Shown here: piece after piece, positions 1-52,202 of the stretch
Position numbering within the stretch: the stretch's first letter is position 1
How the letters are laid out: each line of letters opens with the position of its first letter
NCBI RefSeq assembly: GCF_012515855.1
Contig: NZ_JAAYXO010000141.1
Coordinates: 1 to 52,202, forward strand
Length of the DNA: 52,202 bases
Origin: Gordonia sp. (in: high G+C Gram-positive bacteria)
GTDB lineage: Bacteria > Actinomycetota > Actinomycetes > Mycobacteriales > Mycobacteriaceae
Reading direction: 5' to 3'
Made by a program: the position numbers and the translations under genes
The notes under the pieces: model-generated
Told to the model about the DNA's origin: nothing
The model's input: the letters and a program-made list of their open reading frames with translations, nothing else
The model's database searches: none

Positions 1-18
1 ATTACATAGGTTCGTCTC

Positions 19-993
19 ATGACGCAGGTTGAGGAGACCATCGCACCCCCGGGCCCCGATTCGGTCACGTGGCAGTTCTTCGGCGGATGGCGCGGCATGC
101 TGATGGGCCTCTGGTCGGGCTCGATGCAGAACATGCACCCGAAGCTCGCGGCCGGCGTGTGGGACCACTCCGACTTCTTCGGCGAGCGCTGGGAACGGCT
201 GATGCGGTCGCTGTATCCGATCAGCGGCGTGGTCTTCGACCGCACGCCCGAAACCGGGCGCGAAGTGCGCGACTACCACCTCACCATCAAGGGCACGATG
301 GACAACGGCGAGCGCTATCACGCGCTCGACCCCGACGTCTTCTACTGGGCGCACGCCACCTTCTGGTACGGCAACGTGCGCTGCGCCGAAGCCTTCGGAC
401 CGCCGATCACCGAGGCCGACAAGCGCGCGCTGTTCGAGGAGTCGCGCGGCTGGTACGCGCAGTACGGCGTCAGCATGCGGCCGTGCCCCGACACCTACGA
501 GGAGTTCCTCGAGTACTGGGACCACATGTGCAGGCACGTGCTCCGCGATCACGCCGCCGTCCGCACCGTCCTCGACATCACCCAGCTCCCGCCCCCGCCG
601 TGGATGCGCGCGTGGATGCCGAAGTGGCTGTGGCGCAAGCAGGTCACCGTGGTCCAGCGGCTGTTCCTGTGGATCACCACCGGCCTGTACGACGAGCCGG
701 TCCGCGAGATGATGGAGCTGTCGTGGACCGACGCCGACCAGCGCCGCTTCCGTCTCTTCGGCAAGGCCGTCAACACCGCGATGAACCTCCTCCCGAAGCG
801 CTACCGGCTGCACCCGCGCCCGCGCGACGCCTACGACCGCGTGTCCGGTCGGGTGCCCGCCGACGCTCCGCTGCTCGAGACCCCGACCCGCAATCTGCCG
901 TCCGCGGCCGAGCGCGACAATCCGATCCACTACTGCCCGGTGAGTGCTCAGCGGCGAGCCAACCTGCCCTGGCAGAGCAACACCACGGTCTAA
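19..993 (+). CDS. DUF2236 (MpaB/latex-clearing-type) oxygenase-like protein
   Basis: The 324-residue product resembles the DUF2236 family, which includes fungal MpaB and the rubber oxygenase Lcp, heme proteins that use histidine ligands. Family-like features are the N-terminal segment ending in MHPKLAAGV, the YHALDPDVFYWAHATF block near residues 100-115 (a candidate heme-ligand region) and the HVLRDH segment near 171. The ATG is preceded by an AT-richer stretch with TAGGTT 6 nt upstream of the start, compatible with a leaderless message. There is no signal peptide. The substrate cannot be deduced; mycobacterial relatives are mostly uncharacterised. The family call is good, but a specific oxygenase reaction is inference. 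Confidence 0.8.
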   Translation: MTQVEETIAPPGPDSVTWQFFGGWRGMLMGLWSGSMQNMHPKLAAGVWDHSDFFGERWERLMRSLYPISGVVFDRTPETGREVRDYHLTIKGTMDNGERYHALDPDVFYWAHATFWYGNVRCAEAFGPPITEADKRALFEESRGWYAQYGVSMRPCPDTYEEFLEYWDHMCRHVLRDHAAVRTVLDITQLPPPPWMRAWMPKWLWRKQVTVVQRLFLWITTGLYDEPVREMMELSWTDADQRRFRLFGKAVNTAMNLLPKRYRLHPRPRDAYDRVSGRVPADAPLLETPTRNLPSAAERDNPIHYCPVSAQRRANLPWQSNTTV

Positions 994-1020
994 TTCGGTA
1001 GCCACGGTCTAATCCGGTAG
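983..1020. repeat. 19-bp tandem duplication over a stop codon
   Basis: Two adjacent 19-bp copies (983-1001 and 1002-1020) begin CCACGGTCTAAT and differ at one base. The first copy contains the TAA stop of the DUF2236 gene, so the second repeats the gene's last codons and stop in its 3' UTR. Confidence 0.85.
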
Positions 1021-1054
1021 CCATTGAGGGCCGACGCGGGTAGAACTTCCCGCT

Positions 1055-2236
1055 ATGCCCGAAATGATCGCACCCAAGGTACTCAGCTTCGCGACCAGCC
1101 TCGACGAGAAGACTCGCGACCAGGCTGCCCAGACCGCGTCGATGCCCTTCGTGCACAGCCATGTCGCGTTGATGCCCGACGCTCACGTCGGCATGGGCTC
1201 TGCCGTCGGCACCGTGATCCCGACGCTCAACGCGGTGATCCCCGCCGCCGTCGGCGTCGACATCGGCTGCGGCATGATCGCCGCCGAGACCGTGCTGACC
1301 GCCGCCGACATCGCCGACCTCGACCTGAAGTCACTGCGCATGTCGGTGGAGTCGGCCATCCCGCTCTCGCCGGGTGTCTACAACCGGTCGGTCGACCGCT
1401 ACGACTTCACCCGGGCGCGCCTGGACGAGCTCAGTGCGCTGGCGCAGGAGCGCGGGGTCGACCTCAGCCATTCCCCGACCTGGCAGCGCCAGCTGGGATC
1501 GCTGGGCGGCGGCAACCACTTCATCGAGCTGTGCCTCGACGAGCGCGACCGCGTCTGGCTGTTCCTGCACTCGGGGTCGCGCGGGGTCGGCAACAAGATC
1601 GCTCAGCGGCACATCAAGATCGCCCAGCAGCTCTGCAAGCGCTGGTGGATCGACCTGCCGTCGCCGGAGCTGGCCTACCTGCCGCAGGGAACGCCGGAGT
1701 TCAGCGCCTACCTGACCGACCTGAAGTGGGCGCAGGCCTTCGCGTTCGAGAACCGCGCCGAGATGATGGACCGGTTCGTCCGTGCCGTGGAGCACTGGGC
1801 CGACGTCACCCGCGGTGAGCTCGAGACGGACCGGGTGAACTGCCACCACAATTACACCGTGACCGAGAAGCACTTCGGCAAGCAGGTGTGGCTCACCCGG
1901 AAGGGCGCCATCAACGCCGCCGAAGGCGTGCGCGGGATGATCCCCGGGTCCATGGGCACGCGCTCGTACGTGGTCCGCGGCAAAGGTGACGCCGCGGGCC
2001 TGTGCTCGGCGCCGCACGGCGCGGGTCGCCAGTTCTCGCGGACCGAGGCCCGCAAGCGCTTCACGGCCGACGACCTCGCGGCCCGAATGACCGGCATCGA
2101 GTACCGGCACGGCGCGGAGTGGATCGACGAGATCCCCGACGCGTACAAGGACATCGACCAGGTGATGGCCGACGCCGTCGACCTCGTCGAGGTGGAGCAC
2201 GAACTGCGCCAGCTCCTGAACGTCAAGGGCACCTGA
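1055..2236 (+). CDS. rtcB: RtcB-family RNA ligase
   Basis: RtcB joins RNA 2',3'-cyclic phosphate (or 3'-phosphate) ends to 5'-OH ends using GTP and Mn2+, and acts in tRNA/RNA repair. The 393-residue protein carries the family signatures in order: DAHVG and GVDIGCGM near 50-75 (metal Asp/Cys), LGGGNHFIEL near 150, HSGSRGVGNKI near 171, NCHHNYTVTEKHFG near 262, the MIPGSMGTRSYVV loop, and SAPHGAGR, whose His is the expected guanylylated residue. The length suits the compact bacterial form. The start is ATG 1055, with TAGAAC-like bases just upstream. No archease or RtcA gene is adjacent, so the repair context is not visible here. Confidence 0.93.
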   Translation: MPEMIAPKVLSFATSLDEKTRDQAAQTASMPFVHSHVALMPDAHVGMGSAVGTVIPTLNAVIPAAVGVDIGCGMIAAETVLTAADIADLDLKSLRMSVESAIPLSPGVYNRSVDRYDFTRARLDELSALAQERGVDLSHSPTWQRQLGSLGGGNHFIELCLDERDRVWLFLHSGSRGVGNKIAQRHIKIAQQLCKRWWIDLPSPELAYLPQGTPEFSAYLTDLKWAQAFAFENRAEMMDRFVRAVEHWADVTRGELETDRVNCHHNYTVTEKHFGKQVWLTRKGAINAAEGVRGMIPGSMGTRSYVVRGKGDAAGLCSAPHGAGRQFSRTEARKRFTADDLAARMTGIEYRHGAEWIDEIPDAYKDIDQVMADAVDLVEVEHELRQLLNVKGT

Positions 2237-2308
2237 GGTCGCGGGCGCCCGCCCCTCGATCGACACGAGTCGGCGAGGGGCACCGCGCGTCTGTGCCACA
2301 GTTGCCTC

Positions 2309-3280
2309 ATGAGCACCTCTCGTACCGTGTCGGTGGGCGACATCGCGATGCGCATCACCGAGCACGGCGACGGCGACCCGGTGGTCCTGTGCCACGGCTT
2401 CCCCGGCCTCGGCTACAGCTGGCGCCACCAGATGTCGGCCCTGGCCGAGGCCGGCTACCGCGTCATCGCACCCGACATGCGCGGCTACGGCGGCACCGAC
2501 GCGCCTCCCGATGCCGCCGCCTACGACCGCACGCACACCGTCGCCGACCTCGTCGGCCTGCTCGACGCCCTCGACATCGAGCAGGCCGTGTTCGGCGGCC
2601 ACGACTTCGGCGCCCATCTCACCTGGGACCTGCCGAGCCTCGCGCCCGACCGCGTCCGAGCGCTCATCCAGCTCAGCGTGCCACGGCTGCCGCGCTCACC
2701 GTTCCGGCCGTCCGCGGGCTTCGCGCGGATGGCTGAGAAGCACTTCATCCACTTCCACTACTTCCAGGAGCCGGGCGTCGCCGACGGCGAGCTCGACGCC
2801 CGTCCGGCGGAGTTCCTGGCGAAGATCTTCCACGCCCTCGGCGGCGACGGGAACTACCTCGCGTGCTGGCAGCACCCGTCGCAGGGCAACGGCTATCTGG
2901 ACGTCCTGCCCGAGGCTCCCGACCTGCCGTGGTCGTGGCTGAGCACCGACGAGTTCGACCACTACGTCGACGAGTTCACGCGCACCGGGTTCACCGGCGG
3001 CCTCAACTGGTACCGCGCCGAGGACCTGGTGTGGGAGCAGACCGAGCACACCCGCGACCTGCCGATCGCCGTGCCGACCGCGTTCATCGCCGGCGCGGCG
3101 GACCCGGTGCTCACCATGATGGGCCGCACCGCGTTGGACGCGATGGCGGAACTGGTTCCGGGACTGCAGTCGACGACGCTGGTGCCCGGGGCCGGTCATT
3201 TCGTTCAGATGGAAGCCCCCGATCGGGTGAACGACGCGATGATCGACTTCCTGCGAGCACTCGATTCGCCGACCCCCTAG
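2309..3280 (+). CDS. alpha/beta hydrolase, epoxide-hydrolase type
   Basis: This 323-residue alpha/beta-fold enzyme has HGFPGLGYSW (HGxP oxyanion motif) at 29-38, RGYGGTD at 58-64 and GGHDFG at 96-101. An Asp nucleophile (D99) in a GHDxG elbow points to an epoxide hydrolase or dehalogenase rather than a serine esterase. The C-terminal GAGHFVQME supplies the catalytic His. The lid region contains Tyr-rich segments (FHYFQEPG) as in EphA/EphB-like proteins. The start is supported by CACAGT lying 6 nt upstream of ATG, a leaderless pattern. The substrate is unknown; lipid epoxides are a reasonable guess for this lineage. Confidence 0.85.
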   Translation: MSTSRTVSVGDIAMRITEHGDGDPVVLCHGFPGLGYSWRHQMSALAEAGYRVIAPDMRGYGGTDAPPDAAAYDRTHTVADLVGLLDALDIEQAVFGGHDFGAHLTWDLPSLAPDRVRALIQLSVPRLPRSPFRPSAGFARMAEKHFIHFHYFQEPGVADGELDARPAEFLAKIFHALGGDGNYLACWQHPSQGNGYLDVLPEAPDLPWSWLSTDEFDHYVDEFTRTGFTGGLNWYRAEDLVWEQTEHTRDLPIAVPTAFIAGAADPVLTMMGRTALDAMAELVPGLQSTTLVPGAGHFVQMEAPDRVNDAMIDFLRALDSPTP

Positions 3281-3330
3281 AGTCATCGGCAGAGCCGTCG
3301 GCACGGGGTGCGGCGCGAAAGGGGTCGGCA

Positions 3331-4380
3331 GTGGGGTTCGTCTCGTCCATCGACGACTTCCAACGTCGCCACCCCAAGGCGGGCTTTCCCCTGGCGGTGA
3401 TCTACAAGTACGTCGACGACCAGGGCGGCTACCTGGCGGCACTGATCACCTACTACGGCTTCGTCTCGCTGTTCCCGCTGATGCTCCTGTTCACCACGAT
3501 CCTCGGCGTGGTCCTGCAGAACAATCAGGAGCTCAAAGAGCAGATCCTCAACACCGCCTTCGAGCAGATCCCGGTGATCGGTACCCAGCTGCAGGATCCC
3601 GAGGGCCTGTCCGGCAGCACCACGGCCGTGGTGATCGGCCTCGTCGGCGCCATCTACGGCGGTCTCGGCGTCTCGGTGGCCACGCAGAACGCGATGAACG
3701 TGATCTGGGCGGTCCCGCGAAATTCCCGACCGAACCCGATCACCGTGCGGGTGCGTGGCGCCGCCCTGCTGGGGTCGATCGGTTTCGCCCTGGTGGCGCT
3801 CGTCGGCGTCAACATCGTCGCGGGCCGGCTCGGCTCACCGTGGCAGACGTTTGCCCCCTACGTCGCCGTGGTGCTCGGTGGCGTGGTGTTCACCGTATTG
3901 TTCCGCCACGGCACCGCACGATCGGTGACCGTCCTCGACGTGCTGCCCGGCGCCGTCATCGCCGCGCTGGGCTGGCAGGGACTGCAGCAGTTCGGCACCT
4001 TCTACATCACCCGGGTGATCGCCCGCAGCCGCGACGTGACCGGCGTGTTCGCGGTGGTCCTCGGCCTCATCGCCTTCCTCTACCTGGCCGCGGTGCTGTT
4101 GGTGGTCTGCCTCGAGATCAACGCGGTCCGCAAGGACAAGCTGTATCCGCGTGCCCTGCTGACCGAGTTCACCGACAACGTGCAGCTGTTGCCCGGTGAC
4201 GTCGCCGCTTACACCCGCTATGCCAAGGCGCAGCGCAACAAGGGTTTCCAGGTGATCGAGACGACGTTCCCGAATCCGCTCGACGACCCCGACGCCGCCA
4301 CCGAGGACTTCCGCGAACTCGCGCCGCGCGCGGCTGCGCAGCCACCGGCACCGCGTCAGCAGGCCCCGCCCCAGTCGTGA
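3331..4380 (+). CDS. YihY/BrkB-family inner-membrane protein
   Basis: This 349-residue polytopic membrane protein resembles YihY (formerly mis-assigned as ribonuclease BN) and BrkB. I chose the GTG at 3331 because AAAGGGG lies 6 nt upstream and the product begins at the family-typical segment before YVDDQGGYLAALITYYGF. Features include about six hydrophobic segments and the conserved YYGFVSLFPLML and YGGLGVSVATQNAMNVIWAVPRN regions. The C-terminal 80 residues are hydrophilic and proline/alanine-rich. Function is unproven in the family (a transporter or envelope role has been suggested). An upstream in-frame extension to 2863 overlaps the hydrolase gene and is rejected. Confidence 0.88.
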   Translation: MGFVSSIDDFQRRHPKAGFPLAVIYKYVDDQGGYLAALITYYGFVSLFPLMLLFTTILGVVLQNNQELKEQILNTAFEQIPVIGTQLQDPEGLSGSTTAVVIGLVGAIYGGLGVSVATQNAMNVIWAVPRNSRPNPITVRVRGAALLGSIGFALVALVGVNIVAGRLGSPWQTFAPYVAVVLGGVVFTVLFRHGTARSVTVLDVLPGAVIAALGWQGLQQFGTFYITRVIARSRDVTGVFAVVLGLIAFLYLAAVLLVVCLEINAVRKDKLYPRALLTEFTDNVQLLPGDVAAYTRYAKAQRNKGFQVIETTFPNPLDDPDAATEDFRELAPRAAAQPPAPRQQAPPQS

Positions 4381-4395
4381 GGGCCGGCAGTCGGT

Positions 4396-5679
4396 CTACC
4401 GGTCGCTCGCCGCCACTCGATAGCGCCAGAACACCGGTACGGCGAACGCGGCGATCACCGTCAGGATCACCACGAGGATGCCGCCGCCCGCTACGGTGAC
4501 CGCAGTGCCCGCCACCGCCGCGGTGGCCCCGTGGGTCACGTCGGCGATCCGCGGACCGCCCGCCACCACCACGATGAACACTCCCTGCAGCCGACCGCGG
4601 ACGTCGTCGCTCGCCGCCGACTGCAGCATGGTCTGACGGAACGCAGCCGAGGCCATGTCAGCGGCGCCGCCGACCATCAACGCCACCACCACGATCGGCA
4701 GGATCGGGAGCATCGAGCCGTTCGCGAACACCAGGACGCCGCCGGAGACGGCGATCGACGCGCCCCAGATCACGATGCAGATGATCACGGCGCGACCCTG
4801 CCGTTCCACCCGTGACACCCACCCGGACAGCACGCCGCCGACCACCGCTCCCAGCGGGATCGCGATGAACAGGATCGCGAACGCCAGGCCGCCGTCGGTC
4901 GGCCCGCCGAAGCTCTCATGCGCCATCTGCGGGAACAGGGCGCGCGGCATGCCGAAGATCATCGCGATGAGGTCCACCACGAACGACATCAGCAGCACCG
5001 GGTGCCCCTTGAGGTACACCAGCCCGTCGATCACCGAGCGGAAGCCCGCCGTCGGCTTCGCACCGTCGGCGGCGTTGTGTTCCGGAGGCAGCGGCGGCAG
5101 GGTGACGACGGCCCACAGGGTCGCGAACAGAAAGATCGAGTCGACGAGGTACAACGTCGAGAAGCCCAGGAACGGGATCAGCGCACCGCCCACCAGCGGG
5201 CCGGCGATCGCACCCGCCTGCATCACGGTCATGTTGAGCGAGTTGGCGGCCGGCAGGCGTTCCAACGGCAGGATGCGGGGCAGCACGGCGGTCCGGGTCG
5301 GCTGATTGACCGCGAAGAACGCCTGTTGCACCGCGAAGATCGACAGCAGCAACCAGACGTTGTTCGCTCCGGCCGCGGCCTGCAACCAGAACGCCACCGA
5401 CGTGAGGATCAGGCCGAGGGTGGTCACGATCAAGATGCGACGACGGTCGAAGGTGTCCGCGAGGGCGCCACCCCACAGGCCGAACACCACCAGGGGCACC
5501 AGCCCGAAGACGCCGCTGAGCCCGACATACGCCGAGCTCCCGGTGATCGCGTAGAGCTGCGCGGGGACCGCGACGATCGTCAGTTGGGCACCGATGACGG
5601 TGATGATGTTGGCGGTCCAGAGCCGCCGAAAGTACACATTCTGCAGGGGCCGGGTGTCGGCCAGGATTCTCCGTGACAT
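4396..5679 (-). CDS. MFS transporter (enterobactin-exporter-like)
   Basis: This 427-residue protein has twelve predicted membrane segments typical of the major facilitator superfamily. It resembles EntS/MefA-type exporters, with LWTANIITVIGAQLTIVAVPAQLY at the N-terminus and the motif A-like GGALADTFDRRRIL between helices 2 and 3. The start follows the pdxH stop by 12 bp on the same strand, so it is probably the last gene of a mocR-pdxH-MFS transcription unit. The cargo is unknown. Linkage to pdxH makes a B6-vitamer or drug substrate worth considering, but nothing in the sequence specifies it. Confidence 0.85.
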   Translation of the reverse strand: MSRRILADTRPLQNVYFRRLWTANIITVIGAQLTIVAVPAQLYAITGSSAYVGLSGVFGLVPLVVFGLWGGALADTFDRRRILIVTTLGLILTSVAFWLQAAAGANNVWLLLSIFAVQQAFFAVNQPTRTAVLPRILPLERLPAANSLNMTVMQAGAIAGPLVGGALIPFLGFSTLYLVDSIFLFATLWAVVTLPPLPPEHNAADGAKPTAGFRSVIDGLVYLKGHPVLLMSFVVDLIAMIFGMPRALFPQMAHESFGGPTDGGLAFAILFIAIPLGAVVGGVLSGWVSRVERQGRAVIICIVIWGASIAVSGGVLVFANGSMLPILPIVVVALMVGGAADMASAAFRQTMLQSAASDDVRGRLQGVFIVVVAGGPRIADVTHGATAAVAGTAVTVAGGGILVVILTVIAAFAVPVFWRYRVAASDR

Positions 5680-5691
5680 CGCGGGCGGCGG

Positions 5692-6420
5692 CTAGGGCTG
5701 CAGCCGCTCCAGCCGCCAACCGTCCGTCGTCCGGACGGCGCGCGCCCGGTTGTGCAGGCGGTTGGCGCGGCCCTGCCAGAACTCGACGACCTCCGGCTCG
5801 ATGCGGTAGCCGCCCCAGTTCTCGGGCACCGGCACCGGCTCACCGGCGTCCGCTCCGCCGAACTGTTCGGCGGTGGCCGCGGCCGCGGCTTCCAGTGCGG
5901 TGCGGGAGGCGATCGGCCGCGACTGCGCCGACGCGTACGCCGACAGCTGCGAGCCGCGCGGACGCGAATTCCAGTACGCCAGCGTCTCCTCCGGGCTCAC
6001 CTTCACCACCGGTCCGCGGAAGTGGACCTGGCGCTCCAAGGCGATCCACGGGAAGGTGGCCGACGCGTACGGGACGGCAGCCAGAGCCTGTCCCTTCTGC
6101 GAGTGGTAGCCGGTGAAGAAGACCACGCCCGCTTCACTGACGCCCTTGCAGAGCACCGTGCGGGTGGCCGGGCGACCGTCGGCGTCGACGGTTCCGACGA
6201 CCATCGCGTTGGGCTCCGGAATGCGGGCGAGAACCGCCTCGGCCAGCCAGGCTTCGAACAAGCCCAGCCAGGGCGGGTCACCGGTGAGCCACGACGGGTC
6301 GAGGTTCGCCGACACCCCGTCGGCGCCCGCCGCGTCGTCGCCTGCCCCGTCCGACCCTGTCTCTCCCGGTCCTGCCCTGTAGCCCACTCGCATACTCGGC
6401 AGGTCTACCAGCTTCTTCAC
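5692..6420 (-). CDS. pdxH: pyridoxamine/pyridoxine 5'-phosphate oxidase
   Basis: PdxH is an FMN enzyme oxidising PNP/PMP to pyridoxal phosphate. Diagnostic blocks are EPNAMVVGTVDADGRPATRTVLCKG, FFTGYHSQKG, ATFPWIALERQVHFRGPV, SRPRGSQLSAYASAQSRPI and the C-terminal WGGYRIEPEVVEFWQGRANRLHNR, ending in the typical RLERLQP. I place the start at GTG 6420 (242 aa) because TAGGAT lies 7 nt upstream, a leaderless arrangement. The open frame continues to 6462 without family similarity. A Gly/Asp/Ala-rich insertion follows the N-terminal helix. The gene sits between a PLP-binding MocR regulator and an MFS transporter on the same strand. Confidence 0.95.
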   Translation of the reverse strand: MKKLVDLPSMRVGYRAGPGETGSDGAGDDAAGADGVSANLDPSWLTGDPPWLGLFEAWLAEAVLARIPEPNAMVVGTVDADGRPATRTVLCKGVSEAGVVFFTGYHSQKGQALAAVPYASATFPWIALERQVHFRGPVVKVSPEETLAYWNSRPRGSQLSAYASAQSRPIASRTALEAAAAATAEQFGGADAGEPVPVPENWGGYRIEPEVVEFWQGRANRLHNRARAVRTTDGWRLERLQP

Positions 6421-6471
6421 GTCGTCAATCCTACTTCGACGCGACAGGTCGGAAGCACTCACACCGGCACC

Positions 6472-7935
6472 TCACACCACCATGCGATCGGGCAGGCCGC
6501 GATCGCTCGACGGCGGCGCCGCCACCGCATCGCCGACGGCCTGCCGATACGCCTGCCCGACCAGCCCGATGCCTCGGGCCAGCGTGTCGGAGTCGAGGGT
6601 GTACGGGATCCGGATGTGACTGTCGAAGCCGCCGTGCGGACCGAACGACCCGCCGGGGATCAGTCGCACCCCGAGTTCGGCAGCGGCGGCCGCCGTGGCC
6701 GTCGCGGCGGGCTGCGGCAGCGCCACCCACAGGCAGAGTCCGCCGACGCCGCGGACCGGGACCGCCCCGGGCAGGTGCTCGGCGATGGCCGCCAGCGCCG
6801 TCGTCCGCTGTGCGCGGAGCGCGGCGAGCCGCGCGGGCATGAAGTCGTCGAGGTGGCTCAGCGCGTACTGCGCGGCGAACTGCTCGAAGACCGCGCCGCC
6901 GATGTCCGACTCGTAACGGGCGAGGGCGTAGGTGTCGGGGCGGCCGTCCACCCGGATCCACCCGACGCGCAGACCGGCCCACACCGTCTTGCTCGCCGAG
7001 CCGAGGGTGATGATCTCGGCGCCGCGCGGGGCGAAGCTCGCCAGCGGCGGCGGCGCCGCGACGTCGAGCGCGAGTTCGGCGGTGGTCTCGTCGACCACCA
7101 CCGGCACCCGATAGCGCGCGGAGATCTCACCGAGCCGGATGCGCCCGGCCTCGTCGAGCAGCAGACCGGTGGGGTTGTGAAAGTCGGGGATCACGAAGAT
7201 CAGCGCGGGTCGTTGCAGTCGGACCACCGATTCCAACTGGTCCAGATCCCAGCCGTGCTCCGGATGCAGCCCGATCGTCACCGCCCGGGCCCGGTGCCGA
7301 GCGAGCGCCAGGATGGTGCCGTGGTGCGTCGGCTGTTCCAGCAGCACCCGATCCCCGGGCGAGACGTGCGTGTCCAGGACCAGGCGCAGGGCGTGCTGGG
7401 CACCGGAGGTGATCAGGATCTGATCGGCCGCGGTCGGCAGTCCGCGGTGCGTGAATCGCTCGGCCACCGTCTCGGTGAGCGCGCGCAGACCGTTCGGATA
7501 GATGCCGGTGCCCGCCAGGTAACCCGGCGCGCACTCCAGCGCGTGGCGGTAGCCGTCGTGCACGATCTGCTCGGGGGCCGACGGCGCCGCGATGTTCAGC
7601 TTGATGACATCGCCTTCGGCGCCGAGGTCCACCGGTTCGGCGGGTACCTGCACCGGTAGTCGCAGCACGCTGCGTGCCCCCTGCCGGGACAGCAGATGCC
7701 CGTTGTCGCGCAACGCCGCATAGGCATACGCGACGGTGGTCCGCGAGACGTCGAGCGCCTCAGCCAGGGTTCGTTCGCTGGGTACCGCGGTGCCGACCGG
7801 CACGCGGCCGTCGAGCATCAGCACCCGGATCGCGTCGGCGAGCGCCCGATACGTCGGCTGCGGCCCGGCCGGGCGCCAGGCCCCGAGATGTCGAGCCAGG
7901 GCGGTCGCGGAGATTGCGCCGGTCGGAGTCACCAT
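6472..7935 (-). CDS. MocR-type GntR/aminotransferase regulator (YczR-like)
   Basis: This is a fusion of an N-terminal GntR-type winged helix (roughly residues 20-90; VPSERTLAEALDVSRTTVAYAY is the recognition region) to a fold-type I aminotransferase-like domain. The PLP lysine is in LGSASKTVWAGLRVGW. MocR proteins use PLP or PLP-amino acid adducts as effectors. The gene is divergent from a YczE-family membrane protein, the arrangement defining the YczR subgroup, with a perfect palindrome between them. Downstream on the same strand is pdxH, so a link to PLP homeostasis is possible. I chose ATG 7935; the frame extends to 7953, which would place the start inside the palindrome. Confidence 0.9.
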   Translation of the reverse strand: MVTPTGAISATALARHLGAWRPAGPQPTYRALADAIRVLMLDGRVPVGTAVPSERTLAEALDVSRTTVAYAYAALRDNGHLLSRQGARSVLRLPVQVPAEPVDLGAEGDVIKLNIAAPSAPEQIVHDGYRHALECAPGYLAGTGIYPNGLRALTETVAERFTHRGLPTAADQILITSGAQHALRLVLDTHVSPGDRVLLEQPTHHGTILALARHRARAVTIGLHPEHGWDLDQLESVVRLQRPALIFVIPDFHNPTGLLLDEAGRIRLGEISARYRVPVVVDETTAELALDVAAPPPLASFAPRGAEIITLGSASKTVWAGLRVGWIRVDGRPDTYALARYESDIGGAVFEQFAAQYALSHLDDFMPARLAALRAQRTTALAAIAEHLPGAVPVRGVGGLCLWVALPQPAATATAAAAAELGVRLIPGGSFGPHGGFDSHIRIPYTLDSDTLARGIGLVGQAYRQAVGDAVAAPPSSDRGLPDRMVV

Positions 7936-7950
7936 GAGGCCAGTCTTCCA

Positions 7951-7979
7951 CAACTGGCTATCGATTCACCTGCCAGTTG
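7951..7979. promoter_or_regulatory. palindromic operator candidate between mocR and yczE
   Basis: CAACTGGC (7951-7958) and GCCAGTTG (7972-7979) form a perfect 8-bp inverted repeat with a 13-bp spacer. It lies just upstream of the yczE-side -10-like hexamer CAGAGT (7984-7989, 6 nt before the ATG) and would cover the -35 region. The regulator start at 7935 is only 16 bp away. This is the likely binding site of the MocR-type regulator; binding is inferred. Confidence 0.7.
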
Positions 7980-7995
7980 CGGTCAGAGTGGACCC

Positions 7996-8631
7996 ATGCT
8001 GAAACGACTCCTGGCCCTGGCCGTCGGCCTCGTGCTGTACGGCGTCTCCATGTCGATGATCCTGCACGCGGGCCTCGGGAACATCCCGTGGGACGTGCTG
8101 CACGAGGGCTTGGCGAACCTCGTCGGACTCTCGATCGGAACGGTCACCATCATCGTCGGCGCCGTGGTCCTGCTGACGTGGATACCGCTGCGTCAGATGC
8201 CCGGGGTCGGCACCGTCGCGAACGTCGTCGTCATCGGACTGGCCTTCGACGCGGCCAGTCCGTTTCTCCCCCACCATCCGCAGTTGGTGGTCGCGGTCCC
8301 GATGATGCTGGGCGGCATCGTCCTCAACGCCTTCGCGACCGCCCTCTACATCGGCGCGCGTCTGGGTCCCGGCCCGCGCGACGGTCTGATGACCGGCATC
8401 GTCGCGCGCACCGGTTGGTCGGTCCGGCTGGTTCGCACCGTCCTCGAGGTGTCGGTGGTCGCGGTCGGCTTCGCCCTCGGCGGCACCCTCGGCCTCGGCA
8501 CCGCGCTGTACGCGTTCGGCGTCGGTCCGCTGATCCAGTGGTTCGCCCGCGTGCTGGGCGTCGATCGCGCGGTGGCGGGCGACAATTCCGCGAGCACCGC
8601 CCCGGCCGACGGCGATCGTGCGCCGTGTTGA
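7996..8631 (+). CDS. yczE: YczE/YyaS/YitT-family membrane protein
   Basis: This 211-residue integral membrane protein has about five hydrophobic segments. Family-typical motifs include LYGVSMSMILHAGLGNIPWDVLHEGL at the N-terminus, ALYIGARLGPGPRDGLMTGI and VRTVLEVSVVAVGFALGG. I place the start at ATG 7996, with CAGAGT 6 nt upstream; the open frame extends upstream into the regulator gene and is ignored. YczE in Bacillus is a membrane protein reported to affect surfactin production, but its biochemical role is unknown. The divergent MocR partner suggests PLP- or amine-responsive expression. Confidence 0.88.
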   Translation: MLKRLLALAVGLVLYGVSMSMILHAGLGNIPWDVLHEGLANLVGLSIGTVTIIVGAVVLLTWIPLRQMPGVGTVANVVVIGLAFDAASPFLPHHPQLVVAVPMMLGGIVLNAFATALYIGARLGPGPRDGLMTGIVARTGWSVRLVRTVLEVSVVAVGFALGGTLGLGTALYAFGVGPLIQWFARVLGVDRAVAGDNSASTAPADGDRAPC

Positions 8632-8660
8632 CGCCGCCCGACGCGAGACGGCGGGCGTGA

Positions 8661-9857
<1,197 letters not shown>

Positions 9858-9873
9858 CAGCACTCTGATCCGC

Positions 9874-9913
9874 ACACCGCAGCCCACCGGGACCGCCCGG
9901 TGGGCTGCGGTGT
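9874..9913 (+). terminator. serC terminator hairpin
   Basis: A perfect 18-bp stem (ACACCGCAGCCCACCGGG and its complement) closes on an ACCG loop 17 bp after the serC stop. No T-run follows, as is common for actinobacterial terminators. Confidence 0.8.
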
Positions 9914-10066
9914 CGCTGCGGACCGGACGAAGGTGGGCCCAACCCTCGCGACTGCGGCATATCGACTGCTCTTACCCCATTCACCGCGTGTCCACTCGCC
10001 GTTATGCAGGTACGTTCACTAGTGTTGGGAACGATATCCGCGTACTGGTGACCGGAGGAGGAGTGG

Positions 10067-11011
10067 ATGCGCGAGCTGCACGCCGATCGCTCCGATGCAG
10101 ACGGCACGCACATCATCGTCATGGATCTCGAGTCCGGCGAGGAGTTCCGGATCCCCGTCGACACCATGCTCCGCGAACTCGTCCATCCCCCCGAGCCGAC
10201 CGCCGCCGACGCTGACACTCCCGCCGACGACACCGCTGATAACGACACCGCTGACACCGTCGCCGACGATCGCACCGCCGCCAGAAGCCTGACTCCCCGC
10301 GAGATCCAGGCTCGGGTACGCGCGGGCGCCACTGTCGAGGAGATCGCGGAGGCCACCGGCGTCACCGCCGACAAGATTCATCGTTTCGCGCATCCGGTGC
10401 TCCTGGAGCGCAGCCGCGCCGCGGAACTCGCCCGCGCCTCGCATCCGATGGGCGTCGACGGCCCCACGCCGGGGACCCTCGGCGAGATCGTCGCCGAGTG
10501 CCTCGTGCTTCGCGGCGGCGCACCGCAGAACGCGGTGTGGGACGCGTGGCGGACCGGAGCGGGACAGTGGGTGGTCCAGGTGCTGCCGACCCCCGACTCC
10601 GAGGTCTCCGCGCATTGGCGTTTCACGCCCGGATCGCACGGTGGAACGACCGATCCGATGGACGATCTCGCCGTCGAACTGACCGAACCGGATCTGGCCC
10701 GCGCGCAACGCCGCCCCACGGTGGTACCGACGCCCGAACCCGCGGCAGCGCCCACCCGCGAGGTCGCAGCGGACGGCCACGAGTACGTGACGGTCGACGC
10801 CGACGACCTGACCGGGCGGCAGCAGCGCCGCCGCGACCAGTTCGGCGAAGTCCTGGATCTGCGCTACGACGACGACTCCGCAATCGAAGCGCCGGCGCCG
10901 CACGAGGAGCACGAGTCCACGGGCCCGCGCCACCGCGGCAAACGGGCCACCCCGACGGTTCCGGCGTGGGAGGACGTGCTGCTCGGCGTCCGCAGCCACC
11001 CGAACGAATGA
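10067..11011 (+). CDS. sepH: septation protein SepH
   Basis: The 314-residue protein has the SepH/DUF3071 architecture. The conserved N-terminal block (residues 1-45; MRELHADRSDADGTHIIV) leads into a Thr/Asp/Ala-rich linker, then a helix-turn-helix-like segment SLTPREIQARVRAGATVEEIAEATGVTADKIHRFAHPV near 85-120. The C-terminal half is low-complexity. SepH of Streptomyces and Mycobacterium stimulates FtsZ assembly through this core. The ATG at 10067 follows a strong GGAGGAGGAG ribosome site. The gene overlaps the next reading frame's first ATG by ATGA, and it neighbours serC as in M. tuberculosis. Confidence 0.92.
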   Translation: MRELHADRSDADGTHIIVMDLESGEEFRIPVDTMLRELVHPPEPTAADADTPADDTADNDTADTVADDRTAARSLTPREIQARVRAGATVEEIAEATGVTADKIHRFAHPVLLERSRAAELARASHPMGVDGPTPGTLGEIVAECLVLRGGAPQNAVWDAWRTGAGQWVVQVLPTPDSEVSAHWRFTPGSHGGTTDPMDDLAVELTEPDLARAQRRPTVVPTPEPAAAPTREVAADGHEYVTVDADDLTGRQQRRRDQFGEVLDLRYDDDSAIEAPAPHEEHESTGPRHRGKRATPTVPAWEDVLLGVRSHPNE

Positions 11012-11028
11012 CTGAATTTGGAGGTTCG

Positions 11029-11889
11029 GTGCTGCCGAACATTTCTGCGCTGTGGTTCATCGACTGCCCGGACCCGGCAGCCGAGTTGCGCGCCGGAGCG
11101 TACATCGACCCGGCGGCGACCACCGATTTCATGGAGCGGGCGTTCACCGACGCGGAGCTCACTCCGATCGGGACGTCCGACCTCGCCGCTGCGGTCGACG
11201 GCGCCGACAACCGCGTCTTCGTCGCACACTACGGACGTCTCGCGGTCCTGGCCGGAACCAGTCTGCGCACCGCCGATCCCCACGAGATGACCTCGTACCT
11301 CACCGATCTCGGCGTGGGCCACACGTGGGCGCTGATCTCCGTGGATCCGGGCGCCGACATCGGCGGCTTCGCCCGCTGGGAGGGCGGCGAGGTGCAGCGC
11401 GCGTTCTTCGGCACGTCGTCCACCATCAGCGTCGACGTCGGCCTCCCCTACCCCTTCGAGGGTCCGTTCTGGGCGGGCGGACACCCGCAGCGCAGCCCCA
11501 ATCAACCGCTCGCCCTGCCGTTCCATCCCGGGGCGTTGGCCGACGCCGCCAACCACGCCTGGTTCGGCTTCGGGTTCCACGAGACCGACCCGGTGGTCGA
11601 CCCGGCGTTGCTTCCGGTGACCGTCTACCGCATCGGACCCGACGACGGTCGCGACGGTTTCGTCGAATCGTCGGTGCCGCTGCACGTTCCGACCACCGCA
11701 CGCGAACCCGAACTCGCGGCCGCAACCGCGGTGCCTGCGGCGGCGGAAACCCCACCGGCACCGACGGAGGGCTTCGGCGAGTACCAGACCGAACCGATCG
11801 AGACGGTTCCGGCCGCGGCTCCGGCAGCGGCCGAGGAACGGACGCCCGGACCGCTCTCCCGCTTCTTCGGTTTCCGCGGCCGGCTGTAG
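11029..11889 (+). CDS. DUF6928-type conserved hypothetical protein
   Basis: This 286-residue protein has no assigned function. Recognisable blocks are SALWFIDCPDPAAELRAG at the N-terminus, HTWALISVDPGADIGGFARWEGG, and the central GPFWAGGHP...LPFHPGALADAANHAWFGF. The last 80 residues are a Pro/Ala/Glu-rich tail ending in the basic FFGFRGRL. I prefer GTG 11029 because GGAGG lies 4 nt upstream and the product then starts at the conserved region. The ATG at 11008, overlapping the sepH stop, is the alternative. Translational coupling to sepH is likely. Confidence 0.75.
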   Translation: MLPNISALWFIDCPDPAAELRAGAYIDPAATTDFMERAFTDAELTPIGTSDLAAAVDGADNRVFVAHYGRLAVLAGTSLRTADPHEMTSYLTDLGVGHTWALISVDPGADIGGFARWEGGEVQRAFFGTSSTISVDVGLPYPFEGPFWAGGHPQRSPNQPLALPFHPGALADAANHAWFGFGFHETDPVVDPALLPVTVYRIGPDDGRDGFVESSVPLHVPTTAREPELAAATAVPAAAETPPAPTEGFGEYQTEPIETVPAAAPAAAEERTPGPLSRFFGFRGRL

Positions 11890-11934
11890 TGTCGCGTGTC
11901 GGAACTGGCCGGGCGGGTCGTCCGGAACCGCGTC

Positions 11935-11964
11935 AGATCCGACTGCGCTAGATCCGACTGCGCT
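11935..11964. repeat. 15-bp tandem duplication over the trmH-like stop
   Basis: AGATCCGACTGCGCT occurs twice with no gap (11935-11949, 11950-11964). The second copy encodes the last codons of the leftward methyltransferase gene, and the junction contains its TAG stop (11948-11950). Confidence 0.85.
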
Positions 11965-12811
11965 CGTAGAACGCGACCGCCGCGGCTGTCGCGACGTTGA
12001 GCGAGTCGGTGCCGCGGCTCATCGGGATCCGGCCGCGGACGTCGCAGCGCGCCATGGTCTCCTCCGTGAGACCCGGCCCCTCCGCGCCGAGCAGGAACGC
12101 CACCTTGTCGCCGGACACCGCGTCCGCCAGCGGCACGCTGCCCGTGCCCGGCGTCAGGGCGACGGTGGTGAATCCGCGATCGCGCAGCAGGTCCAGATCG
12201 CCCGGCCAGTCGTCGGACCGCGCGAACGGCATCAGCAGCGCATGCCCCATCGACACGCGGACACAGCGTCGGTACAGCGGATCGGCGCACCCGGCCCCGA
12301 AGATCACCGCGTCGACGCTCAAGCCGGCGGCGTTGCGGAACACGCTGCCGATGTTCTCGTGGTCGTTGACCCCTTCGAGCACCGCGACTGTCCGGGCGTC
12401 GGCGATCACCTCGGCCACGGAGAGTTCCGCGGGACGATGCGCCGCGGCCAGCACGCCGCGATTGAGGTGGAACCCGACGGTGTCGGCCATCACCTGTGCG
12501 GTGGCTCGGTAGAACGGGACCCCGCGCAGCGACGGATCGCGGAGGTCGGTGGCCAACTCGCGCAGTCGGCGGTCGACCCCGAAGAAGGCGTGCGGGGTGA
12601 ACCTCGACGCCGCCATCCGCTGCGTCACCAGGGTGCCTTCGGCGATCACCAGCCCCTTGCCGACCACTCCGCCCGGGAGCGCGACCACATCCGGCCTGCG
12701 GTCGACGGAACTGAGATCGCGGAAATCGTCGACGCGGGGGTCGGCGGGATCGTCGATGTCGACCACGTCCACCGCGAGGTCGTCCAACCGGACTACGTCT
12801 GGGAAGCTCAC
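11948..12811 (-). CDS. TrmH/SpoU-family RNA 2'-O-methyltransferase
   Basis: This 287-residue SPOUT methyltransferase transfers methyl from SAM to a ribose 2'-OH of rRNA or tRNA. It has an N-terminal substrate-binding domain (GKGLVIAEGTLVTQRM near 52-67), then the knot signatures: VLEGVNDHENIGSVFRNAA (motif 1, with Asn and Arg), FLLGAEGPGLTEETM (motif 2) and IPMSRGTDSLNVATAAAVAFYE (motif 3). The exact RNA target is not deducible. The position matches mycobacterial Rv0881, from memory. GTG 12811 is preceded 6 nt upstream by AACCGT. The 3' end lies in a short tandem duplication. Confidence 0.9.
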   Translation of the reverse strand: MSFPDVVRLDDLAVDVVDIDDPADPRVDDFRDLSSVDRRPDVVALPGGVVGKGLVIAEGTLVTQRMAASRFTPHAFFGVDRRLRELATDLRDPSLRGVPFYRATAQVMADTVGFHLNRGVLAAAHRPAELSVAEVIADARTVAVLEGVNDHENIGSVFRNAAGLSVDAVIFGAGCADPLYRRCVRVSMGHALLMPFARSDDWPGDLDLLRDRGFTTVALTPGTGSVPLADAVSGDKVAFLLGAEGPGLTEETMARCDVRGRIPMSRGTDSLNVATAAAVAFYERSRI

Positions 12812-12886
12812 CCGTCAACGGTTTCACATCGGCGTCGATCACCCGCGCACGGCACCGGGCGTACTGCGTTTTGGCACACTGGACGG

Positions 12887-14128
12887 GTGAGCAATCCGAT
12901 CTCTGACGCCGACCACACCGACCCGCTGGCATTGGAAAGGCCGCGCGGCACCGACTGGCCGGAGATTCTCGCGATCGACGCCCGCGCGTTCGCGCTGCCG
13001 AAGCCGCTGCCCAGCGACGAGATGATCGAGTTCCGGAACCGCGCGGGCGAGGGCGACACCGTCGTCATTCGGGACACCGCATCCGACGGTCGTCCGATCG
13101 TCGCCGTCGCCCTGTACTTCCCGGTCCCGGTGACGGTGCCGGGCGGGACGGTCGCGACCACGGCGGGGCTGTCGTGGGTGTCGGTGTCGGCGACGCATCG
13201 GCGACGCGGTCTGCTGCGTCGGATGATCACCGAGGAGTACCGCACCTGGCGCGAGCGCGGGCTTCCGCTCGCGACCCTCACCGCGTCCGAGGGCGGCATC
13301 TACGAGCGCTTCGGCTTCGGCCCGGCGGTGTTCGCCCACCAGGTCAGCGTCGAACCGCGCGCCGCGGAGTTCCGCACGCCCGTCCCCGCCGACTCGCGGG
13401 TCCGGTACGGCAACCAGGAACAGATCGCCAAGCATGTCCCTGCCGTTCATGCGCGATGGGCTGCGGGTCGGACCGGCGCGATCACCCGGCCGGAGACCTG
13501 GTGGCCGTCGATCATGGCCGACCGCAGCTTCCGTCGCAATTCGCAGACCAGCGGCCTGCACCATCTGCTGCACGTCGACGGGTACGCCGCCTATCGGATC
13601 GACGCGCGCGACAAGACCGCGATCGTCGAAGACTTCGTCGCGACCACCGAGCAGGCGCACACCGACCTGTGGCGGGTCCTGACCGGGCTCGACCTGGTGT
13701 CCGCGATCAAGGCATCGATCCCGGTGGACGATCCCCTGCCCCTCAAGCTGCATAACGCGCGGGCCGTCCAGGTCCAGGGTCGTTCCGACCAGCTGTGGCT
13801 GTCGATCCTGGATGTCGTCGAAGCCCTGCAGCTGCGCACCTATGCCGCCCCCGGCGACCTCGTCCTGGACGTGACCGACGGCTTCGGCGACCGAGCCGGC
13901 CGCTACCGCCTCACCGTCGCCGACGACGGCACCGCTCAGGCGGCCCGCACCGACGATCCCGCCCAGATCGGTATCGACATCGCGACCCTCTCGAGCGTCT
14001 ACCTCGGCGGGATCTCGGTGCGCCAGATGACATGCGCCGGTCGTATCGACGGCCAGACGGAGGCCTGCGCCCAGCTCGCCGCCATGTTCGCCGTCGAAGA
14101 AGCCCCGTTCGCCGGCACCTTCTTCTAG
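12887..14128 (+). CDS. eis: Eis-type GNAT N-acetyltransferase
   Basis: This 413-residue protein has the Eis tripartite layout: an N-terminal GNAT domain with the acetyl-CoA loop VSATHRRRGLLRRMITEEY near 97-115, a second GNAT-like domain, and a C-terminal sterol-carrier-like region. It ends in a free C-terminus (FAGTFF), the Phe carboxylate of which acts in Eis catalysis. Known Eis enzymes acetylate lysines and aminoglycosides at several positions; the substrate here is not known. GTG 12887 has CACACT 6 nt upstream, a leaderless layout. The conserved GLSWVSVSATHRRRG motif makes the family assignment firm. Confidence 0.88.
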   Translation: MSNPISDADHTDPLALERPRGTDWPEILAIDARAFALPKPLPSDEMIEFRNRAGEGDTVVIRDTASDGRPIVAVALYFPVPVTVPGGTVATTAGLSWVSVSATHRRRGLLRRMITEEYRTWRERGLPLATLTASEGGIYERFGFGPAVFAHQVSVEPRAAEFRTPVPADSRVRYGNQEQIAKHVPAVHARWAAGRTGAITRPETWWPSIMADRSFRRNSQTSGLHHLLHVDGYAAYRIDARDKTAIVEDFVATTEQAHTDLWRVLTGLDLVSAIKASIPVDDPLPLKLHNARAVQVQGRSDQLWLSILDVVEALQLRTYAAPGDLVLDVTDGFGDRAGRYRLTVADDGTAQAARTDDPAQIGIDIATLSSVYLGGISVRQMTCAGRIDGQTEACAQLAAMFAVEEAPFAGTFF

Positions 14129-14192
14129 GGGTCGACCGGCCGAACGGGTTCCGCAGCGCGGCAGCGGCACTCAGCGTGCGGCCCAAGAATTT

Positions 14193-14229
14193 TGATTGAT
14201 CAGCGCCCCCACAGGGCCCAGATCAATCA
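14193..14229. terminator. inverted repeat between convergent genes
   Basis: TGATTGATC (14193-14201) and GATCAATCA (14221-14229) flank a GC-rich loop between the convergent eis-like and permease genes. It can fold on either strand and may end both transcripts, although no T-run follows. Confidence 0.5.
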
Positions 14230-14254
14230 CTTTCCCGGCCCGCCACCCAAGGCA

Positions 14255-15757
14255 CTACCCGATCAGGTTCGAGATCGGGCCGCGAGCGAAGTAGACGATG
14301 AACAGGGCTGCCACGACGAAGAGCAGCGGGTGCATGCTCTTACGATCGCCGCGCGCGACGGCCATGACGGCCCAGCTGATGAAGCCGACGCCGATGCCGT
14401 TGGCGATCGAGTACGTGAAGGGCATCGCGACGATCGTCAGGAACGCGGGAAGCGCGAACTCGAACCTGGAGAAGTCGATGTCGCGGACCTGGCCCATCAT
14501 CAGCGCACCGACGACCACCAGCGCGGGCGCAACGGCCTCCATCGGAATCACGCTGTACAGCGGGGTGAAGAACATCGCGGCCAGGAACAGCACGCCCGTC
14601 ACCACATTCGCCAGGCCGGTGCGCGCGCCCTCGGCGATGCCCGACGACGACTCCACCAGCACCGTGTTCGACGACGCCGACGCCGCACCGCCGACAATCG
14701 CGCCGGTGCCTTCCACGACCAGCGCCTTGCCGATGTCGGGCAGGTTGCCGTCCTTGTCGGTGAGGCCGCCCTCCTTGCCGAGACCGGTCATGGTGCCCAT
14801 GGCGTCGAAGAAGTTCGACAGCAGGAGGGTGAAGACGAACACGCACGCGATCAGCACGCTGACGTTCGGGAACTCACCGGTGAAGGCGCCGAAGACGTCG
14901 ACCTTGCCGACCAGGCTGAGGTCGGGCAGGCCGCCGACGCCGTCGGGCATCTTCGGCACGTTCATGGCCCAGCCGCCGTCGCCGTCGGCCGCCCGCCCCA
15001 GGTGCAGAATGCTCTCGACGATGATCGAGACGATGGTCATCACGATGATGCCGAGCAGCAGGCCGCCCGGAATCTTGCGGACCACCAGCACGCCCATCAG
15101 CAACACACCGATCACGAAGATCAGGGTCGGCACGGTGGCGATGGATCCGTCGTTGCCGAGTTGCACGGGCGGCGCGCCCGCGGCCTCGGGGCGGGTCACG
15201 AAGCCCGCGTTGATGAGGCCGATGAACGCGATGAACGCGCCGATGCCCGCGGCGATCGCCGACTTGAGCTCCGGCGGAACGGCATTGAACACGGCGGTTC
15301 GCACACCGGTGAAACCGAGGATGACGATGATGATGCCGTTGACCACCACCAGACCCATCGCGGCCGGCCAGCTCATCTGCGGCGCGATGGTGACGGCCAG
15401 CAGACTGCTGATGCCCAGGCCCGCGGCGATGCCGAACGGATAGTTCGCGACCAGGCCGAACAGGATCGACATCACGCCGGCCACCAGGGCGACGACCGCC
15501 GACACCTGCAGCATCGGCAGCACGTTGCCGAGCGCGTCGGCGTTCATCGGCTCGCCGGGCACGCCGCCGATGATGATCGGGGTCAGGACCACGATGTAGG
15601 CCATCGTGAAGAACGTGACGAATCCGCCCCGGACTTCACGTGCGACGGTGGTTCCGCGTTCGCGGATCTTGAAGTAGCGGTCGAGCACCGCGTTGGTGCT
15701 CTTCGGCGTCGCCGGGCTGTTGGCCTCTGACGATTCGTTGTCGACCGGGTCGGTCAT
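14255..15757 (-). CDS. AzgA-type NCS2 purine permease
   Basis: This 500-residue integral membrane protein has the 14-segment layout of nucleobase-cation symporter 2, AzgA-like (adenine/guanine/hypoxanthine) branch. Typical motifs are GGFVTFFTMAYIVVLTPIII at the first helix, NYPFGIAAGLGISSLLAVTI, and LSNFFDAMGTMTGLGKEGGL, followed by VVEGTGAIVGGAASASSNTVLVESSSGIAEGARTGLANV. ATG 15757 is chosen because GAAGGACG lies 8 nt upstream; GTG 15772 is an in-frame alternative. The exact nucleobase cannot be read from the sequence. Confidence 0.92.
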   Translation of the reverse strand: MTDPVDNESSEANSPATPKSTNAVLDRYFKIRERGTTVAREVRGGFVTFFTMAYIVVLTPIIIGGVPGEPMNADALGNVLPMLQVSAVVALVAGVMSILFGLVANYPFGIAAGLGISSLLAVTIAPQMSWPAAMGLVVVNGIIIVILGFTGVRTAVFNAVPPELKSAIAAGIGAFIAFIGLINAGFVTRPEAAGAPPVQLGNDGSIATVPTLIFVIGVLLMGVLVVRKIPGGLLLGIIVMTIVSIIVESILHLGRAADGDGGWAMNVPKMPDGVGGLPDLSLVGKVDVFGAFTGEFPNVSVLIACVFVFTLLLSNFFDAMGTMTGLGKEGGLTDKDGNLPDIGKALVVEGTGAIVGGAASASSNTVLVESSSGIAEGARTGLANVVTGVLFLAAMFFTPLYSVIPMEAVAPALVVVGALMMGQVRDIDFSRFEFALPAFLTIVAMPFTYSIANGIGVGFISWAVMAVARGDRKSMHPLLFVVAALFIVYFARGPISNLIG

Positions 15758-15855
15758 CGGCACGTCCTTCACTGTCTCAGGTCGAGTGCGAGAACAATTG
15801 TCGCGTGCCCCCGCTGCCGACTTTGCTCCACCCCAGCGAAAGCTACCCTGTATCC

Positions 15856-16110
15856 ATGCCGGATGAGACCCAGATCCCTCAGCTTCCCGCGAGTCTTCGG
15901 GCGCCCGAACCCGTGATCATCGCCGGAATGCTCCTCTGGGCGGTCGCCACCGTCGTGGTGTGGCTCACCGGCATCGGCCCCGACCGTGCGCTCACGGTGT
16001 GCCTGGTAGGGCTGGGCGTCGGCGTTCTCGGGACCGCCGTGGTCCTGATCCAGAAGGCAGGGGTTCGACGCGGCTCCCGCGGCGCTCAGGAAGGCCTCGA
16101 CGCGTCCTGA
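15856..16110 (+). CDS. DUF2530 small membrane protein
   Basis: This 84-residue protein has two membrane spans (about residues 22-40 and 46-65) framed by a short polar N-terminus (MPDETQIPQLP) and a basic C-terminus. It matches the actinobacterial DUF2530 family, of unknown function. The ATG at 15856 has TACCCT 6 nt upstream, a leaderless pattern. Its last 25 bp overlap the 3' end of the convergent PAP2 gene, so read-through would create antisense RNA. Confidence 0.8.
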   Translation: MPDETQIPQLPASLRAPEPVIIAGMLLWAVATVVVWLTGIGPDRALTVCLVGLGVGVLGTAVVLIQKAGVRRGSRGAQEGLDAS

Positions 16111-16724
16111 CCCGCGGAACCGGCGACGGTGGTGGGGACGGTCCGCGAGACCATCGGATCTCCGGCCAGCCGCAGGATGGCCGGTCGACGGACCAGTTGC
16201 GCGTGCCCGAACAGGCAGACGCCGAACCACACGATTCCGAAGAGCCAGCCGAAGACGACGTCGGACGCCCAATGCACCCCGAGATAGATCCGGCTGAGGC
16301 CGATCAGGATCGAGAGCACCGGGAACCACAGCAGGACCGCCGCACGCACCCGCAGCTTCGGGTAGATCCGATAGAGAATCACTGCCGTCAGCAGGTAGAC
16401 CAGCATGCTCATCATCGCGTGGCCGGACGGGAAGGCGTTGCCCCCGACATCGAGGAGACGACCACCGATCGGTGGACGGTCGCGCGCAAAGATCAGTTTC
16501 AAGATGACCATCAGAAAATAGCCGCTGAGGCCGCCGAGCACGATCAACGCCGCGAGGTCGATCCGATTCGCGAGCCATGCCATCACGAACACGCCGATGA
16601 CCACCAGGACCAGAGTCAGCGTGTTGCCGAGCGAGGTCACCAGGTGTGCCACGGATGTCAGCGGTTCGTGCCGGGCGCCGACCACCCAATTGGTGATGTT
16701 GTCGTCGATCGGGAACTGCCGCAC
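16086..16724 (-). CDS. PAP2-family membrane phosphatase
   Basis: This 212-residue, roughly six-span membrane protein carries the three PAP2 acid phosphatase motifs: KLIFARDRP (KxxxxxxRP) near 76, PSGH near 100 and SRIYLGVHWASD (SRxxxxxHxxxD) near 142. These are the catalytic residues for dephosphorylating lipid phosphates such as phosphatidate or polyprenyl pyrophosphate. The GTG start is preceded by GGGAGG about 10 nt upstream. The substrate is unknown; recycling of undecaprenyl/decaprenyl pyrophosphate is one option. Confidence 0.9.
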   Translation of the reverse strand: MRQFPIDDNITNWVVGARHEPLTSVAHLVTSLGNTLTLVLVVIGVFVMAWLANRIDLAALIVLGGLSGYFLMVILKLIFARDRPPIGGRLLDVGGNAFPSGHAMMSMLVYLLTAVILYRIYPKLRVRAAVLLWFPVLSILIGLSRIYLGVHWASDVVFGWLFGIVWFGVCLFGHAQLVRRPAILRLAGDPMVSRTVPTTVAGSAGQDASRPS

Positions 16725-16787
16725 TGCTGCCTTACCTCCCGGATGCCCTGCCGCGCGGCGTGATTGCCACCCAACCCACCGTACCGG

Positions 16788-19538
16788 TCAGCGGATTCGG
16801 GCTCGGCTCAGGTGGATCGTACCGTCGTCGGCCACCCACAGCGGCACTCGATGGCGCGTCGTGGCGTCGTCGTCGGTGAGGCTCACGTGCAGGTCGTCGT
16901 GCAGTCGCACCTGGCGCGGCGCGGCCATTCCAACGGCGGCCAGCAGGGCGACGGCCTCCGACGAATCCGGGTCCACCGCCTCGCCGTCGAGGTCGGGCAG
17001 CGCATGGAAGCGCTCGGAGGCCGTGGTCGCATCGAGCAGGTCGGCCAGCAGTTCGGCGTCGTCCCGGACCGTGGGCAGGCCGGGAAGGACGGCGCGGTCG
17101 GCCGCGACCACGGGAGTCCACCACGGGGCGTCGACGACGATCGGGTCGTCGGAGACCGTCCCGGCCACGGTGCGGACACCCGCAGGGGGTTCGACGTCGG
17201 ACACCCGCACGACGCCGGAGCGCAGGGCTGCGACAAGCGCCGCGTGCGCGCGCACCGCCACGCCGGGAGCGATCTCGCGGTCGGGGTCGGCCAGGGCGGC
17301 CAGCCAGCCCTCGACGTCCGCCGAGTCGTCCGGGACGTCGCCGGCAAGCAGTCCGGCCGCGGAGTCGGGGAGTTCGACGGCGTCGAAGAGACCGCGGAAC
17401 CCGGTGTCGTCGATCGGTCGGAGGCGCCGCAGCGGCACTCCCCCGATCTCGGCGTAGCGACGCAGCCACCAGCGGGTGTAACCCCCGGCCAGGAGCGGCG
17501 CGGTGTCCGGGTCGTCGGTCAACAGGCGCACGGCCTCGGGCCAGCGGTCGGGGTCCACCAGGTCGAGATCACGCACCGCCGAGAGCTCGTCGGGCGGCAC
17601 CTCGTGGGAGTCCCACCAGAGATCTTCGTCGGGGAGGTCGTGGTCGGGTGCCACCGGCGACGGATCGCGGATCACCGAGAACCCCCAGCCGACGCCGAGG
17701 CGTCGCAGCGCCACGGCGCCGTAGGTCTCCACGGTCGCGGCGGCCACCTCCCCGAACGGCGAGTCGTCGACCAGCACCGACTGCAGCGGGCTGCCGGGCA
17801 GCAGGAGTTCGTCGGCGGGCCGGGTGTCCCCGTCGGCATCGGCGATCTCGAGCGCACCGAGTGCGGCCGGCGCCGGCCCGGCGTCGGGCAGAGCCAGCAG
17901 TCGCAGCACCACGTCGGCGAGCGCGTGGTGGTCGTCGACGCTGTCGAGCTCGGCGGCCAGATCGGGATGATCGATCGCCTCGGCCGGCGAGATGCGGGTG
18001 AGGCCGAGCCGGTCAAGCAGCGGGTCGTAGGCCGCGGGCTCGAGCGCCGGGATCCAGGTCGGGACCGGCGGGTGGTCGAGGGCGTCGAGGCCGTCGATCA
18101 GGTACAGGCCGCGGCAACCGACGTGCATCCGACCGTCCGCACGGGGAACGGGCAGGGCCCCGAGTTCTTCGGCCGCCCGCCCGTCCGGCACCAGCGCGGC
18201 CAGTGCCGCGTACAGCCGCGACCACCACTCGGGTCGGTTCTGCACGCCCGACAGCAGCTCGGCGATGTCGGCCAAACCCAGCTGCCGCGCGCCGAGACCC
18301 ACCAGCAGTGACGCGGTGACCCGATCGCTGACATCCGGGTGCGCCAGCGGCTCCAGGACCTCCACGAGCACCTCGGCCAGGTCGACGGTGATCCCCGGGA
18401 GCACCCAGGCGCGGGTCGGGGCGAGCGCGGCGCCGGTGGCCGACGGCACCCACTGCGCGATCGCGAGTTGGGCCCGCACCGCCTCGCGGAGTTCGGCGTC
18501 CACCCGGCCGACGGCCAGTGCGGGCGGCGGCACGACAGCCTGCTTCTGGTCGTCGGGCACCAGAGCGACGAGCTCGGGGTAGCCCGCGGCAGCCGCGGCG
18601 ACGTCGGCGCTCGGGTGCAGGTCGCGGCGGTCGGAGGTCAGCGGTAGGTGCGCGATCAACCGCGCGGGGAGGGTGAGTTCGATGTCGGTCGCGGTGGGAC
18701 TGCGCAGCACATCGCGGTCGAGTGGCAGCACCCGGCCGTCGACCACCGGCACCAACCAGCGGGTCGAGTCCGACCGCGCCTGGATCCATCGCCGCAGCTC
18801 GGTGTCGTCGCGCAGCACGATCACCTGGTCGGCGTCGTCGACGCGAACATAGCGCTGCCCGGCGACGTCGATCCGGTCGATCGACTCCAGTTCCAACAGC
18901 AGGTCGGCGGCCTGGGCGGCGGCGTCGGCCACCAGTGCGGCGGCGATCGACTCCTGGCCGACCTCCAGCACGATCTCGGTGTCGAAGCCGTCGGTCGGGG
19001 TCGCGGCCGACGGCCACGCGAGTCGCTGACCGGGGACGACGGTCGGATCGGCGGACGGCATCCGCTCGGCGACGGCAGTCCGGGTGCGCGCCGTGTCGAA
19101 CTCGATGGCTCCGCTGGTGGAGGTGATCGTCACGCGCGGGGCCAGGGAGGTGGCCCGGAAACCCATGCCGAACCGGCCGACGGTGGTCGCGCCGGGATCG
19201 GCGCGCTTGGGCGAGACCCGGAGAGCGACCAGCGAGCGGACGCCCTCGACGGTCAGCGGCGCGCCGGTGTTGGCGATGCGGACGGTGGGGCCTTCGGCCC
19301 AGACCGCCATGCAGCCGAGCACTCCGGCGGCGGCCGCCGCATCGGCGGCGTTGGCCGCGAGTTCAGTGAAGAGCCGTCCGCGATAGCCGATCTCCAGGAG
19401 TTCGGCCTCGGCGGCCGCGTCTTCTTCGAGGCGGGTGGGCGACGACTGCCATCCGCTGAGGGTCGCCTCGCGCAGTTCCGCCGTCCCGAACGGATCGGGC
19501 AGAGCTCCCGGTGTCAGATCAGCTCTCGGACGGGGCAT
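16788..19538 (-). CDS. sacsin N-terminal/Hsp90-like GHKL ATPase protein
   Basis: This 916-residue protein has an N-terminal GHKL (Hsp90-type) ATP-binding domain. The N-box is in FTELAANAADAA near 57-68; VRIANTGAPL replaces the usual DxGxG; the lid glycine motif is VGRFGMGFRATS near 125. The remaining 700 residues are leucine/aspartate-rich without a recognised catalytic motif, as in bacterial proteins annotated as sacsin-like chaperones. ATG 19538 is preferred over 19580; it overlaps the upstream DUF3027 stop by about 20 bp, so the two are co-transcribed and probably translationally coupled. Client and role are unknown. Confidence 0.82.
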   Translation of the reverse strand: MPRPRADLTPGALPDPFGTAELREATLSGWQSSPTRLEEDAAAEAELLEIGYRGRLFTELAANAADAAAAAGVLGCMAVWAEGPTVRIANTGAPLTVEGVRSLVALRVSPKRADPGATTVGRFGMGFRATSLAPRVTITSTSGAIEFDTARTRTAVAERMPSADPTVVPGQRLAWPSAATPTDGFDTEIVLEVGQESIAAALVADAAAQAADLLLELESIDRIDVAGQRYVRVDDADQVIVLRDDTELRRWIQARSDSTRWLVPVVDGRVLPLDRDVLRSPTATDIELTLPARLIAHLPLTSDRRDLHPSADVAAAAAGYPELVALVPDDQKQAVVPPPALAVGRVDAELREAVRAQLAIAQWVPSATGAALAPTRAWVLPGITVDLAEVLVEVLEPLAHPDVSDRVTASLLVGLGARQLGLADIAELLSGVQNRPEWWSRLYAALAALVPDGRAAEELGALPVPRADGRMHVGCRGLYLIDGLDALDHPPVPTWIPALEPAAYDPLLDRLGLTRISPAEAIDHPDLAAELDSVDDHHALADVVLRLLALPDAGPAPAALGALEIADADGDTRPADELLLPGSPLQSVLVDDSPFGEVAAATVETYGAVALRRLGVGWGFSVIRDPSPVAPDHDLPDEDLWWDSHEVPPDELSAVRDLDLVDPDRWPEAVRLLTDDPDTAPLLAGGYTRWWLRRYAEIGGVPLRRLRPIDDTGFRGLFDAVELPDSAAGLLAGDVPDDSADVEGWLAALADPDREIAPGVAVRAHAALVAALRSGVVRVSDVEPPAGVRTVAGTVSDDPIVVDAPWWTPVVAADRAVLPGLPTVRDDAELLADLLDATTASERFHALPDLDGEAVDPDSSEAVALLAAVGMAAPRQVRLHDDLHVSLTDDDATTRHRVPLWVADDGTIHLSRARIR

Positions 19539-20364
19539 TCGGGTCCGACGACTCGGACGTCTCTGCCTCCGACGAAGCAACCTCCGGTGCCGCCGCAGGC
19601 TTCGGCAGCGTCACGATCTCGACGGCGCCGTCGTCGTACGCGTCGTACGCGGGGCTGCCCGCTCCGGTCGCCGCGCGAACATCGGAGTGCGCGCCGCAGC
19701 CGTAGTCCACCGAGACCGCACGACCATCGGCCGCCATCTCGTTGGCGCACACGCCGAAGGCGCCGTGCAGCGCACCGGCGATCGGCAGGTAGAAACCGCA
19801 GGTGCCGCATGAGTGACGTGCGCTGCGCGCCATCTCCGACGCCGGGCCGTACTCGCCGTCGTGCCAGCGCTGCGCGGCCTCGGCACGACCGTCGAACGAC
19901 AACAGTCGCTTACGCCCCAGACCGATCTCGGCTGCCACCTGACCGACCTGATCGCGATCGATCGGGTCGACGTCGAGGGTGTCGATCTGGCCGGGCACCA
20001 GCCGCGGGTCGTCGTCGGGCGCGGCCAGCGTGTCGCCGGGGCCCAGGTCGCCTGCCGCGATGCGGTCGACCCACGGCACCCACTCGGGCGCCAACAGGGC
20101 TCCGTCGCCGGGCAGCAGCACGGCCTCGCTGACCGTCAGTTCCGTCGAGTCCGGTGCACCGGCCACCACGACGCACCACTGCCATCCCCGGTATCCGGGG
20201 ACCTGAGCTGCGAAATAGTGGGTGGCGGCGAACTCGCCCTCCGCGGTGGCTCCCAGGTGTTCACCGGGTTGCTCACCATCGGCGATGAGCGCGTCGCGCG
20301 CGAAGGCGACGGCGTCCACGAGTGCGCTATTCACCGCGGTGCCGTTGTCGATTGCAAGACTCAC
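19519..20364 (-). CDS. DUF3027 protein with Cys-rich zinc-like core
   Basis: This 281-residue conserved actinobacterial protein matches DUF3027 (Rv0877-like by position, from memory). The central block HSCGTCGFYLPIAGALHGAFGVCANEMA ... VDYGCGAHSD has a CxxC and two further Cys that could bind zinc, and the C-terminal 40 residues are acidic and low-complexity. GTG 20364 is supported by CACACT 6 nt upstream (leaderless); the upstream frame to 20469 is non-conserved. It is divergent from the MFS gene and overlaps the downstream GHKL ATPase gene. Function is unknown; the coupling suggests a joint role. Confidence 0.82.
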   Translation of the reverse strand: MSLAIDNGTAVNSALVDAVAFARDALIADGEQPGEHLGATAEGEFAATHYFAAQVPGYRGWQWCVVVAGAPDSTELTVSEAVLLPGDGALLAPEWVPWVDRIAAGDLGPGDTLAAPDDDPRLVPGQIDTLDVDPIDRDQVGQVAAEIGLGRKRLLSFDGRAEAAQRWHDGEYGPASEMARSARHSCGTCGFYLPIAGALHGAFGVCANEMAADGRAVSVDYGCGAHSDVRAATGAGSPAYDAYDDGAVEIVTLPKPAAAPEVASSEAETSESSDPNAPSES

Positions 20365-20506
20365 CCTTCCAGTGTGCAATAGCCAGCGCCCGGAATGCAC
20401 GTCAGGGACCGTTGTCGGCGGTTTTCGAGGCCGATTTTCGCCTGTCCGAATTGTTGGCGCACTCCTCATCCCAGCCTTGTCGGCGCGATAGGGAACAATT
20501 GACGAT

Positions 20507-22369
20507 GTGAATCCTCGTCAACCCGGTGACGACCGACCGCACAGCGGAGGTCGGCAGCAGCCGCCGCGGCCCCCGCGGCGGCCCGCGCCGCATCCCGGTC
20601 AGGCGAATTATCCGGCCGATCCCCGCCCGCGCGTCCCGACACGTCCGTTCGAGCCGCGGAACCGTCCGGCCAGCGACGGCTACCTGCCGCCCCGCACCCG
20701 CAATCCCCACCTGCCTCCGCTCGACGCGCACGACGAGCCGACCACGAAGATCGACGGGCGGCCCACTAACGGTCAGCCCGGTAACGGTCGGCCCAGCAAC
20801 GACAAGCGCGGTGACGACCGCCGCTACGACGTCCCGTTCGAGCCGCCGGAGAAGGTCACCGTCGCCCGTGTGATGGCGAAGCGGTCGAAGTATTTCACCC
20901 AGCGCGGCGTCAAGATGGTGCACCGCGCGGCGACCGCCGACGGCGCCGACCGCTCCGGTCTCACGGCGCTGACCCTGCCGGTGATCGCGAACTCGGCCGT
21001 CGACGCGGCGATGGCTGTGGCGCTGGCCAATACCCTGTTCTTCGCCGCCGCAACCGCCGAGTCGAAGACCAACGTCGGCCTGTACCTGGCGTTGACCATC
21101 GCCCCGTTCGCCCTGATCGCCCCGCTGATCGGACCGCTGCTCGACCGCCTGCAGAACGGCCGACGCATCGCGATGGCCTCGACGTTCGGGTTGCGCGCGG
21201 TGCTCGGTCTGCTGATCATCGTGAACTCGTCGTGGGATCCGGATTCCGGCCAGCTGCTGTACAAGCCGTGGGTGCTGTACCCCTGCGCACTGGGCCTGAT
21301 GGTCCTGTCCAAGTCGTTCGGCGTCCTGAAATCGGCGGTCGCGCCCCGCGTGCTGCCGCCGTCGATCGACCTGCCGCGCGTCAACTCCCGCCTCACCACG
21401 TTCGGCCTGATCGCGGGCACGATCGTCGGCGGTGGCATCGCCGGCGCCTTCGAGCTCCTGCTCGGCAAGGCCCTCCCGTTCCACGTCCCCGGCGCGATGC
21501 TCGTCTTGGTGGTCGTCGCCGCGATGGGCGCCTACTACTGCATGAAGATTCCGTCGTGGGTCGAGGTCACCGAGGGCGAGGTCCCCACGACCATCACCTA
21601 TCGCGGAAACCCGCACGCGGAGGCGCCCACCGCCGGGGCGACGACCGCAGGGGCAACGACAACAGGGGTGACGACCGCAGGCGACAAACCCAGCCTCTCG
21701 AAACGCCTCACGGAGAAGATGCGCCAGCCGCTCGGCCGGTCCGTGGTCACCGGTCTGTGGGGCAACGGATCCATTCGCATCCTCACCGGCTTCCTGACCC
21801 TCTACACCGCGTTCTACGCCAAGGCCCAGGACCACGTGGACTCCGGCCTGGCGCAGTTGATGATGCTCGGCGCGGTCGGTGCCGCCGCCGGTGTCGGCAA
21901 TGCGCTCGGCAACGGCGTCGGCACCCGCGTCGAGCTCAAGAACCCCACCCGCATCGTGGTGCTGGCCACCGTCGCGACCTTCGTCGGCTGCCTGCTGGCG
22001 GCCATCTTCAACTCGCTGATCTTCGTCGTGGTCGCCGCCTTCATCGGTTCGGGCACCAGCGCCATCGCGAAGGTCTGCATGGACTCGAGCATCCAGGACG
22101 ACCTCCCCGAGGCCTCGCGAGCCTCGGCGTTCGGCCGCTCCGAGACCGTGTTGCAGTTGTCGTGGGTCTTCGGCGCCTCACTGGGCGTGCTGCTGCCGAC
22201 CGAGCTGTGGATCGGCTTCACGGTCGTCACCGTGTTCGTCGGCATGGGCATGGTCCAGACCATCCTCACCAGCCGAGGATCCACCCTGGTCCCCGGCTTC
22301 GGCGGCCGGCGCCCCGATCACGCGGCGCCGACCATGCCGATCGCGGTCCCCGATCACCTCCGACGCTGA
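20507..22369 (+). CDS. MFS-type membrane protein with long Pro-rich N-terminus
   Basis: This 620-residue protein corresponds by position to Rv0876c (from memory). The first ~115 residues are hydrophilic and rich in Pro, Arg and Asn. About twelve hydrophobic segments follow, starting near TALTLPVIANSAVDAAMAVALANTLFF, with an MFS-like GPLLDRLQNGRRIAMAS loop. A cytosolic loop near residues 366-395 contains a GATTA/GATTT/GVTTA repeat encoded by a 15-bp tandem repeat. The start is GTG 20507, with AACAAT 7 nt upstream. Substrate is unknown. The adjacent downstream DUF2771 gene is probably co-transcribed. Confidence 0.82.
   Translation: MNPRQPGDDRPHSGGRQQPPRPPRRPAPHPGQANYPADPRPRVPTRPFEPRNRPASDGYLPPRTRNPHLPPLDAHDEPTTKIDGRPTNGQPGNGRPSNDKRGDDRRYDVPFEPPEKVTVARVMAKRSKYFTQRGVKMVHRAATADGADRSGLTALTLPVIANSAVDAAMAVALANTLFFAAATAESKTNVGLYLALTIAPFALIAPLIGPLLDRLQNGRRIAMASTFGLRAVLGLLIIVNSSWDPDSGQLLYKPWVLYPCALGLMVLSKSFGVLKSAVAPRVLPPSIDLPRVNSRLTTFGLIAGTIVGGGIAGAFELLLGKALPFHVPGAMLVLVVVAAMGAYYCMKIPSWVEVTEGEVPTTITYRGNPHAEAPTAGATTAGATTTGVTTAGDKPSLSKRLTEKMRQPLGRSVVTGLWGNGSIRILTGFLTLYTAFYAKAQDHVDSGLAQLMMLGAVGAAAGVGNALGNGVGTRVELKNPTRIVVLATVATFVGCLLAAIFNSLIFVVVAAFIGSGTSAIAKVCMDSSIQDDLPEASRASAFGRSETVLQLSWVFGASLGVLLPTELWIGFTVVTVFVGMGMVQTILTSRGSTLVPGFGGRRPDHAAPTMPIAVPDHLRR
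21635..21679 (+). repeat. 15-bp in-frame tandem repeat, three copies
   Basis: Copies start at 21635, 21650 and 21665 (first copy GGGGCGACGACCGCA) and encode GATTA, GATTT, GVTTA in a loop of the MFS-like protein. Being a multiple of three, copy number can vary without a frameshift. Confidence 0.8.
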
Positions 22370-22428
22370 CGGCTCGCCGTCGACGTCCTTGACCCTCAAG
22401 CCCCCTACTGAAAGACGAGTTCAACGTG

Positions 22429-23007
22429 ATGCAACCGGGAGACAAGAAGGCCCTCGCGATCATCGGATCGGTGGTCGTCGCGGCCCTGGTGATCATCGCC
22501 GTCGCAACCACCCTGCTGGTCCGCGGTTCGGAGAAGCCCCTGCCGACCGTCGCGTTCCAGGCCGGCGATCACCTCTCGCACGTGGAGCCGTCGTTCTGGT
22601 GCTCGGTCAAGATGGACGAGTGCGAGGGGGTCGGCCCCAACGGGGAGTTCAACCTCCGGATCGTCGACCACCCGGTGCCGGTCGGCGGTCGCGCCGTACT
22701 GAGCGTCCCGCACGACATCCAGTCCGGACCGTGGTCGCTGGTCGCCGAGTACGCGACGCCCAACGGCATCCAGCGCGTCAGCTGGCTGCACATGCCCGAC
22801 ACCAAGTACACGCAGGTTCTCGAAAGCACTCCGGACCGGGTCCTGCTGGGCGTCGAGATCGGACCGCTGGCCGCGTACCAGGAGAAGATCCCGGGCCAGC
22901 AGGTCGGCGGCGACATCCTGTACCGCGGGGTCTACGCCATCCGCACCCTGCCGGTCGACTTCCGGATTCGCAACGACGCCCCGCTGCCCGACCAGCGCGG
23001 CAAGTGA
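22429..23007 (+). CDS. DUF2771 membrane-anchored exported protein
   Basis: This 192-residue protein has an N-terminal signal anchor (KKALAIIGSVVVAALVIIAV, about residues 5-24) and an extracytoplasmic domain with one Cys pair (WCSVKMDEC near 61-69). It matches DUF2771, an uncharacterised mycobacterial family (Rv0875c-like by position). ATG 22429 is chosen over the GTG immediately before it. It lies 60 bp downstream of the MFS-like gene on the same strand, an arrangement shared with mycobacteria, so the two likely act together at the membrane. Confidence 0.8.
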   Translation: MQPGDKKALAIIGSVVVAALVIIAVATTLLVRGSEKPLPTVAFQAGDHLSHVEPSFWCSVKMDECEGVGPNGEFNLRIVDHPVPVGGRAVLSVPHDIQSGPWSLVAEYATPNGIQRVSWLHMPDTKYTQVLESTPDRVLLGVEIGPLAAYQEKIPGQQVGGDILYRGVYAIRTLPVDFRIRNDAPLPDQRGK

Positions 23008-23028
23008 CATCGATCGATACCGACCACA

Positions 23029-23070
23029 AACGCGAAAGCGCCCTCCCGGCCGGGAGGGCGCTTTCGCGTT
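23029..23070. terminator. perfect 42-bp palindromic bidirectional terminator
   Basis: Bases 23029-23070 are a perfect palindrome with 21-bp arms (beginning AACGCGAAAGCG, centre CCGGCCGG). It lies between the convergent DUF2771 and cold-shock genes, 22 bp and 16 bp from their stops, and can terminate both. Confidence 0.85.
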
Positions 23071-23085
23071 CGACGACGACGTGCG

Positions 23086-23517
23086 TCAGCGATCGAGTTC
23101 GCGAGTGACGCCGCGGACCACCTCGGAGATCAGCTGGGCCGTCTTGCGGTCGGGGTAGCGGCCGTTACGCAGTCCCGGCTGCACCTTGGTCTCGAGCAGC
23201 GTGATCAGGTCGGCGACCATGCCGTGCAGCTGATCGGGCGACGGCCGCTTGGCGTCGCGCTCGCGACGGCCTGCCTCGCGGGCCGCCTCGCGGGTGTTGC
23301 GCGCGACGCTCGGCGCCGGCTCCAGCACGCTGACTCGCAGGGCCTGGGGTCCGCGCCGACCGGCCGCCATGTCGAACTCGACCTTCTGGCCGACCTTCAG
23401 CTCGGCGACGCCTTCCGGCAGCGCGTTGGCGCGGACGTAGACGTCTTCTCCGCCAGGCTGCGACAGAAACCCGAAGCCCTTCTCGGAGTCGTACCACTTC
23501 ACCTGACCGCTCGGCAC
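23086..23517 (-). CDS. cold-shock-domain protein with C-terminal extension
   Basis: The first ~67 residues are a cold-shock domain ([21 protein letters not shown]1 KGFGFL, RNP2-like DVYVRANAL), which binds single-stranded RNA/DNA. A second part (about residues 75-143) is rich in Arg/Glu and then forms a conserved helical segment ([22 protein letters not shown]). This two-part form resembles mycobacterial CspB/Rv0871. GTG 23517 has GAAGG 8 nt upstream; the TTG at 23532 is less likely. Confidence 0.88.
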
Positions 23518-23631
23518 TGCGCTCACCTTCAACTGATCTTCTCTGCCACAGACAAAAGCGCCTGAGCCCGATGGCAGTCCGAGCAGAGGCGCACTGCACT
23601 CGATTCTATCGCCACGACTACCGTGGTTGCC

Positions 23632-23841
23632 ATGCAGACCCAGAAGTCCTCCCGCCTGCTCGGGGTTGCCGTCGTGATGTTCGGCATCGGCATGGTCGCG
23701 AGTCTCGCGCTCCTGTTTCCCGCGGTCCGCGACACCGGAACGGTGCCGGTCACGATCATCTACATCCTGGCGATGGGCGCCCCCGTCGGCCTGTTCCTCG
23801 GCGTCGTCTTCGCGTTGCTGTCGGGACGCCGAAGTCGATGA
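23632..23841 (+). CDS. small two-span membrane protein
   Basis: This 69-residue protein has two hydrophobic segments (about 9-29 and 42-62) and a basic C-terminus (SGRRSR). ATG 23632 is supported by TACCGT exactly 7 nt upstream (23619-23624), a leaderless layout; the GTG at 23623 lies within that -10. The stop overlaps the start of the flavin reductase gene as ATGA, so the two are translationally coupled. I do not recognise a family. Rv0870c, a membrane protein, sits in the equivalent place in M. tuberculosis but is longer. Confidence 0.7.
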
Positions 23842-24365
23842 CCACTTCTCCGGCCGCCGACCGTCCGCTTCGCCCCGCCGCCGACGAGTCGGCCCTCAAG
23901 CGAGCTTTCAGCTGCTTCCCGTCCGGCGTGGTCGCCGTCTGCCGTAGCGCCGACGACGGCCCCAACGGCATGTCGGCCAGCGCGTTCACCACCGTCTCGC
24001 TGGACCCTCCGCTGGTCTCGGTGTGCGTCCGCAACGGCTCGAGCACCTGGCCGACGCTCAAGGGGTCCGGCGCCGTCGGCGTCAGCGTCTTCGCCGCGCA
24101 CCAGGGTGAGCTGTGCCGACGGCTGGCCGGTCCGGTCGAGACCCGCTTCGACGGCATCCACCCGATCTTCGACGAGTCCGGCGCCGTGTTCGTCCCCGGC
24201 GCGACGGCACATCTCGCCTGCACCGTGTTCTCGGAGATCCCGGCGGGCGACCACCTGGTCGTCCTGCTGCAGATCGAAGCCCTTCGCTGCGACCCGGCCG
24301 TGGACCCACTGGTGTTCCACGCGAGCAGCTTCCGCGCTCTCGAGGCGCGTCGGGCGCAATCCTGA
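23838..24365 (+). CDS. flavin reductase-like FMN-binding protein
   Basis: This 175-residue protein has the flavin_reductase split-barrel pattern: [16 protein letters not shown] near 20-35, [30 protein letters not shown] near 42-71 (FMN contact) and [18 protein letters not shown]. Such proteins reduce FMN/FAD with NAD(P)H for a partner monooxygenase, or act alone. No monooxygenase is adjacent. The ATG at 23838 overlaps the upstream small membrane protein's stop by 4 bp. Confidence 0.88.
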
Positions 24366-24387
24366 GTGGCCGACGTCTCAAGTTGAT

Positions 24388-24403
24388 TGTGACACTTGTC
24401 ACA
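24388..24403. promoter_or_regulatory. CRP/Cmr-type cAMP receptor binding site
   Basis: TGTGACACTTGTCACA is a perfect match to the palindrome TGTGA-N6-TCACA bound by mycobacterial CRP (Rv3676). It lies in the upstream region of rpf, and M. tuberculosis rpfA is a known CRP target. A TTGATAAC-like promoter region follows immediately. Confidence 0.75.
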
Positions 24404-24639
24404 TAACAGGTTGATAACAATGCGGACACGGGACGGGTGCCAGCGGCCTGAACTGGGATGACGCCAAAACGGCCGAAAATTCGGTTACCGGCGAGTAATC
24501 AGGCCCCCCTGAGAACGGATGATCAATCCGATCGAACGACGTAGTGTTCATGTCGGTCGCCAGCCCGGTGACCGACAACCAACTGTTCAACCGGTCGCGC
24601 CCAGCCTCGCTTCCGCCGGATGAGCAACCGTTTAAATGC

Positions 24640-25471
<832 letters not shown>

Positions 25472-25489
25472 GCTTCCTGATCTGAACGA

Positions 25490-25519
25490 CGAAGACCCCC
25501 GCCTCGGCGGGGGTCTTCG
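25490..25519 (+). terminator. rpf terminator
   Basis: A perfect 14-bp stem (CGAAGACCCCCGCC) sits 18 bp after the rpf stop and is followed by CGTTT. Confidence 0.85.
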
Positions 25520-25527
25520 CGTTTGCC

Positions 25528-25577
25528 GTACCTCGGCTGTTTCAGTACCTCGACTGTTCAGTACCTCGACTGGGGTC
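25528..25577. repeat. 16-17-bp tandem repeat, three copies
   Basis: GTACCTCGGCTGTTTCA, GTACCTCGACTGTTCA and GTACCTCGACTGGGGTC follow one another between two facing terminators. There is no coding potential. Confidence 0.75.
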
Positions 25578-25583
25578 CCGCAC

Positions 25584-25620
25584 CAAAAAGAAAACCGGCC
25601 AAACCTCACGGTTCGGCCGG
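25584..25620 (-). terminator. terminator of the small leftward gene
   Basis: Read leftward, a CCGGCC-GAACC/GGTTT-GGCCGG hairpin is followed by TTTTCTTTTT, a textbook intrinsic terminator 20 bp past the stop of the 59-residue gene. Confidence 0.88.
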
Positions 25621-25639
25621 CGACGGGTGCTGAGTCAGA

Positions 25640-25819
25640 TCAGCGGTTGACGACGGTGTTCGACTGAATGAAGGGCAGGTCTTCTGCCGGCTTGGGCAGC
25701 TGGGTGTCGCCGAACGGCGACAGCGCTCCCGCCAGGTGCGCGACCAGTTCGGTCACCGCGTGATCGTCGCCGTGTTCTTCCGGCCAACCGTTGTCCACAT
25801 AACCATTCTTCTTAGCCAC
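25640..25819 (-). CDS. conserved 59-residue hypothetical protein
   Basis: This small acidic protein starts at GTG 25819 ([19 protein letters not shown]), with CACAAT 6 nt upstream, a leaderless pattern. It has a predicted amphipathic helix ([17 protein letters not shown]) and ends [11 protein letters not shown]. It is divergent from the helicase-associated gene by 46 bp, and M. tuberculosis has a small gene (Rv0863) in the same position. It has its own terminator. The long frame to 26482 is an antisense shadow. Function is unknown. Confidence 0.75.
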
Positions 25820-25865
25820 GGCCTCATTGTGCCATGTTCTCCGAGCCGACGGTAAAGTTGTCCGA

Positions 25866-28196
25866 ATGAGCCCGGACCTGCCGCTGCGCGGGTTGGCCGA
25901 CGACCTGACGGGGCGCTCCGACGACGCGCTCGCCGAACTCCTGATCGCCCGGCCCGACCTCGCGTCTCCACCACCCCGCGGCACCGCTGTCCTCGCCGGG
26001 CGCGCCCTCTCGGCAGCATCCATCTCGTTGGCGGGCGAGAACCTCGACCTGCTGTCGGTCGCGGTCCTCGAGGCCTTCCTCGCCGCCGCGGCCGAGATCG
26101 GCGAACGCAAGGAGCTGCTCGGCCCCGTCGGGCGCGACGAGATCGTCGGACGGCTCGGCAAACGTGCGCTTCGCAGTGAGGTCGACGCCCGACTGGAAGC
26201 GCTCGTGGCGAGCGCCCTGCTCTGGGGCACCGGCCCGCTCAAGCGCGGCAAGCACACCCATTGGATCGGTGGGGCGCACCTGCCCGCCGCGCTCCCCTGG
26301 CGCGCGCACCACCTGCTCGGTCCGGTGGCCCAACTGGGTCCGGACCAGATCACCGCGCTGATCGACGCCACGGCGGCGCGGCCACGCGAACTCCTCGCCA
26401 CCCTGGCCCAGGGGGCGCCGCTGGGCCGCAGCCGCGACGCCGCACCGGACGCCGATCCGTCGGCCCCGGTGCCATCGCTCATCGCGCTCGGACTGCTGGC
26501 CCGCGTCGACGAGCAGACCGTGGAGCTCCCGCCCCAGGTGGGTCAGGTGTTGCGCGACCAGCCGCCGCTGCTGACCGCGTCGCTGGGCGCGCCGTCGCTC
26601 ACCGCGTCCACGACGCCCGGGCGGTTCGACGCCGCGACGGTCGATGCGGCCGGTGCCGGCGAGGCCCTGGAACTGCTGCGCCACGCCGACGACCTGATCG
26701 ACGCCCTCGGCACCGCCCCGGCCGCCATCCTGCGCTCCGGGGGTGTCGGCATCCGCGAACTGCGTCGCCTCGCCAAGACCACCGCGCTCACGGTGACCCG
26801 CGTGGGACTGCTGGTGGAGCTCCTGGCCCGACAGCGACTGGTGGACGGCGGGGTCCCCGATCTCGCCGACCTCGACGTCCGCGCCGACGACGTCTTCGCT
26901 CCCACCACCGCGGTCGACGCGTGGGCCCACCTGGCCACCGACCGCCGCTGGTTCGGTATGGCCCACGCGTGGCTCGATCTGCCGCGGCGCCCGTGGCAGA
27001 TCGGCGACACCGATCGCGACGGAAACACCCTCGCCGCGCTGTCGTCGGAGCTCTTCGACGCCAACGCCGGCACCGGACGCCGGGCCGTCCTGGCACCGCT
27101 GTTGGACGCCGAGCCCGCACATCCGGTCGCGATCGACACGCTGGTGGCCGCCCTCGGCTGGCGGCACCCGCGACAGCTGCGTCGCATGACCCGACATGTG
27201 GTGTCCGAGACCCTGCGCGAGGCCACCGAGCTCGGCCTCGTGGCACACGGCTCGCTGACCACCGCCGGTCGTGCCGCACTCACCGCGCCGGCCGACGACG
27301 TCGCGCCCGAGGCCGTTCTGACGGCCATGTCGTCGTCGCTGCCGGAGCTGATCGACTACTTCCTGGTGCAGGCCGACCTCACCGTGATGGTGCCCGGACC
27401 GCTGCAGCCCGACACCGCGGACCAACTCCGACTGCTGGCCGATCTGGAATCGGGCGGCGCCGCCTCGATGTACCGCGTCACCGACGACAGCGTGCGGCGC
27501 GCGCTCGACACCGGCCGCAGCACCGCCGAGATCGGCGCCTTCCTCGAACAGCACTCGCGCACCCCGGTGCCGCAGTCGCTGACCTACCTGATCGACGACG
27601 TCGCCCGCCGCCACGGCAGTCTGCGCGTGGGCGTGGCGTCGTCGTTCGTGCGCTGCGACGACACCGCGACGTTGGCCGAGGTCCTGCGCAGCGAGGCCGC
27701 CGCCGACCTGGCGCTGCGCGCCCTGGCACCGACCGTCGCGGTCTCGGCCGCCCCGTTCCGGGACGTGGTGGAGCGGCTGCGCGAGGCAGGCTTCGCGCCC
27801 GCGGGCGAGGATTCCGCAGGCGCCCTCATCGATCTGCGCAGCCGCGGGGTTCGGGTGGCCGCGCGGTCGTCGACCACGACCCCGCGCCGGGGCGGGATCG
27901 GCCCGGGTCAGGCGAGTGCGGTCGTCTCCCGGATGCGCACCGCCGATCGTGCCGCGAATCCGGTCACGACCACCGCGTCCGGCGGGGCTGGCGAGACCGT
28001 GTCGGCGCTCGTCCAATTGGCGTTGCAGACCGGGCGTCGCCTGCGGATCGGGTACGTGGACGCCCACGGCGCCGCGAGCCGGCACGTGCTGCACGCGCGG
28101 TCGCTATCAGCGGGACAGTTGGTGGCCGACGAAGAGGGCGGCGACACCGACCTACGCTTCCCGCTGCACCGCATCACTCGGGCCGAGGTCCTGTAG
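25866..28196 (+). CDS. helicase-associated protein with C-terminal WYL-like domain
   Basis: This 776-residue protein corresponds to mycobacterial Rv0862c. The middle (about 480-640) resembles the helicase_C_3/XPB-associated domain ([25 protein letters not shown] ... [21 protein letters not shown]). The last ~65 residues look like a WYL domain ([18 protein letters not shown] ... [12 protein letters not shown]), which often binds nucleic acid. No Walker motifs are present, so it is not itself a helicase. ATG 25866 has TAAAGT 7 nt upstream. It is followed by XPB on the same strand, suggesting a DNA-repair or nucleic-acid-remodelling partner. Confidence 0.85.
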
Positions 28197-28205
28197 CAAC
28201 GTAGA

Positions 28206-28275
28206 GGGACCCGGGCAGAGGGTCCTGTGCAGAGAGACCTGGGCAGCCGGACCTGCGCAGACTGGCTTGGGCGGC
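28206..28275 (+). repeat. degenerate 14-bp tandem repeat before XPB
   Basis: Five consecutive 14-mers, GGGACCCGGGCAGA, GGGTCCTGTGCAGA, GAGACCTGGGCAGC, CGGACCTGCGCAGA and CTGGCTTGGGCGGC, share the core ACCTG-GCAG. They fill the gap between the helicase-associated gene and XPB. Confidence 0.75.
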
Positions 28276-28298
28276 GTCGAACCTGGACAATGGATCGG

Positions 28299-29954
28299 GT
28301 GACTGACGGACCGCTCATCGTGCAATCGGATAAGACTCTCCTGCTGGAGGTCGACCACCCGGGCGCCGCCGCCGCGCGCGCGGCCATCGCCCCGTTCGCC
28401 GAGCTCGAACGCGCACCCGAGCACGTCCACACCTACCGCGTCACCCCGCTCGCCCTCTGGAATGCGCGCGCGGCGGGCCACGACGCCGAGCAGGTGGTCG
28501 ACGCCCTCGTCACCCACTCCCGCTTCCCGGTGCCGCAGCCGCTGCTGGTCGACATCGTCGACACCATGGGCCGGTTCGGCCGCCTGCAGCTGGTCAAGAG
28601 CCCCGCCCACGGACTCACCCTGGTGAGCCTCGACCGCGCGGTGCTCGAGGAGATCCTCCGCCACAAGAAGGTCTCGCCCATGCTCGGTGCGCGCATCGAC
28701 GACGACACCGTGGTGGTCCATCCCTCCGAGCGCGGGCGGCTCAAGCAGATCTTGCTGAAGGTCGGCTGGCCTGCCGAGGACCTCGCGGGCTACGTCGACG
28801 GCGAGGCCCACGACATCACGCTGGAACAGAACGACTGGCACCTGCGCGACTACCAGGAGCTCGCCGCCGACTCGTTCTGGGCGGGCGGCTCGGGCGTGGT
28901 GGTCCTGCCGTGCGGCGCAGGCAAGACGATGGTCGGCGCCGCGGCGATGGCCAAGGCCGGGGCCACCACCCTCATCCTGGTCACCAACACCGTCGCCGGG
29001 CGGCAGTGGAAGCGCGAGCTGATCGCGCGCACCTCGCTGACCGAGGACGAGATCGGCGAGTACTCCGGCGAGCGCAAGGAGATCCGGCCGGTCACCATCG
29101 CCACGTATCAGGTGATGACCCGCAAATCGAAGGGCGAGTACAAGAACCTCGACCTCTTCGACTCCCGCGACTGGGGCCTCATCATCTACGACGAGGTCCA
29201 CCTGCTTCCGGCCCCGGTGTTCCGAATGACCGCCGACCTGCAGTCGCGCCGTCGCCTCGGGCTCACCGCCACCCTGGTCCGCGAGGACGGGCGCGAGGGC
29301 GACGTCTTCAGTCTCATCGGTCCCAAACGGTACGACGCCCCGTGGAAGGACATCGAGGCGCAGGGCTGGATCGCCCCGGCCGAATGCATCGAGGTCCGGG
29401 TGACGATGACCGACGAGGAACGCCTGCAGTACGCGGTCGCCGAAGCCGAGGTGAAGTACAAGCTCTGCTCCACCGCGCATTCCAAGATCCGCGTGGTCCG
29501 GTCGATCCTCGCGCGCCATCGCGGTCAACAAACGCTGGTCATCGGCGCCTACATCGATCAGCTCGAGGAGCTCGGACGTGAACTCGACGCCCCGGTGATT
29601 CAGGGGTCGACGCGCAATGCCGAGCGAGAGAAGCTGTTCGACGCCTTCCGTCGCGGCGAGATCGAGACCCTGGTGGTCTCGAAGGTCGCCAACTTCTCCA
29701 TCGATCTCCCCGAGGCCTCCGTCGCCGTGCAGGTGTCGGGCACCTTCGGTTCCCGGCAGGAGGAGGCGCAGCGTCTCGGCCGACTGCTGCGGCCCAAGGC
29801 CGACGGCGGCCAGGCGCACTTCTACTCGGTGGTCTCTCGCGACAGTCTCGACGCCGACTACGCCGCGCACCGCCAGCGGTTCCTGGCCGAGCAGGGCTAC
29901 GCGTACCGGATCGTCGACGCCGACGACATCGTCCACGGCGGCACCGGGGATTGA
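28299..29954 (+). CDS. XPB-type DNA repair helicase
   Basis: This 551-residue SF2 helicase is orthologous to mycobacterial XPB (Rv0861c, ercc3), a 3'-5' DNA helicase. From GTG 28299 the protein starts with the family-typical TDGPLIVQSDKTLLLEV. Motifs: damage-recognition-like N-terminal region, Walker A PCGAGKT (204-210), DEVH box (298-301), LGLTATLVREDGREGD containing the XPB RED motif, and motif VI-like EEAQRLGRLLRP. GACAAT lies 7 nt before the GTG, supporting leaderless initiation. The longer frame from 28227 would translate the upstream tandem repeat and is rejected. Confidence 0.95.
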   Translation: MTDGPLIVQSDKTLLLEVDHPGAAAARAAIAPFAELERAPEHVHTYRVTPLALWNARAAGHDAEQVVDALVTHSRFPVPQPLLVDIVDTMGRFGRLQLVKSPAHGLTLVSLDRAVLEEILRHKKVSPMLGARIDDDTVVVHPSERGRLKQILLKVGWPAEDLAGYVDGEAHDITLEQNDWHLRDYQELAADSFWAGGSGVVVLPCGAGKTMVGAAAMAKAGATTLILVTNTVAGRQWKRELIARTSLTEDEIGEYSGERKEIRPVTIATYQVMTRKSKGEYKNLDLFDSRDWGLIIYDEVHLLPAPVFRMTADLQSRRRLGLTATLVREDGREGDVFSLIGPKRYDAPWKDIEAQGWIAPAECIEVRVTMTDEERLQYAVAEAEVKYKLCSTAHSKIRVVRSILARHRGQQTLVIGAYIDQLEELGRELDAPVIQGSTRNAEREKLFDAFRRGEIETLVVSKVANFSIDLPEASVAVQVSGTFGSRQEEAQRLGRLLRPKADGGQAHFYSVVSRDSLDADYAAHRQRFLAEQGYAYRIVDADDIVHGGTGD

Positions 29955-29987
29955 CCCGATCCGGTCGGCGTATGCCAACCTGAACCC

Positions 29988-31157
29988 ATGCCCCTCGTCG
30001 ATCGCATGCGCCCGTTCACCTCGACCATCTTCGCCGAGATGTCAGCCCTCGCGGTTCAGCACGACGCGATCAACCTCGGGCAGGGCTTCCCCGACACCGA
30101 CGGTCCGGCGTCGATGCTGGCCGCGGCCGTCGACGCCATCAACGGCGGCGACAACCAGTACCCGCCCGGCATCGGCGTCCCCGCGCTGCGCCACGCGATC
30201 GTCGAGCACGAGCGCGCGGAGTACGGCTTCGATCTCGACCCGGACTCCCAGGTCCTGGTGACGGTCGGCGCCACCGAAGCCATCTCCGGTGCGCTGCTGG
30301 GCCTAGTGGAACCCGGCCGGGAAGTGGTGATGATCGAGCCCTACTACGACTCCTACGCGGCCTGCGTCGCGCTGGCCGGCGGGCTGCGGAAGACGGTCCC
30401 GCTGGTACCCGACGGCGACGGCTTCGTCCTCGACCGCGACGCCCTCGCCGCCGCCTTCAGCCCCAATACCGCCGCGGTGCTGGTCAATTCACCGCACAAT
30501 CCGACCGGAACGGTCCTCGGCGACGACGACCTCGCGGAGATCGCCCGTCTCGCGATCGAACACGACGTCGTCGTGATCTCCGACGAGGTGTACGAGCACC
30601 TGCTGTTCGACGGGCGCGTGCAGCGCCCGATCTCGTCCCTGCCCGGGATGGCCGAGCGCACACTGCGCATCTCGAGTGCGGCCAAGACCTTCAGCTGTAC
30701 CGGATGGAAGGTCGGCTGGCTCACCGGTCCCGCCGATCTCGTCGCCGCGGCGCGCGCGGCCAAACAGTTCCTCAGTTACGTCGGCAGCGGCCCGTTTCAG
30801 CCTGCGGTCGCGCACGCGCTGCGCCATGAGATGGACTGGGCCCGCCGCAACGCGGCCGAGCTCCAACGCAAGCGGAGCGTGCTGTCGGAGGCGCTCCGGA
30901 CCGCAGGCTTCGACGTTCATCGCAGCGAGGCAGGCTACTTCGTCTGCGCCGACCCGCGTCCGCTCGGCTACTCCGACGGCGCGGAGTTCTGCCGCACGCT
31001 GCCCACCGAGGTCGGCGTGGCCGCCGTCCCGGTCAGCGCCTTCGTCGACGACACCGCGTCGTGGCAGCACCTGGTGCGCTTCGCCTTCTGCAAGCGCGAC
31101 GAGGTGATCGCGGAGGCCGCCCGACGTCTGCGAAACCTCGGAACCGCCGGATCTTAA
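29988..31157 (+). CDS. dapC: N-succinyldiaminopimelate aminotransferase
   Basis: This 389-residue fold-type I PLP aminotransferase is close along its whole length to M. tuberculosis DapC (Rv0858c), an enzyme of the succinylase branch of lysine/meso-DAP synthesis. Motifs: NLGQGFPDTDGP near 29-40, NQYPPGIGVPALR, VNSPHNPTG near 166-174, SDEVYEHL and SSAAKTFSCTGWK with the PLP lysine K233; the C-terminal FCKRD is conserved. The start is supported by CAACCT 6 nt upstream. It sits just downstream of XPB, as in mycobacteria. A related kynurenine/methionine aminotransferase activity cannot be excluded. Confidence 0.88.
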   Translation: MPLVDRMRPFTSTIFAEMSALAVQHDAINLGQGFPDTDGPASMLAAAVDAINGGDNQYPPGIGVPALRHAIVEHERAEYGFDLDPDSQVLVTVGATEAISGALLGLVEPGREVVMIEPYYDSYAACVALAGGLRKTVPLVPDGDGFVLDRDALAAAFSPNTAAVLVNSPHNPTGTVLGDDDLAEIARLAIEHDVVVISDEVYEHLLFDGRVQRPISSLPGMAERTLRISSAAKTFSCTGWKVGWLTGPADLVAAARAAKQFLSYVGSGPFQPAVAHALRHEMDWARRNAAELQRKRSVLSEALRTAGFDVHRSEAGYFVCADPRPLGYSDGAEFCRTLPTEVGVAAVPVSAFVDDTASWQHLVRFAFCKRDEVIAEAARRLRNLGTAGS

Positions 31158-31204
31158 CCGCCCACCTCTAGCACATACGTTCGAACAAGCGTTACGCTGT
31201 CTGC

Positions 31205-31855
31205 ATGACCACCGGCGTACAGGCATCGCTGTTCGATGCGATCGACCACACCGCGCCCACCGGCGCGGCGTCATCGAGCCTGGGGCGCCTCGACGCGGGT
31301 GTCGTCCACCACCGACTGACCCGGGGTGCCTGGGTCGACGTCCGACCCGGATGGGTCAGCGGGTCGCTCGCGGTGTTCGACGCCCTGCGCACCGACGTCC
31401 CGTGGCGTGCCGAGCAGCGCCAGATGTACGAGCGCATGCTTCCCGTGCCGCGCCTGCTGTCGTTCTACGACCGCGGCGCTCCCCTGCCGCACCCCCTGCT
31501 GGCGCGCGCCCGCGACGAACTCAGCCGCCACTACCGGGCGTGCCTGCCGGAGGGGTTCGCGACCTCCGGCCTCGCGCTGTACCGGGACGGCGCGGACAGC
31601 GTCGCCTGGCACGGCGATCGCATCGGCCGCAGCCGCGACACCGACACGCTGATCGCGATCGTGTCGCTCGGTTCGCCCCGCACCCTGCTGATGCGACCGC
31701 GCGGCGGCGGATCGTCACGCAAGTTCGTGCTCGGGTCCGGCGACCTCCTGGTGATGGGCGGCAGCTGCCAGCGCACCTGGGATCACGCCGTCCCGAAGGC
31801 GGCGGGCGCCGGGCCGCGGATCAGCGTCCAGTTCCGACCGCACGGCGTGCGGTAG
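31205..31855 (+). CDS. alkB: AlkB-type DNA dioxygenase
   Basis: This Fe(II)/2-oxoglutarate-dependent enzyme reverses N-alkyl base damage such as 1-methyladenine. The 216-residue protein has WHGDRIG (HxD iron ligands), a distal His in TWDHAVPK and the 2-oxoglutarate Arg in GPRISVQFRPH. TACGCT lies 6 nt before the ATG (leaderless). A TCGAAC half-site of the actinobacterial SOS box occurs upstream (near 31181), but its second half is poor. It is 47 bp downstream of dapC. Confidence 0.9.
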   Translation: MTTGVQASLFDAIDHTAPTGAASSSLGRLDAGVVHHRLTRGAWVDVRPGWVSGSLAVFDALRTDVPWRAEQRQMYERMLPVPRLLSFYDRGAPLPHPLLARARDELSRHYRACLPEGFATSGLALYRDGADSVAWHGDRIGRSRDTDTLIAIVSLGSPRTLLMRPRGGGSSRKFVLGSGDLLVMGGSCQRTWDHAVPKAAGAGPRISVQFRPHGVR

Positions 31856-31863
31856 CCCGCGGC

Positions 31864-32733
31864 TCAGACCTCGATGGTCACTCCGGTCAGCTTCTCCGAC
31901 GCCTCCCACAGCCGGTCGCGGACCGCCTGATTGTCGGCCACCCCGCGATAGCGCGCCGACGACGGCCCGCCGCGCAGGACCATGCTCGGACCCCAGTAGC
32001 TGCCGGTCGGCACGTCTTCGGTCGCCGCGTACACCGCCGGCAGCGCCCCGCGATCGGCGGTCTGCCCGACGCGCAGCAGGGCGCCGGCCTTCATCAGGTA
32101 GTCGACGGCGGTCTCGGAGTGCATCATCAGGTCGGTCGTCGCGTAGCCGGGATGCGCCACCACCGATCGCAGGGGCGACCCCGCGGCCGTGAGCCGGCGC
32201 GCAAGTTCTTGTGCGAAGACCAGATTCGCCAGCTTCGAGTCGCCGTAGGCGGTCCAGCGGTTGTAGCGGCGTCGTTCCCAGTTGAGGTCGTCGGGGTGGA
32301 TGCTGCCGATCAGATGCGCAAGCGACGACAGCGTGACGACACGATCGGTCACCTTGGGCAGCAGCAATCCGTTGAGGGCGAAGTGCCCGAGATGGTTGGT
32401 CCCCATCTGCATCTCGAAGCCGTCGACGGTCCGACTCATCGGCAGCGCCATGACGCCGGCGTTGTTGATCAGGACGTCGACGGAGTCCACCGTGTCCGCG
32501 AACTCCCGCACCGACGAGAGGTCGGCCAGATCCAAATGCGCGATCGAGGCCGCGGATCCGATCTGGTTCGCCACAACGGCGGCCTTGTCGAGGTTGCGGC
32601 AGGCCATCGTCACGTGCGCGCCCGCGGCGGCCAGCACTTTGGCCATCTCCGCGCCGATGCCGCTGTTGGCACCGGTGATCACATACCGGCGGCCGGTCTG
32701 GTCAGGAATACGGTCGACTGACCATCCACCCAT
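31864..32733 (-). CDS. short-chain dehydrogenase/reductase
   Basis: This 289-residue SDR has TGANSGIGAEMAK (TGxxxGIG cofactor motif), DLADLSSVR, NNAGVMALP, and the catalytic YGDSK (YxxxK) after TAY, as in retinol-dehydrogenase-like 'extended classical' SDRs. ATG 32733 fits the GGAAAGGA ribosome site better than GTG 32739, which overlaps the cyclase stop by 4 bp. The two genes are probably translationally coupled. The substrate is unknown; a ketone, lipid or sterol is possible. Confidence 0.88.
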   Translation of the reverse strand: MGGWSVDRIPDQTGRRYVITGANSGIGAEMAKVLAAAGAHVTMACRNLDKAAVVANQIGSAASIAHLDLADLSSVREFADTVDSVDVLINNAGVMALPMSRTVDGFEMQMGTNHLGHFALNGLLLPKVTDRVVTLSSLAHLIGSIHPDDLNWERRRYNRWTAYGDSKLANLVFAQELARRLTAAGSPLRSVVAHPGYATTDLMMHSETAVDYLMKAGALLRVGQTADRGALPAVYAATEDVPTGSYWGPSMVLRGGPSSARYRGVADNQAVRDRLWEASEKLTGVTIEV

Positions 32734-32735
32734 CG

Positions 32736-34463
32736 TCACTGTTCCTTTCCTGGGGCCCTGTCGGGCCGATCGCGCGACATGGCGAACTTCACCAGGTCAG
32801 AAAGCACACTACCGAGCGACGGCGGCTCGGCACGGATCAGGAGTTCCCGCGGCGCAAAGACTTCGGTGGCCTCGGGGCGCCCGCGCAGCGTCACGCGGTC
32901 GACGCGACGCCATCGCGCGGCCTCCTCCTCGCCCGCGGCTTCGATCGCCCGCCCGCTGGCGTAGATCGGCGAGTAGCCTTCCTTCGCTCGGTCGGACAGG
33001 CGGGCGCTCTCGTTCACCGGATCGCCGATCACCGTGTACTCGTAGCGCGTTCGGGCACCGATGTTGCCCGCGAACACCTGGCCGCACGAGATGCCCATGC
33101 CCCATTCCAGCGGCAGCTTCTCGCCGAGCGCCTCGCCCAGGGCCCGCCCGGCGGCGAGCGCCGACTCGACGGCGTTGTCGAGCTTCTCGGGCGCACCGAA
33201 CACCATCAGGGCGGCGTCGCCCTCGAACTTGTTGATGAAGCCGCCGTGCTCTTCGACCACCTCGGCGACGATCGAGAAGAACGCGTTGAGCACCACCGCC
33301 GTCTCCCGCGGATCACGGCGCGCGGCAAACGAAGTCGACCCGGTGATGTCGACGAAGATCACGGCGACGTCGGCGTTCGCGCCGACCAGTTCGCCGCCGT
33401 GCTCCAGGGCCAGGTCGGCGACGCCGACGCCCACGTGCCGGGAGAAGATCTCGCGCATCCGATCGCGCTCCTCCAGGCCGTCGAGCATGGCGTTGACGCC
33501 GTTCTGCAGCACGCCGATCTCCGAGGAGTCGTAGACCGCGACGCGGCGCGACAGATCGCCTTCACTCGCCGCCTGGACCACATCGGTCATCTCGTTGAGC
33601 GGATCGCGGAACGCGCGTCCCACGAGTCCCACCACACGGCCGCCGGAGGCCAAGGCGATGAACGCGAGAAAGGCCACGGGCCAGTCGAACTTGCCGTCGA
33701 CCTCCGGAACCAGATCCAGAACCCGACCGATGATGATCGAGAGCATGCCGACCATCGGCACGGCCGACGACACCAGCCAGATCACCAGCATGCGTTCGCG
33801 GACGCCGTGCATCGCGTACTGCATCGCGCGGCCGCCGAGCGCTAGCACCACGAGTGGTCGGACCGCGCTTTCGATGAACATGTAGTTGAGGCAGGCCGAG
33901 GTGGTGGCTGCGAACACGAACGCCACCAGAATCGCCAGCAGAAAGAATGGGCGGGCGCCCGAGACGATCACGTAGACCACGTAGGCCGCCAGCCACCCGG
34001 AGAGGTCGGCGTAGACCACCCTCATCGGGATCACTTGGACCTGGCGGCGTCGCTCGTCGTCGGCCGCCGTCCCGGCGATGAACCACTCCACCTGCGGTCG
34101 TAGGAACAGCAGCGAGATCCCGATGCTCACGAGCAGACCGACGATCGTGGAGAGCAGCACCGCCAGCATCCCGGGGTCGTCGACTCCCGCATGCAAGGTG
34201 AGGTCACCGCCGGTGAACGCCAAGAACACCGCGATGAAGGTCTCGATGCTGATGAGGATCTTGGCGCCGCCCATGATCGCGCCACCGAGAATGAGCGCTC
34301 GCACCACCACGCCGCGCCTGGTCGGCACGTCCATCTCGCGCCACTCCTTGGCGACCCGATCGCTGCCGCCGTCGACCAGGTGGCCGCCGAAGTAGGCGAC
34401 CTTGAGCCGCCGGTCTATCCAGTCGGCGAAACGGTGCAGTTCCGCGCGCGTGTTGTCACGCAA
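32736..34463 (-). CDS. membrane-bound class III adenylate cyclase with HAMP
   Basis: This 575-residue protein has about six N-terminal membrane segments (60-275), a HAMP domain (about 283-335) and a class III cyclase domain (about 362-545), like mycobacterial Rv1318c-Rv1320c and Rv3645. All catalytic residues are visible: metal Asp D372 in VDITGST and D416 in NKFEGDAALMVFG, adenine-specifying K412 and D481 (YTVIGDP), and the transition-state pair in NESARL (N484, R488). It should make cAMP. The TTG start is unusual but follows GGAGGTGAT, complementary to the 16S 3' end, at good spacing. The gene could feed the CRP-type site at rpf. Confidence 0.9.
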   Translation of the reverse strand: MRDNTRAELHRFADWIDRRLKVAYFGGHLVDGGSDRVAKEWREMDVPTRRGVVVRALILGGAIMGGAKILISIETFIAVFLAFTGGDLTLHAGVDDPGMLAVLLSTIVGLLVSIGISLLFLRPQVEWFIAGTAADDERRRQVQVIPMRVVYADLSGWLAAYVVYVIVSGARPFFLLAILVAFVFAATTSACLNYMFIESAVRPLVVLALGGRAMQYAMHGVRERMLVIWLVSSAVPMVGMLSIIIGRVLDLVPEVDGKFDWPVAFLAFIALASGGRVVGLVGRAFRDPLNEMTDVVQAASEGDLSRRVAVYDSSEIGVLQNGVNAMLDGLEERDRMREIFSRHVGVGVADLALEHGGELVGANADVAVIFVDITGSTSFAARRDPRETAVVLNAFFSIVAEVVEEHGGFINKFEGDAALMVFGAPEKLDNAVESALAAGRALGEALGEKLPLEWGMGISCGQVFAGNIGARTRYEYTVIGDPVNESARLSDRAKEGYSPIYASGRAIEAAGEEEAARWRRVDRVTLRGRPEATEVFAPRELLIRAEPPSLGSVLSDLVKFAMSRDRPDRAPGKEQ

Positions 34464-34469
34464 AAGAAA

Positions 34470-34524
34470 TCACCTCCCGGCCGCGGTGGAATCTCACTGA
34501 GATTACCCAACGACCGGGAGGTGA
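34470..34524 (-). promoter_or_regulatory. hairpin sequestering the cyclase ribosome-binding site
   Basis: TCACCTCCCGG (34470-34480) and CCGGGAGGTGA (34514-34524) are perfect 11-bp complementary arms. In the leftward transcript the 3' arm is the cyclase Shine-Dalgarno and is followed by TTTCTTTT. The element could therefore be the yceI terminator, a translational switch, or both. A second small hairpin (AATCTCA-C-TGAGATT, 34490-34504) sits in the loop. Confidence 0.7.
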
Positions 34525-34537
34525 CGGGACTTGTGCG

Positions 34538-35092
34538 TCAGGCAGCCTGCAGCGCCTCAATCTCCAGGGTGATGGTGATCTTGTCGCCGACGACCGATCC
34601 GCCGGTCTCCAGCGGCATCTCGATGTCGATGCCGAAGTCCTTGCGGTTGATGACGGTGGTGGCCTCGAAGCCGGCAACGGCGCCCTGGCCCATGCCCGGG
34701 TTCACACCGTTGAACTCCATCTTGAGGGTGACCGGCTTGGTGACGCCCTTGAGGGTGAAGTCACCGGTGAGCTCGTAATCGCCGCCCTTGGCGACGACGC
34801 CGGTCGAGACGAAGGTCGCGGTCGGGAACTTCTCAGCGTGGAAGAAGTCGGCCGACTTGATGTGGCCGTCGCGCTGCTCGTTGCGGGTGTTGATCGAGGT
34901 CACGTCGATTTCAGCCTGCACCGAAGGGGTGCCATCCTCGGCGATGGTGATGCTGCCCGAGAAGGTGTCGAACACGCCGCGGACCTTCGAGACCATCAGG
35001 TGGCGGACCGAGAAGCCGACGGTCGAGTGAGCGGTGTCGATGTTCCAGACGCCGGCGGTCAGGTCGGTGGGGGTGACGGTTGCAGTGGTCAT
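34538..35092 (-). CDS. YceI-family lipocalin-like protein
   Basis: This 184-residue YceI-family protein is an extended beta-barrel that binds isoprenoid-like lipids in characterised members. Signatures are GVWNIDTAHSTVGFSVRHLMVSKVRG at the N-terminus, SINTRNEQRDGHIKSADFFHAEKFPTATF and GDFTLKGVTKPVTL. There is no signal peptide, so it is cytoplasmic or exported by another route. AAGGAG precedes the ATG. It is upstream of the cyclase gene on the same strand, separated by the SD-containing hairpin. Confidence 0.92.
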   Translation of the reverse strand: MTTATVTPTDLTAGVWNIDTAHSTVGFSVRHLMVSKVRGVFDTFSGSITIAEDGTPSVQAEIDVTSINTRNEQRDGHIKSADFFHAEKFPTATFVSTGVVAKGGDYELTGDFTLKGVTKPVTLKMEFNGVNPGMGQGAVAGFEATTVINRKDFGIDIEMPLETGGSVVGDKITITLEIEALQAA

Positions 35093-35294
35093 TGCATTCT
35101 CCTTGGAGTCGGGGTGAAGTTGTTCAGATTTGAAGTTTTCATGGGCGCTTCATCGCCACACGAACAGCATAACCGGACCGCGGTCCGTTTGATTCCGAAT
35201 GTGTCCACGATCACAGTTCGCTCGCGTCCCACTAGAGACCGCACACCCCGACTCTTCGCTGCACCACGCCCCGGAACTGTGGGAGAGTGCTCCC

Positions 35295-36458
35295 ATGAAA
35301 GCTGTTGTGTGCCAGGAAGGGACGCTCGACGTCCGCGAAGTCGCGAAGCCCGAGCCCGGACCCGGGCATGTGCTGATCAAGGTGCTGCGCGCCGGGATCT
35401 GCGGGTCCGACCTGCACGCTCGCACGCACGGCGACGTGGTGGCCGACATCGGGGAGCAGGTCGGCTACGACCACTTCATGCGCCCGGCGCACGCGGTGGT
35501 GATGGGGCACGAGTTCGTCGGCGAGGTGGTCTCGTACGGACCCAAGTGCCGCAAGCGGTGGAAGCCGGGGACGCCGGTGGTCGCGATGCCGTTGATCCGG
35601 CACGACGGCGAAGTCGAGATGGTTGGACTGTCGGCCAACGCGCCCGGTGCCTACGCGGAGTACCTGCTGATCCAGGAGGACCTCGCCATGCCGGTGCCCG
35701 ACGGCCTCAGCGCCGACCTCGCCGCCCTGACCGAACCGCTCGCCGTCGCACACCATGCCGTGCGCCGCGGCGAGGTCAACAAGCGCGACGTGGCGGTGGT
35801 GGTCGGCTGCGGCCCGATCGGTCTCGCGGTGATCCTGATGCTGAAGGCCGCGGGGGTCAAGAAGATGGTGGCGAGCGACCTGTCGGAGATGCGCCGCAGC
35901 CTCGCGCTCGAATGCGGCGCCGACGTGGTGGTCGACCCCGCGGTCGACAGCCCCTGGGACGCGGTTCCCGCGCAGGACAAATACTTCACTCGGGCCGGCG
36001 ACCTCTTCGCCGTCGCCTTCGACGCGATGCACACGCTGCAGACCGTGCCGGGAATCCCCTGGTGGCGGTTGATGGGCATGGCCGACAAGCTGGCACTGAC
36101 CCCGCGGGGGCCGGTGGTCTTCGAGTGCGTCGGCGTCCCCGGAATCATCGACAATCTGGTCGCCACCGCACCGTTCCGGTCACGCGTCGTGGTGGTCGGC
36201 GTGTGCATGGAGCCCGACACCTTCGCGCCCGCGATGGCGAGCAACAAGGAGATCGACCTGCGCTTCGTGTTCGGCTACGACCCCGCGGAGTTCCGCAACA
36301 CCTTGCACATGATCGCGGCCGGAAAGGTGAAGCCCCAGCCGCTCCTGACCGGGACGGTCGGCCTCGCCGGCACCGCAGCGGCGTTCGACGCCCTCGCCTC
36401 GGCTCAGCACCACGCAAAGGTCCTCATCGACCCGCAGAGCGCCGCGGTCGCACCGTAG
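35295..36458 (+). CDS. zinc-dependent alcohol dehydrogenase-like protein
   Basis: This 387-residue medium-chain dehydrogenase has GICGSDLHART (catalytic zinc Cys/His region) near 34-44, GHEFVGEV near 73-80, and a Rossmann fold at VVVGCGPIGLAVILMLKAAGVKKMVASD. The structural-zinc lobe with four Cys is missing (only one Cys after GHE), so at most the catalytic zinc is kept. An inserted aromatic-rich stretch (MHTLQTVPGIPWWRLMG) follows the fold. The ATG is embedded in a 6-bp hairpin (TGGGAG-AGTG-CTCCCA). The substrate is unknown. Confidence 0.88.
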   Translation: MKAVVCQEGTLDVREVAKPEPGPGHVLIKVLRAGICGSDLHARTHGDVVADIGEQVGYDHFMRPAHAVVMGHEFVGEVVSYGPKCRKRWKPGTPVVAMPLIRHDGEVEMVGLSANAPGAYAEYLLIQEDLAMPVPDGLSADLAALTEPLAVAHHAVRRGEVNKRDVAVVVGCGPIGLAVILMLKAAGVKKMVASDLSEMRRSLALECGADVVVDPAVDSPWDAVPAQDKYFTRAGDLFAVAFDAMHTLQTVPGIPWWRLMGMADKLALTPRGPVVFECVGVPGIIDNLVATAPFRSRVVVVGVCMEPDTFAPAMASNKEIDLRFVFGYDPAEFRNTLHMIAAGKVKPQPLLTGTVGLAGTAAAFDALASAQHHAKVLIDPQSAAVAP

Positions 36459-36478
36459 GTGCGACGCGGCGCCGCCGG

Positions 36479-39175
36479 CTAGTCCGGGCTGCGGTGCCTC
36501 GCCTTGCGCACCTGGTACGTCGGATCCACACGGGGGCGGGCGACGGTGTCGTCCGACTCGGTCCCCGCGAAGCCGTCGAACGGATGCTCGCCGGTCTCCT
36601 TGTTGATCCAGAAGTGGGGGCCGGTGTCCTCGTTGGAGCCGAGGAACTGCGGCTCGCTCTCCGGCGACGGCTCCACGACCTCGGGATCGTGGGTCACGGT
36701 CCGGACCTCGTCGGGGAGTTCGTCGACGAACGTCTCGACTTCCTTCTCCACCACGCGCCGCACGATCACCGGCTTCTCGACCACGACGATCTGCTCGATC
36801 GGCTTCTCGACGATCTTCTCGACCTCGACGTAAACCGGCTTCTCGACGATCTTCTCGATGATGTGCTCCACCGGGCGTTCGACGATGCGCTCCACCACGT
36901 GGTCCACACGCTTCTCGATCACGTTCTCGATCAGGACCGGGGTCTGCACGTTCTTCTCGAATTCGCGGCGCACTTCCTGCTCCACGACCTTCTCGACGAT
37001 CTCGGGGCGCTCGACGATCTTCTCGACGACGTGCTCGACGGGCTTGTCGACCACCTTCTCGACGACCTCCGGCCGCTCGACGATGCGCTCCACGATCTTC
37101 TCGACCGGCAACTCGATGACCTTCTCGACCACGTTGGGTCGCTCGATCACCCGCTCGACCACCCGGTCGACCGGCTTCTCGATCACGTTGTCGACGATGT
37201 TCGGGACTTCCACCATCCGGTCGACCACGCGGTCGACGGGCTTCTCCACGATCTCCTCGACGATGTTCGGCATCTCGATGACCTTCTCGATCACGTGGTC
37301 CACCGGCACCTCGACGATCTCTTCGATCAGGTTCGGCTTCTCGACCACCCGCGTGACGGTGTGGTCGACCGACTGCTCGACGACCTCTTCAATCACATTG
37401 GGAATCTCGACGATCCGCTGCACCACGCGATCGACCGGCTGCTCCACCGTCTTCTCGATGACGTTCGGCACCTCGACGACCTTCTCGATCACATGGTCCA
37501 CCGACTTCTCGACCACCTTGTCGGTGACGTTCGGGACCTCGACGACCCGCTCGATCTCGTGGTCGACGGGCTTCTCCACGATCTTCTCGATCAGCTCGGG
37601 CTTCTCGACGACGCGCTCGACGACGTGCTCCACCGGGCTCTCGACGATCTTCTCGACCACGTTCGGCTTCTCGACGACCCGCTCGATGACGTGATCCACC
37701 GACTTCTCGATCAGCTTCTCGGTGACGTTCGGGATCTCGACGACCCGCTCCAGTTCGCGGTCGACGGGCTTCTCGATCACCTTCTCCACGACATTGGGAA
37801 CCTCGACGACGCGCTCGATCACGTGGTCGACCGGCTTCTCGACAGGCTTGTCGACGATCTGCTCGACGACCACCTCGCGCGGTACCTCGACCTCCTTGAT
37901 GGAGGCCTTCTCGACGACGATCTCGACTTCCTTCTCCACGACCTTCTCGACCGTCTTGTAGACGATCTTCTCGACCGGGAGCTCGATGGTCCGCTCCACC
38001 ACCTTCAGCGCCACCGACTCCTCGTCGGCTTCGACGACCTTGTCGACGACCTTCTCCACCGGCGTGTAGACGATCCGCTCGACCTCGACCTCGACCTCGC
38101 GCTCGACGATCTTCTCGACCGGAACCTCGCGAATGACCTCGACGATCTTCTCCACCGGCTTCTCGACGACCTTCTCGACGATCATCTCCACCGGGACTTC
38201 CACCACGTTGTCGACGATCGTGACGATCGGCTTCTCGACCATCCGCTCCACGCTGATGGGCTTCTCGACCACGTCGTCGACGATCTCGACCAGCAGCTTC
38301 TCGACCATCCGAGACACTTCGGTGGGCCGCTCGACGATCTCGTCGACCACGGTCACCAGCAGCCGCTCGACCAGCCGCTGGATCTCGACGGGCTTGTCGG
38401 CGATCTCGTCGAGGACGGTCACGACCGGCTTCTCGACGTATCGGGGGATCTCGATCTCTTTGTCGACGATCTCGTCGACCACGGTCACAATCGGCTTCTC
38501 GATGACGCGCGCGACGTCGACGGGGGTCTCGACGATGTCGTCGACCACGGTCACGACCGGCTTCTCAACCATCCGCGACAGCTCAACAGGCTTCTCGACA
38601 ACCTCATCAACCACCGTCACGACCGGCTTCTCAACCATCCGCGACAGCTCAACAGGCTTCTCGACAACCTCATCAACCACCGTCACCACGGGCTTCTCAA
38701 CCATGCGCGACAGTTCGACGGGCTTCTCGACGAATTCGTCGACGTACGAGACGGCGACTTCTTCCACGAAGCGCGGCACGTCGACATGGCGCTCGACGAT
38801 GTTGTCGATGACGGTGACGACCGGCTTCTCCACCCGGCGGTGGATGTTGACGGGTTTGTCGGTGACCTCGTCTTCGATCGTCACCACCGGACGTTCGACG
38901 ATCCGGGAGAGGGTGACGGGCTTGTCGGCGACCTCATCGACCACCGTCACCACCGGCTTCTCGATGAGCCGCGACACGGTGGCCGGCTTGTCGATGACCG
39001 TGTCGACAGTGTTGACCACCAGCCGCTCGACGATCCGCTCCAGCGTGACCGGCTTCTCGACCACGGTCTCGACCGGGTTCTCCACCAAGCGTTCGACTAC
39101 GAACCCGCGGTCGACGACGTTGTCGACAACGTTCAGCACTGCATCGTTCTCCTGCGGCGTCCCGTCGTTGGCCAT
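36479..39175 (-). CDS. giant V/E/K/P-rich 22-residue repeat protein (alveolin/articulin-like)
   Basis: This 898-residue protein has no family I recognise. Residues 27-334 are fourteen 22-residue units with consensus VEKPVVTVVDEV followed by VEKPVELSRM. Residues 445-752 are fourteen units of VEKPVDHVIERV followed by VEVPNVVEKV. The 110 residues between (five unit lengths) are looser V/E/K repeats, and irregular repeats run on to about 815. The C-terminal tail is non-repetitive and includes the protein's only Trp (HFWINKETGEHPF, about 854-866). There is no signal peptide, membrane segment or Cys, so it is probably a cytosolic, structural or filament-forming protein. GAGGAGGGG precedes the ATG. 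It is convergent with the dehydrogenase and alone in its transcription unit. Confidence 0.85.
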   Translation of the reverse strand: MANDGTPQENDAVLNVVDNVVDRGFVVERLVENPVETVVEKPVTLERIVERLVVNTVDTVIDKPATVSRLIEKPVVTVVDEVADKPVTLSRIVERPVVTIEDEVTDKPVNIHRRVEKPVVTVIDNIVERHVDVPRFVEEVAVSYVDEFVEKPVELSRMVEKPVVTVVDEVVEKPVELSRMVEKPVVTVVDEVVEKPVELSRMVEKPVVTVVDDIVETPVDVARVIEKPIVTVVDEIVDKEIEIPRYVEKPVVTVLDEIADKPVEIQRLVERLLVTVVDEIVERPTEVSRMVEKLLVEIVDDVVEKPISVERMVEKPIVTIVDNVVEVPVEMIVEKVVEKPVEKIVEVIREVPVEKIVEREVEVEVERIVYTPVEKVVDKVVEADEESVALKVVERTIELPVEKIVYKTVEKVVEKEVEIVVEKASIKEVEVPREVVVEQIVDKPVEKPVDHVIERVVEVPNVVEKVIEKPVDRELERVVEIPNVTEKLIEKSVDHVIERVVEKPNVVEKIVESPVEHVVERVVEKPELIEKIVEKPVDHEIERVVEVPNVTDKVVEKSVDHVIEKVVEVPNVIEKTVEQPVDRVVQRIVEIPNVIEEVVEQSVDHTVTRVVEKPNLIEEIVEVPVDHVIEKVIEMPNIVEEIVEKPVDRVVDRMVEVPNIVDNVIEKPVDRVVERVIERPNVVEKVIELPVEKIVERIVERPEVVEKVVDKPVEHVVEKIVERPEIVEKVVEQEVRREFEKNVQTPVLIENVIEKRVDHVVERIVERPVEHIIEKIVEKPVYVEVEKIVEKPIEQIVVVEKPVIVRRVVEKEVETFVDELPDEVRTVTHDPEVVEPSPESEPQFLGSNEDTGPHFWINKETGEHPFDGFAGTESDDTVARPRVDPTYQVRKARHRSPD
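36920..39097 (-). repeat. 66-bp coding repeat array, 33 unit lengths
   Basis: DNA encoding residues 27-752 is exactly 33 x 66 bp long. The two outer blocks (residues 27-334 and 445-752) keep one phase; 445-27 is 19 x 22. Units are diverged at DNA level except for the pair at 38553-38684. Confidence 0.85.
38553..38684 (-). repeat. two identical adjacent 66-bp copies
   Basis: 38553-38618 and 38619-38684 are identical, each beginning ACGACCGGCTTCTCAACC on the plus strand. A partly diverged copy follows. These are the only exact neighbours in the array and indicate a recent duplication or homogenisation. Confidence 0.85.
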
Positions 39176-39344
39176 CGCCCCTCCTCGTCATACGACTTCC
39201 TCACCGAAACCTTTCCACGGTTCGGCGGGAACAACTACCTGAACTCTAAGGTTACGCGGCAGAGTGCGAATCAGCGTGATCGGCGAAGCCGAATACATAC
39301 TGCATTCAAATGATTTCGACCCGAAATACCCTGTCGCCAAACAC

Positions 39345-39380
39345 AAAAGAAGCCCCCCAATAATTCGGGGGGCTTCTTTT
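39345..39380 (-). terminator. terminator of the tRNA Glu-Asp-Phe unit
   Basis: AAAAGAAGCCCCCC pairs perfectly with GGGGGGCTTCTTTT (14 bp) across an 8-nt loop. Read leftward it ends the tRNA operon 5 nt after tRNA-Phe, with a T-rich 3' arm. Confidence 0.9.
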
Positions 39381-39384
39381 GGTG

Positions 39385-39458
39385 TGGCCAGAGTCGGGAT
39401 CGAACCGACGACCTTCCGCTTTTCAGGCGGACGCTCGTACCAACTGAGCTACCTGGCC
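39385..39458 (-). tRNA. tRNA-Phe (GAA)
   Basis: This 74-nt cloverleaf has acceptor GGCCAGG, D-arm AGCTCAGTTGGTACGAGC, anticodon loop CTGAAAA (GAA), T-arm GTTCGATCC and discriminator A. CCA is not encoded. Confidence 0.97.
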
Positions 39459-39488
39459 GGAGGTGCCGGTAGAAACCGAAACCAAAAG

Positions 39489-39562
39489 CGACCCTGACGG
39501 GACTCGAACCCGCGACCTCCGCCGTGACAGGGCGGCGCGCTAACCAACTGCGCCACAGGGCC
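39489..39562 (-). tRNA. tRNA-Asp (GTC)
   Basis: This 74-nt cloverleaf has acceptor GGCCCTG, anticodon stem GCCGCC and loop with GTC, T-arm GGTTCGAGTCC and discriminator G. It is 30 bp upstream of tRNA-Phe in the same leftward unit. Confidence 0.97.
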
Positions 39563-39608
39563 ATATTCTATTTTGTTGCCGTGAGAACCTTAGCAGATCC
39601 TCATTGCG

Positions 39609-39681
39609 TACCCCCTACGGGATTCGAACCCGCGCTACCGCCTTGAAAGGGCGGCGTCCTAGGCCGCTAGACGAAGGGGGC
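39609..39681 (-). tRNA. tRNA-Glu (TTC)
   Basis: This 73-nt cloverleaf has GCCCCCT acceptor, CGTCTAGCGGCCTAGGACG D-arm, anticodon loop CTTTCAA (TTC), TTCGAATCC T-loop and discriminator A, with G1-U72 as usual for tRNA-Glu. It is the first tRNA of the Glu-Asp-Phe unit. Confidence 0.97.
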
Positions 39682-39708
39682 CGGTGTTCCTCGTTGGGAG
39701 CGATTAGA

Positions 39709-39738
39709 ACTTTAGGGCACGACTGCTCAGGAACACAA
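39709..39738 (-). promoter_or_regulatory. tRNA Glu-Asp-Phe promoter
   Basis: Read leftward, TTGTGT (39738-39733) and TAAAGT (39714-39709) are spaced by 18 nt. They lie 27 nt upstream of tRNA-Glu and match SigA-type -35/-10 boxes. Confidence 0.65.
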
Positions 39739-40098
39739 ATCGGGAGGTCATCCACGGTTTTCAGCCGATCTGAAGCTTCCCGTCAACGCCGAAGCAGCAC
39801 GACGACTTCGCGCCAGATGTCCGGCCACCGCCATCGACCGGAGACCAATCCCCCGGGTGACGCCAAGATCAGCCCCGGGAGACTTCTCCGGGGGAAGATT
39901 GCCCTCGAGCCTCGCCTGTCGGACTGATCTTGGCGCCGACCCACTCGTCACACCGGCGACGTCCGCAATCCGCGCCAGACAGCTCAGCGCGATTCCGCGC
40001 CTAATGCCGCGGCAGCAGAGTTCGTTCTTCCAAGAAATGAGGCCGCCGGCACACCGCAGCATCATCGCGGCGACCGCCCGAAGAACCGACGAAAGCAA
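39739..40098. other. gene-free spacer between tRNA units
   Basis: I see no convincing gene in this 360 bp. The only structure is an inverted repeat, CGCCAAGATCAG (39861-39872) and CTGATCTTGGCG (39924-39935), enclosing a CCCCGGGAG/CTCCGGGG hairpin. The open frames here lack similarity and typical codon bias. Confidence 0.6.
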
Positions 40099-40135
40099 GA
40101 AACGCCAGACCGGAGAATTCCCGGCCTGGCGTTTC
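40099..40135 (-). terminator. tRNA-Lys terminator
   Basis: GAAACGCCAG (40099-40108) pairs with CTGGCGTTTC (40126-40135), extended by CCGG pairs. Leftward, the 3' arm ends GTTTCTT, 6 nt downstream of tRNA-Lys. Confidence 0.87.
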
Positions 40136-40140
40136 ACCAG

Positions 40141-40213
40141 TGCCCCCAGTAGGGCTCGAACCTACGACCTGCGGATTAAAAGTCCGTAGCTCTACCAACT
40201 GAGCTATAGGGGC
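40141..40213 (-). tRNA. tRNA-Lys (TTT)
   Basis: This 73-nt cloverleaf has acceptor GCCCCTA, D-arm AGCTCAGTTGGTAGAGCT, anticodon loop CTTTTAA (TTT), T-arm GTAGGTTCGAGCCCTAC and discriminator A. A TAGACT -10-like element lies about 27 nt upstream. Confidence 0.97.
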
Positions 40214-40324
40214 GTCACGCGCGTCGCGCGACTTCAGGGAGTCTACCGAACCCCATCCGACCGATCGCACCGCCTCCACCGATCTCGGCCGTCCGCCGAC
40301 GCACAGTCGACGCCCGGCGAACGG

Positions 40325-41215
40325 CTACGCCGTGATCGTCTGGCGACTGACGTCGCGGACGGCGGCGGCGAACTGCGGCACAAACCGCTCCGCGCCGATC
40401 ACACAGCACGCGTGGCCGCCCACGACGTCGAACCGCTGCGCCGTCGGAATGCCGTCCACCAGGAGTTGCTGTCGTTCCGGTTGCACGATCTTGTCGTGGG
40501 TCGAGAGCACGACGGCGGTCGGGACGTCGATGTCTCCGAGCCACGGCCGGGAGTCGAAGTTCGCCATCCCCTCGGAGAAGACACCCTGCAACCCCAACTT
40601 GGTGGAGGTGACCTGAGCCAGCGCCCACTTGAGCGGATGCTCGGTCGGGGTGTCGAGGGCCTTCTCGCTCGGGCTCGGCAGCACCTTGTCGACCAGCGTC
40701 AGCGCTTTGCCGATCCGCTGTTCCATCGCTAGATAGTCCGGCTCGATGCTCGAGAAGTACGGGCCCGTCGAGCACAGCACCAGCCCGGAGACCCGGCTCT
40801 GGTGCCGCCGCCACGCGAGCTGCGCGATGCCGCCGCCCATCGAGAACCCGGCGGCGATGAACGAATCGATCCCGAGCGCATCGGCGACGGCGATCACGTC
40901 GTCGGCGCAGTCGTCGAGGCTGAAGGTGTCGGACGCGATGCCGCGGCCGTGCAGGCGGTGGTCCATGGTGATGACGCGGTAGTCACGCTCCATCACCGGG
41001 ATCACCGGGTACCAGCACAGCAGACCGGTGGTGCTCACCGAGTGCAGGAGGAACAGCACCGGTCCGTCAGGGTTGCCGCTTTCGGTGATGAACGTCTGGC
41101 CGCGACCCGGGAGGTCGAGTCGACGGCCGGTCGGCAGTCCCGAGACGGGGTACGGGCGGACGGCGTGACCGACGCCGCGACGCATGGTCGCGAGGCGAGA
41201 ACTGAATGCTGGCAC
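40325..41215 (-). CDS. alpha/beta hydrolase
   Basis: This 296-residue alpha/beta-fold serine hydrolase has LLHSVSTTGLLCWY (HxS oxyanion region), MDHRLHGRG, the nucleophile elbow GFSMGGG and a C-terminal GGHACC supplying the His. GTG 41215 is supported by TACCGT 6 nt upstream (leaderless). It is divergent from a second alpha/beta hydrolase 123 bp away. The substrate is unknown; sequence features resemble lipase/esterase-type enzymes of Mycobacteriales. The frame to 41269 is not needed. Confidence 0.83.
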   Translation of the reverse strand: MPAFSSRLATMRRGVGHAVRPYPVSGLPTGRRLDLPGRGQTFITESGNPDGPVLFLLHSVSTTGLLCWYPVIPVMERDYRVITMDHRLHGRGIASDTFSLDDCADDVIAVADALGIDSFIAAGFSMGGGIAQLAWRRHQSRVSGLVLCSTGPYFSSIEPDYLAMEQRIGKALTLVDKVLPSPSEKALDTPTEHPLKWALAQVTSTKLGLQGVFSEGMANFDSRPWLGDIDVPTAVVLSTHDKIVQPERQQLLVDGIPTAQRFDVVGGHACCVIGAERFVPQFAAAVRDVSRQTITA

Positions 41216-41337
41216 CTGTTCACGGTACACCCGCGAACCGTACAAAAGCCCCGGATGAGCTGGGCGCACAGCGACTTCTTAGACAAATTCGAGAATCCAT
41301 CTCGCACAAGGCTCGCCCATCTGACATACTCCGCGAC

Positions 41338-42240
41338 GTGATTGCGATTGATCGACCCAAGCTCGAAGGCTCCATCGCCGTCGGCGACAAACGACGACGC
41401 CGCATCGGTTTCTCCGAGTTCGGTTCCCCCGAGGGACCGACCGTCATCTGGCTGCACGGCACCCCCGGCGCGCGCCGTCAGATTCCGCCGGAGGCACGCG
41501 AGTACGCCGAACTGCACGGCTTCCGTCTCATCGGCCTGGACCGACCGGGCGTCGGCTCGTCGACCGCGCACGACTACGGGACGATCGCCGACTTCACGAT
41601 CGACTTCCAGACCGTCCTCAACACCCTCGGCATCGACCGGTTCTCGGTGATCGGCCTGTCCGGCGGCGGCCCGTACTCGCTCGCGGTGTCGCACTTCCTG
41701 CCCGACCGCGTGGTCTCGACCGGCATCGTCGGCGGCGTGGCCCCGATCAACGGCCCCGAAGCGATCCGCGGCGGACTGGTGCAGCTCGCGCAGCACGCGG
41801 TCCCGCTGCTGAACGTGGCCGGCCGCCCGATCGGTTCGGCGCTGAGCACGGTTCTCGGCTTCGCCCGACCGATCGCCGACCCCGCCATCAGCATCTACGG
41901 CCGACTCTCGCCCGAAGCCGACCGCGAGCTGCTGTCGCGCCCGGAGTTCCGCGCGATGTTCCTCGACGACCTGCTGCACGGCGGCAGCCGTCGCATGGAG
42001 GCGCCCTTCGCCGACCTCAAGCTCTTCGTCCGCGACTGGGGTTTCCGCATCAGCGACGTGCAGGCGCACGTGGACTGGTGGCACGGCGACGCCGACAACA
42101 TCATCCCGTTCGCGCACGGCGAGCACATGGTGAAGCTGCTGCCCGACGCCGAGATGCACCACATGCCGGGCCAGAGTCACATCAGCGGCCTCGGCCACAG
42201 CGTGGAGATGCTCGACACCCTGCTCGCCGCCTGGGACTGA
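41338..42240 (+). CDS. alpha/beta hydrolase
   Basis: This 300-residue enzyme has WLHGTPGARRQIPPEA (HGTPG oxyanion motif), LDRPGVGSS, the nucleophile elbow GLSGGGPYSLA and a C-terminal GQSHIS His. GTG 41338 has CATACT 7 nt upstream, a leaderless pattern; the frame upstream to 41206 crosses the promoter. The substrate is unknown. The final codons lie in the first unit of a 16-bp tandem repeat. Confidence 0.85.
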   Translation: MIAIDRPKLEGSIAVGDKRRRRIGFSEFGSPEGPTVIWLHGTPGARRQIPPEAREYAELHGFRLIGLDRPGVGSSTAHDYGTIADFTIDFQTVLNTLGIDRFSVIGLSGGGPYSLAVSHFLPDRVVSTGIVGGVAPINGPEAIRGGLVQLAQHAVPLLNVAGRPIGSALSTVLGFARPIADPAISIYGRLSPEADRELLSRPEFRAMFLDDLLHGGSRRMEAPFADLKLFVRDWGFRISDVQAHVDWWHGDADNIIPFAHGEHMVKLLPDAEMHHMPGQSHISGLGHSVEMLDTLLAAWD

Positions 42241-42290
42241 CTCACGCGGGGACTGACTCACGCGGGGACTGGCGCACGCGGGGACTGGCG
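42233..42290. repeat. 16-bp tandem repeat, 3.6 copies, starting in a stop codon
   Basis: GGGACTGACTCACGCG at 42233 and 42249, GGGACTGGCGCACGCG at 42265 and a partial copy at 42281-42290 fill the gap between the hydrolase and CopD genes. The first copy carries the hydrolase's last codon and TGA. Confidence 0.9.
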
Positions 42291-42291
42291 G

Positions 42292-43200
42292 CTAAACCGT
42301 CGCGGTGGTCGCCAACCCCGCCGCGAGTCCCAGCACCACCGCCAGCACCAGCACTTCGCTGCCCGCGTGGACGATCGACTCGCGCTCGGCTGCACCGTGC
42401 CGGCGGGCCCGGGGCAGCCAGGTCCGTCGGTGCCACCACGCCAGCCCGAGCACCGCCACCAGCAGCACCGACTTCGCCACGACCACCCGGCCGTAGCCCG
42501 ACTCCCAGAGCTGCGGGCCCACACCCAGTTGCGCCACCGCCGCGACGATGCCGGTCGCGGTCAGCACCGCGACCACCGGCAGCGCCCAGCGGGAGAACTC
42601 CGGCAGCGCGCGAGCCCAGCCGCCCTTGCCGCGAACCGTGGCGACCAGCGCGACGAGCGTGCCCGCCCACCACGCCGCACACAGGGCGTGCACGCCGATC
42701 ACGATCGGCGCCCACGACGAATCCGTGCCGTGTCCGGTCACCGAGACCGCCAGGATCCCCAGACTCGCGATCACCGCGACCAGCAGGATCGGTGGGTCGC
42801 CGCGGGTAGCGGCCAAGCACCAGCCGAACACCGCGAGCGCGCCCAGCACGCCGACCAGCACCGGCAGGCCGGTCTCGACGCTCGCGGTCACGTCGCCGAC
42901 GCCCACCTCGAACACCGATTCGCCCGCCCGCTGCGCGATCTGCAGCCAGCCGCCGACCACACTCGCCGCGCCCCAGACGCCGGCCGCACCGGCGATCAGC
43001 GGCACCGTATCCCGCCCACCGATCAGCGGCAGCGTGCCCAGCCCAAGCAGCAGGCACAGCGCCGCGATCACCACGGCGCCGGCCCATGACGACGCCTCAG
43101 GCTCGGCCAGTACCTGGCAGAGCCCCACCCCGATCATCGTCAGGACGGCGGCCGCGCCCAGCACCGCACCGCGGGGCCGGGCGACGTCGGAGGCCGGCAT
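42292..43200 (-). CDS. copD: CopD-family copper-resistance membrane protein
   Basis: This 302-residue protein has about eight hydrophobic segments. The conserved histidine-containing region ILAVSVTGHG...IGVHALCAAWWAGTLVAL matches the CopD/YcnJ family, involved in copper movement across the membrane. It starts 8 bp after the CopC gene on the same strand, giving the usual copC-copD pair. The stop lies beside the 16-bp tandem repeat. Confidence 0.87.
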   Translation of the reverse strand: MPASDVARPRGAVLGAAAVLTMIGVGLCQVLAEPEASSWAGAVVIAALCLLLGLGTLPLIGGRDTVPLIAGAAGVWGAASVVGGWLQIAQRAGESVFEVGVGDVTASVETGLPVLVGVLGALAVFGWCLAATRGDPPILLVAVIASLGILAVSVTGHGTDSSWAPIVIGVHALCAAWWAGTLVALVATVRGKGGWARALPEFSRWALPVVAVLTATGIVAAVAQLGVGPQLWESGYGRVVVAKSVLLVAVLGLAWWHRRTWLPRARRHGAAERESIVHAGSEVLVLAVVLGLAAGLATTATV

Positions 43201-43208
43201 CGGTCGCG

Positions 43209-43748
43209 TCAGTTACGTCGTTTGGCGACCGTCAGCGCCAGCACGCCGGCGATGAACAGCACCAGAATCACGCCGCCGACGATGAACGGCCACGCCGGCA
43301 CCCCATGGTCAGGCGCGGACTCGGACTGCGAATCGTCGACCAACGCGCCGGGCTGGCCGGTGCCGGGCTGCGTCAGCTCAAACGAGATCTGTCCCTCGAC
43401 CGGGTGGCCGTCGGCGGAGGTGACGCGGTAATTGATCTTGTACTCACCGACCGGACCGAGACCGTTCAGGTCCACCGACATCTCCTTGCCGGAGACGGTG
43501 GGGTCGGTCGGCTGCCAGAAGTGGTTGTCGGGTCCGACGATCTTGAGGATCGCGTACGCCGGCTTCAGCTCTTCGTTGAAGGTGAGGGTCACGCGCTCTG
43601 GGGCGGTCGCGACCTGGGCGCCCTGCTCAGGCGTCGACCCGATGAGTGCGGAGTGCGCCGCGGCGGGGCCTGCGAGCAGACCCACCAGCATCGTCGCGGC
43701 CGCCGCGAACACGGCGAAGACAGAGGAACGAACGAGGAACCTGGACAT
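43209..43748 (-). CDS. copC: CopC-domain copper-binding exported protein
   Basis: This 179-residue protein has a signal peptide (residues 1-31 ending AAAHS; after cleavage His is N-terminal, as needed for Cu(II) binding), a CopC Ig-like domain (LIGSTPEQGAQVATAPERVTLTFNEEL ... YRVTSADGHPVEGQISFEL) and a C-terminal membrane anchor (PFIVGGVILVLFIAGVLAL). ATG 43748 is preferred over 43817. It forms an operon with CopD, pointing to copper acquisition or resistance. Confidence 0.9.
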   Translation of the reverse strand: MSRFLVRSSVFAVFAAAATMLVGLLAGPAAAHSALIGSTPEQGAQVATAPERVTLTFNEELKPAYAILKIVGPDNHFWQPTDPTVSGKEMSVDLNGLGPVGEYKINYRVTSADGHPVEGQISFELTQPGTGQPGALVDDSQSESAPDHGVPAWPFIVGGVILVLFIAGVLALTVAKRRN

Positions 43749-43849
43749 GCGAAAGACACCTGACTTTGAGAACACCACGATGCGAATCGAGCCGGGCCCA
43801 TGCCGACTCACCTCCATCGTGGCACGAGGTCACCGTTTAGCCTGAAAGG

Positions 43850-45868
<2,019 letters not shown>

Positions 45869-45897
45869 CACGCACTCGACGCCTCCCCCCCTCCCGC

Positions 45898-45992
45898 GCC
45901 GGTTGAGTAAGCCTCCCCCCGCCGGTTGAGTAAGCCTCCCCCCGCTGGTTGAGTAAGCGTCCGGAGCGAAGCGGAGGACGCGCATCGAAACC
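45898..45992. repeat. REP-like palindromic element with duplicated half
   Basis: A 46-bp imperfect palindrome, GGTTGAGTAAGCGTCC ... GGACGCGCATCGAAACC (45947-45992), is preceded by two 23-bp copies of its left arm (45898-45920, 45921-45943; GCCGGTTGAGTAAGCC plus CTCCCCCC). Similar GGTTGAGTA...ATCGAAACC elements recur in Gordonia and Rhodococcus intergenic DNA. The rest of the 45869-46139 gap has no gene. Confidence 0.8.
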
Positions 45993-46139
45993 GCCGCAGG
46001 CTGGGTCCCATCACCCCACAGAACGCCGCGCCAACGCGAAGGCGGCGATCGCCACCAGAACGGCGGGCCGACCCGGACGCCTTCTACGTCCCACAACCGC
46101 CCCAGAGGTAGTGGATCCGGCATGAACCGAGTCGTACGC

Positions 46140-46829
46140 CTACTCCCCCGACTCGTCGCCCGGCGCCCCGCCCAGGGGATCGCCGTCGAACCGTTCCATC
46201 GTGACGAAGTCCGAGACCGACTCGCGTCGCAGTTTGGTCAACTGCTTGACCGGCTTGCCGATCGGTAGCACCGCCGCGATGGCGTAGGGAGCGGGGACGC
46301 CCAGGAGTTCCTGCATGCCCGGTTCCTGCGCGGTCGCCATCGTGGTGATGGTGCCGCCGAAGCCGTGCGCCCGCGCGGCGGTCAGGATGTTCCACACCAG
46401 CGGATACACCGACGCGCCGCCGACGATGCCGACGCGGTCGAGTTCGGAGTCCATGGCGGCCACCACGGAGAGGTCGACGGCCACCACCAGGAGCACCGGC
46501 GCCTGCGCCAGCGGTGACACGAAGCTGTCGACGCCGCGGACGGCGGCGAGATCGTCGTCGGTCACCGCGCTGTGGTGCACGGTGTTCCACGGGTTCTCCC
46601 CGGCATGCCGCTGCGCGAGGTACTTGCGGGCGGCGGGTTTGCTGAGTTCGGCGATTCGCTCCTTGACCGCGTCGTCGCGCACCACGATCACATGGGCGCC
46701 CTGCCGGTTGCCTCCGCTGGGCGCGAATCGGGCGGTGTCGAGGATCTGCCAGAGGACGTCGTCGGCGACCGGGTCCGCGGTGAACTCGCGGGCGGCGAAC
46801 GTCGTGCGGATCACGTCATCGAATTCCAT
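46140..46829 (-). CDS. nitroreductase-family FMN oxidoreductase
   Basis: This 229-residue protein has the nitroreductase fold: the N-terminal TTFAAREFTADPV segment (an FMN phosphate contact, here AARxF), FAPSGGNRQGAHVIVVRD near 36-53, and GIVGGASVYPLVWNILTAARAHGFGGTITTM. These enzymes reduce nitro compounds or quinones with NAD(P)H and FMN. GGAGG lies 5 nt before the ATG. The substrate is unknown. Confidence 0.88.
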   Translation of the reverse strand: MEFDDVIRTTFAAREFTADPVADDVLWQILDTARFAPSGGNRQGAHVIVVRDDAVKERIAELSKPAARKYLAQRHAGENPWNTVHHSAVTDDDLAAVRGVDSFVSPLAQAPVLLVVAVDLSVVAAMDSELDRVGIVGGASVYPLVWNILTAARAHGFGGTITTMATAQEPGMQELLGVPAPYAIAAVLPIGKPVKQLTKLRRESVSDFVTMERFDGDPLGGAPGDESGE

Positions 46830-46927
46830 GCCGGCCTCCGTGCTCTCGAATCACTCTGCTTCGAAAACTACTCGCCCGGTTTCCCGCCGCACGGTCGAAT
46901 CGCCGATTGCCCGGCAACCGAGAAGAG

Positions 46928-48373
46928 TTACTCGCCGGAATCCTCGTCGGCCTGCTCTTCCTTGTCCAGATCGGCGTCGACCGCGGCGACGAGCTCCTCG
47001 AGTTGGGTGCCGAATCCGTGCACCAGGTCCCACAGGTCGGCGGCCAGATCGGGGCACGTCAGCAGGCCGACGTTCAGCTTTCCGTCCACGGACATCACCG
47101 TGATGTTGAGTCCGAGTCCGTGGAAGATCGGACCCATCGGGTACACCGCCTCCACCCGACCGCCGAGCATGTACATGGGCCGATCGGGTCCGGCCACGTT
47201 CGAGATGATCGCGTTGAACACCGGCGGATGCATGCCCGACAGCCGGCGGTCGGTGTACAACCGCATCAGCGATCCCAGGGTGTTGCCCGGGGCGAACTCG
47301 GCGTACGCGCGCAGGATGTTCGCGTCGATCCCCTGATGGTGCCCCTTGGCCTGCTCGGAGTACTTGCCCGCCACCCGGATTCGTTCCACCGGATCGGCCA
47401 CCGAGGTGGGCAGTCGGGTGAACATGCCCGACACCTTGTTGGTTCCTTCGACGATGAGGTCGTTCTCTTCGGTACCGCGCACCGACACCGGCACCAGGCC
47501 CACCAGCGGCTCCTCGGGCAGCTCGCCGTGCGCCTCCAGGTAGTCGCGCAGCGCTCCGCCCGCCATGGCGAGCACCACGTCGTTCACCTTGACGCCGAAG
47601 TGGTCCTTGACGCGCTTCACATCGCTCAGCGGCAGCTGGGCGAACGCCAGACTCCGCCGCGGGGTCAGGGGCGCGTTGAACCGGGTGCGCGGCGCCAGGA
47701 ACGGGGCGGGCATGCCGTCGCCGGAACGGGCGCGCTTGATCCACTCGAACGGGACGGGCAGCGTCTTGGGGATCAGCTTCAGCGCAGCGATCGGACGCTG
47801 CAGGAAGTAGTTGACCGCGCCGCCGACCGCCATGTCCGAGCGCGACGCCCCACCGGCGCTCTCCTGCACGCGATCCGGCGCCAGGGCGGGCGGCTCGGGG
47901 GTCGACGTCGCGAGCTCACCGAGGATCTCCGCGACGGTCGCGCCGTCAACGCACGCGTGGTGCATCCGCAGGACCAGCGCGACCTTGCCGTCGGCCATCT
48001 CCTCGAGCACCCACATGTCCCAGAGCGGCTTCTTGCGATCGAGCACCTGCGCGACGAGGTGCCCGCAGATCTGCGACATCTCCTCCATCCCGCCGGGAGC
48101 GGGGATCGCGATGCGATGCACGTGACGTTCGATGTTGAAGTCGTCGTCCTCCACCCACACCGGATGGTCGACGTTGGTGAGCGAATCGGCCAGCTTGCGG
48201 CGCAGCATCGGCAGTCCGCGCACCCGGCGGTCCATCTCGATGCGCAACGACGAGAACGAGTATCCGCCGGGGATGCTCTCCGGGTCGATCACCACCACCG
48301 CGGCCACGTTCATCACCTGCGACGGCGTCTCCAGATAGAGGAACGAGGCGTCCAGACCGCTCAGTCTCTGCAT
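46928..48373 (-). CDS. wax ester synthase/diacylglycerol acyltransferase (WS/DGAT)
   Basis: WS/DGAT enzymes esterify fatty alcohols or diacylglycerol with acyl-CoA to make storage lipids. The 481-residue protein has KPLWDM near 115, the active-site HHACVDG (HHxxxDG) at 138-144, VKVNDVVLAMAGGALRDYL and the PSVNFNAIISNVAGP-type C-terminal segment (FNAIISNVAGP). ATG 48373 has AAAGG 8 nt upstream. A KstR-like palindrome lies 41 bp before the start. The acyl acceptor is unknown. Confidence 0.93.
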   Translation of the reverse strand: MQRLSGLDASFLYLETPSQVMNVAAVVVIDPESIPGGYSFSSLRIEMDRRVRGLPMLRRKLADSLTNVDHPVWVEDDDFNIERHVHRIAIPAPGGMEEMSQICGHLVAQVLDRKKPLWDMWVLEEMADGKVALVLRMHHACVDGATVAEILGELATSTPEPPALAPDRVQESAGGASRSDMAVGGAVNYFLQRPIAALKLIPKTLPVPFEWIKRARSGDGMPAPFLAPRTRFNAPLTPRRSLAFAQLPLSDVKRVKDHFGVKVNDVVLAMAGGALRDYLEAHGELPEEPLVGLVPVSVRGTEENDLIVEGTNKVSGMFTRLPTSVADPVERIRVAGKYSEQAKGHHQGIDANILRAYAEFAPGNTLGSLMRLYTDRRLSGMHPPVFNAIISNVAGPDRPMYMLGGRVEAVYPMGPIFHGLGLNITVMSVDGKLNVGLLTCPDLAADLWDLVHGFGTQLEELVAAVDADLDKEEQADEDSGE

Positions 48374-48413
48374 GTTCAGACCTTTCCTCATGCGACAGAC
48401 CTGACGCACCAAA

Positions 48414-48427
48414 ATGAACGTGTTCTA
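48414..48427. promoter_or_regulatory. KstR-like TetR operator candidate
   Basis: ATGAACGTGTTCTA matches the TNNAACNNGTTNNA palindrome of mycobacterial KstR, apart from the first base, and agrees with TAGAACGTGTTCTA at 12 of 14 positions. It lies just upstream of the WS/DGAT gene; the rest of the 48374-48638 divergent region shows no gene. Confidence 0.5.
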
Positions 48428-48638
48428 CTTCCTTACCCTAGCGCTGCCTCGACCCCGCCGTTTCGCAGGCCGTCGGCTCGCCGTACGACGCCGGTCGACC
48501 CACCGGATTCGCGGCTGGACCAGGCGTGTCAGCCGGAGCCGCAGCGCCCTCCGAGACTGTCATTCGTTCGTACTACACTGAGCGCCGCGACCGCAGGCAC
48601 CTCGGGCGCACCGACCTACCGAAGGCGACCGACCTCGA

Positions 48639-49259
48639 ATGATTACCCCGTCCCGATCAACACGCACCGCGACCGTCCTGGCAGCCGCCGCGGTGGTCGC
48701 ATCCGGTGTCCTGGCGGCCGCCGCACCCGCTGCGGCCCGCCCCGACCGCCCCTGCGTGGTCGACGAGCACGACGCCGACGCCACCGTCGCCGCCCTGATG
48801 GATCAGTGCAGCAGCGCGCAGATCGTCGCGCTGTTCCAATCGGCCGACGTCGGGCAGCGCCCGCCGACCGGCAAGTACCGCCTGCATCTGCTGCCCGTGC
48901 AGCAGTCGCCGACCGGCCTGGCCGATTACCGCGACGCCAAGATCTTCGTCGAGACGCAGAGCAGGCTCGGCGACGCCTTGCAGTTCGCATCCGGCCCGCA
49001 GGGCCAGCCGTGGGTGTACAAGCACTACCTCAGCGGACGTGATGCGGGCGCGCCGGTGGAGTACGCCCCGCGTTCGTTCGCCGACGGCGAGCCCGCCTGG
49101 ACCGCCGACTTCGTCCGCGACTTCGGCGGCGTCTCGGTAAGCACGCACGAGTACCGCCAGCTGACGCCGACGGTGTGGATCGGCCGCGACTTCCTCGGCC
49201 CGGGAACCGCTGACCACCCGCCCCAGCGCGGCGGCGCGCTAGCACTCACCGCCTACTGA
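48639..49259 (+). CDS. secreted protein of unknown function
   Basis: This 206-residue protein has a signal peptide (about 1-33, TVLAAAAVVASGVLAAAAPAAA) and a mature domain with two Cys near residues 39 and 57 that may form a disulfide. I do not recognise the fold. The mature part contains segments KYRLHLLPVQQSP and WVYKHYLSGRD, and a Gly/Pro-rich C-terminus. It is divergent from the WS/DGAT gene and followed by a strong terminator. Confidence 0.7.
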   Translation: MITPSRSTRTATVLAAAAVVASGVLAAAAPAAARPDRPCVVDEHDADATVAALMDQCSSAQIVALFQSADVGQRPPTGKYRLHLLPVQQSPTGLADYRDAKIFVETQSRLGDALQFASGPQGQPWVYKHYLSGRDAGAPVEYAPRSFADGEPAWTADFVRDFGGVSVSTHEYRQLTPTVWIGRDFLGPGTADHPPQRGGALALTAY

Positions 49260-49282
49260 GCCGGCACCAGAGCAAACAACTC

Positions 49283-49320
49283 AGCCAGGTCGGTCGCCCA
49301 CGTGGGCGGCCGACCTGGCT
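49283..49320. terminator. hairpin after the secreted-protein gene
   Basis: AGCCAGGTCGG (49283-49293) and CCGACCTGGCT (49310-49320) form an 11-bp stem extended through a G-T pair by CGCCCA/TGGGCG, with a CG loop. It lies between convergent genes and could work both ways. Confidence 0.85.
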
Positions 49321-49357
49321 GATTGCTGGCCGAGCCTGGACGGCTCACCAGCCGGGC

Positions 49358-50305
49358 CTAGACGGCGATGCGCTCCTTGCGGGCGGCTTCGCGCGCCAGG
49401 AAGCGGTCGCGCTGTTCTTCGAATCGCTTGGCGTCCACCTCGGCGGACTCGAGCCAGGTCGCGAGCTCGTCACGAGCCTGTTCGCCGCGACCGGTGAAGT
49501 CGTCGCGCTCGAAGATCTTCCACTTGCGCATGATCGGCCACACCACGTCGTCCAGGTGCTGGCGGATGTCGTAGATGCCGTGCTTGGCCATCAGCAGACT
49601 CATCTTGCGGAAGTTCGGCATGCCGATGCCCGGCATGTCGAAGTTGGTGACGACGCTGGTGATGGCCTCCATCGCCTGGTCGGGCGCCAGATCGAGCGCC
49701 GCCGCACAGATGTTGCGGTAGAAGATCATGTGCAGGTTCTCGTCGGCCGCGATGCGCTGCAGCATTTTGTCCGCCACCGGATCGTTGCACGCCTTGCCTG
49801 TGTTCCGGTGGCTGACCCGCGTGCCGAGCTCCTGCACGGCCACGTACGCGACGCCGCGGAGCAGCCCCGAGAGGTCGTCGGAGTGCGCGCCCTTGGTCAT
49901 GTTGGTCATGCGGTCGTTCTCGAGCGCCACCGGGTCCACGCCGCGGGTCACGACCAGGTAGTCGCGCATCACGATGGCGTGCCGGTTCTCTTCGGCCGTC
50001 CAGCGACCGACCCAGGTTCCCCACGCACCGTCGGGCGAGAAGTACTCGGTGATCTCCCGGTGATACGACGGCAGGTTGTCCTCGGTGAGCAGGTTCAGCG
50101 TCATCGCGGCCTTCGCCACCGGGTCCAGACGCGACTGCTCCGGGTCCCAGTCATCGCCGCCCATCGCGGCGAAGTTGCGTCCCTCATCCCAGGGCACGTA
50201 GTCGTGCGGATGCCACTCGCGAGCCAGCGACAGATGCCGGTTCAACTCGGCTTCCGCGTTGGGCTCCAGTTCAGTGAGCAGTTGGACTTGAGTTAGATCG
50301 GGCAC
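49358..50305 (-). CDS. acyl-ACP desaturase (DesA-type)
   Basis: This 315-residue soluble di-iron desaturase resembles mycobacterial DesA1/DesA2, which introduce a double bond into acyl-ACP. Iron-binding motifs are EENRHA (in WTAEENRHAIVMRDYL) and DENLHM (ADENLHMIFYRN), with a further Glu in LNLLTEDNLP. The GTG start follows GGGAGG by 9 nt. It may supply unsaturated acyl chains to lipid or mycolic acid metabolism; the neighbouring WS/DGAT uses acyl-CoA. Confidence 0.93.
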   Translation of the reverse strand: MPDLTQVQLLTELEPNAEAELNRHLSLAREWHPHDYVPWDEGRNFAAMGGDDWDPEQSRLDPVAKAAMTLNLLTEDNLPSYHREITEYFSPDGAWGTWVGRWTAEENRHAIVMRDYLVVTRGVDPVALENDRMTNMTKGAHSDDLSGLLRGVAYVAVQELGTRVSHRNTGKACNDPVADKMLQRIAADENLHMIFYRNICAAALDLAPDQAMEAITSVVTNFDMPGIGMPNFRKMSLLMAKHGIYDIRQHLDDVVWPIMRKWKIFERDDFTGRGEQARDELATWLESAEVDAKRFEEQRDRFLAREAARKERIAV

Positions 50306-50450
50306 GATTCAGCGCCTCCCGGGGCTCGATGGCTGTGACGTACCGCACGGTAGGCTACCGAGTGAGTGCGCCGCAACACTCCCGGCGTGTCGCGAGTGTC
50401 CCCGTTACAGATGACAACACCCGACTCCCGCCCCTCCGCTCCGGCTCCGG

Positions 50451-52043
50451 CTACGACCGCACGACCGCCGGCACGGTCACCACTTCGACGCCCGTCACGC
50501 CATTCGCGTCCAGCGTCGCGCGCATCGCATCCGCGGCCCGCGGTTCGGCGAACACCATGCGTACCGGGGTGTCGCCCGCCGCCCGCTTGGCGTCGCGCGC
50601 CTGTGCCACCAACTGCTCAGTGCCCTCCCACGAGGCGTCCAGCACCGGGCCGTTGACGTGCGCGTCGTAGCCGGGTCCGTAGACCAGCAGCAACGTGCCG
50701 TCGGTTTCCCGGCCGTCGAAGGCGAAATCGTTCAGCGTGTACACGTAGTTCGACGGCGCGACGGCCACCTGCAGGTGGTAGCGACGGGCCTCCGGCGTGG
50801 CCTTCGACGACGTCGGCGTCCAGGTGGCAGGGGTCTCCGAGATCTTCTGGCCCTGCTCGACGGCCTGGGTCAGGAAGGCCGGATCCAGTTCGCCGTTAAC
50901 GTCGACGCGGAATCTGGTCAGCGCGTCGACGTCCGCGGGCGGGCCGTACGGCACCTGGCAGGAGATCCGGGCACCTGCGTTGATCGGGATGTCCTGTTTC
51001 GCGGTGCAGGTGTTGAACTCGACGTTGTTCTTCTTGAACGAGGAGTGCAGGTCGACGATCACGGTGCCGCTGGTCAGATCGGGCACCGTGTTGTTCAGGG
51101 TGTAGCCGATGACGCAGGAGGCGCCGGGCGTGCAGTCCAGGCTCCCAGGAGGATCGGCGATCGTCACGTTCCAGGCTCCGAGCTTGCCGGCCTCCAGGTC
51201 GGACTTGATCTTGGTGTAGATCGAGCGGGTGGCTCCGGCGTCGAGAGCCTTGATGGTCAGGTCCGCTTCCGCGACGGCGCCGTCGCCGCCGCCGAAGCCA
51301 CCGCCGAGCGGGCCGCGCACGGCCACGGCGTTGCCGCCGCCGTCCACGCCGATGGTCAGCTTCCCGGCGAGGAAACGCCGGTCGCCGGGCACTCCGCCGT
51401 CGTTCTCGTCGACGTCGACCTCTGAGACGCCGATCGGGTCGTTACCGGTGCCGATGCGACGATCCGGGGTGGCCCCGATGGGTCCGGTCGGGGTGCCCGA
51501 GAGTTCGGTGTTACCCAGCGCGGTGTCCTGCTGGCTGAGGTTGAGGCCCATGCGCGAGGGGCGCAGCGCGGCTCGCAGGTCGATGCCGAGGAAGGATTCC
51601 TCGACCACCACCCACTTGTTGGCGGCCGGAGTCTCGACGGTGACGCCGGCCGGCTGCTTCGGTCGCTCGCGGGTTCGCCAGAACGCTTCCTCGCCCTTCA
51701 CGAACGTCTTGCCTGCGATCTGAATCAACTGGGCGGTACCACCGGAGCGCTGCTGCACCTTGCCGCTCACTGTGCCCGCCGCGGTCACCGTCAGGTCGGT
51801 CACCGTGGTCTCACCGCTCGTGCTCCCGATCGTCTGCGTGATCCGCCCGCTGTACGTCGCTGCGGGGGCCTCGGCCAAGGCCGTCGCAGCCGTGTTGATC
51901 TCCTGCAGCGCCCGGGTGGTCTCGTTCGGCTGAGCCGCCCCCTTAGTCGACGGCAACACCGCTCCCGTCAGGCCCAGCACCAGGACCACCACCACGAGCA
52001 CGGCGGCCCCGGCCGCAGCAATCACACTGTTTCGCACGATCAA
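50451..52043 (-). CDS. membrane-anchored exported protein of unknown function
   Basis: This 530-residue protein has an N-terminal membrane anchor (about residues 5-30, VIAAAGAAVLVVVVLVLGLTG) and a large outer domain. The first ~130 residues after the anchor (YSGRITQTIGSTSGETTVTDLTVTAAG) resemble the LppX/LprG-like half-barrel region of mycobacterial lipoproteins, by pattern only. A Gly-rich loop (GGGFGGGDG) and two Cys pairs (LDCTPGASC; FNTCTAKQD with SCQVP) follow. The C-terminal 60 residues (PVRMVFAEPRAADAMRATLD) form a separate alpha/beta segment. Nothing further can be said of its role. Confidence 0.7.
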   Translation of the reverse strand: MIVRNSVIAAAGAAVLVVVVLVLGLTGAVLPSTKGAAQPNETTRALQEINTAATALAEAPAATYSGRITQTIGSTSGETTVTDLTVTAAGTVSGKVQQRSGGTAQLIQIAGKTFVKGEEAFWRTRERPKQPAGVTVETPAANKWVVVEESFLGIDLRAALRPSRMGLNLSQQDTALGNTELSGTPTGPIGATPDRRIGTGNDPIGVSEVDVDENDGGVPGDRRFLAGKLTIGVDGGGNAVAVRGPLGGGFGGGDGAVAEADLTIKALDAGATRSIYTKIKSDLEAGKLGAWNVTIADPPGSLDCTPGASCVIGYTLNNTVPDLTSGTVIVDLHSSFKKNNVEFNTCTAKQDIPINAGARISCQVPYGPPADVDALTRFRVDVNGELDPAFLTQAVEQGQKISETPATWTPTSSKATPEARRYHLQVAVAPSNYVYTLNDFAFDGRETDGTLLLVYGPGYDAHVNGPVLDASWEGTEQLVAQARDAKRAAGDTPVRMVFAEPRAADAMRATLDANGVTGVEVVTVPAVVRS

Positions 52044-52202
52044 CCTCTCCCCGACAGCGAACGCCGTCCACCTCGACGTCTCACCTTCTCATGGGCGACG
52101 GCTGCGGGAGGGTGTGCCCCATTCGGTCGACCGACGCGGCGTGTTTGATCGCAGACGACCACGCAACGGCCGCCTCTGATCCCGAAACCAAGCTCCGCTG
52201 AG
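52044..52202. other. upstream region of the last gene
   Basis: This 159 bp holds the leader of the leftward membrane-anchored gene. I see no promoter match, gene or repeat that I would defend. Confidence 0.5.

What the first reader, a model, noticed from the sequence alone, without database searches (positions are those of the whole stretch)
36479..39175. Bacterial alveolin/articulin-like repeat protein of unknown function
An 898-residue Cys-free protein is about 85% V/E/K/P-rich repeat, built on V-E-x-P cores at 12/10 spacing. This composition and spacing are what defines alveolin and articulin cytoskeletal repeats in protists, and I know of no bacterial function for such a protein. It lacks signal peptide and membrane segments and is encoded alone, so a filament, scaffold or mechanical role in the cytosol is plausible. 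Alternatives are a secreted adhesin (no signal supports this) or an apolipoprotein-like 22-mer helix protein (the prolines and V content argue against this).
Basis: partly seen in the sequence, partly recalled or inferred. Interest (0 to 1): 0.88.

Follow-up and report, generated by a model that had tools for sequence, protein, structure and literature searches.

The report
Fold-back alveolin-like repeat protein, Gordonia
A Gordonia bacterium encodes a long valine- and glutamate-rich repeat protein that resembles the cortical skeleton proteins of protists; its two repeat arrays usually keep matched lengths among relatives, which suggests that the chain folds back on itself into a rod.

Summary
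In detail: a Gordonia genome encodes an 898-residue, Cys-free, acidic protein, 89% V/E/I/K/P-rich repeat, without signal peptide or membrane segment by hydropathy. It is a conserved gene: 16 of 59 Gordonia genomes carry it, dN/dS is 0.07-0.27 in nine pairs, and relatives occur in another genus and in MAGs.

It is not one 12/10 repeat. Two different 22-residue arrays, A and B, flank a middle of 12-mers. In 14 of 16 measured orthologs A is exactly 51 residues longer than B, while unit numbers run from 9/7 to 17/15; the window's own protein is one of the two exceptions. Among close species, units came or went in both arrays near the middle. Best reading: a chain folded back at the middle, A against B, forming a long rod.

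In seven loci, not the window, the next gene encodes an LGFP-transmembrane protein that could tie the rod to the wall. The alveolin resemblance is partial, and Caulobacter articulin-like proteins are in print. AlphaFold gave no usable model, and hydrophobic periodicity favours helix over strand.

The parts
36479..39175 (-). gene of the 898-residue repeat protein (stop 36479-36481)
   Evidence: Open frame and translation; orthologs and purifying selection
39178..39185 (-). ribosome-binding site AGGAGGGG, 2 bases before the ATG
   Evidence: GGAG-type site before the start in all 12 genes printed
39131..39175 (-). non-repeat head, residues 1-15, variable
   Evidence: Alignment A1
38204..39130 (-). 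array A, residues 16-324: 14 units of 22 residues, type VVEKPVELSRMVEKPVVTVVDE
   Evidence: Unit division; lag-22 identity 58%
37799..38203 (-). middle (proposed turn), residues 325-459, 12-mers of alveolin type such as EKIVE.P
   Evidence: 99, 115 or 135 residues in orthologs, extra residues aligned to one place
38015..38029 (-). ADEES, residues 383-387, proposed tip inside the 20-residue insertion of this clade
   Evidence: Alignment A3; inference
36959..37798 (-). array B, residues 460-739: about 13 units of 22 residues, type PNVVEKVVEKPVDHVVERVVEK
   Evidence: lag-22 identity 61%
36731..36958 (-). post-B segment, residues 740-815, again 12-mer-like, well conserved
   Evidence: Alignments A1, A2
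36482..36730 (-). C-terminal tail, residues 816-898, with conserved W...TGEHP motif
   Evidence: W856, T861, G862, H864, P865 invariant in the 13 rows of A1
36430..36500 (-). strong hairpin at the 3' end, between this gene and the convergent dehydrogenase gene
   Evidence: -46.1 kcal/mol, z -3.3
39345..39380 (-). terminator-like hairpin between tRNA-Phe and this gene
   Evidence: Read by eye from the sequence printed; not among the 2 sites of the consensus scan
39384..39681 (-). tRNA-Phe, tRNA-Asp, tRNA-Glu upstream; conserved neighbours in Gordonia

Best explanation
It is a cytosolic structural protein whose chain folds back on itself at the middle segment, so that the N-terminal array A lies antiparallel to the C-terminal array B (plus the post-B segment). 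This gives a long thin rod or ribbon, by arithmetic about 130 nm if both arms are extended strands (about 60 nm if helical), with a conserved tail at its open end. Such rods probably associate into a cortical scaffold, as alveolin ribbons are thought to do. In what looks like the older gene arrangement the rod is made together with a membrane protein that has wall-binding LGFP repeats outside and a short conserved peptide at its inner end, which would tie the rod to the envelope; no such partner was found in the window's lineage. Shown: two arrays, their matched lengths, the operon-like neighbour in related loci, and selection on the protein. Inferred: pairing of A with B, orientation, secondary structure, polymerisation, position in the cell and the tether.
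For: In 14 of 16 orthologs with the gene on one contig, A minus B is exactly 51 residues while the states run 9/7, 11/9, 14/12, 15/13 and 17/15 units. Only 1 of 120 permutations of these five states keeps a constant difference. On the gene tree this needs several separate matched changes, two of them inside one trio of close species. For G035 against G046 and G046 against G004 the best placements put the gained or lost units 3-6 units before the middle in A and 3-6 units after it in B, as an antiparallel fold-back predicts; a parallel one would put the B change toward the far end. Antiparallel A:B scores better than parallel A:B (6.6 against 2.3), and its best register puts the turn at middle offset 42, beside the place (offset 43) where other clades carry extra residues (my arithmetic). 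Plasmodium IMC1e is modelled as an intramolecular beta-ribbon of two repeat regions (PMC12465100, passages read). Neighbour in 7 loci: in the 6 sequenced through, an N-terminal hydrophobic segment, two LGFP matches, one further membrane-type segment and a conserved NNAxG end, starting 1 base inside the stop codon in three genomes; the seventh, G011, by profile match only. No signal or membrane segment in the repeat protein.
Against: The window's own protein and G013 break the rule by one unit (14/13). AlphaFold gave no fold: pLDDT 32.6 full length (one weak strand per A unit) and 37.9 for the middle fragment, where the only elements were two helices. Hydrophobic moment favours helix, not strand. 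B:B antiparallel pairing scores higher (9.2) than A:B (6.6), and A:A nearly as high (5.4). Indel placement rests on margins of 0-5 identities; for G035 against G004 the DNA score prefers other B units (1, 3, 4), and the distant pair G350/L041 puts A units 5-8 against B units 2-4, which does not fit well. Pairing between two molecules would couple lengths equally well. No full-length partner gene was found in 12 of 16 Gordonia carriers, the window's genome included, so it is not essential to whatever the protein does there. No localisation or filament data exist.
Confidence: 0.42

Rival explanations
1. An amphipathic-helix protein of the apolipoprotein, perilipin or synuclein kind: 22-residue units punctuated by proline, each 10-12 residue stretch a short amphipathic helix, lying flat on the inner membrane or on lipid inclusions, possibly as an antiparallel belt.
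For: Mean 11-residue hydrophobic moment at 100 degrees 0.51 (A) and 0.56 (B) against 0.32 in shuffles, and below shuffles at 160-180 degrees; long-range moment at 98.2 degrees is the highest harmonic for A and second highest for B; helices in the AlphaFold fragment. Antiparallel belts would also couple array lengths.
Against: Valine 29.5% and prolines every 10 or 12 residues are unusual for such helices (recalled); helix confidence in the model is low (about 57); the full-length model shows weak strands instead.
Confidence: 0.25
2. A largely disordered, strongly acidic polymer used as a spacer or bristle (or as a length-setting tether) between its conserved ends, without a defined fold.
For: Both AlphaFold models have mean pLDDT below 40; net charge -90, pI 4.63.
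Against: Low dN/dS in both arrays (0.19-0.31 in two pairs, against 0.41-0.43 in the tail), fixed 22-residue phase and exact length coupling in 14 of 16 are more constraint than a spacer needs.
Confidence: 0.15
3. A true member of the alveolin/articulin superfamily, acquired from a protist or sharing descent with it.
For: IMCp above cut-off in hmmscan, 11 of 13 members of alignment A1 with E <= 0.01, EKIVEVP-like motif (20 loose matches).
Against: No IMCp hit in the whole-genome search of this genome or of any of the 396 sampled; DUF445 matches 9 of the same 13; 22-mers rather than 12-mers; the listed protein hits are mostly repeat proteins of unrelated architectures; the gene is syntenic within Gordonia. 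Convergence on a short repeat is easier.
Confidence: 0.08
4. A secreted or surface adhesin exported by a non-classical route.
For: Highly repetitive, Cys-free and acidic, as many surface proteins are (recalled).
Against: No signal peptide or membrane segment by hydropathy. In the loci with a neighbour, the neighbour carries the LGFP part and the N-terminal hydrophobic segment.
Confidence: 0.05

Closest known systems
Alveolins (IMC1 family, Pfam IMCp PF12314) of Plasmodium and Toxoplasma
   Same: V/E/K/P/I-rich repeat core, EKIVEVP-like motif, variable head and tail, match to IMCp above cut-off; in PfIMC1e two repeat regions are modelled as an intramolecular beta-ribbon (PMC12465100, passages read)
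   Different: 22-mer arrays instead of 12-mers except in the middle; no cysteine; matched array lengths not mentioned in the passages read; bacterial; fragile IMCp match
Articulins and other epiplastins, including Caulobacter articulin-like proteins (PMC6212826, PMC4303705; passages read)
   Same: Low-complexity medial domain high in V+I (38%) and low in A+G (1.1%), with many acid-base dyads (121 charged dyads of any kind counted); precedent in bacteria
   Different: 3 VPV, below the more-than-3 rule for articulins; one VYV by eye, while the Caulobacter proteins have many; other phylum; two-array layout with coupled lengths
Metagenomic repeat proteins, many with PF12314 and helix-hairpin-helix-type Pfam domains, named by JGI 'predicted flap endonuclease-1-like 5' DNA nuclease'
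   Same: VEKPVEKIVE-type repeats, apparently bacterial
   Different: Other terminal domains by the precomputed Pfam column. I read only P0011, P0036, P0006 and P0056, none of the helix-hairpin-helix ones: no 22-mer A/B arrays or TGEHP tail in those four
LGFP-repeat wall proteins of Mycobacteriales (Pfam PF08310)
   Same: The neighbour gene in related loci carries LGFP repeats (6 of 6 proteins tested)
   Different: Here they head a one-pass membrane protein with a conserved end; full-length relatives in 59 Gordonia genomes were found only next to the repeat gene, with 30 candidates scored per genome

Membership tests
Alveolin (IMCp) | Match to Pfam PF12314 above its gathering score | tested here: inconclusive
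   31.1 bits against 21.1 by hmmscan; 0 of 4 shuffled, reversed or permuted controls match; but the whole-genome search with the model gives none in this genome at E <= 0.001
Alveolin (IMCp) | 12-residue tandem periodicity | tested here: not met
   Arrays A and B have period 22; only the middle shows 12-mers; criterion from PMC4303705
Alveolin (IMCp) | Location in a cortical filament network | not testable with these tools
   No localisation data
Articulin (PMC6212826) | More than 3 VPV modules in the medial domain | tested here: not met
   3 VPV; rule read
Epiplastin (PMC6212826) | Medial domain high in V+I, low in A+G, flanked by ordinary head and tail | tested here: met
   V+I 38%, A+G 1.1% of residues 16-815; numeric limits of the paper were not read
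[quoted passage not shown]
   Weak strands full length, weak helices in the fragment; hydrophobic moment favours helix
Exchangeable apolipoprotein / perilipin type | Amphipathic alpha-helical periodicity in 11- or 22-mers | tested here: met
   Moment at 100 degrees well above shuffles, below them at 160-180; definition recalled, not from a call
Exchangeable apolipoprotein / perilipin type | Lipid binding | not testable with these tools
   Needs liposome or inclusion binding

The most novel reading that the evidence does not exclude
Mycobacteriales possess an alveolin-like skeleton: a roughly 100-nm fold-back rod of paired 22-residue arrays whose lengths co-evolve unit by unit, co-expressed in the ancestral form with an LGFP-transmembrane linker that ties a cytosolic scaffold to the arabinogalactan wall.
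Probability: 0.25. Interest if true: 0.85.

Novelty: new variant of a known kind. Interest (0 to 1): 0.6.

Why it matters
If right, a walled bacterium uses the same repeat principle as the cortical skeletons of malaria parasites and euglenids, and natural length variants show which two parts of the chain touch. That would give a simple test of how alveolin-type ribbons are built, in a Gordonia laboratory strain. It would also add an envelope-linked scaffold to a group whose cell shape is explained mainly by polar growth (recalled).

Tried and rejected
Chance or mistranslation: rejected (start site, dN/dS, synteny). The long plus-strand frame (1491 aa) is the antisense reading of a GC-rich gene (GC3 0.93) and was not pursued.

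Solved structures: no relative; the three weak hits (E 0.25-0.37) are Pumilio-type proteins. NCBIfam: none. Protein database searches (best 120 of 545 and of 1545 listed) showed repeat proteins of other architectures and none that I could identify as a Gordonia ortholog; why is not known. AlphaFold: both jobs gave unusable models, so no fold search was made.

Assembly collapse as the cause of the window's missing A unit: an exact 71-base tandem repeat lies at that spot, but G013, another assembly, has the same A count, so the exception is probably real. G013 has a run of N in B, so its B count is uncertain.

The partner gene in the window's lineage: no remnant at E <= 1e-3 in the 11 stretches tested, three of them with short flanks; no full-length match at E <= 1e-20 in 12 of 16 Gordonia carriers, with 30 candidates scored per genome; no end motif in those 12. 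That motif pattern also missed G046 and G011, which do have the partner, so it is not a sensitive test.

Dropped before the unit count: G011 and G051 (gene split over contigs) and the MAG pieces L042/L043, L045, L046; of these only L042's A array (12 units) and middle (99) were measured. G013 was left out and of the moments. L041 and G350 are long branches that meet in the tree. The presence counts rest on 9, 15, 2 and 2 scored candidates per genome at most.
Full report
What is there. The minus strand of the window, 36479-39175, encodes an 898-residue protein. The genus is Gordonia: of 18 loci in the named genome scan, 10, from nine species, are Gordonia and include the nine best; contigs of the same lengths recur among the unnamed same-genus genomes. 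Residues 16-815 are repeat; the protein has no cysteine, pI 4.63, net charge -90, and no stretch hydrophobic enough for a membrane segment.

Anatomy. There is not one repeat. Residues 16-324 are 14 units of 22 residues (array A), residues 325-459 a middle built of 12-mers, residues 460-739 about 13 units of a different 22-mer (array B), residues 740-815 a conserved 12-mer-like segment, and residues 816-898 a non-repeat tail with an invariant W and a TG-HP motif.

Distribution and selection. 16 of 59 Gordonia genomes, this one included, carry the gene. In a sample of 401 genomes of the family 17 have a match: 15 Gordonia, one genome of another genus with the full architecture (G350) and one weak 35.7-bit match that I do not count. 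In a sample of 397 of the order 6 have one, four Gordonia and two at the threshold. MAGs labelled Mycobacterium, Mycobacteriaceae or actinobacterium carry whole or cut copies (L041, L042, L043, L045, L046). In the seven named Gordonia loci with flank on both sides (L032-L037, L039) the gene lies between a tRNA-Glu/Asp/Phe cluster (2.4 kb away in L032) and a pair that I read as YceI family and adenylate cyclase (gene names are my reading). In the six non-carriers examined other genes fill this stretch. dN/dS over nine pairs is 0.07-0.27; for the window's protein the tail is freer (0.41-0.43) than the arrays (0.19-0.31).

Matched arrays. In 16 orthologs with the gene on one contig (14 Gordonia, G350, L041), array lengths were measured between conserved anchors. 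Fourteen have A minus B = 51 residues exactly: 331/280 (10 genomes), 375/324, 309/258, 243/192 and 199/148. Two do not: the window's protein (309/280) and G013 (309/278, with an N run in B). On a tree made from the parts that align without doubt the five matched states need several matched changes, two within the trio G046, G035, G004; the exceptions are confined to one clade. For three pairs of that trio and one distant pair every placement of the missing units was scored. G035 lacks an A unit 3-5 before the middle and a B unit 3-4 after it, relative to G046. G004 has extra A units 5 and 6 before the middle and extra B units 4 and 6 after it, relative to G046. The third pair, G035 and G004, gives A 5-7 and B 4-7 by protein but B 1, 3, 4 by DNA. 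The distant pair G350/L041 (A 5-8, B 2-4) is poorly resolved. Margins are 0-5 identities. A single duplication cannot lengthen both arrays, because the middle lies between them; something must hold the two lengths together. Direct contact, unit against unit, is the simplest cause.

Orientation. Equal distance from the middle points to an antiparallel fold-back. Complementarity of the mean 22-mers agrees: antiparallel A:B 6.6, parallel 2.3; but B:B antiparallel scores 9.2 and A:A 5.4, so the score does not single out A:B. The best A:B register would centre the turn at offset 42 of a 99-residue middle, beside the place (offset 43 as MAFFT aligned it) where other clades carry 16 or 36 more residues; the chance of such agreement is roughly one in four.

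Secondary structure is open. AlphaFold failed. The sequence resembles alveolins, for which others modelled a twisted beta-ribbon (PMC12465100, passages). But the hydrophobic moment is strong at 100 degrees and weak at 160-180, and the 22-residue period fits six turns at 98.2 degrees. An isolated two-stranded ribbon need not be amphipathic, so this does not exclude beta; it does keep an amphipathic-helix protein alive as a rival.

The neighbour gene. In G004, G046 and G035 the next gene starts one base inside the stop codon (ATG at L120:9674, L121:11365, L016:2964); in G350 the gap is 8 bases, in L043 about 60, in L041 about 134, by my choice of starts. It encodes an N-terminal hydrophobic segment of signal-peptide type, LGFP repeats (6 of 6 proteins, 95.7-107.7 bits against 22), one further hydrophobic segment, a linker and a conserved end with NNA-G. 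A genus search (30 candidates scored per genome, E <= 1e-20) finds full-length relatives in 4 of 59 genomes, G035, G046, G004 and G011, each next to the repeat gene or its piece; the other hits score 136 bits or less and stop short of the end. So seven loci have the pair, and in 12 of 16 Gordonia carriers, the window's genome included, none was found. That the LGFP part lies outside and the conserved end inside is inferred from the order of segments, and that LGFP repeats bind the wall is recalled; of the one paper on the repeat that I opened only the abstract was held (PMC2447325).

Comparison with the known. Alveolins and articulins have a 12-residue period (PMC4303705, passages) and alveolins the heptad EKIVEVP; epiplastins are defined by composition, and articulins by more than 3 VPV (PMC6212826, passages). 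This protein meets the composition, has 3 VPV, and has 12-mers only in the middle. IMCp matches above cut-off in hmmscan, in 11 of 13 orthologs at E <= 0.01 (DUF445 in 9 of the 13), and in none of four controls, but is not found by the genome search (0 of 396, this genome among them), where the only one of 14 control genomes to ring is Caulobacter. Two of the papers already mention Caulobacter articulin-like proteins; a third calls articulins euglenozoan-specific (PMC4448529, passages). The library searches listed, by title and start of abstract, no paper on such a protein in Gordonia or Mycobacteriales; the library holds open-licence papers only.

Verdict. Real, conserved, under selection, and likely structural. 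It works, most likely, like an alveolin-type ribbon that pairs its own two halves; membership in the alveolin family is not shown.

Noticed in passing
window 35295-36458: The zinc-type alcohol dehydrogenase gene (my reading) next door points the opposite way relative to the repeat gene compared with L004, L032 and L038: a local inversion or an assembly error.
   Followed up: partly
window 24627-24817: c-di-AMP riboswitch (ydaO/yuaA leader), 60.2 bits.
   Followed up: no
window 49923-49990: Match to the Rfam family ASdes (TB sRNA), 74.4 bits.
   Followed up: no
L120 6543-6619, L121 8442-8518, L040 3074-3148: In three loci of the alkaliphila/hirsuta kind a second tRNA-Asp gene sits just before the repeat gene.
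   Followed up: no
L041, L045, L046: In three MAGs the repeat gene lies divergent to one and the same gene block (I read it as alaS, ruvX, mltG, aroE and a RarA-like ATPase; not searched), a second conserved location.
   Followed up: partly
middle segment, residues 325-459: The five measured genes with the LGFP-transmembrane neighbour all have a 99-residue middle; the eleven without it have 115 or 135. One change on the tree suffices, so it may be coincidence.
   Followed up: partly
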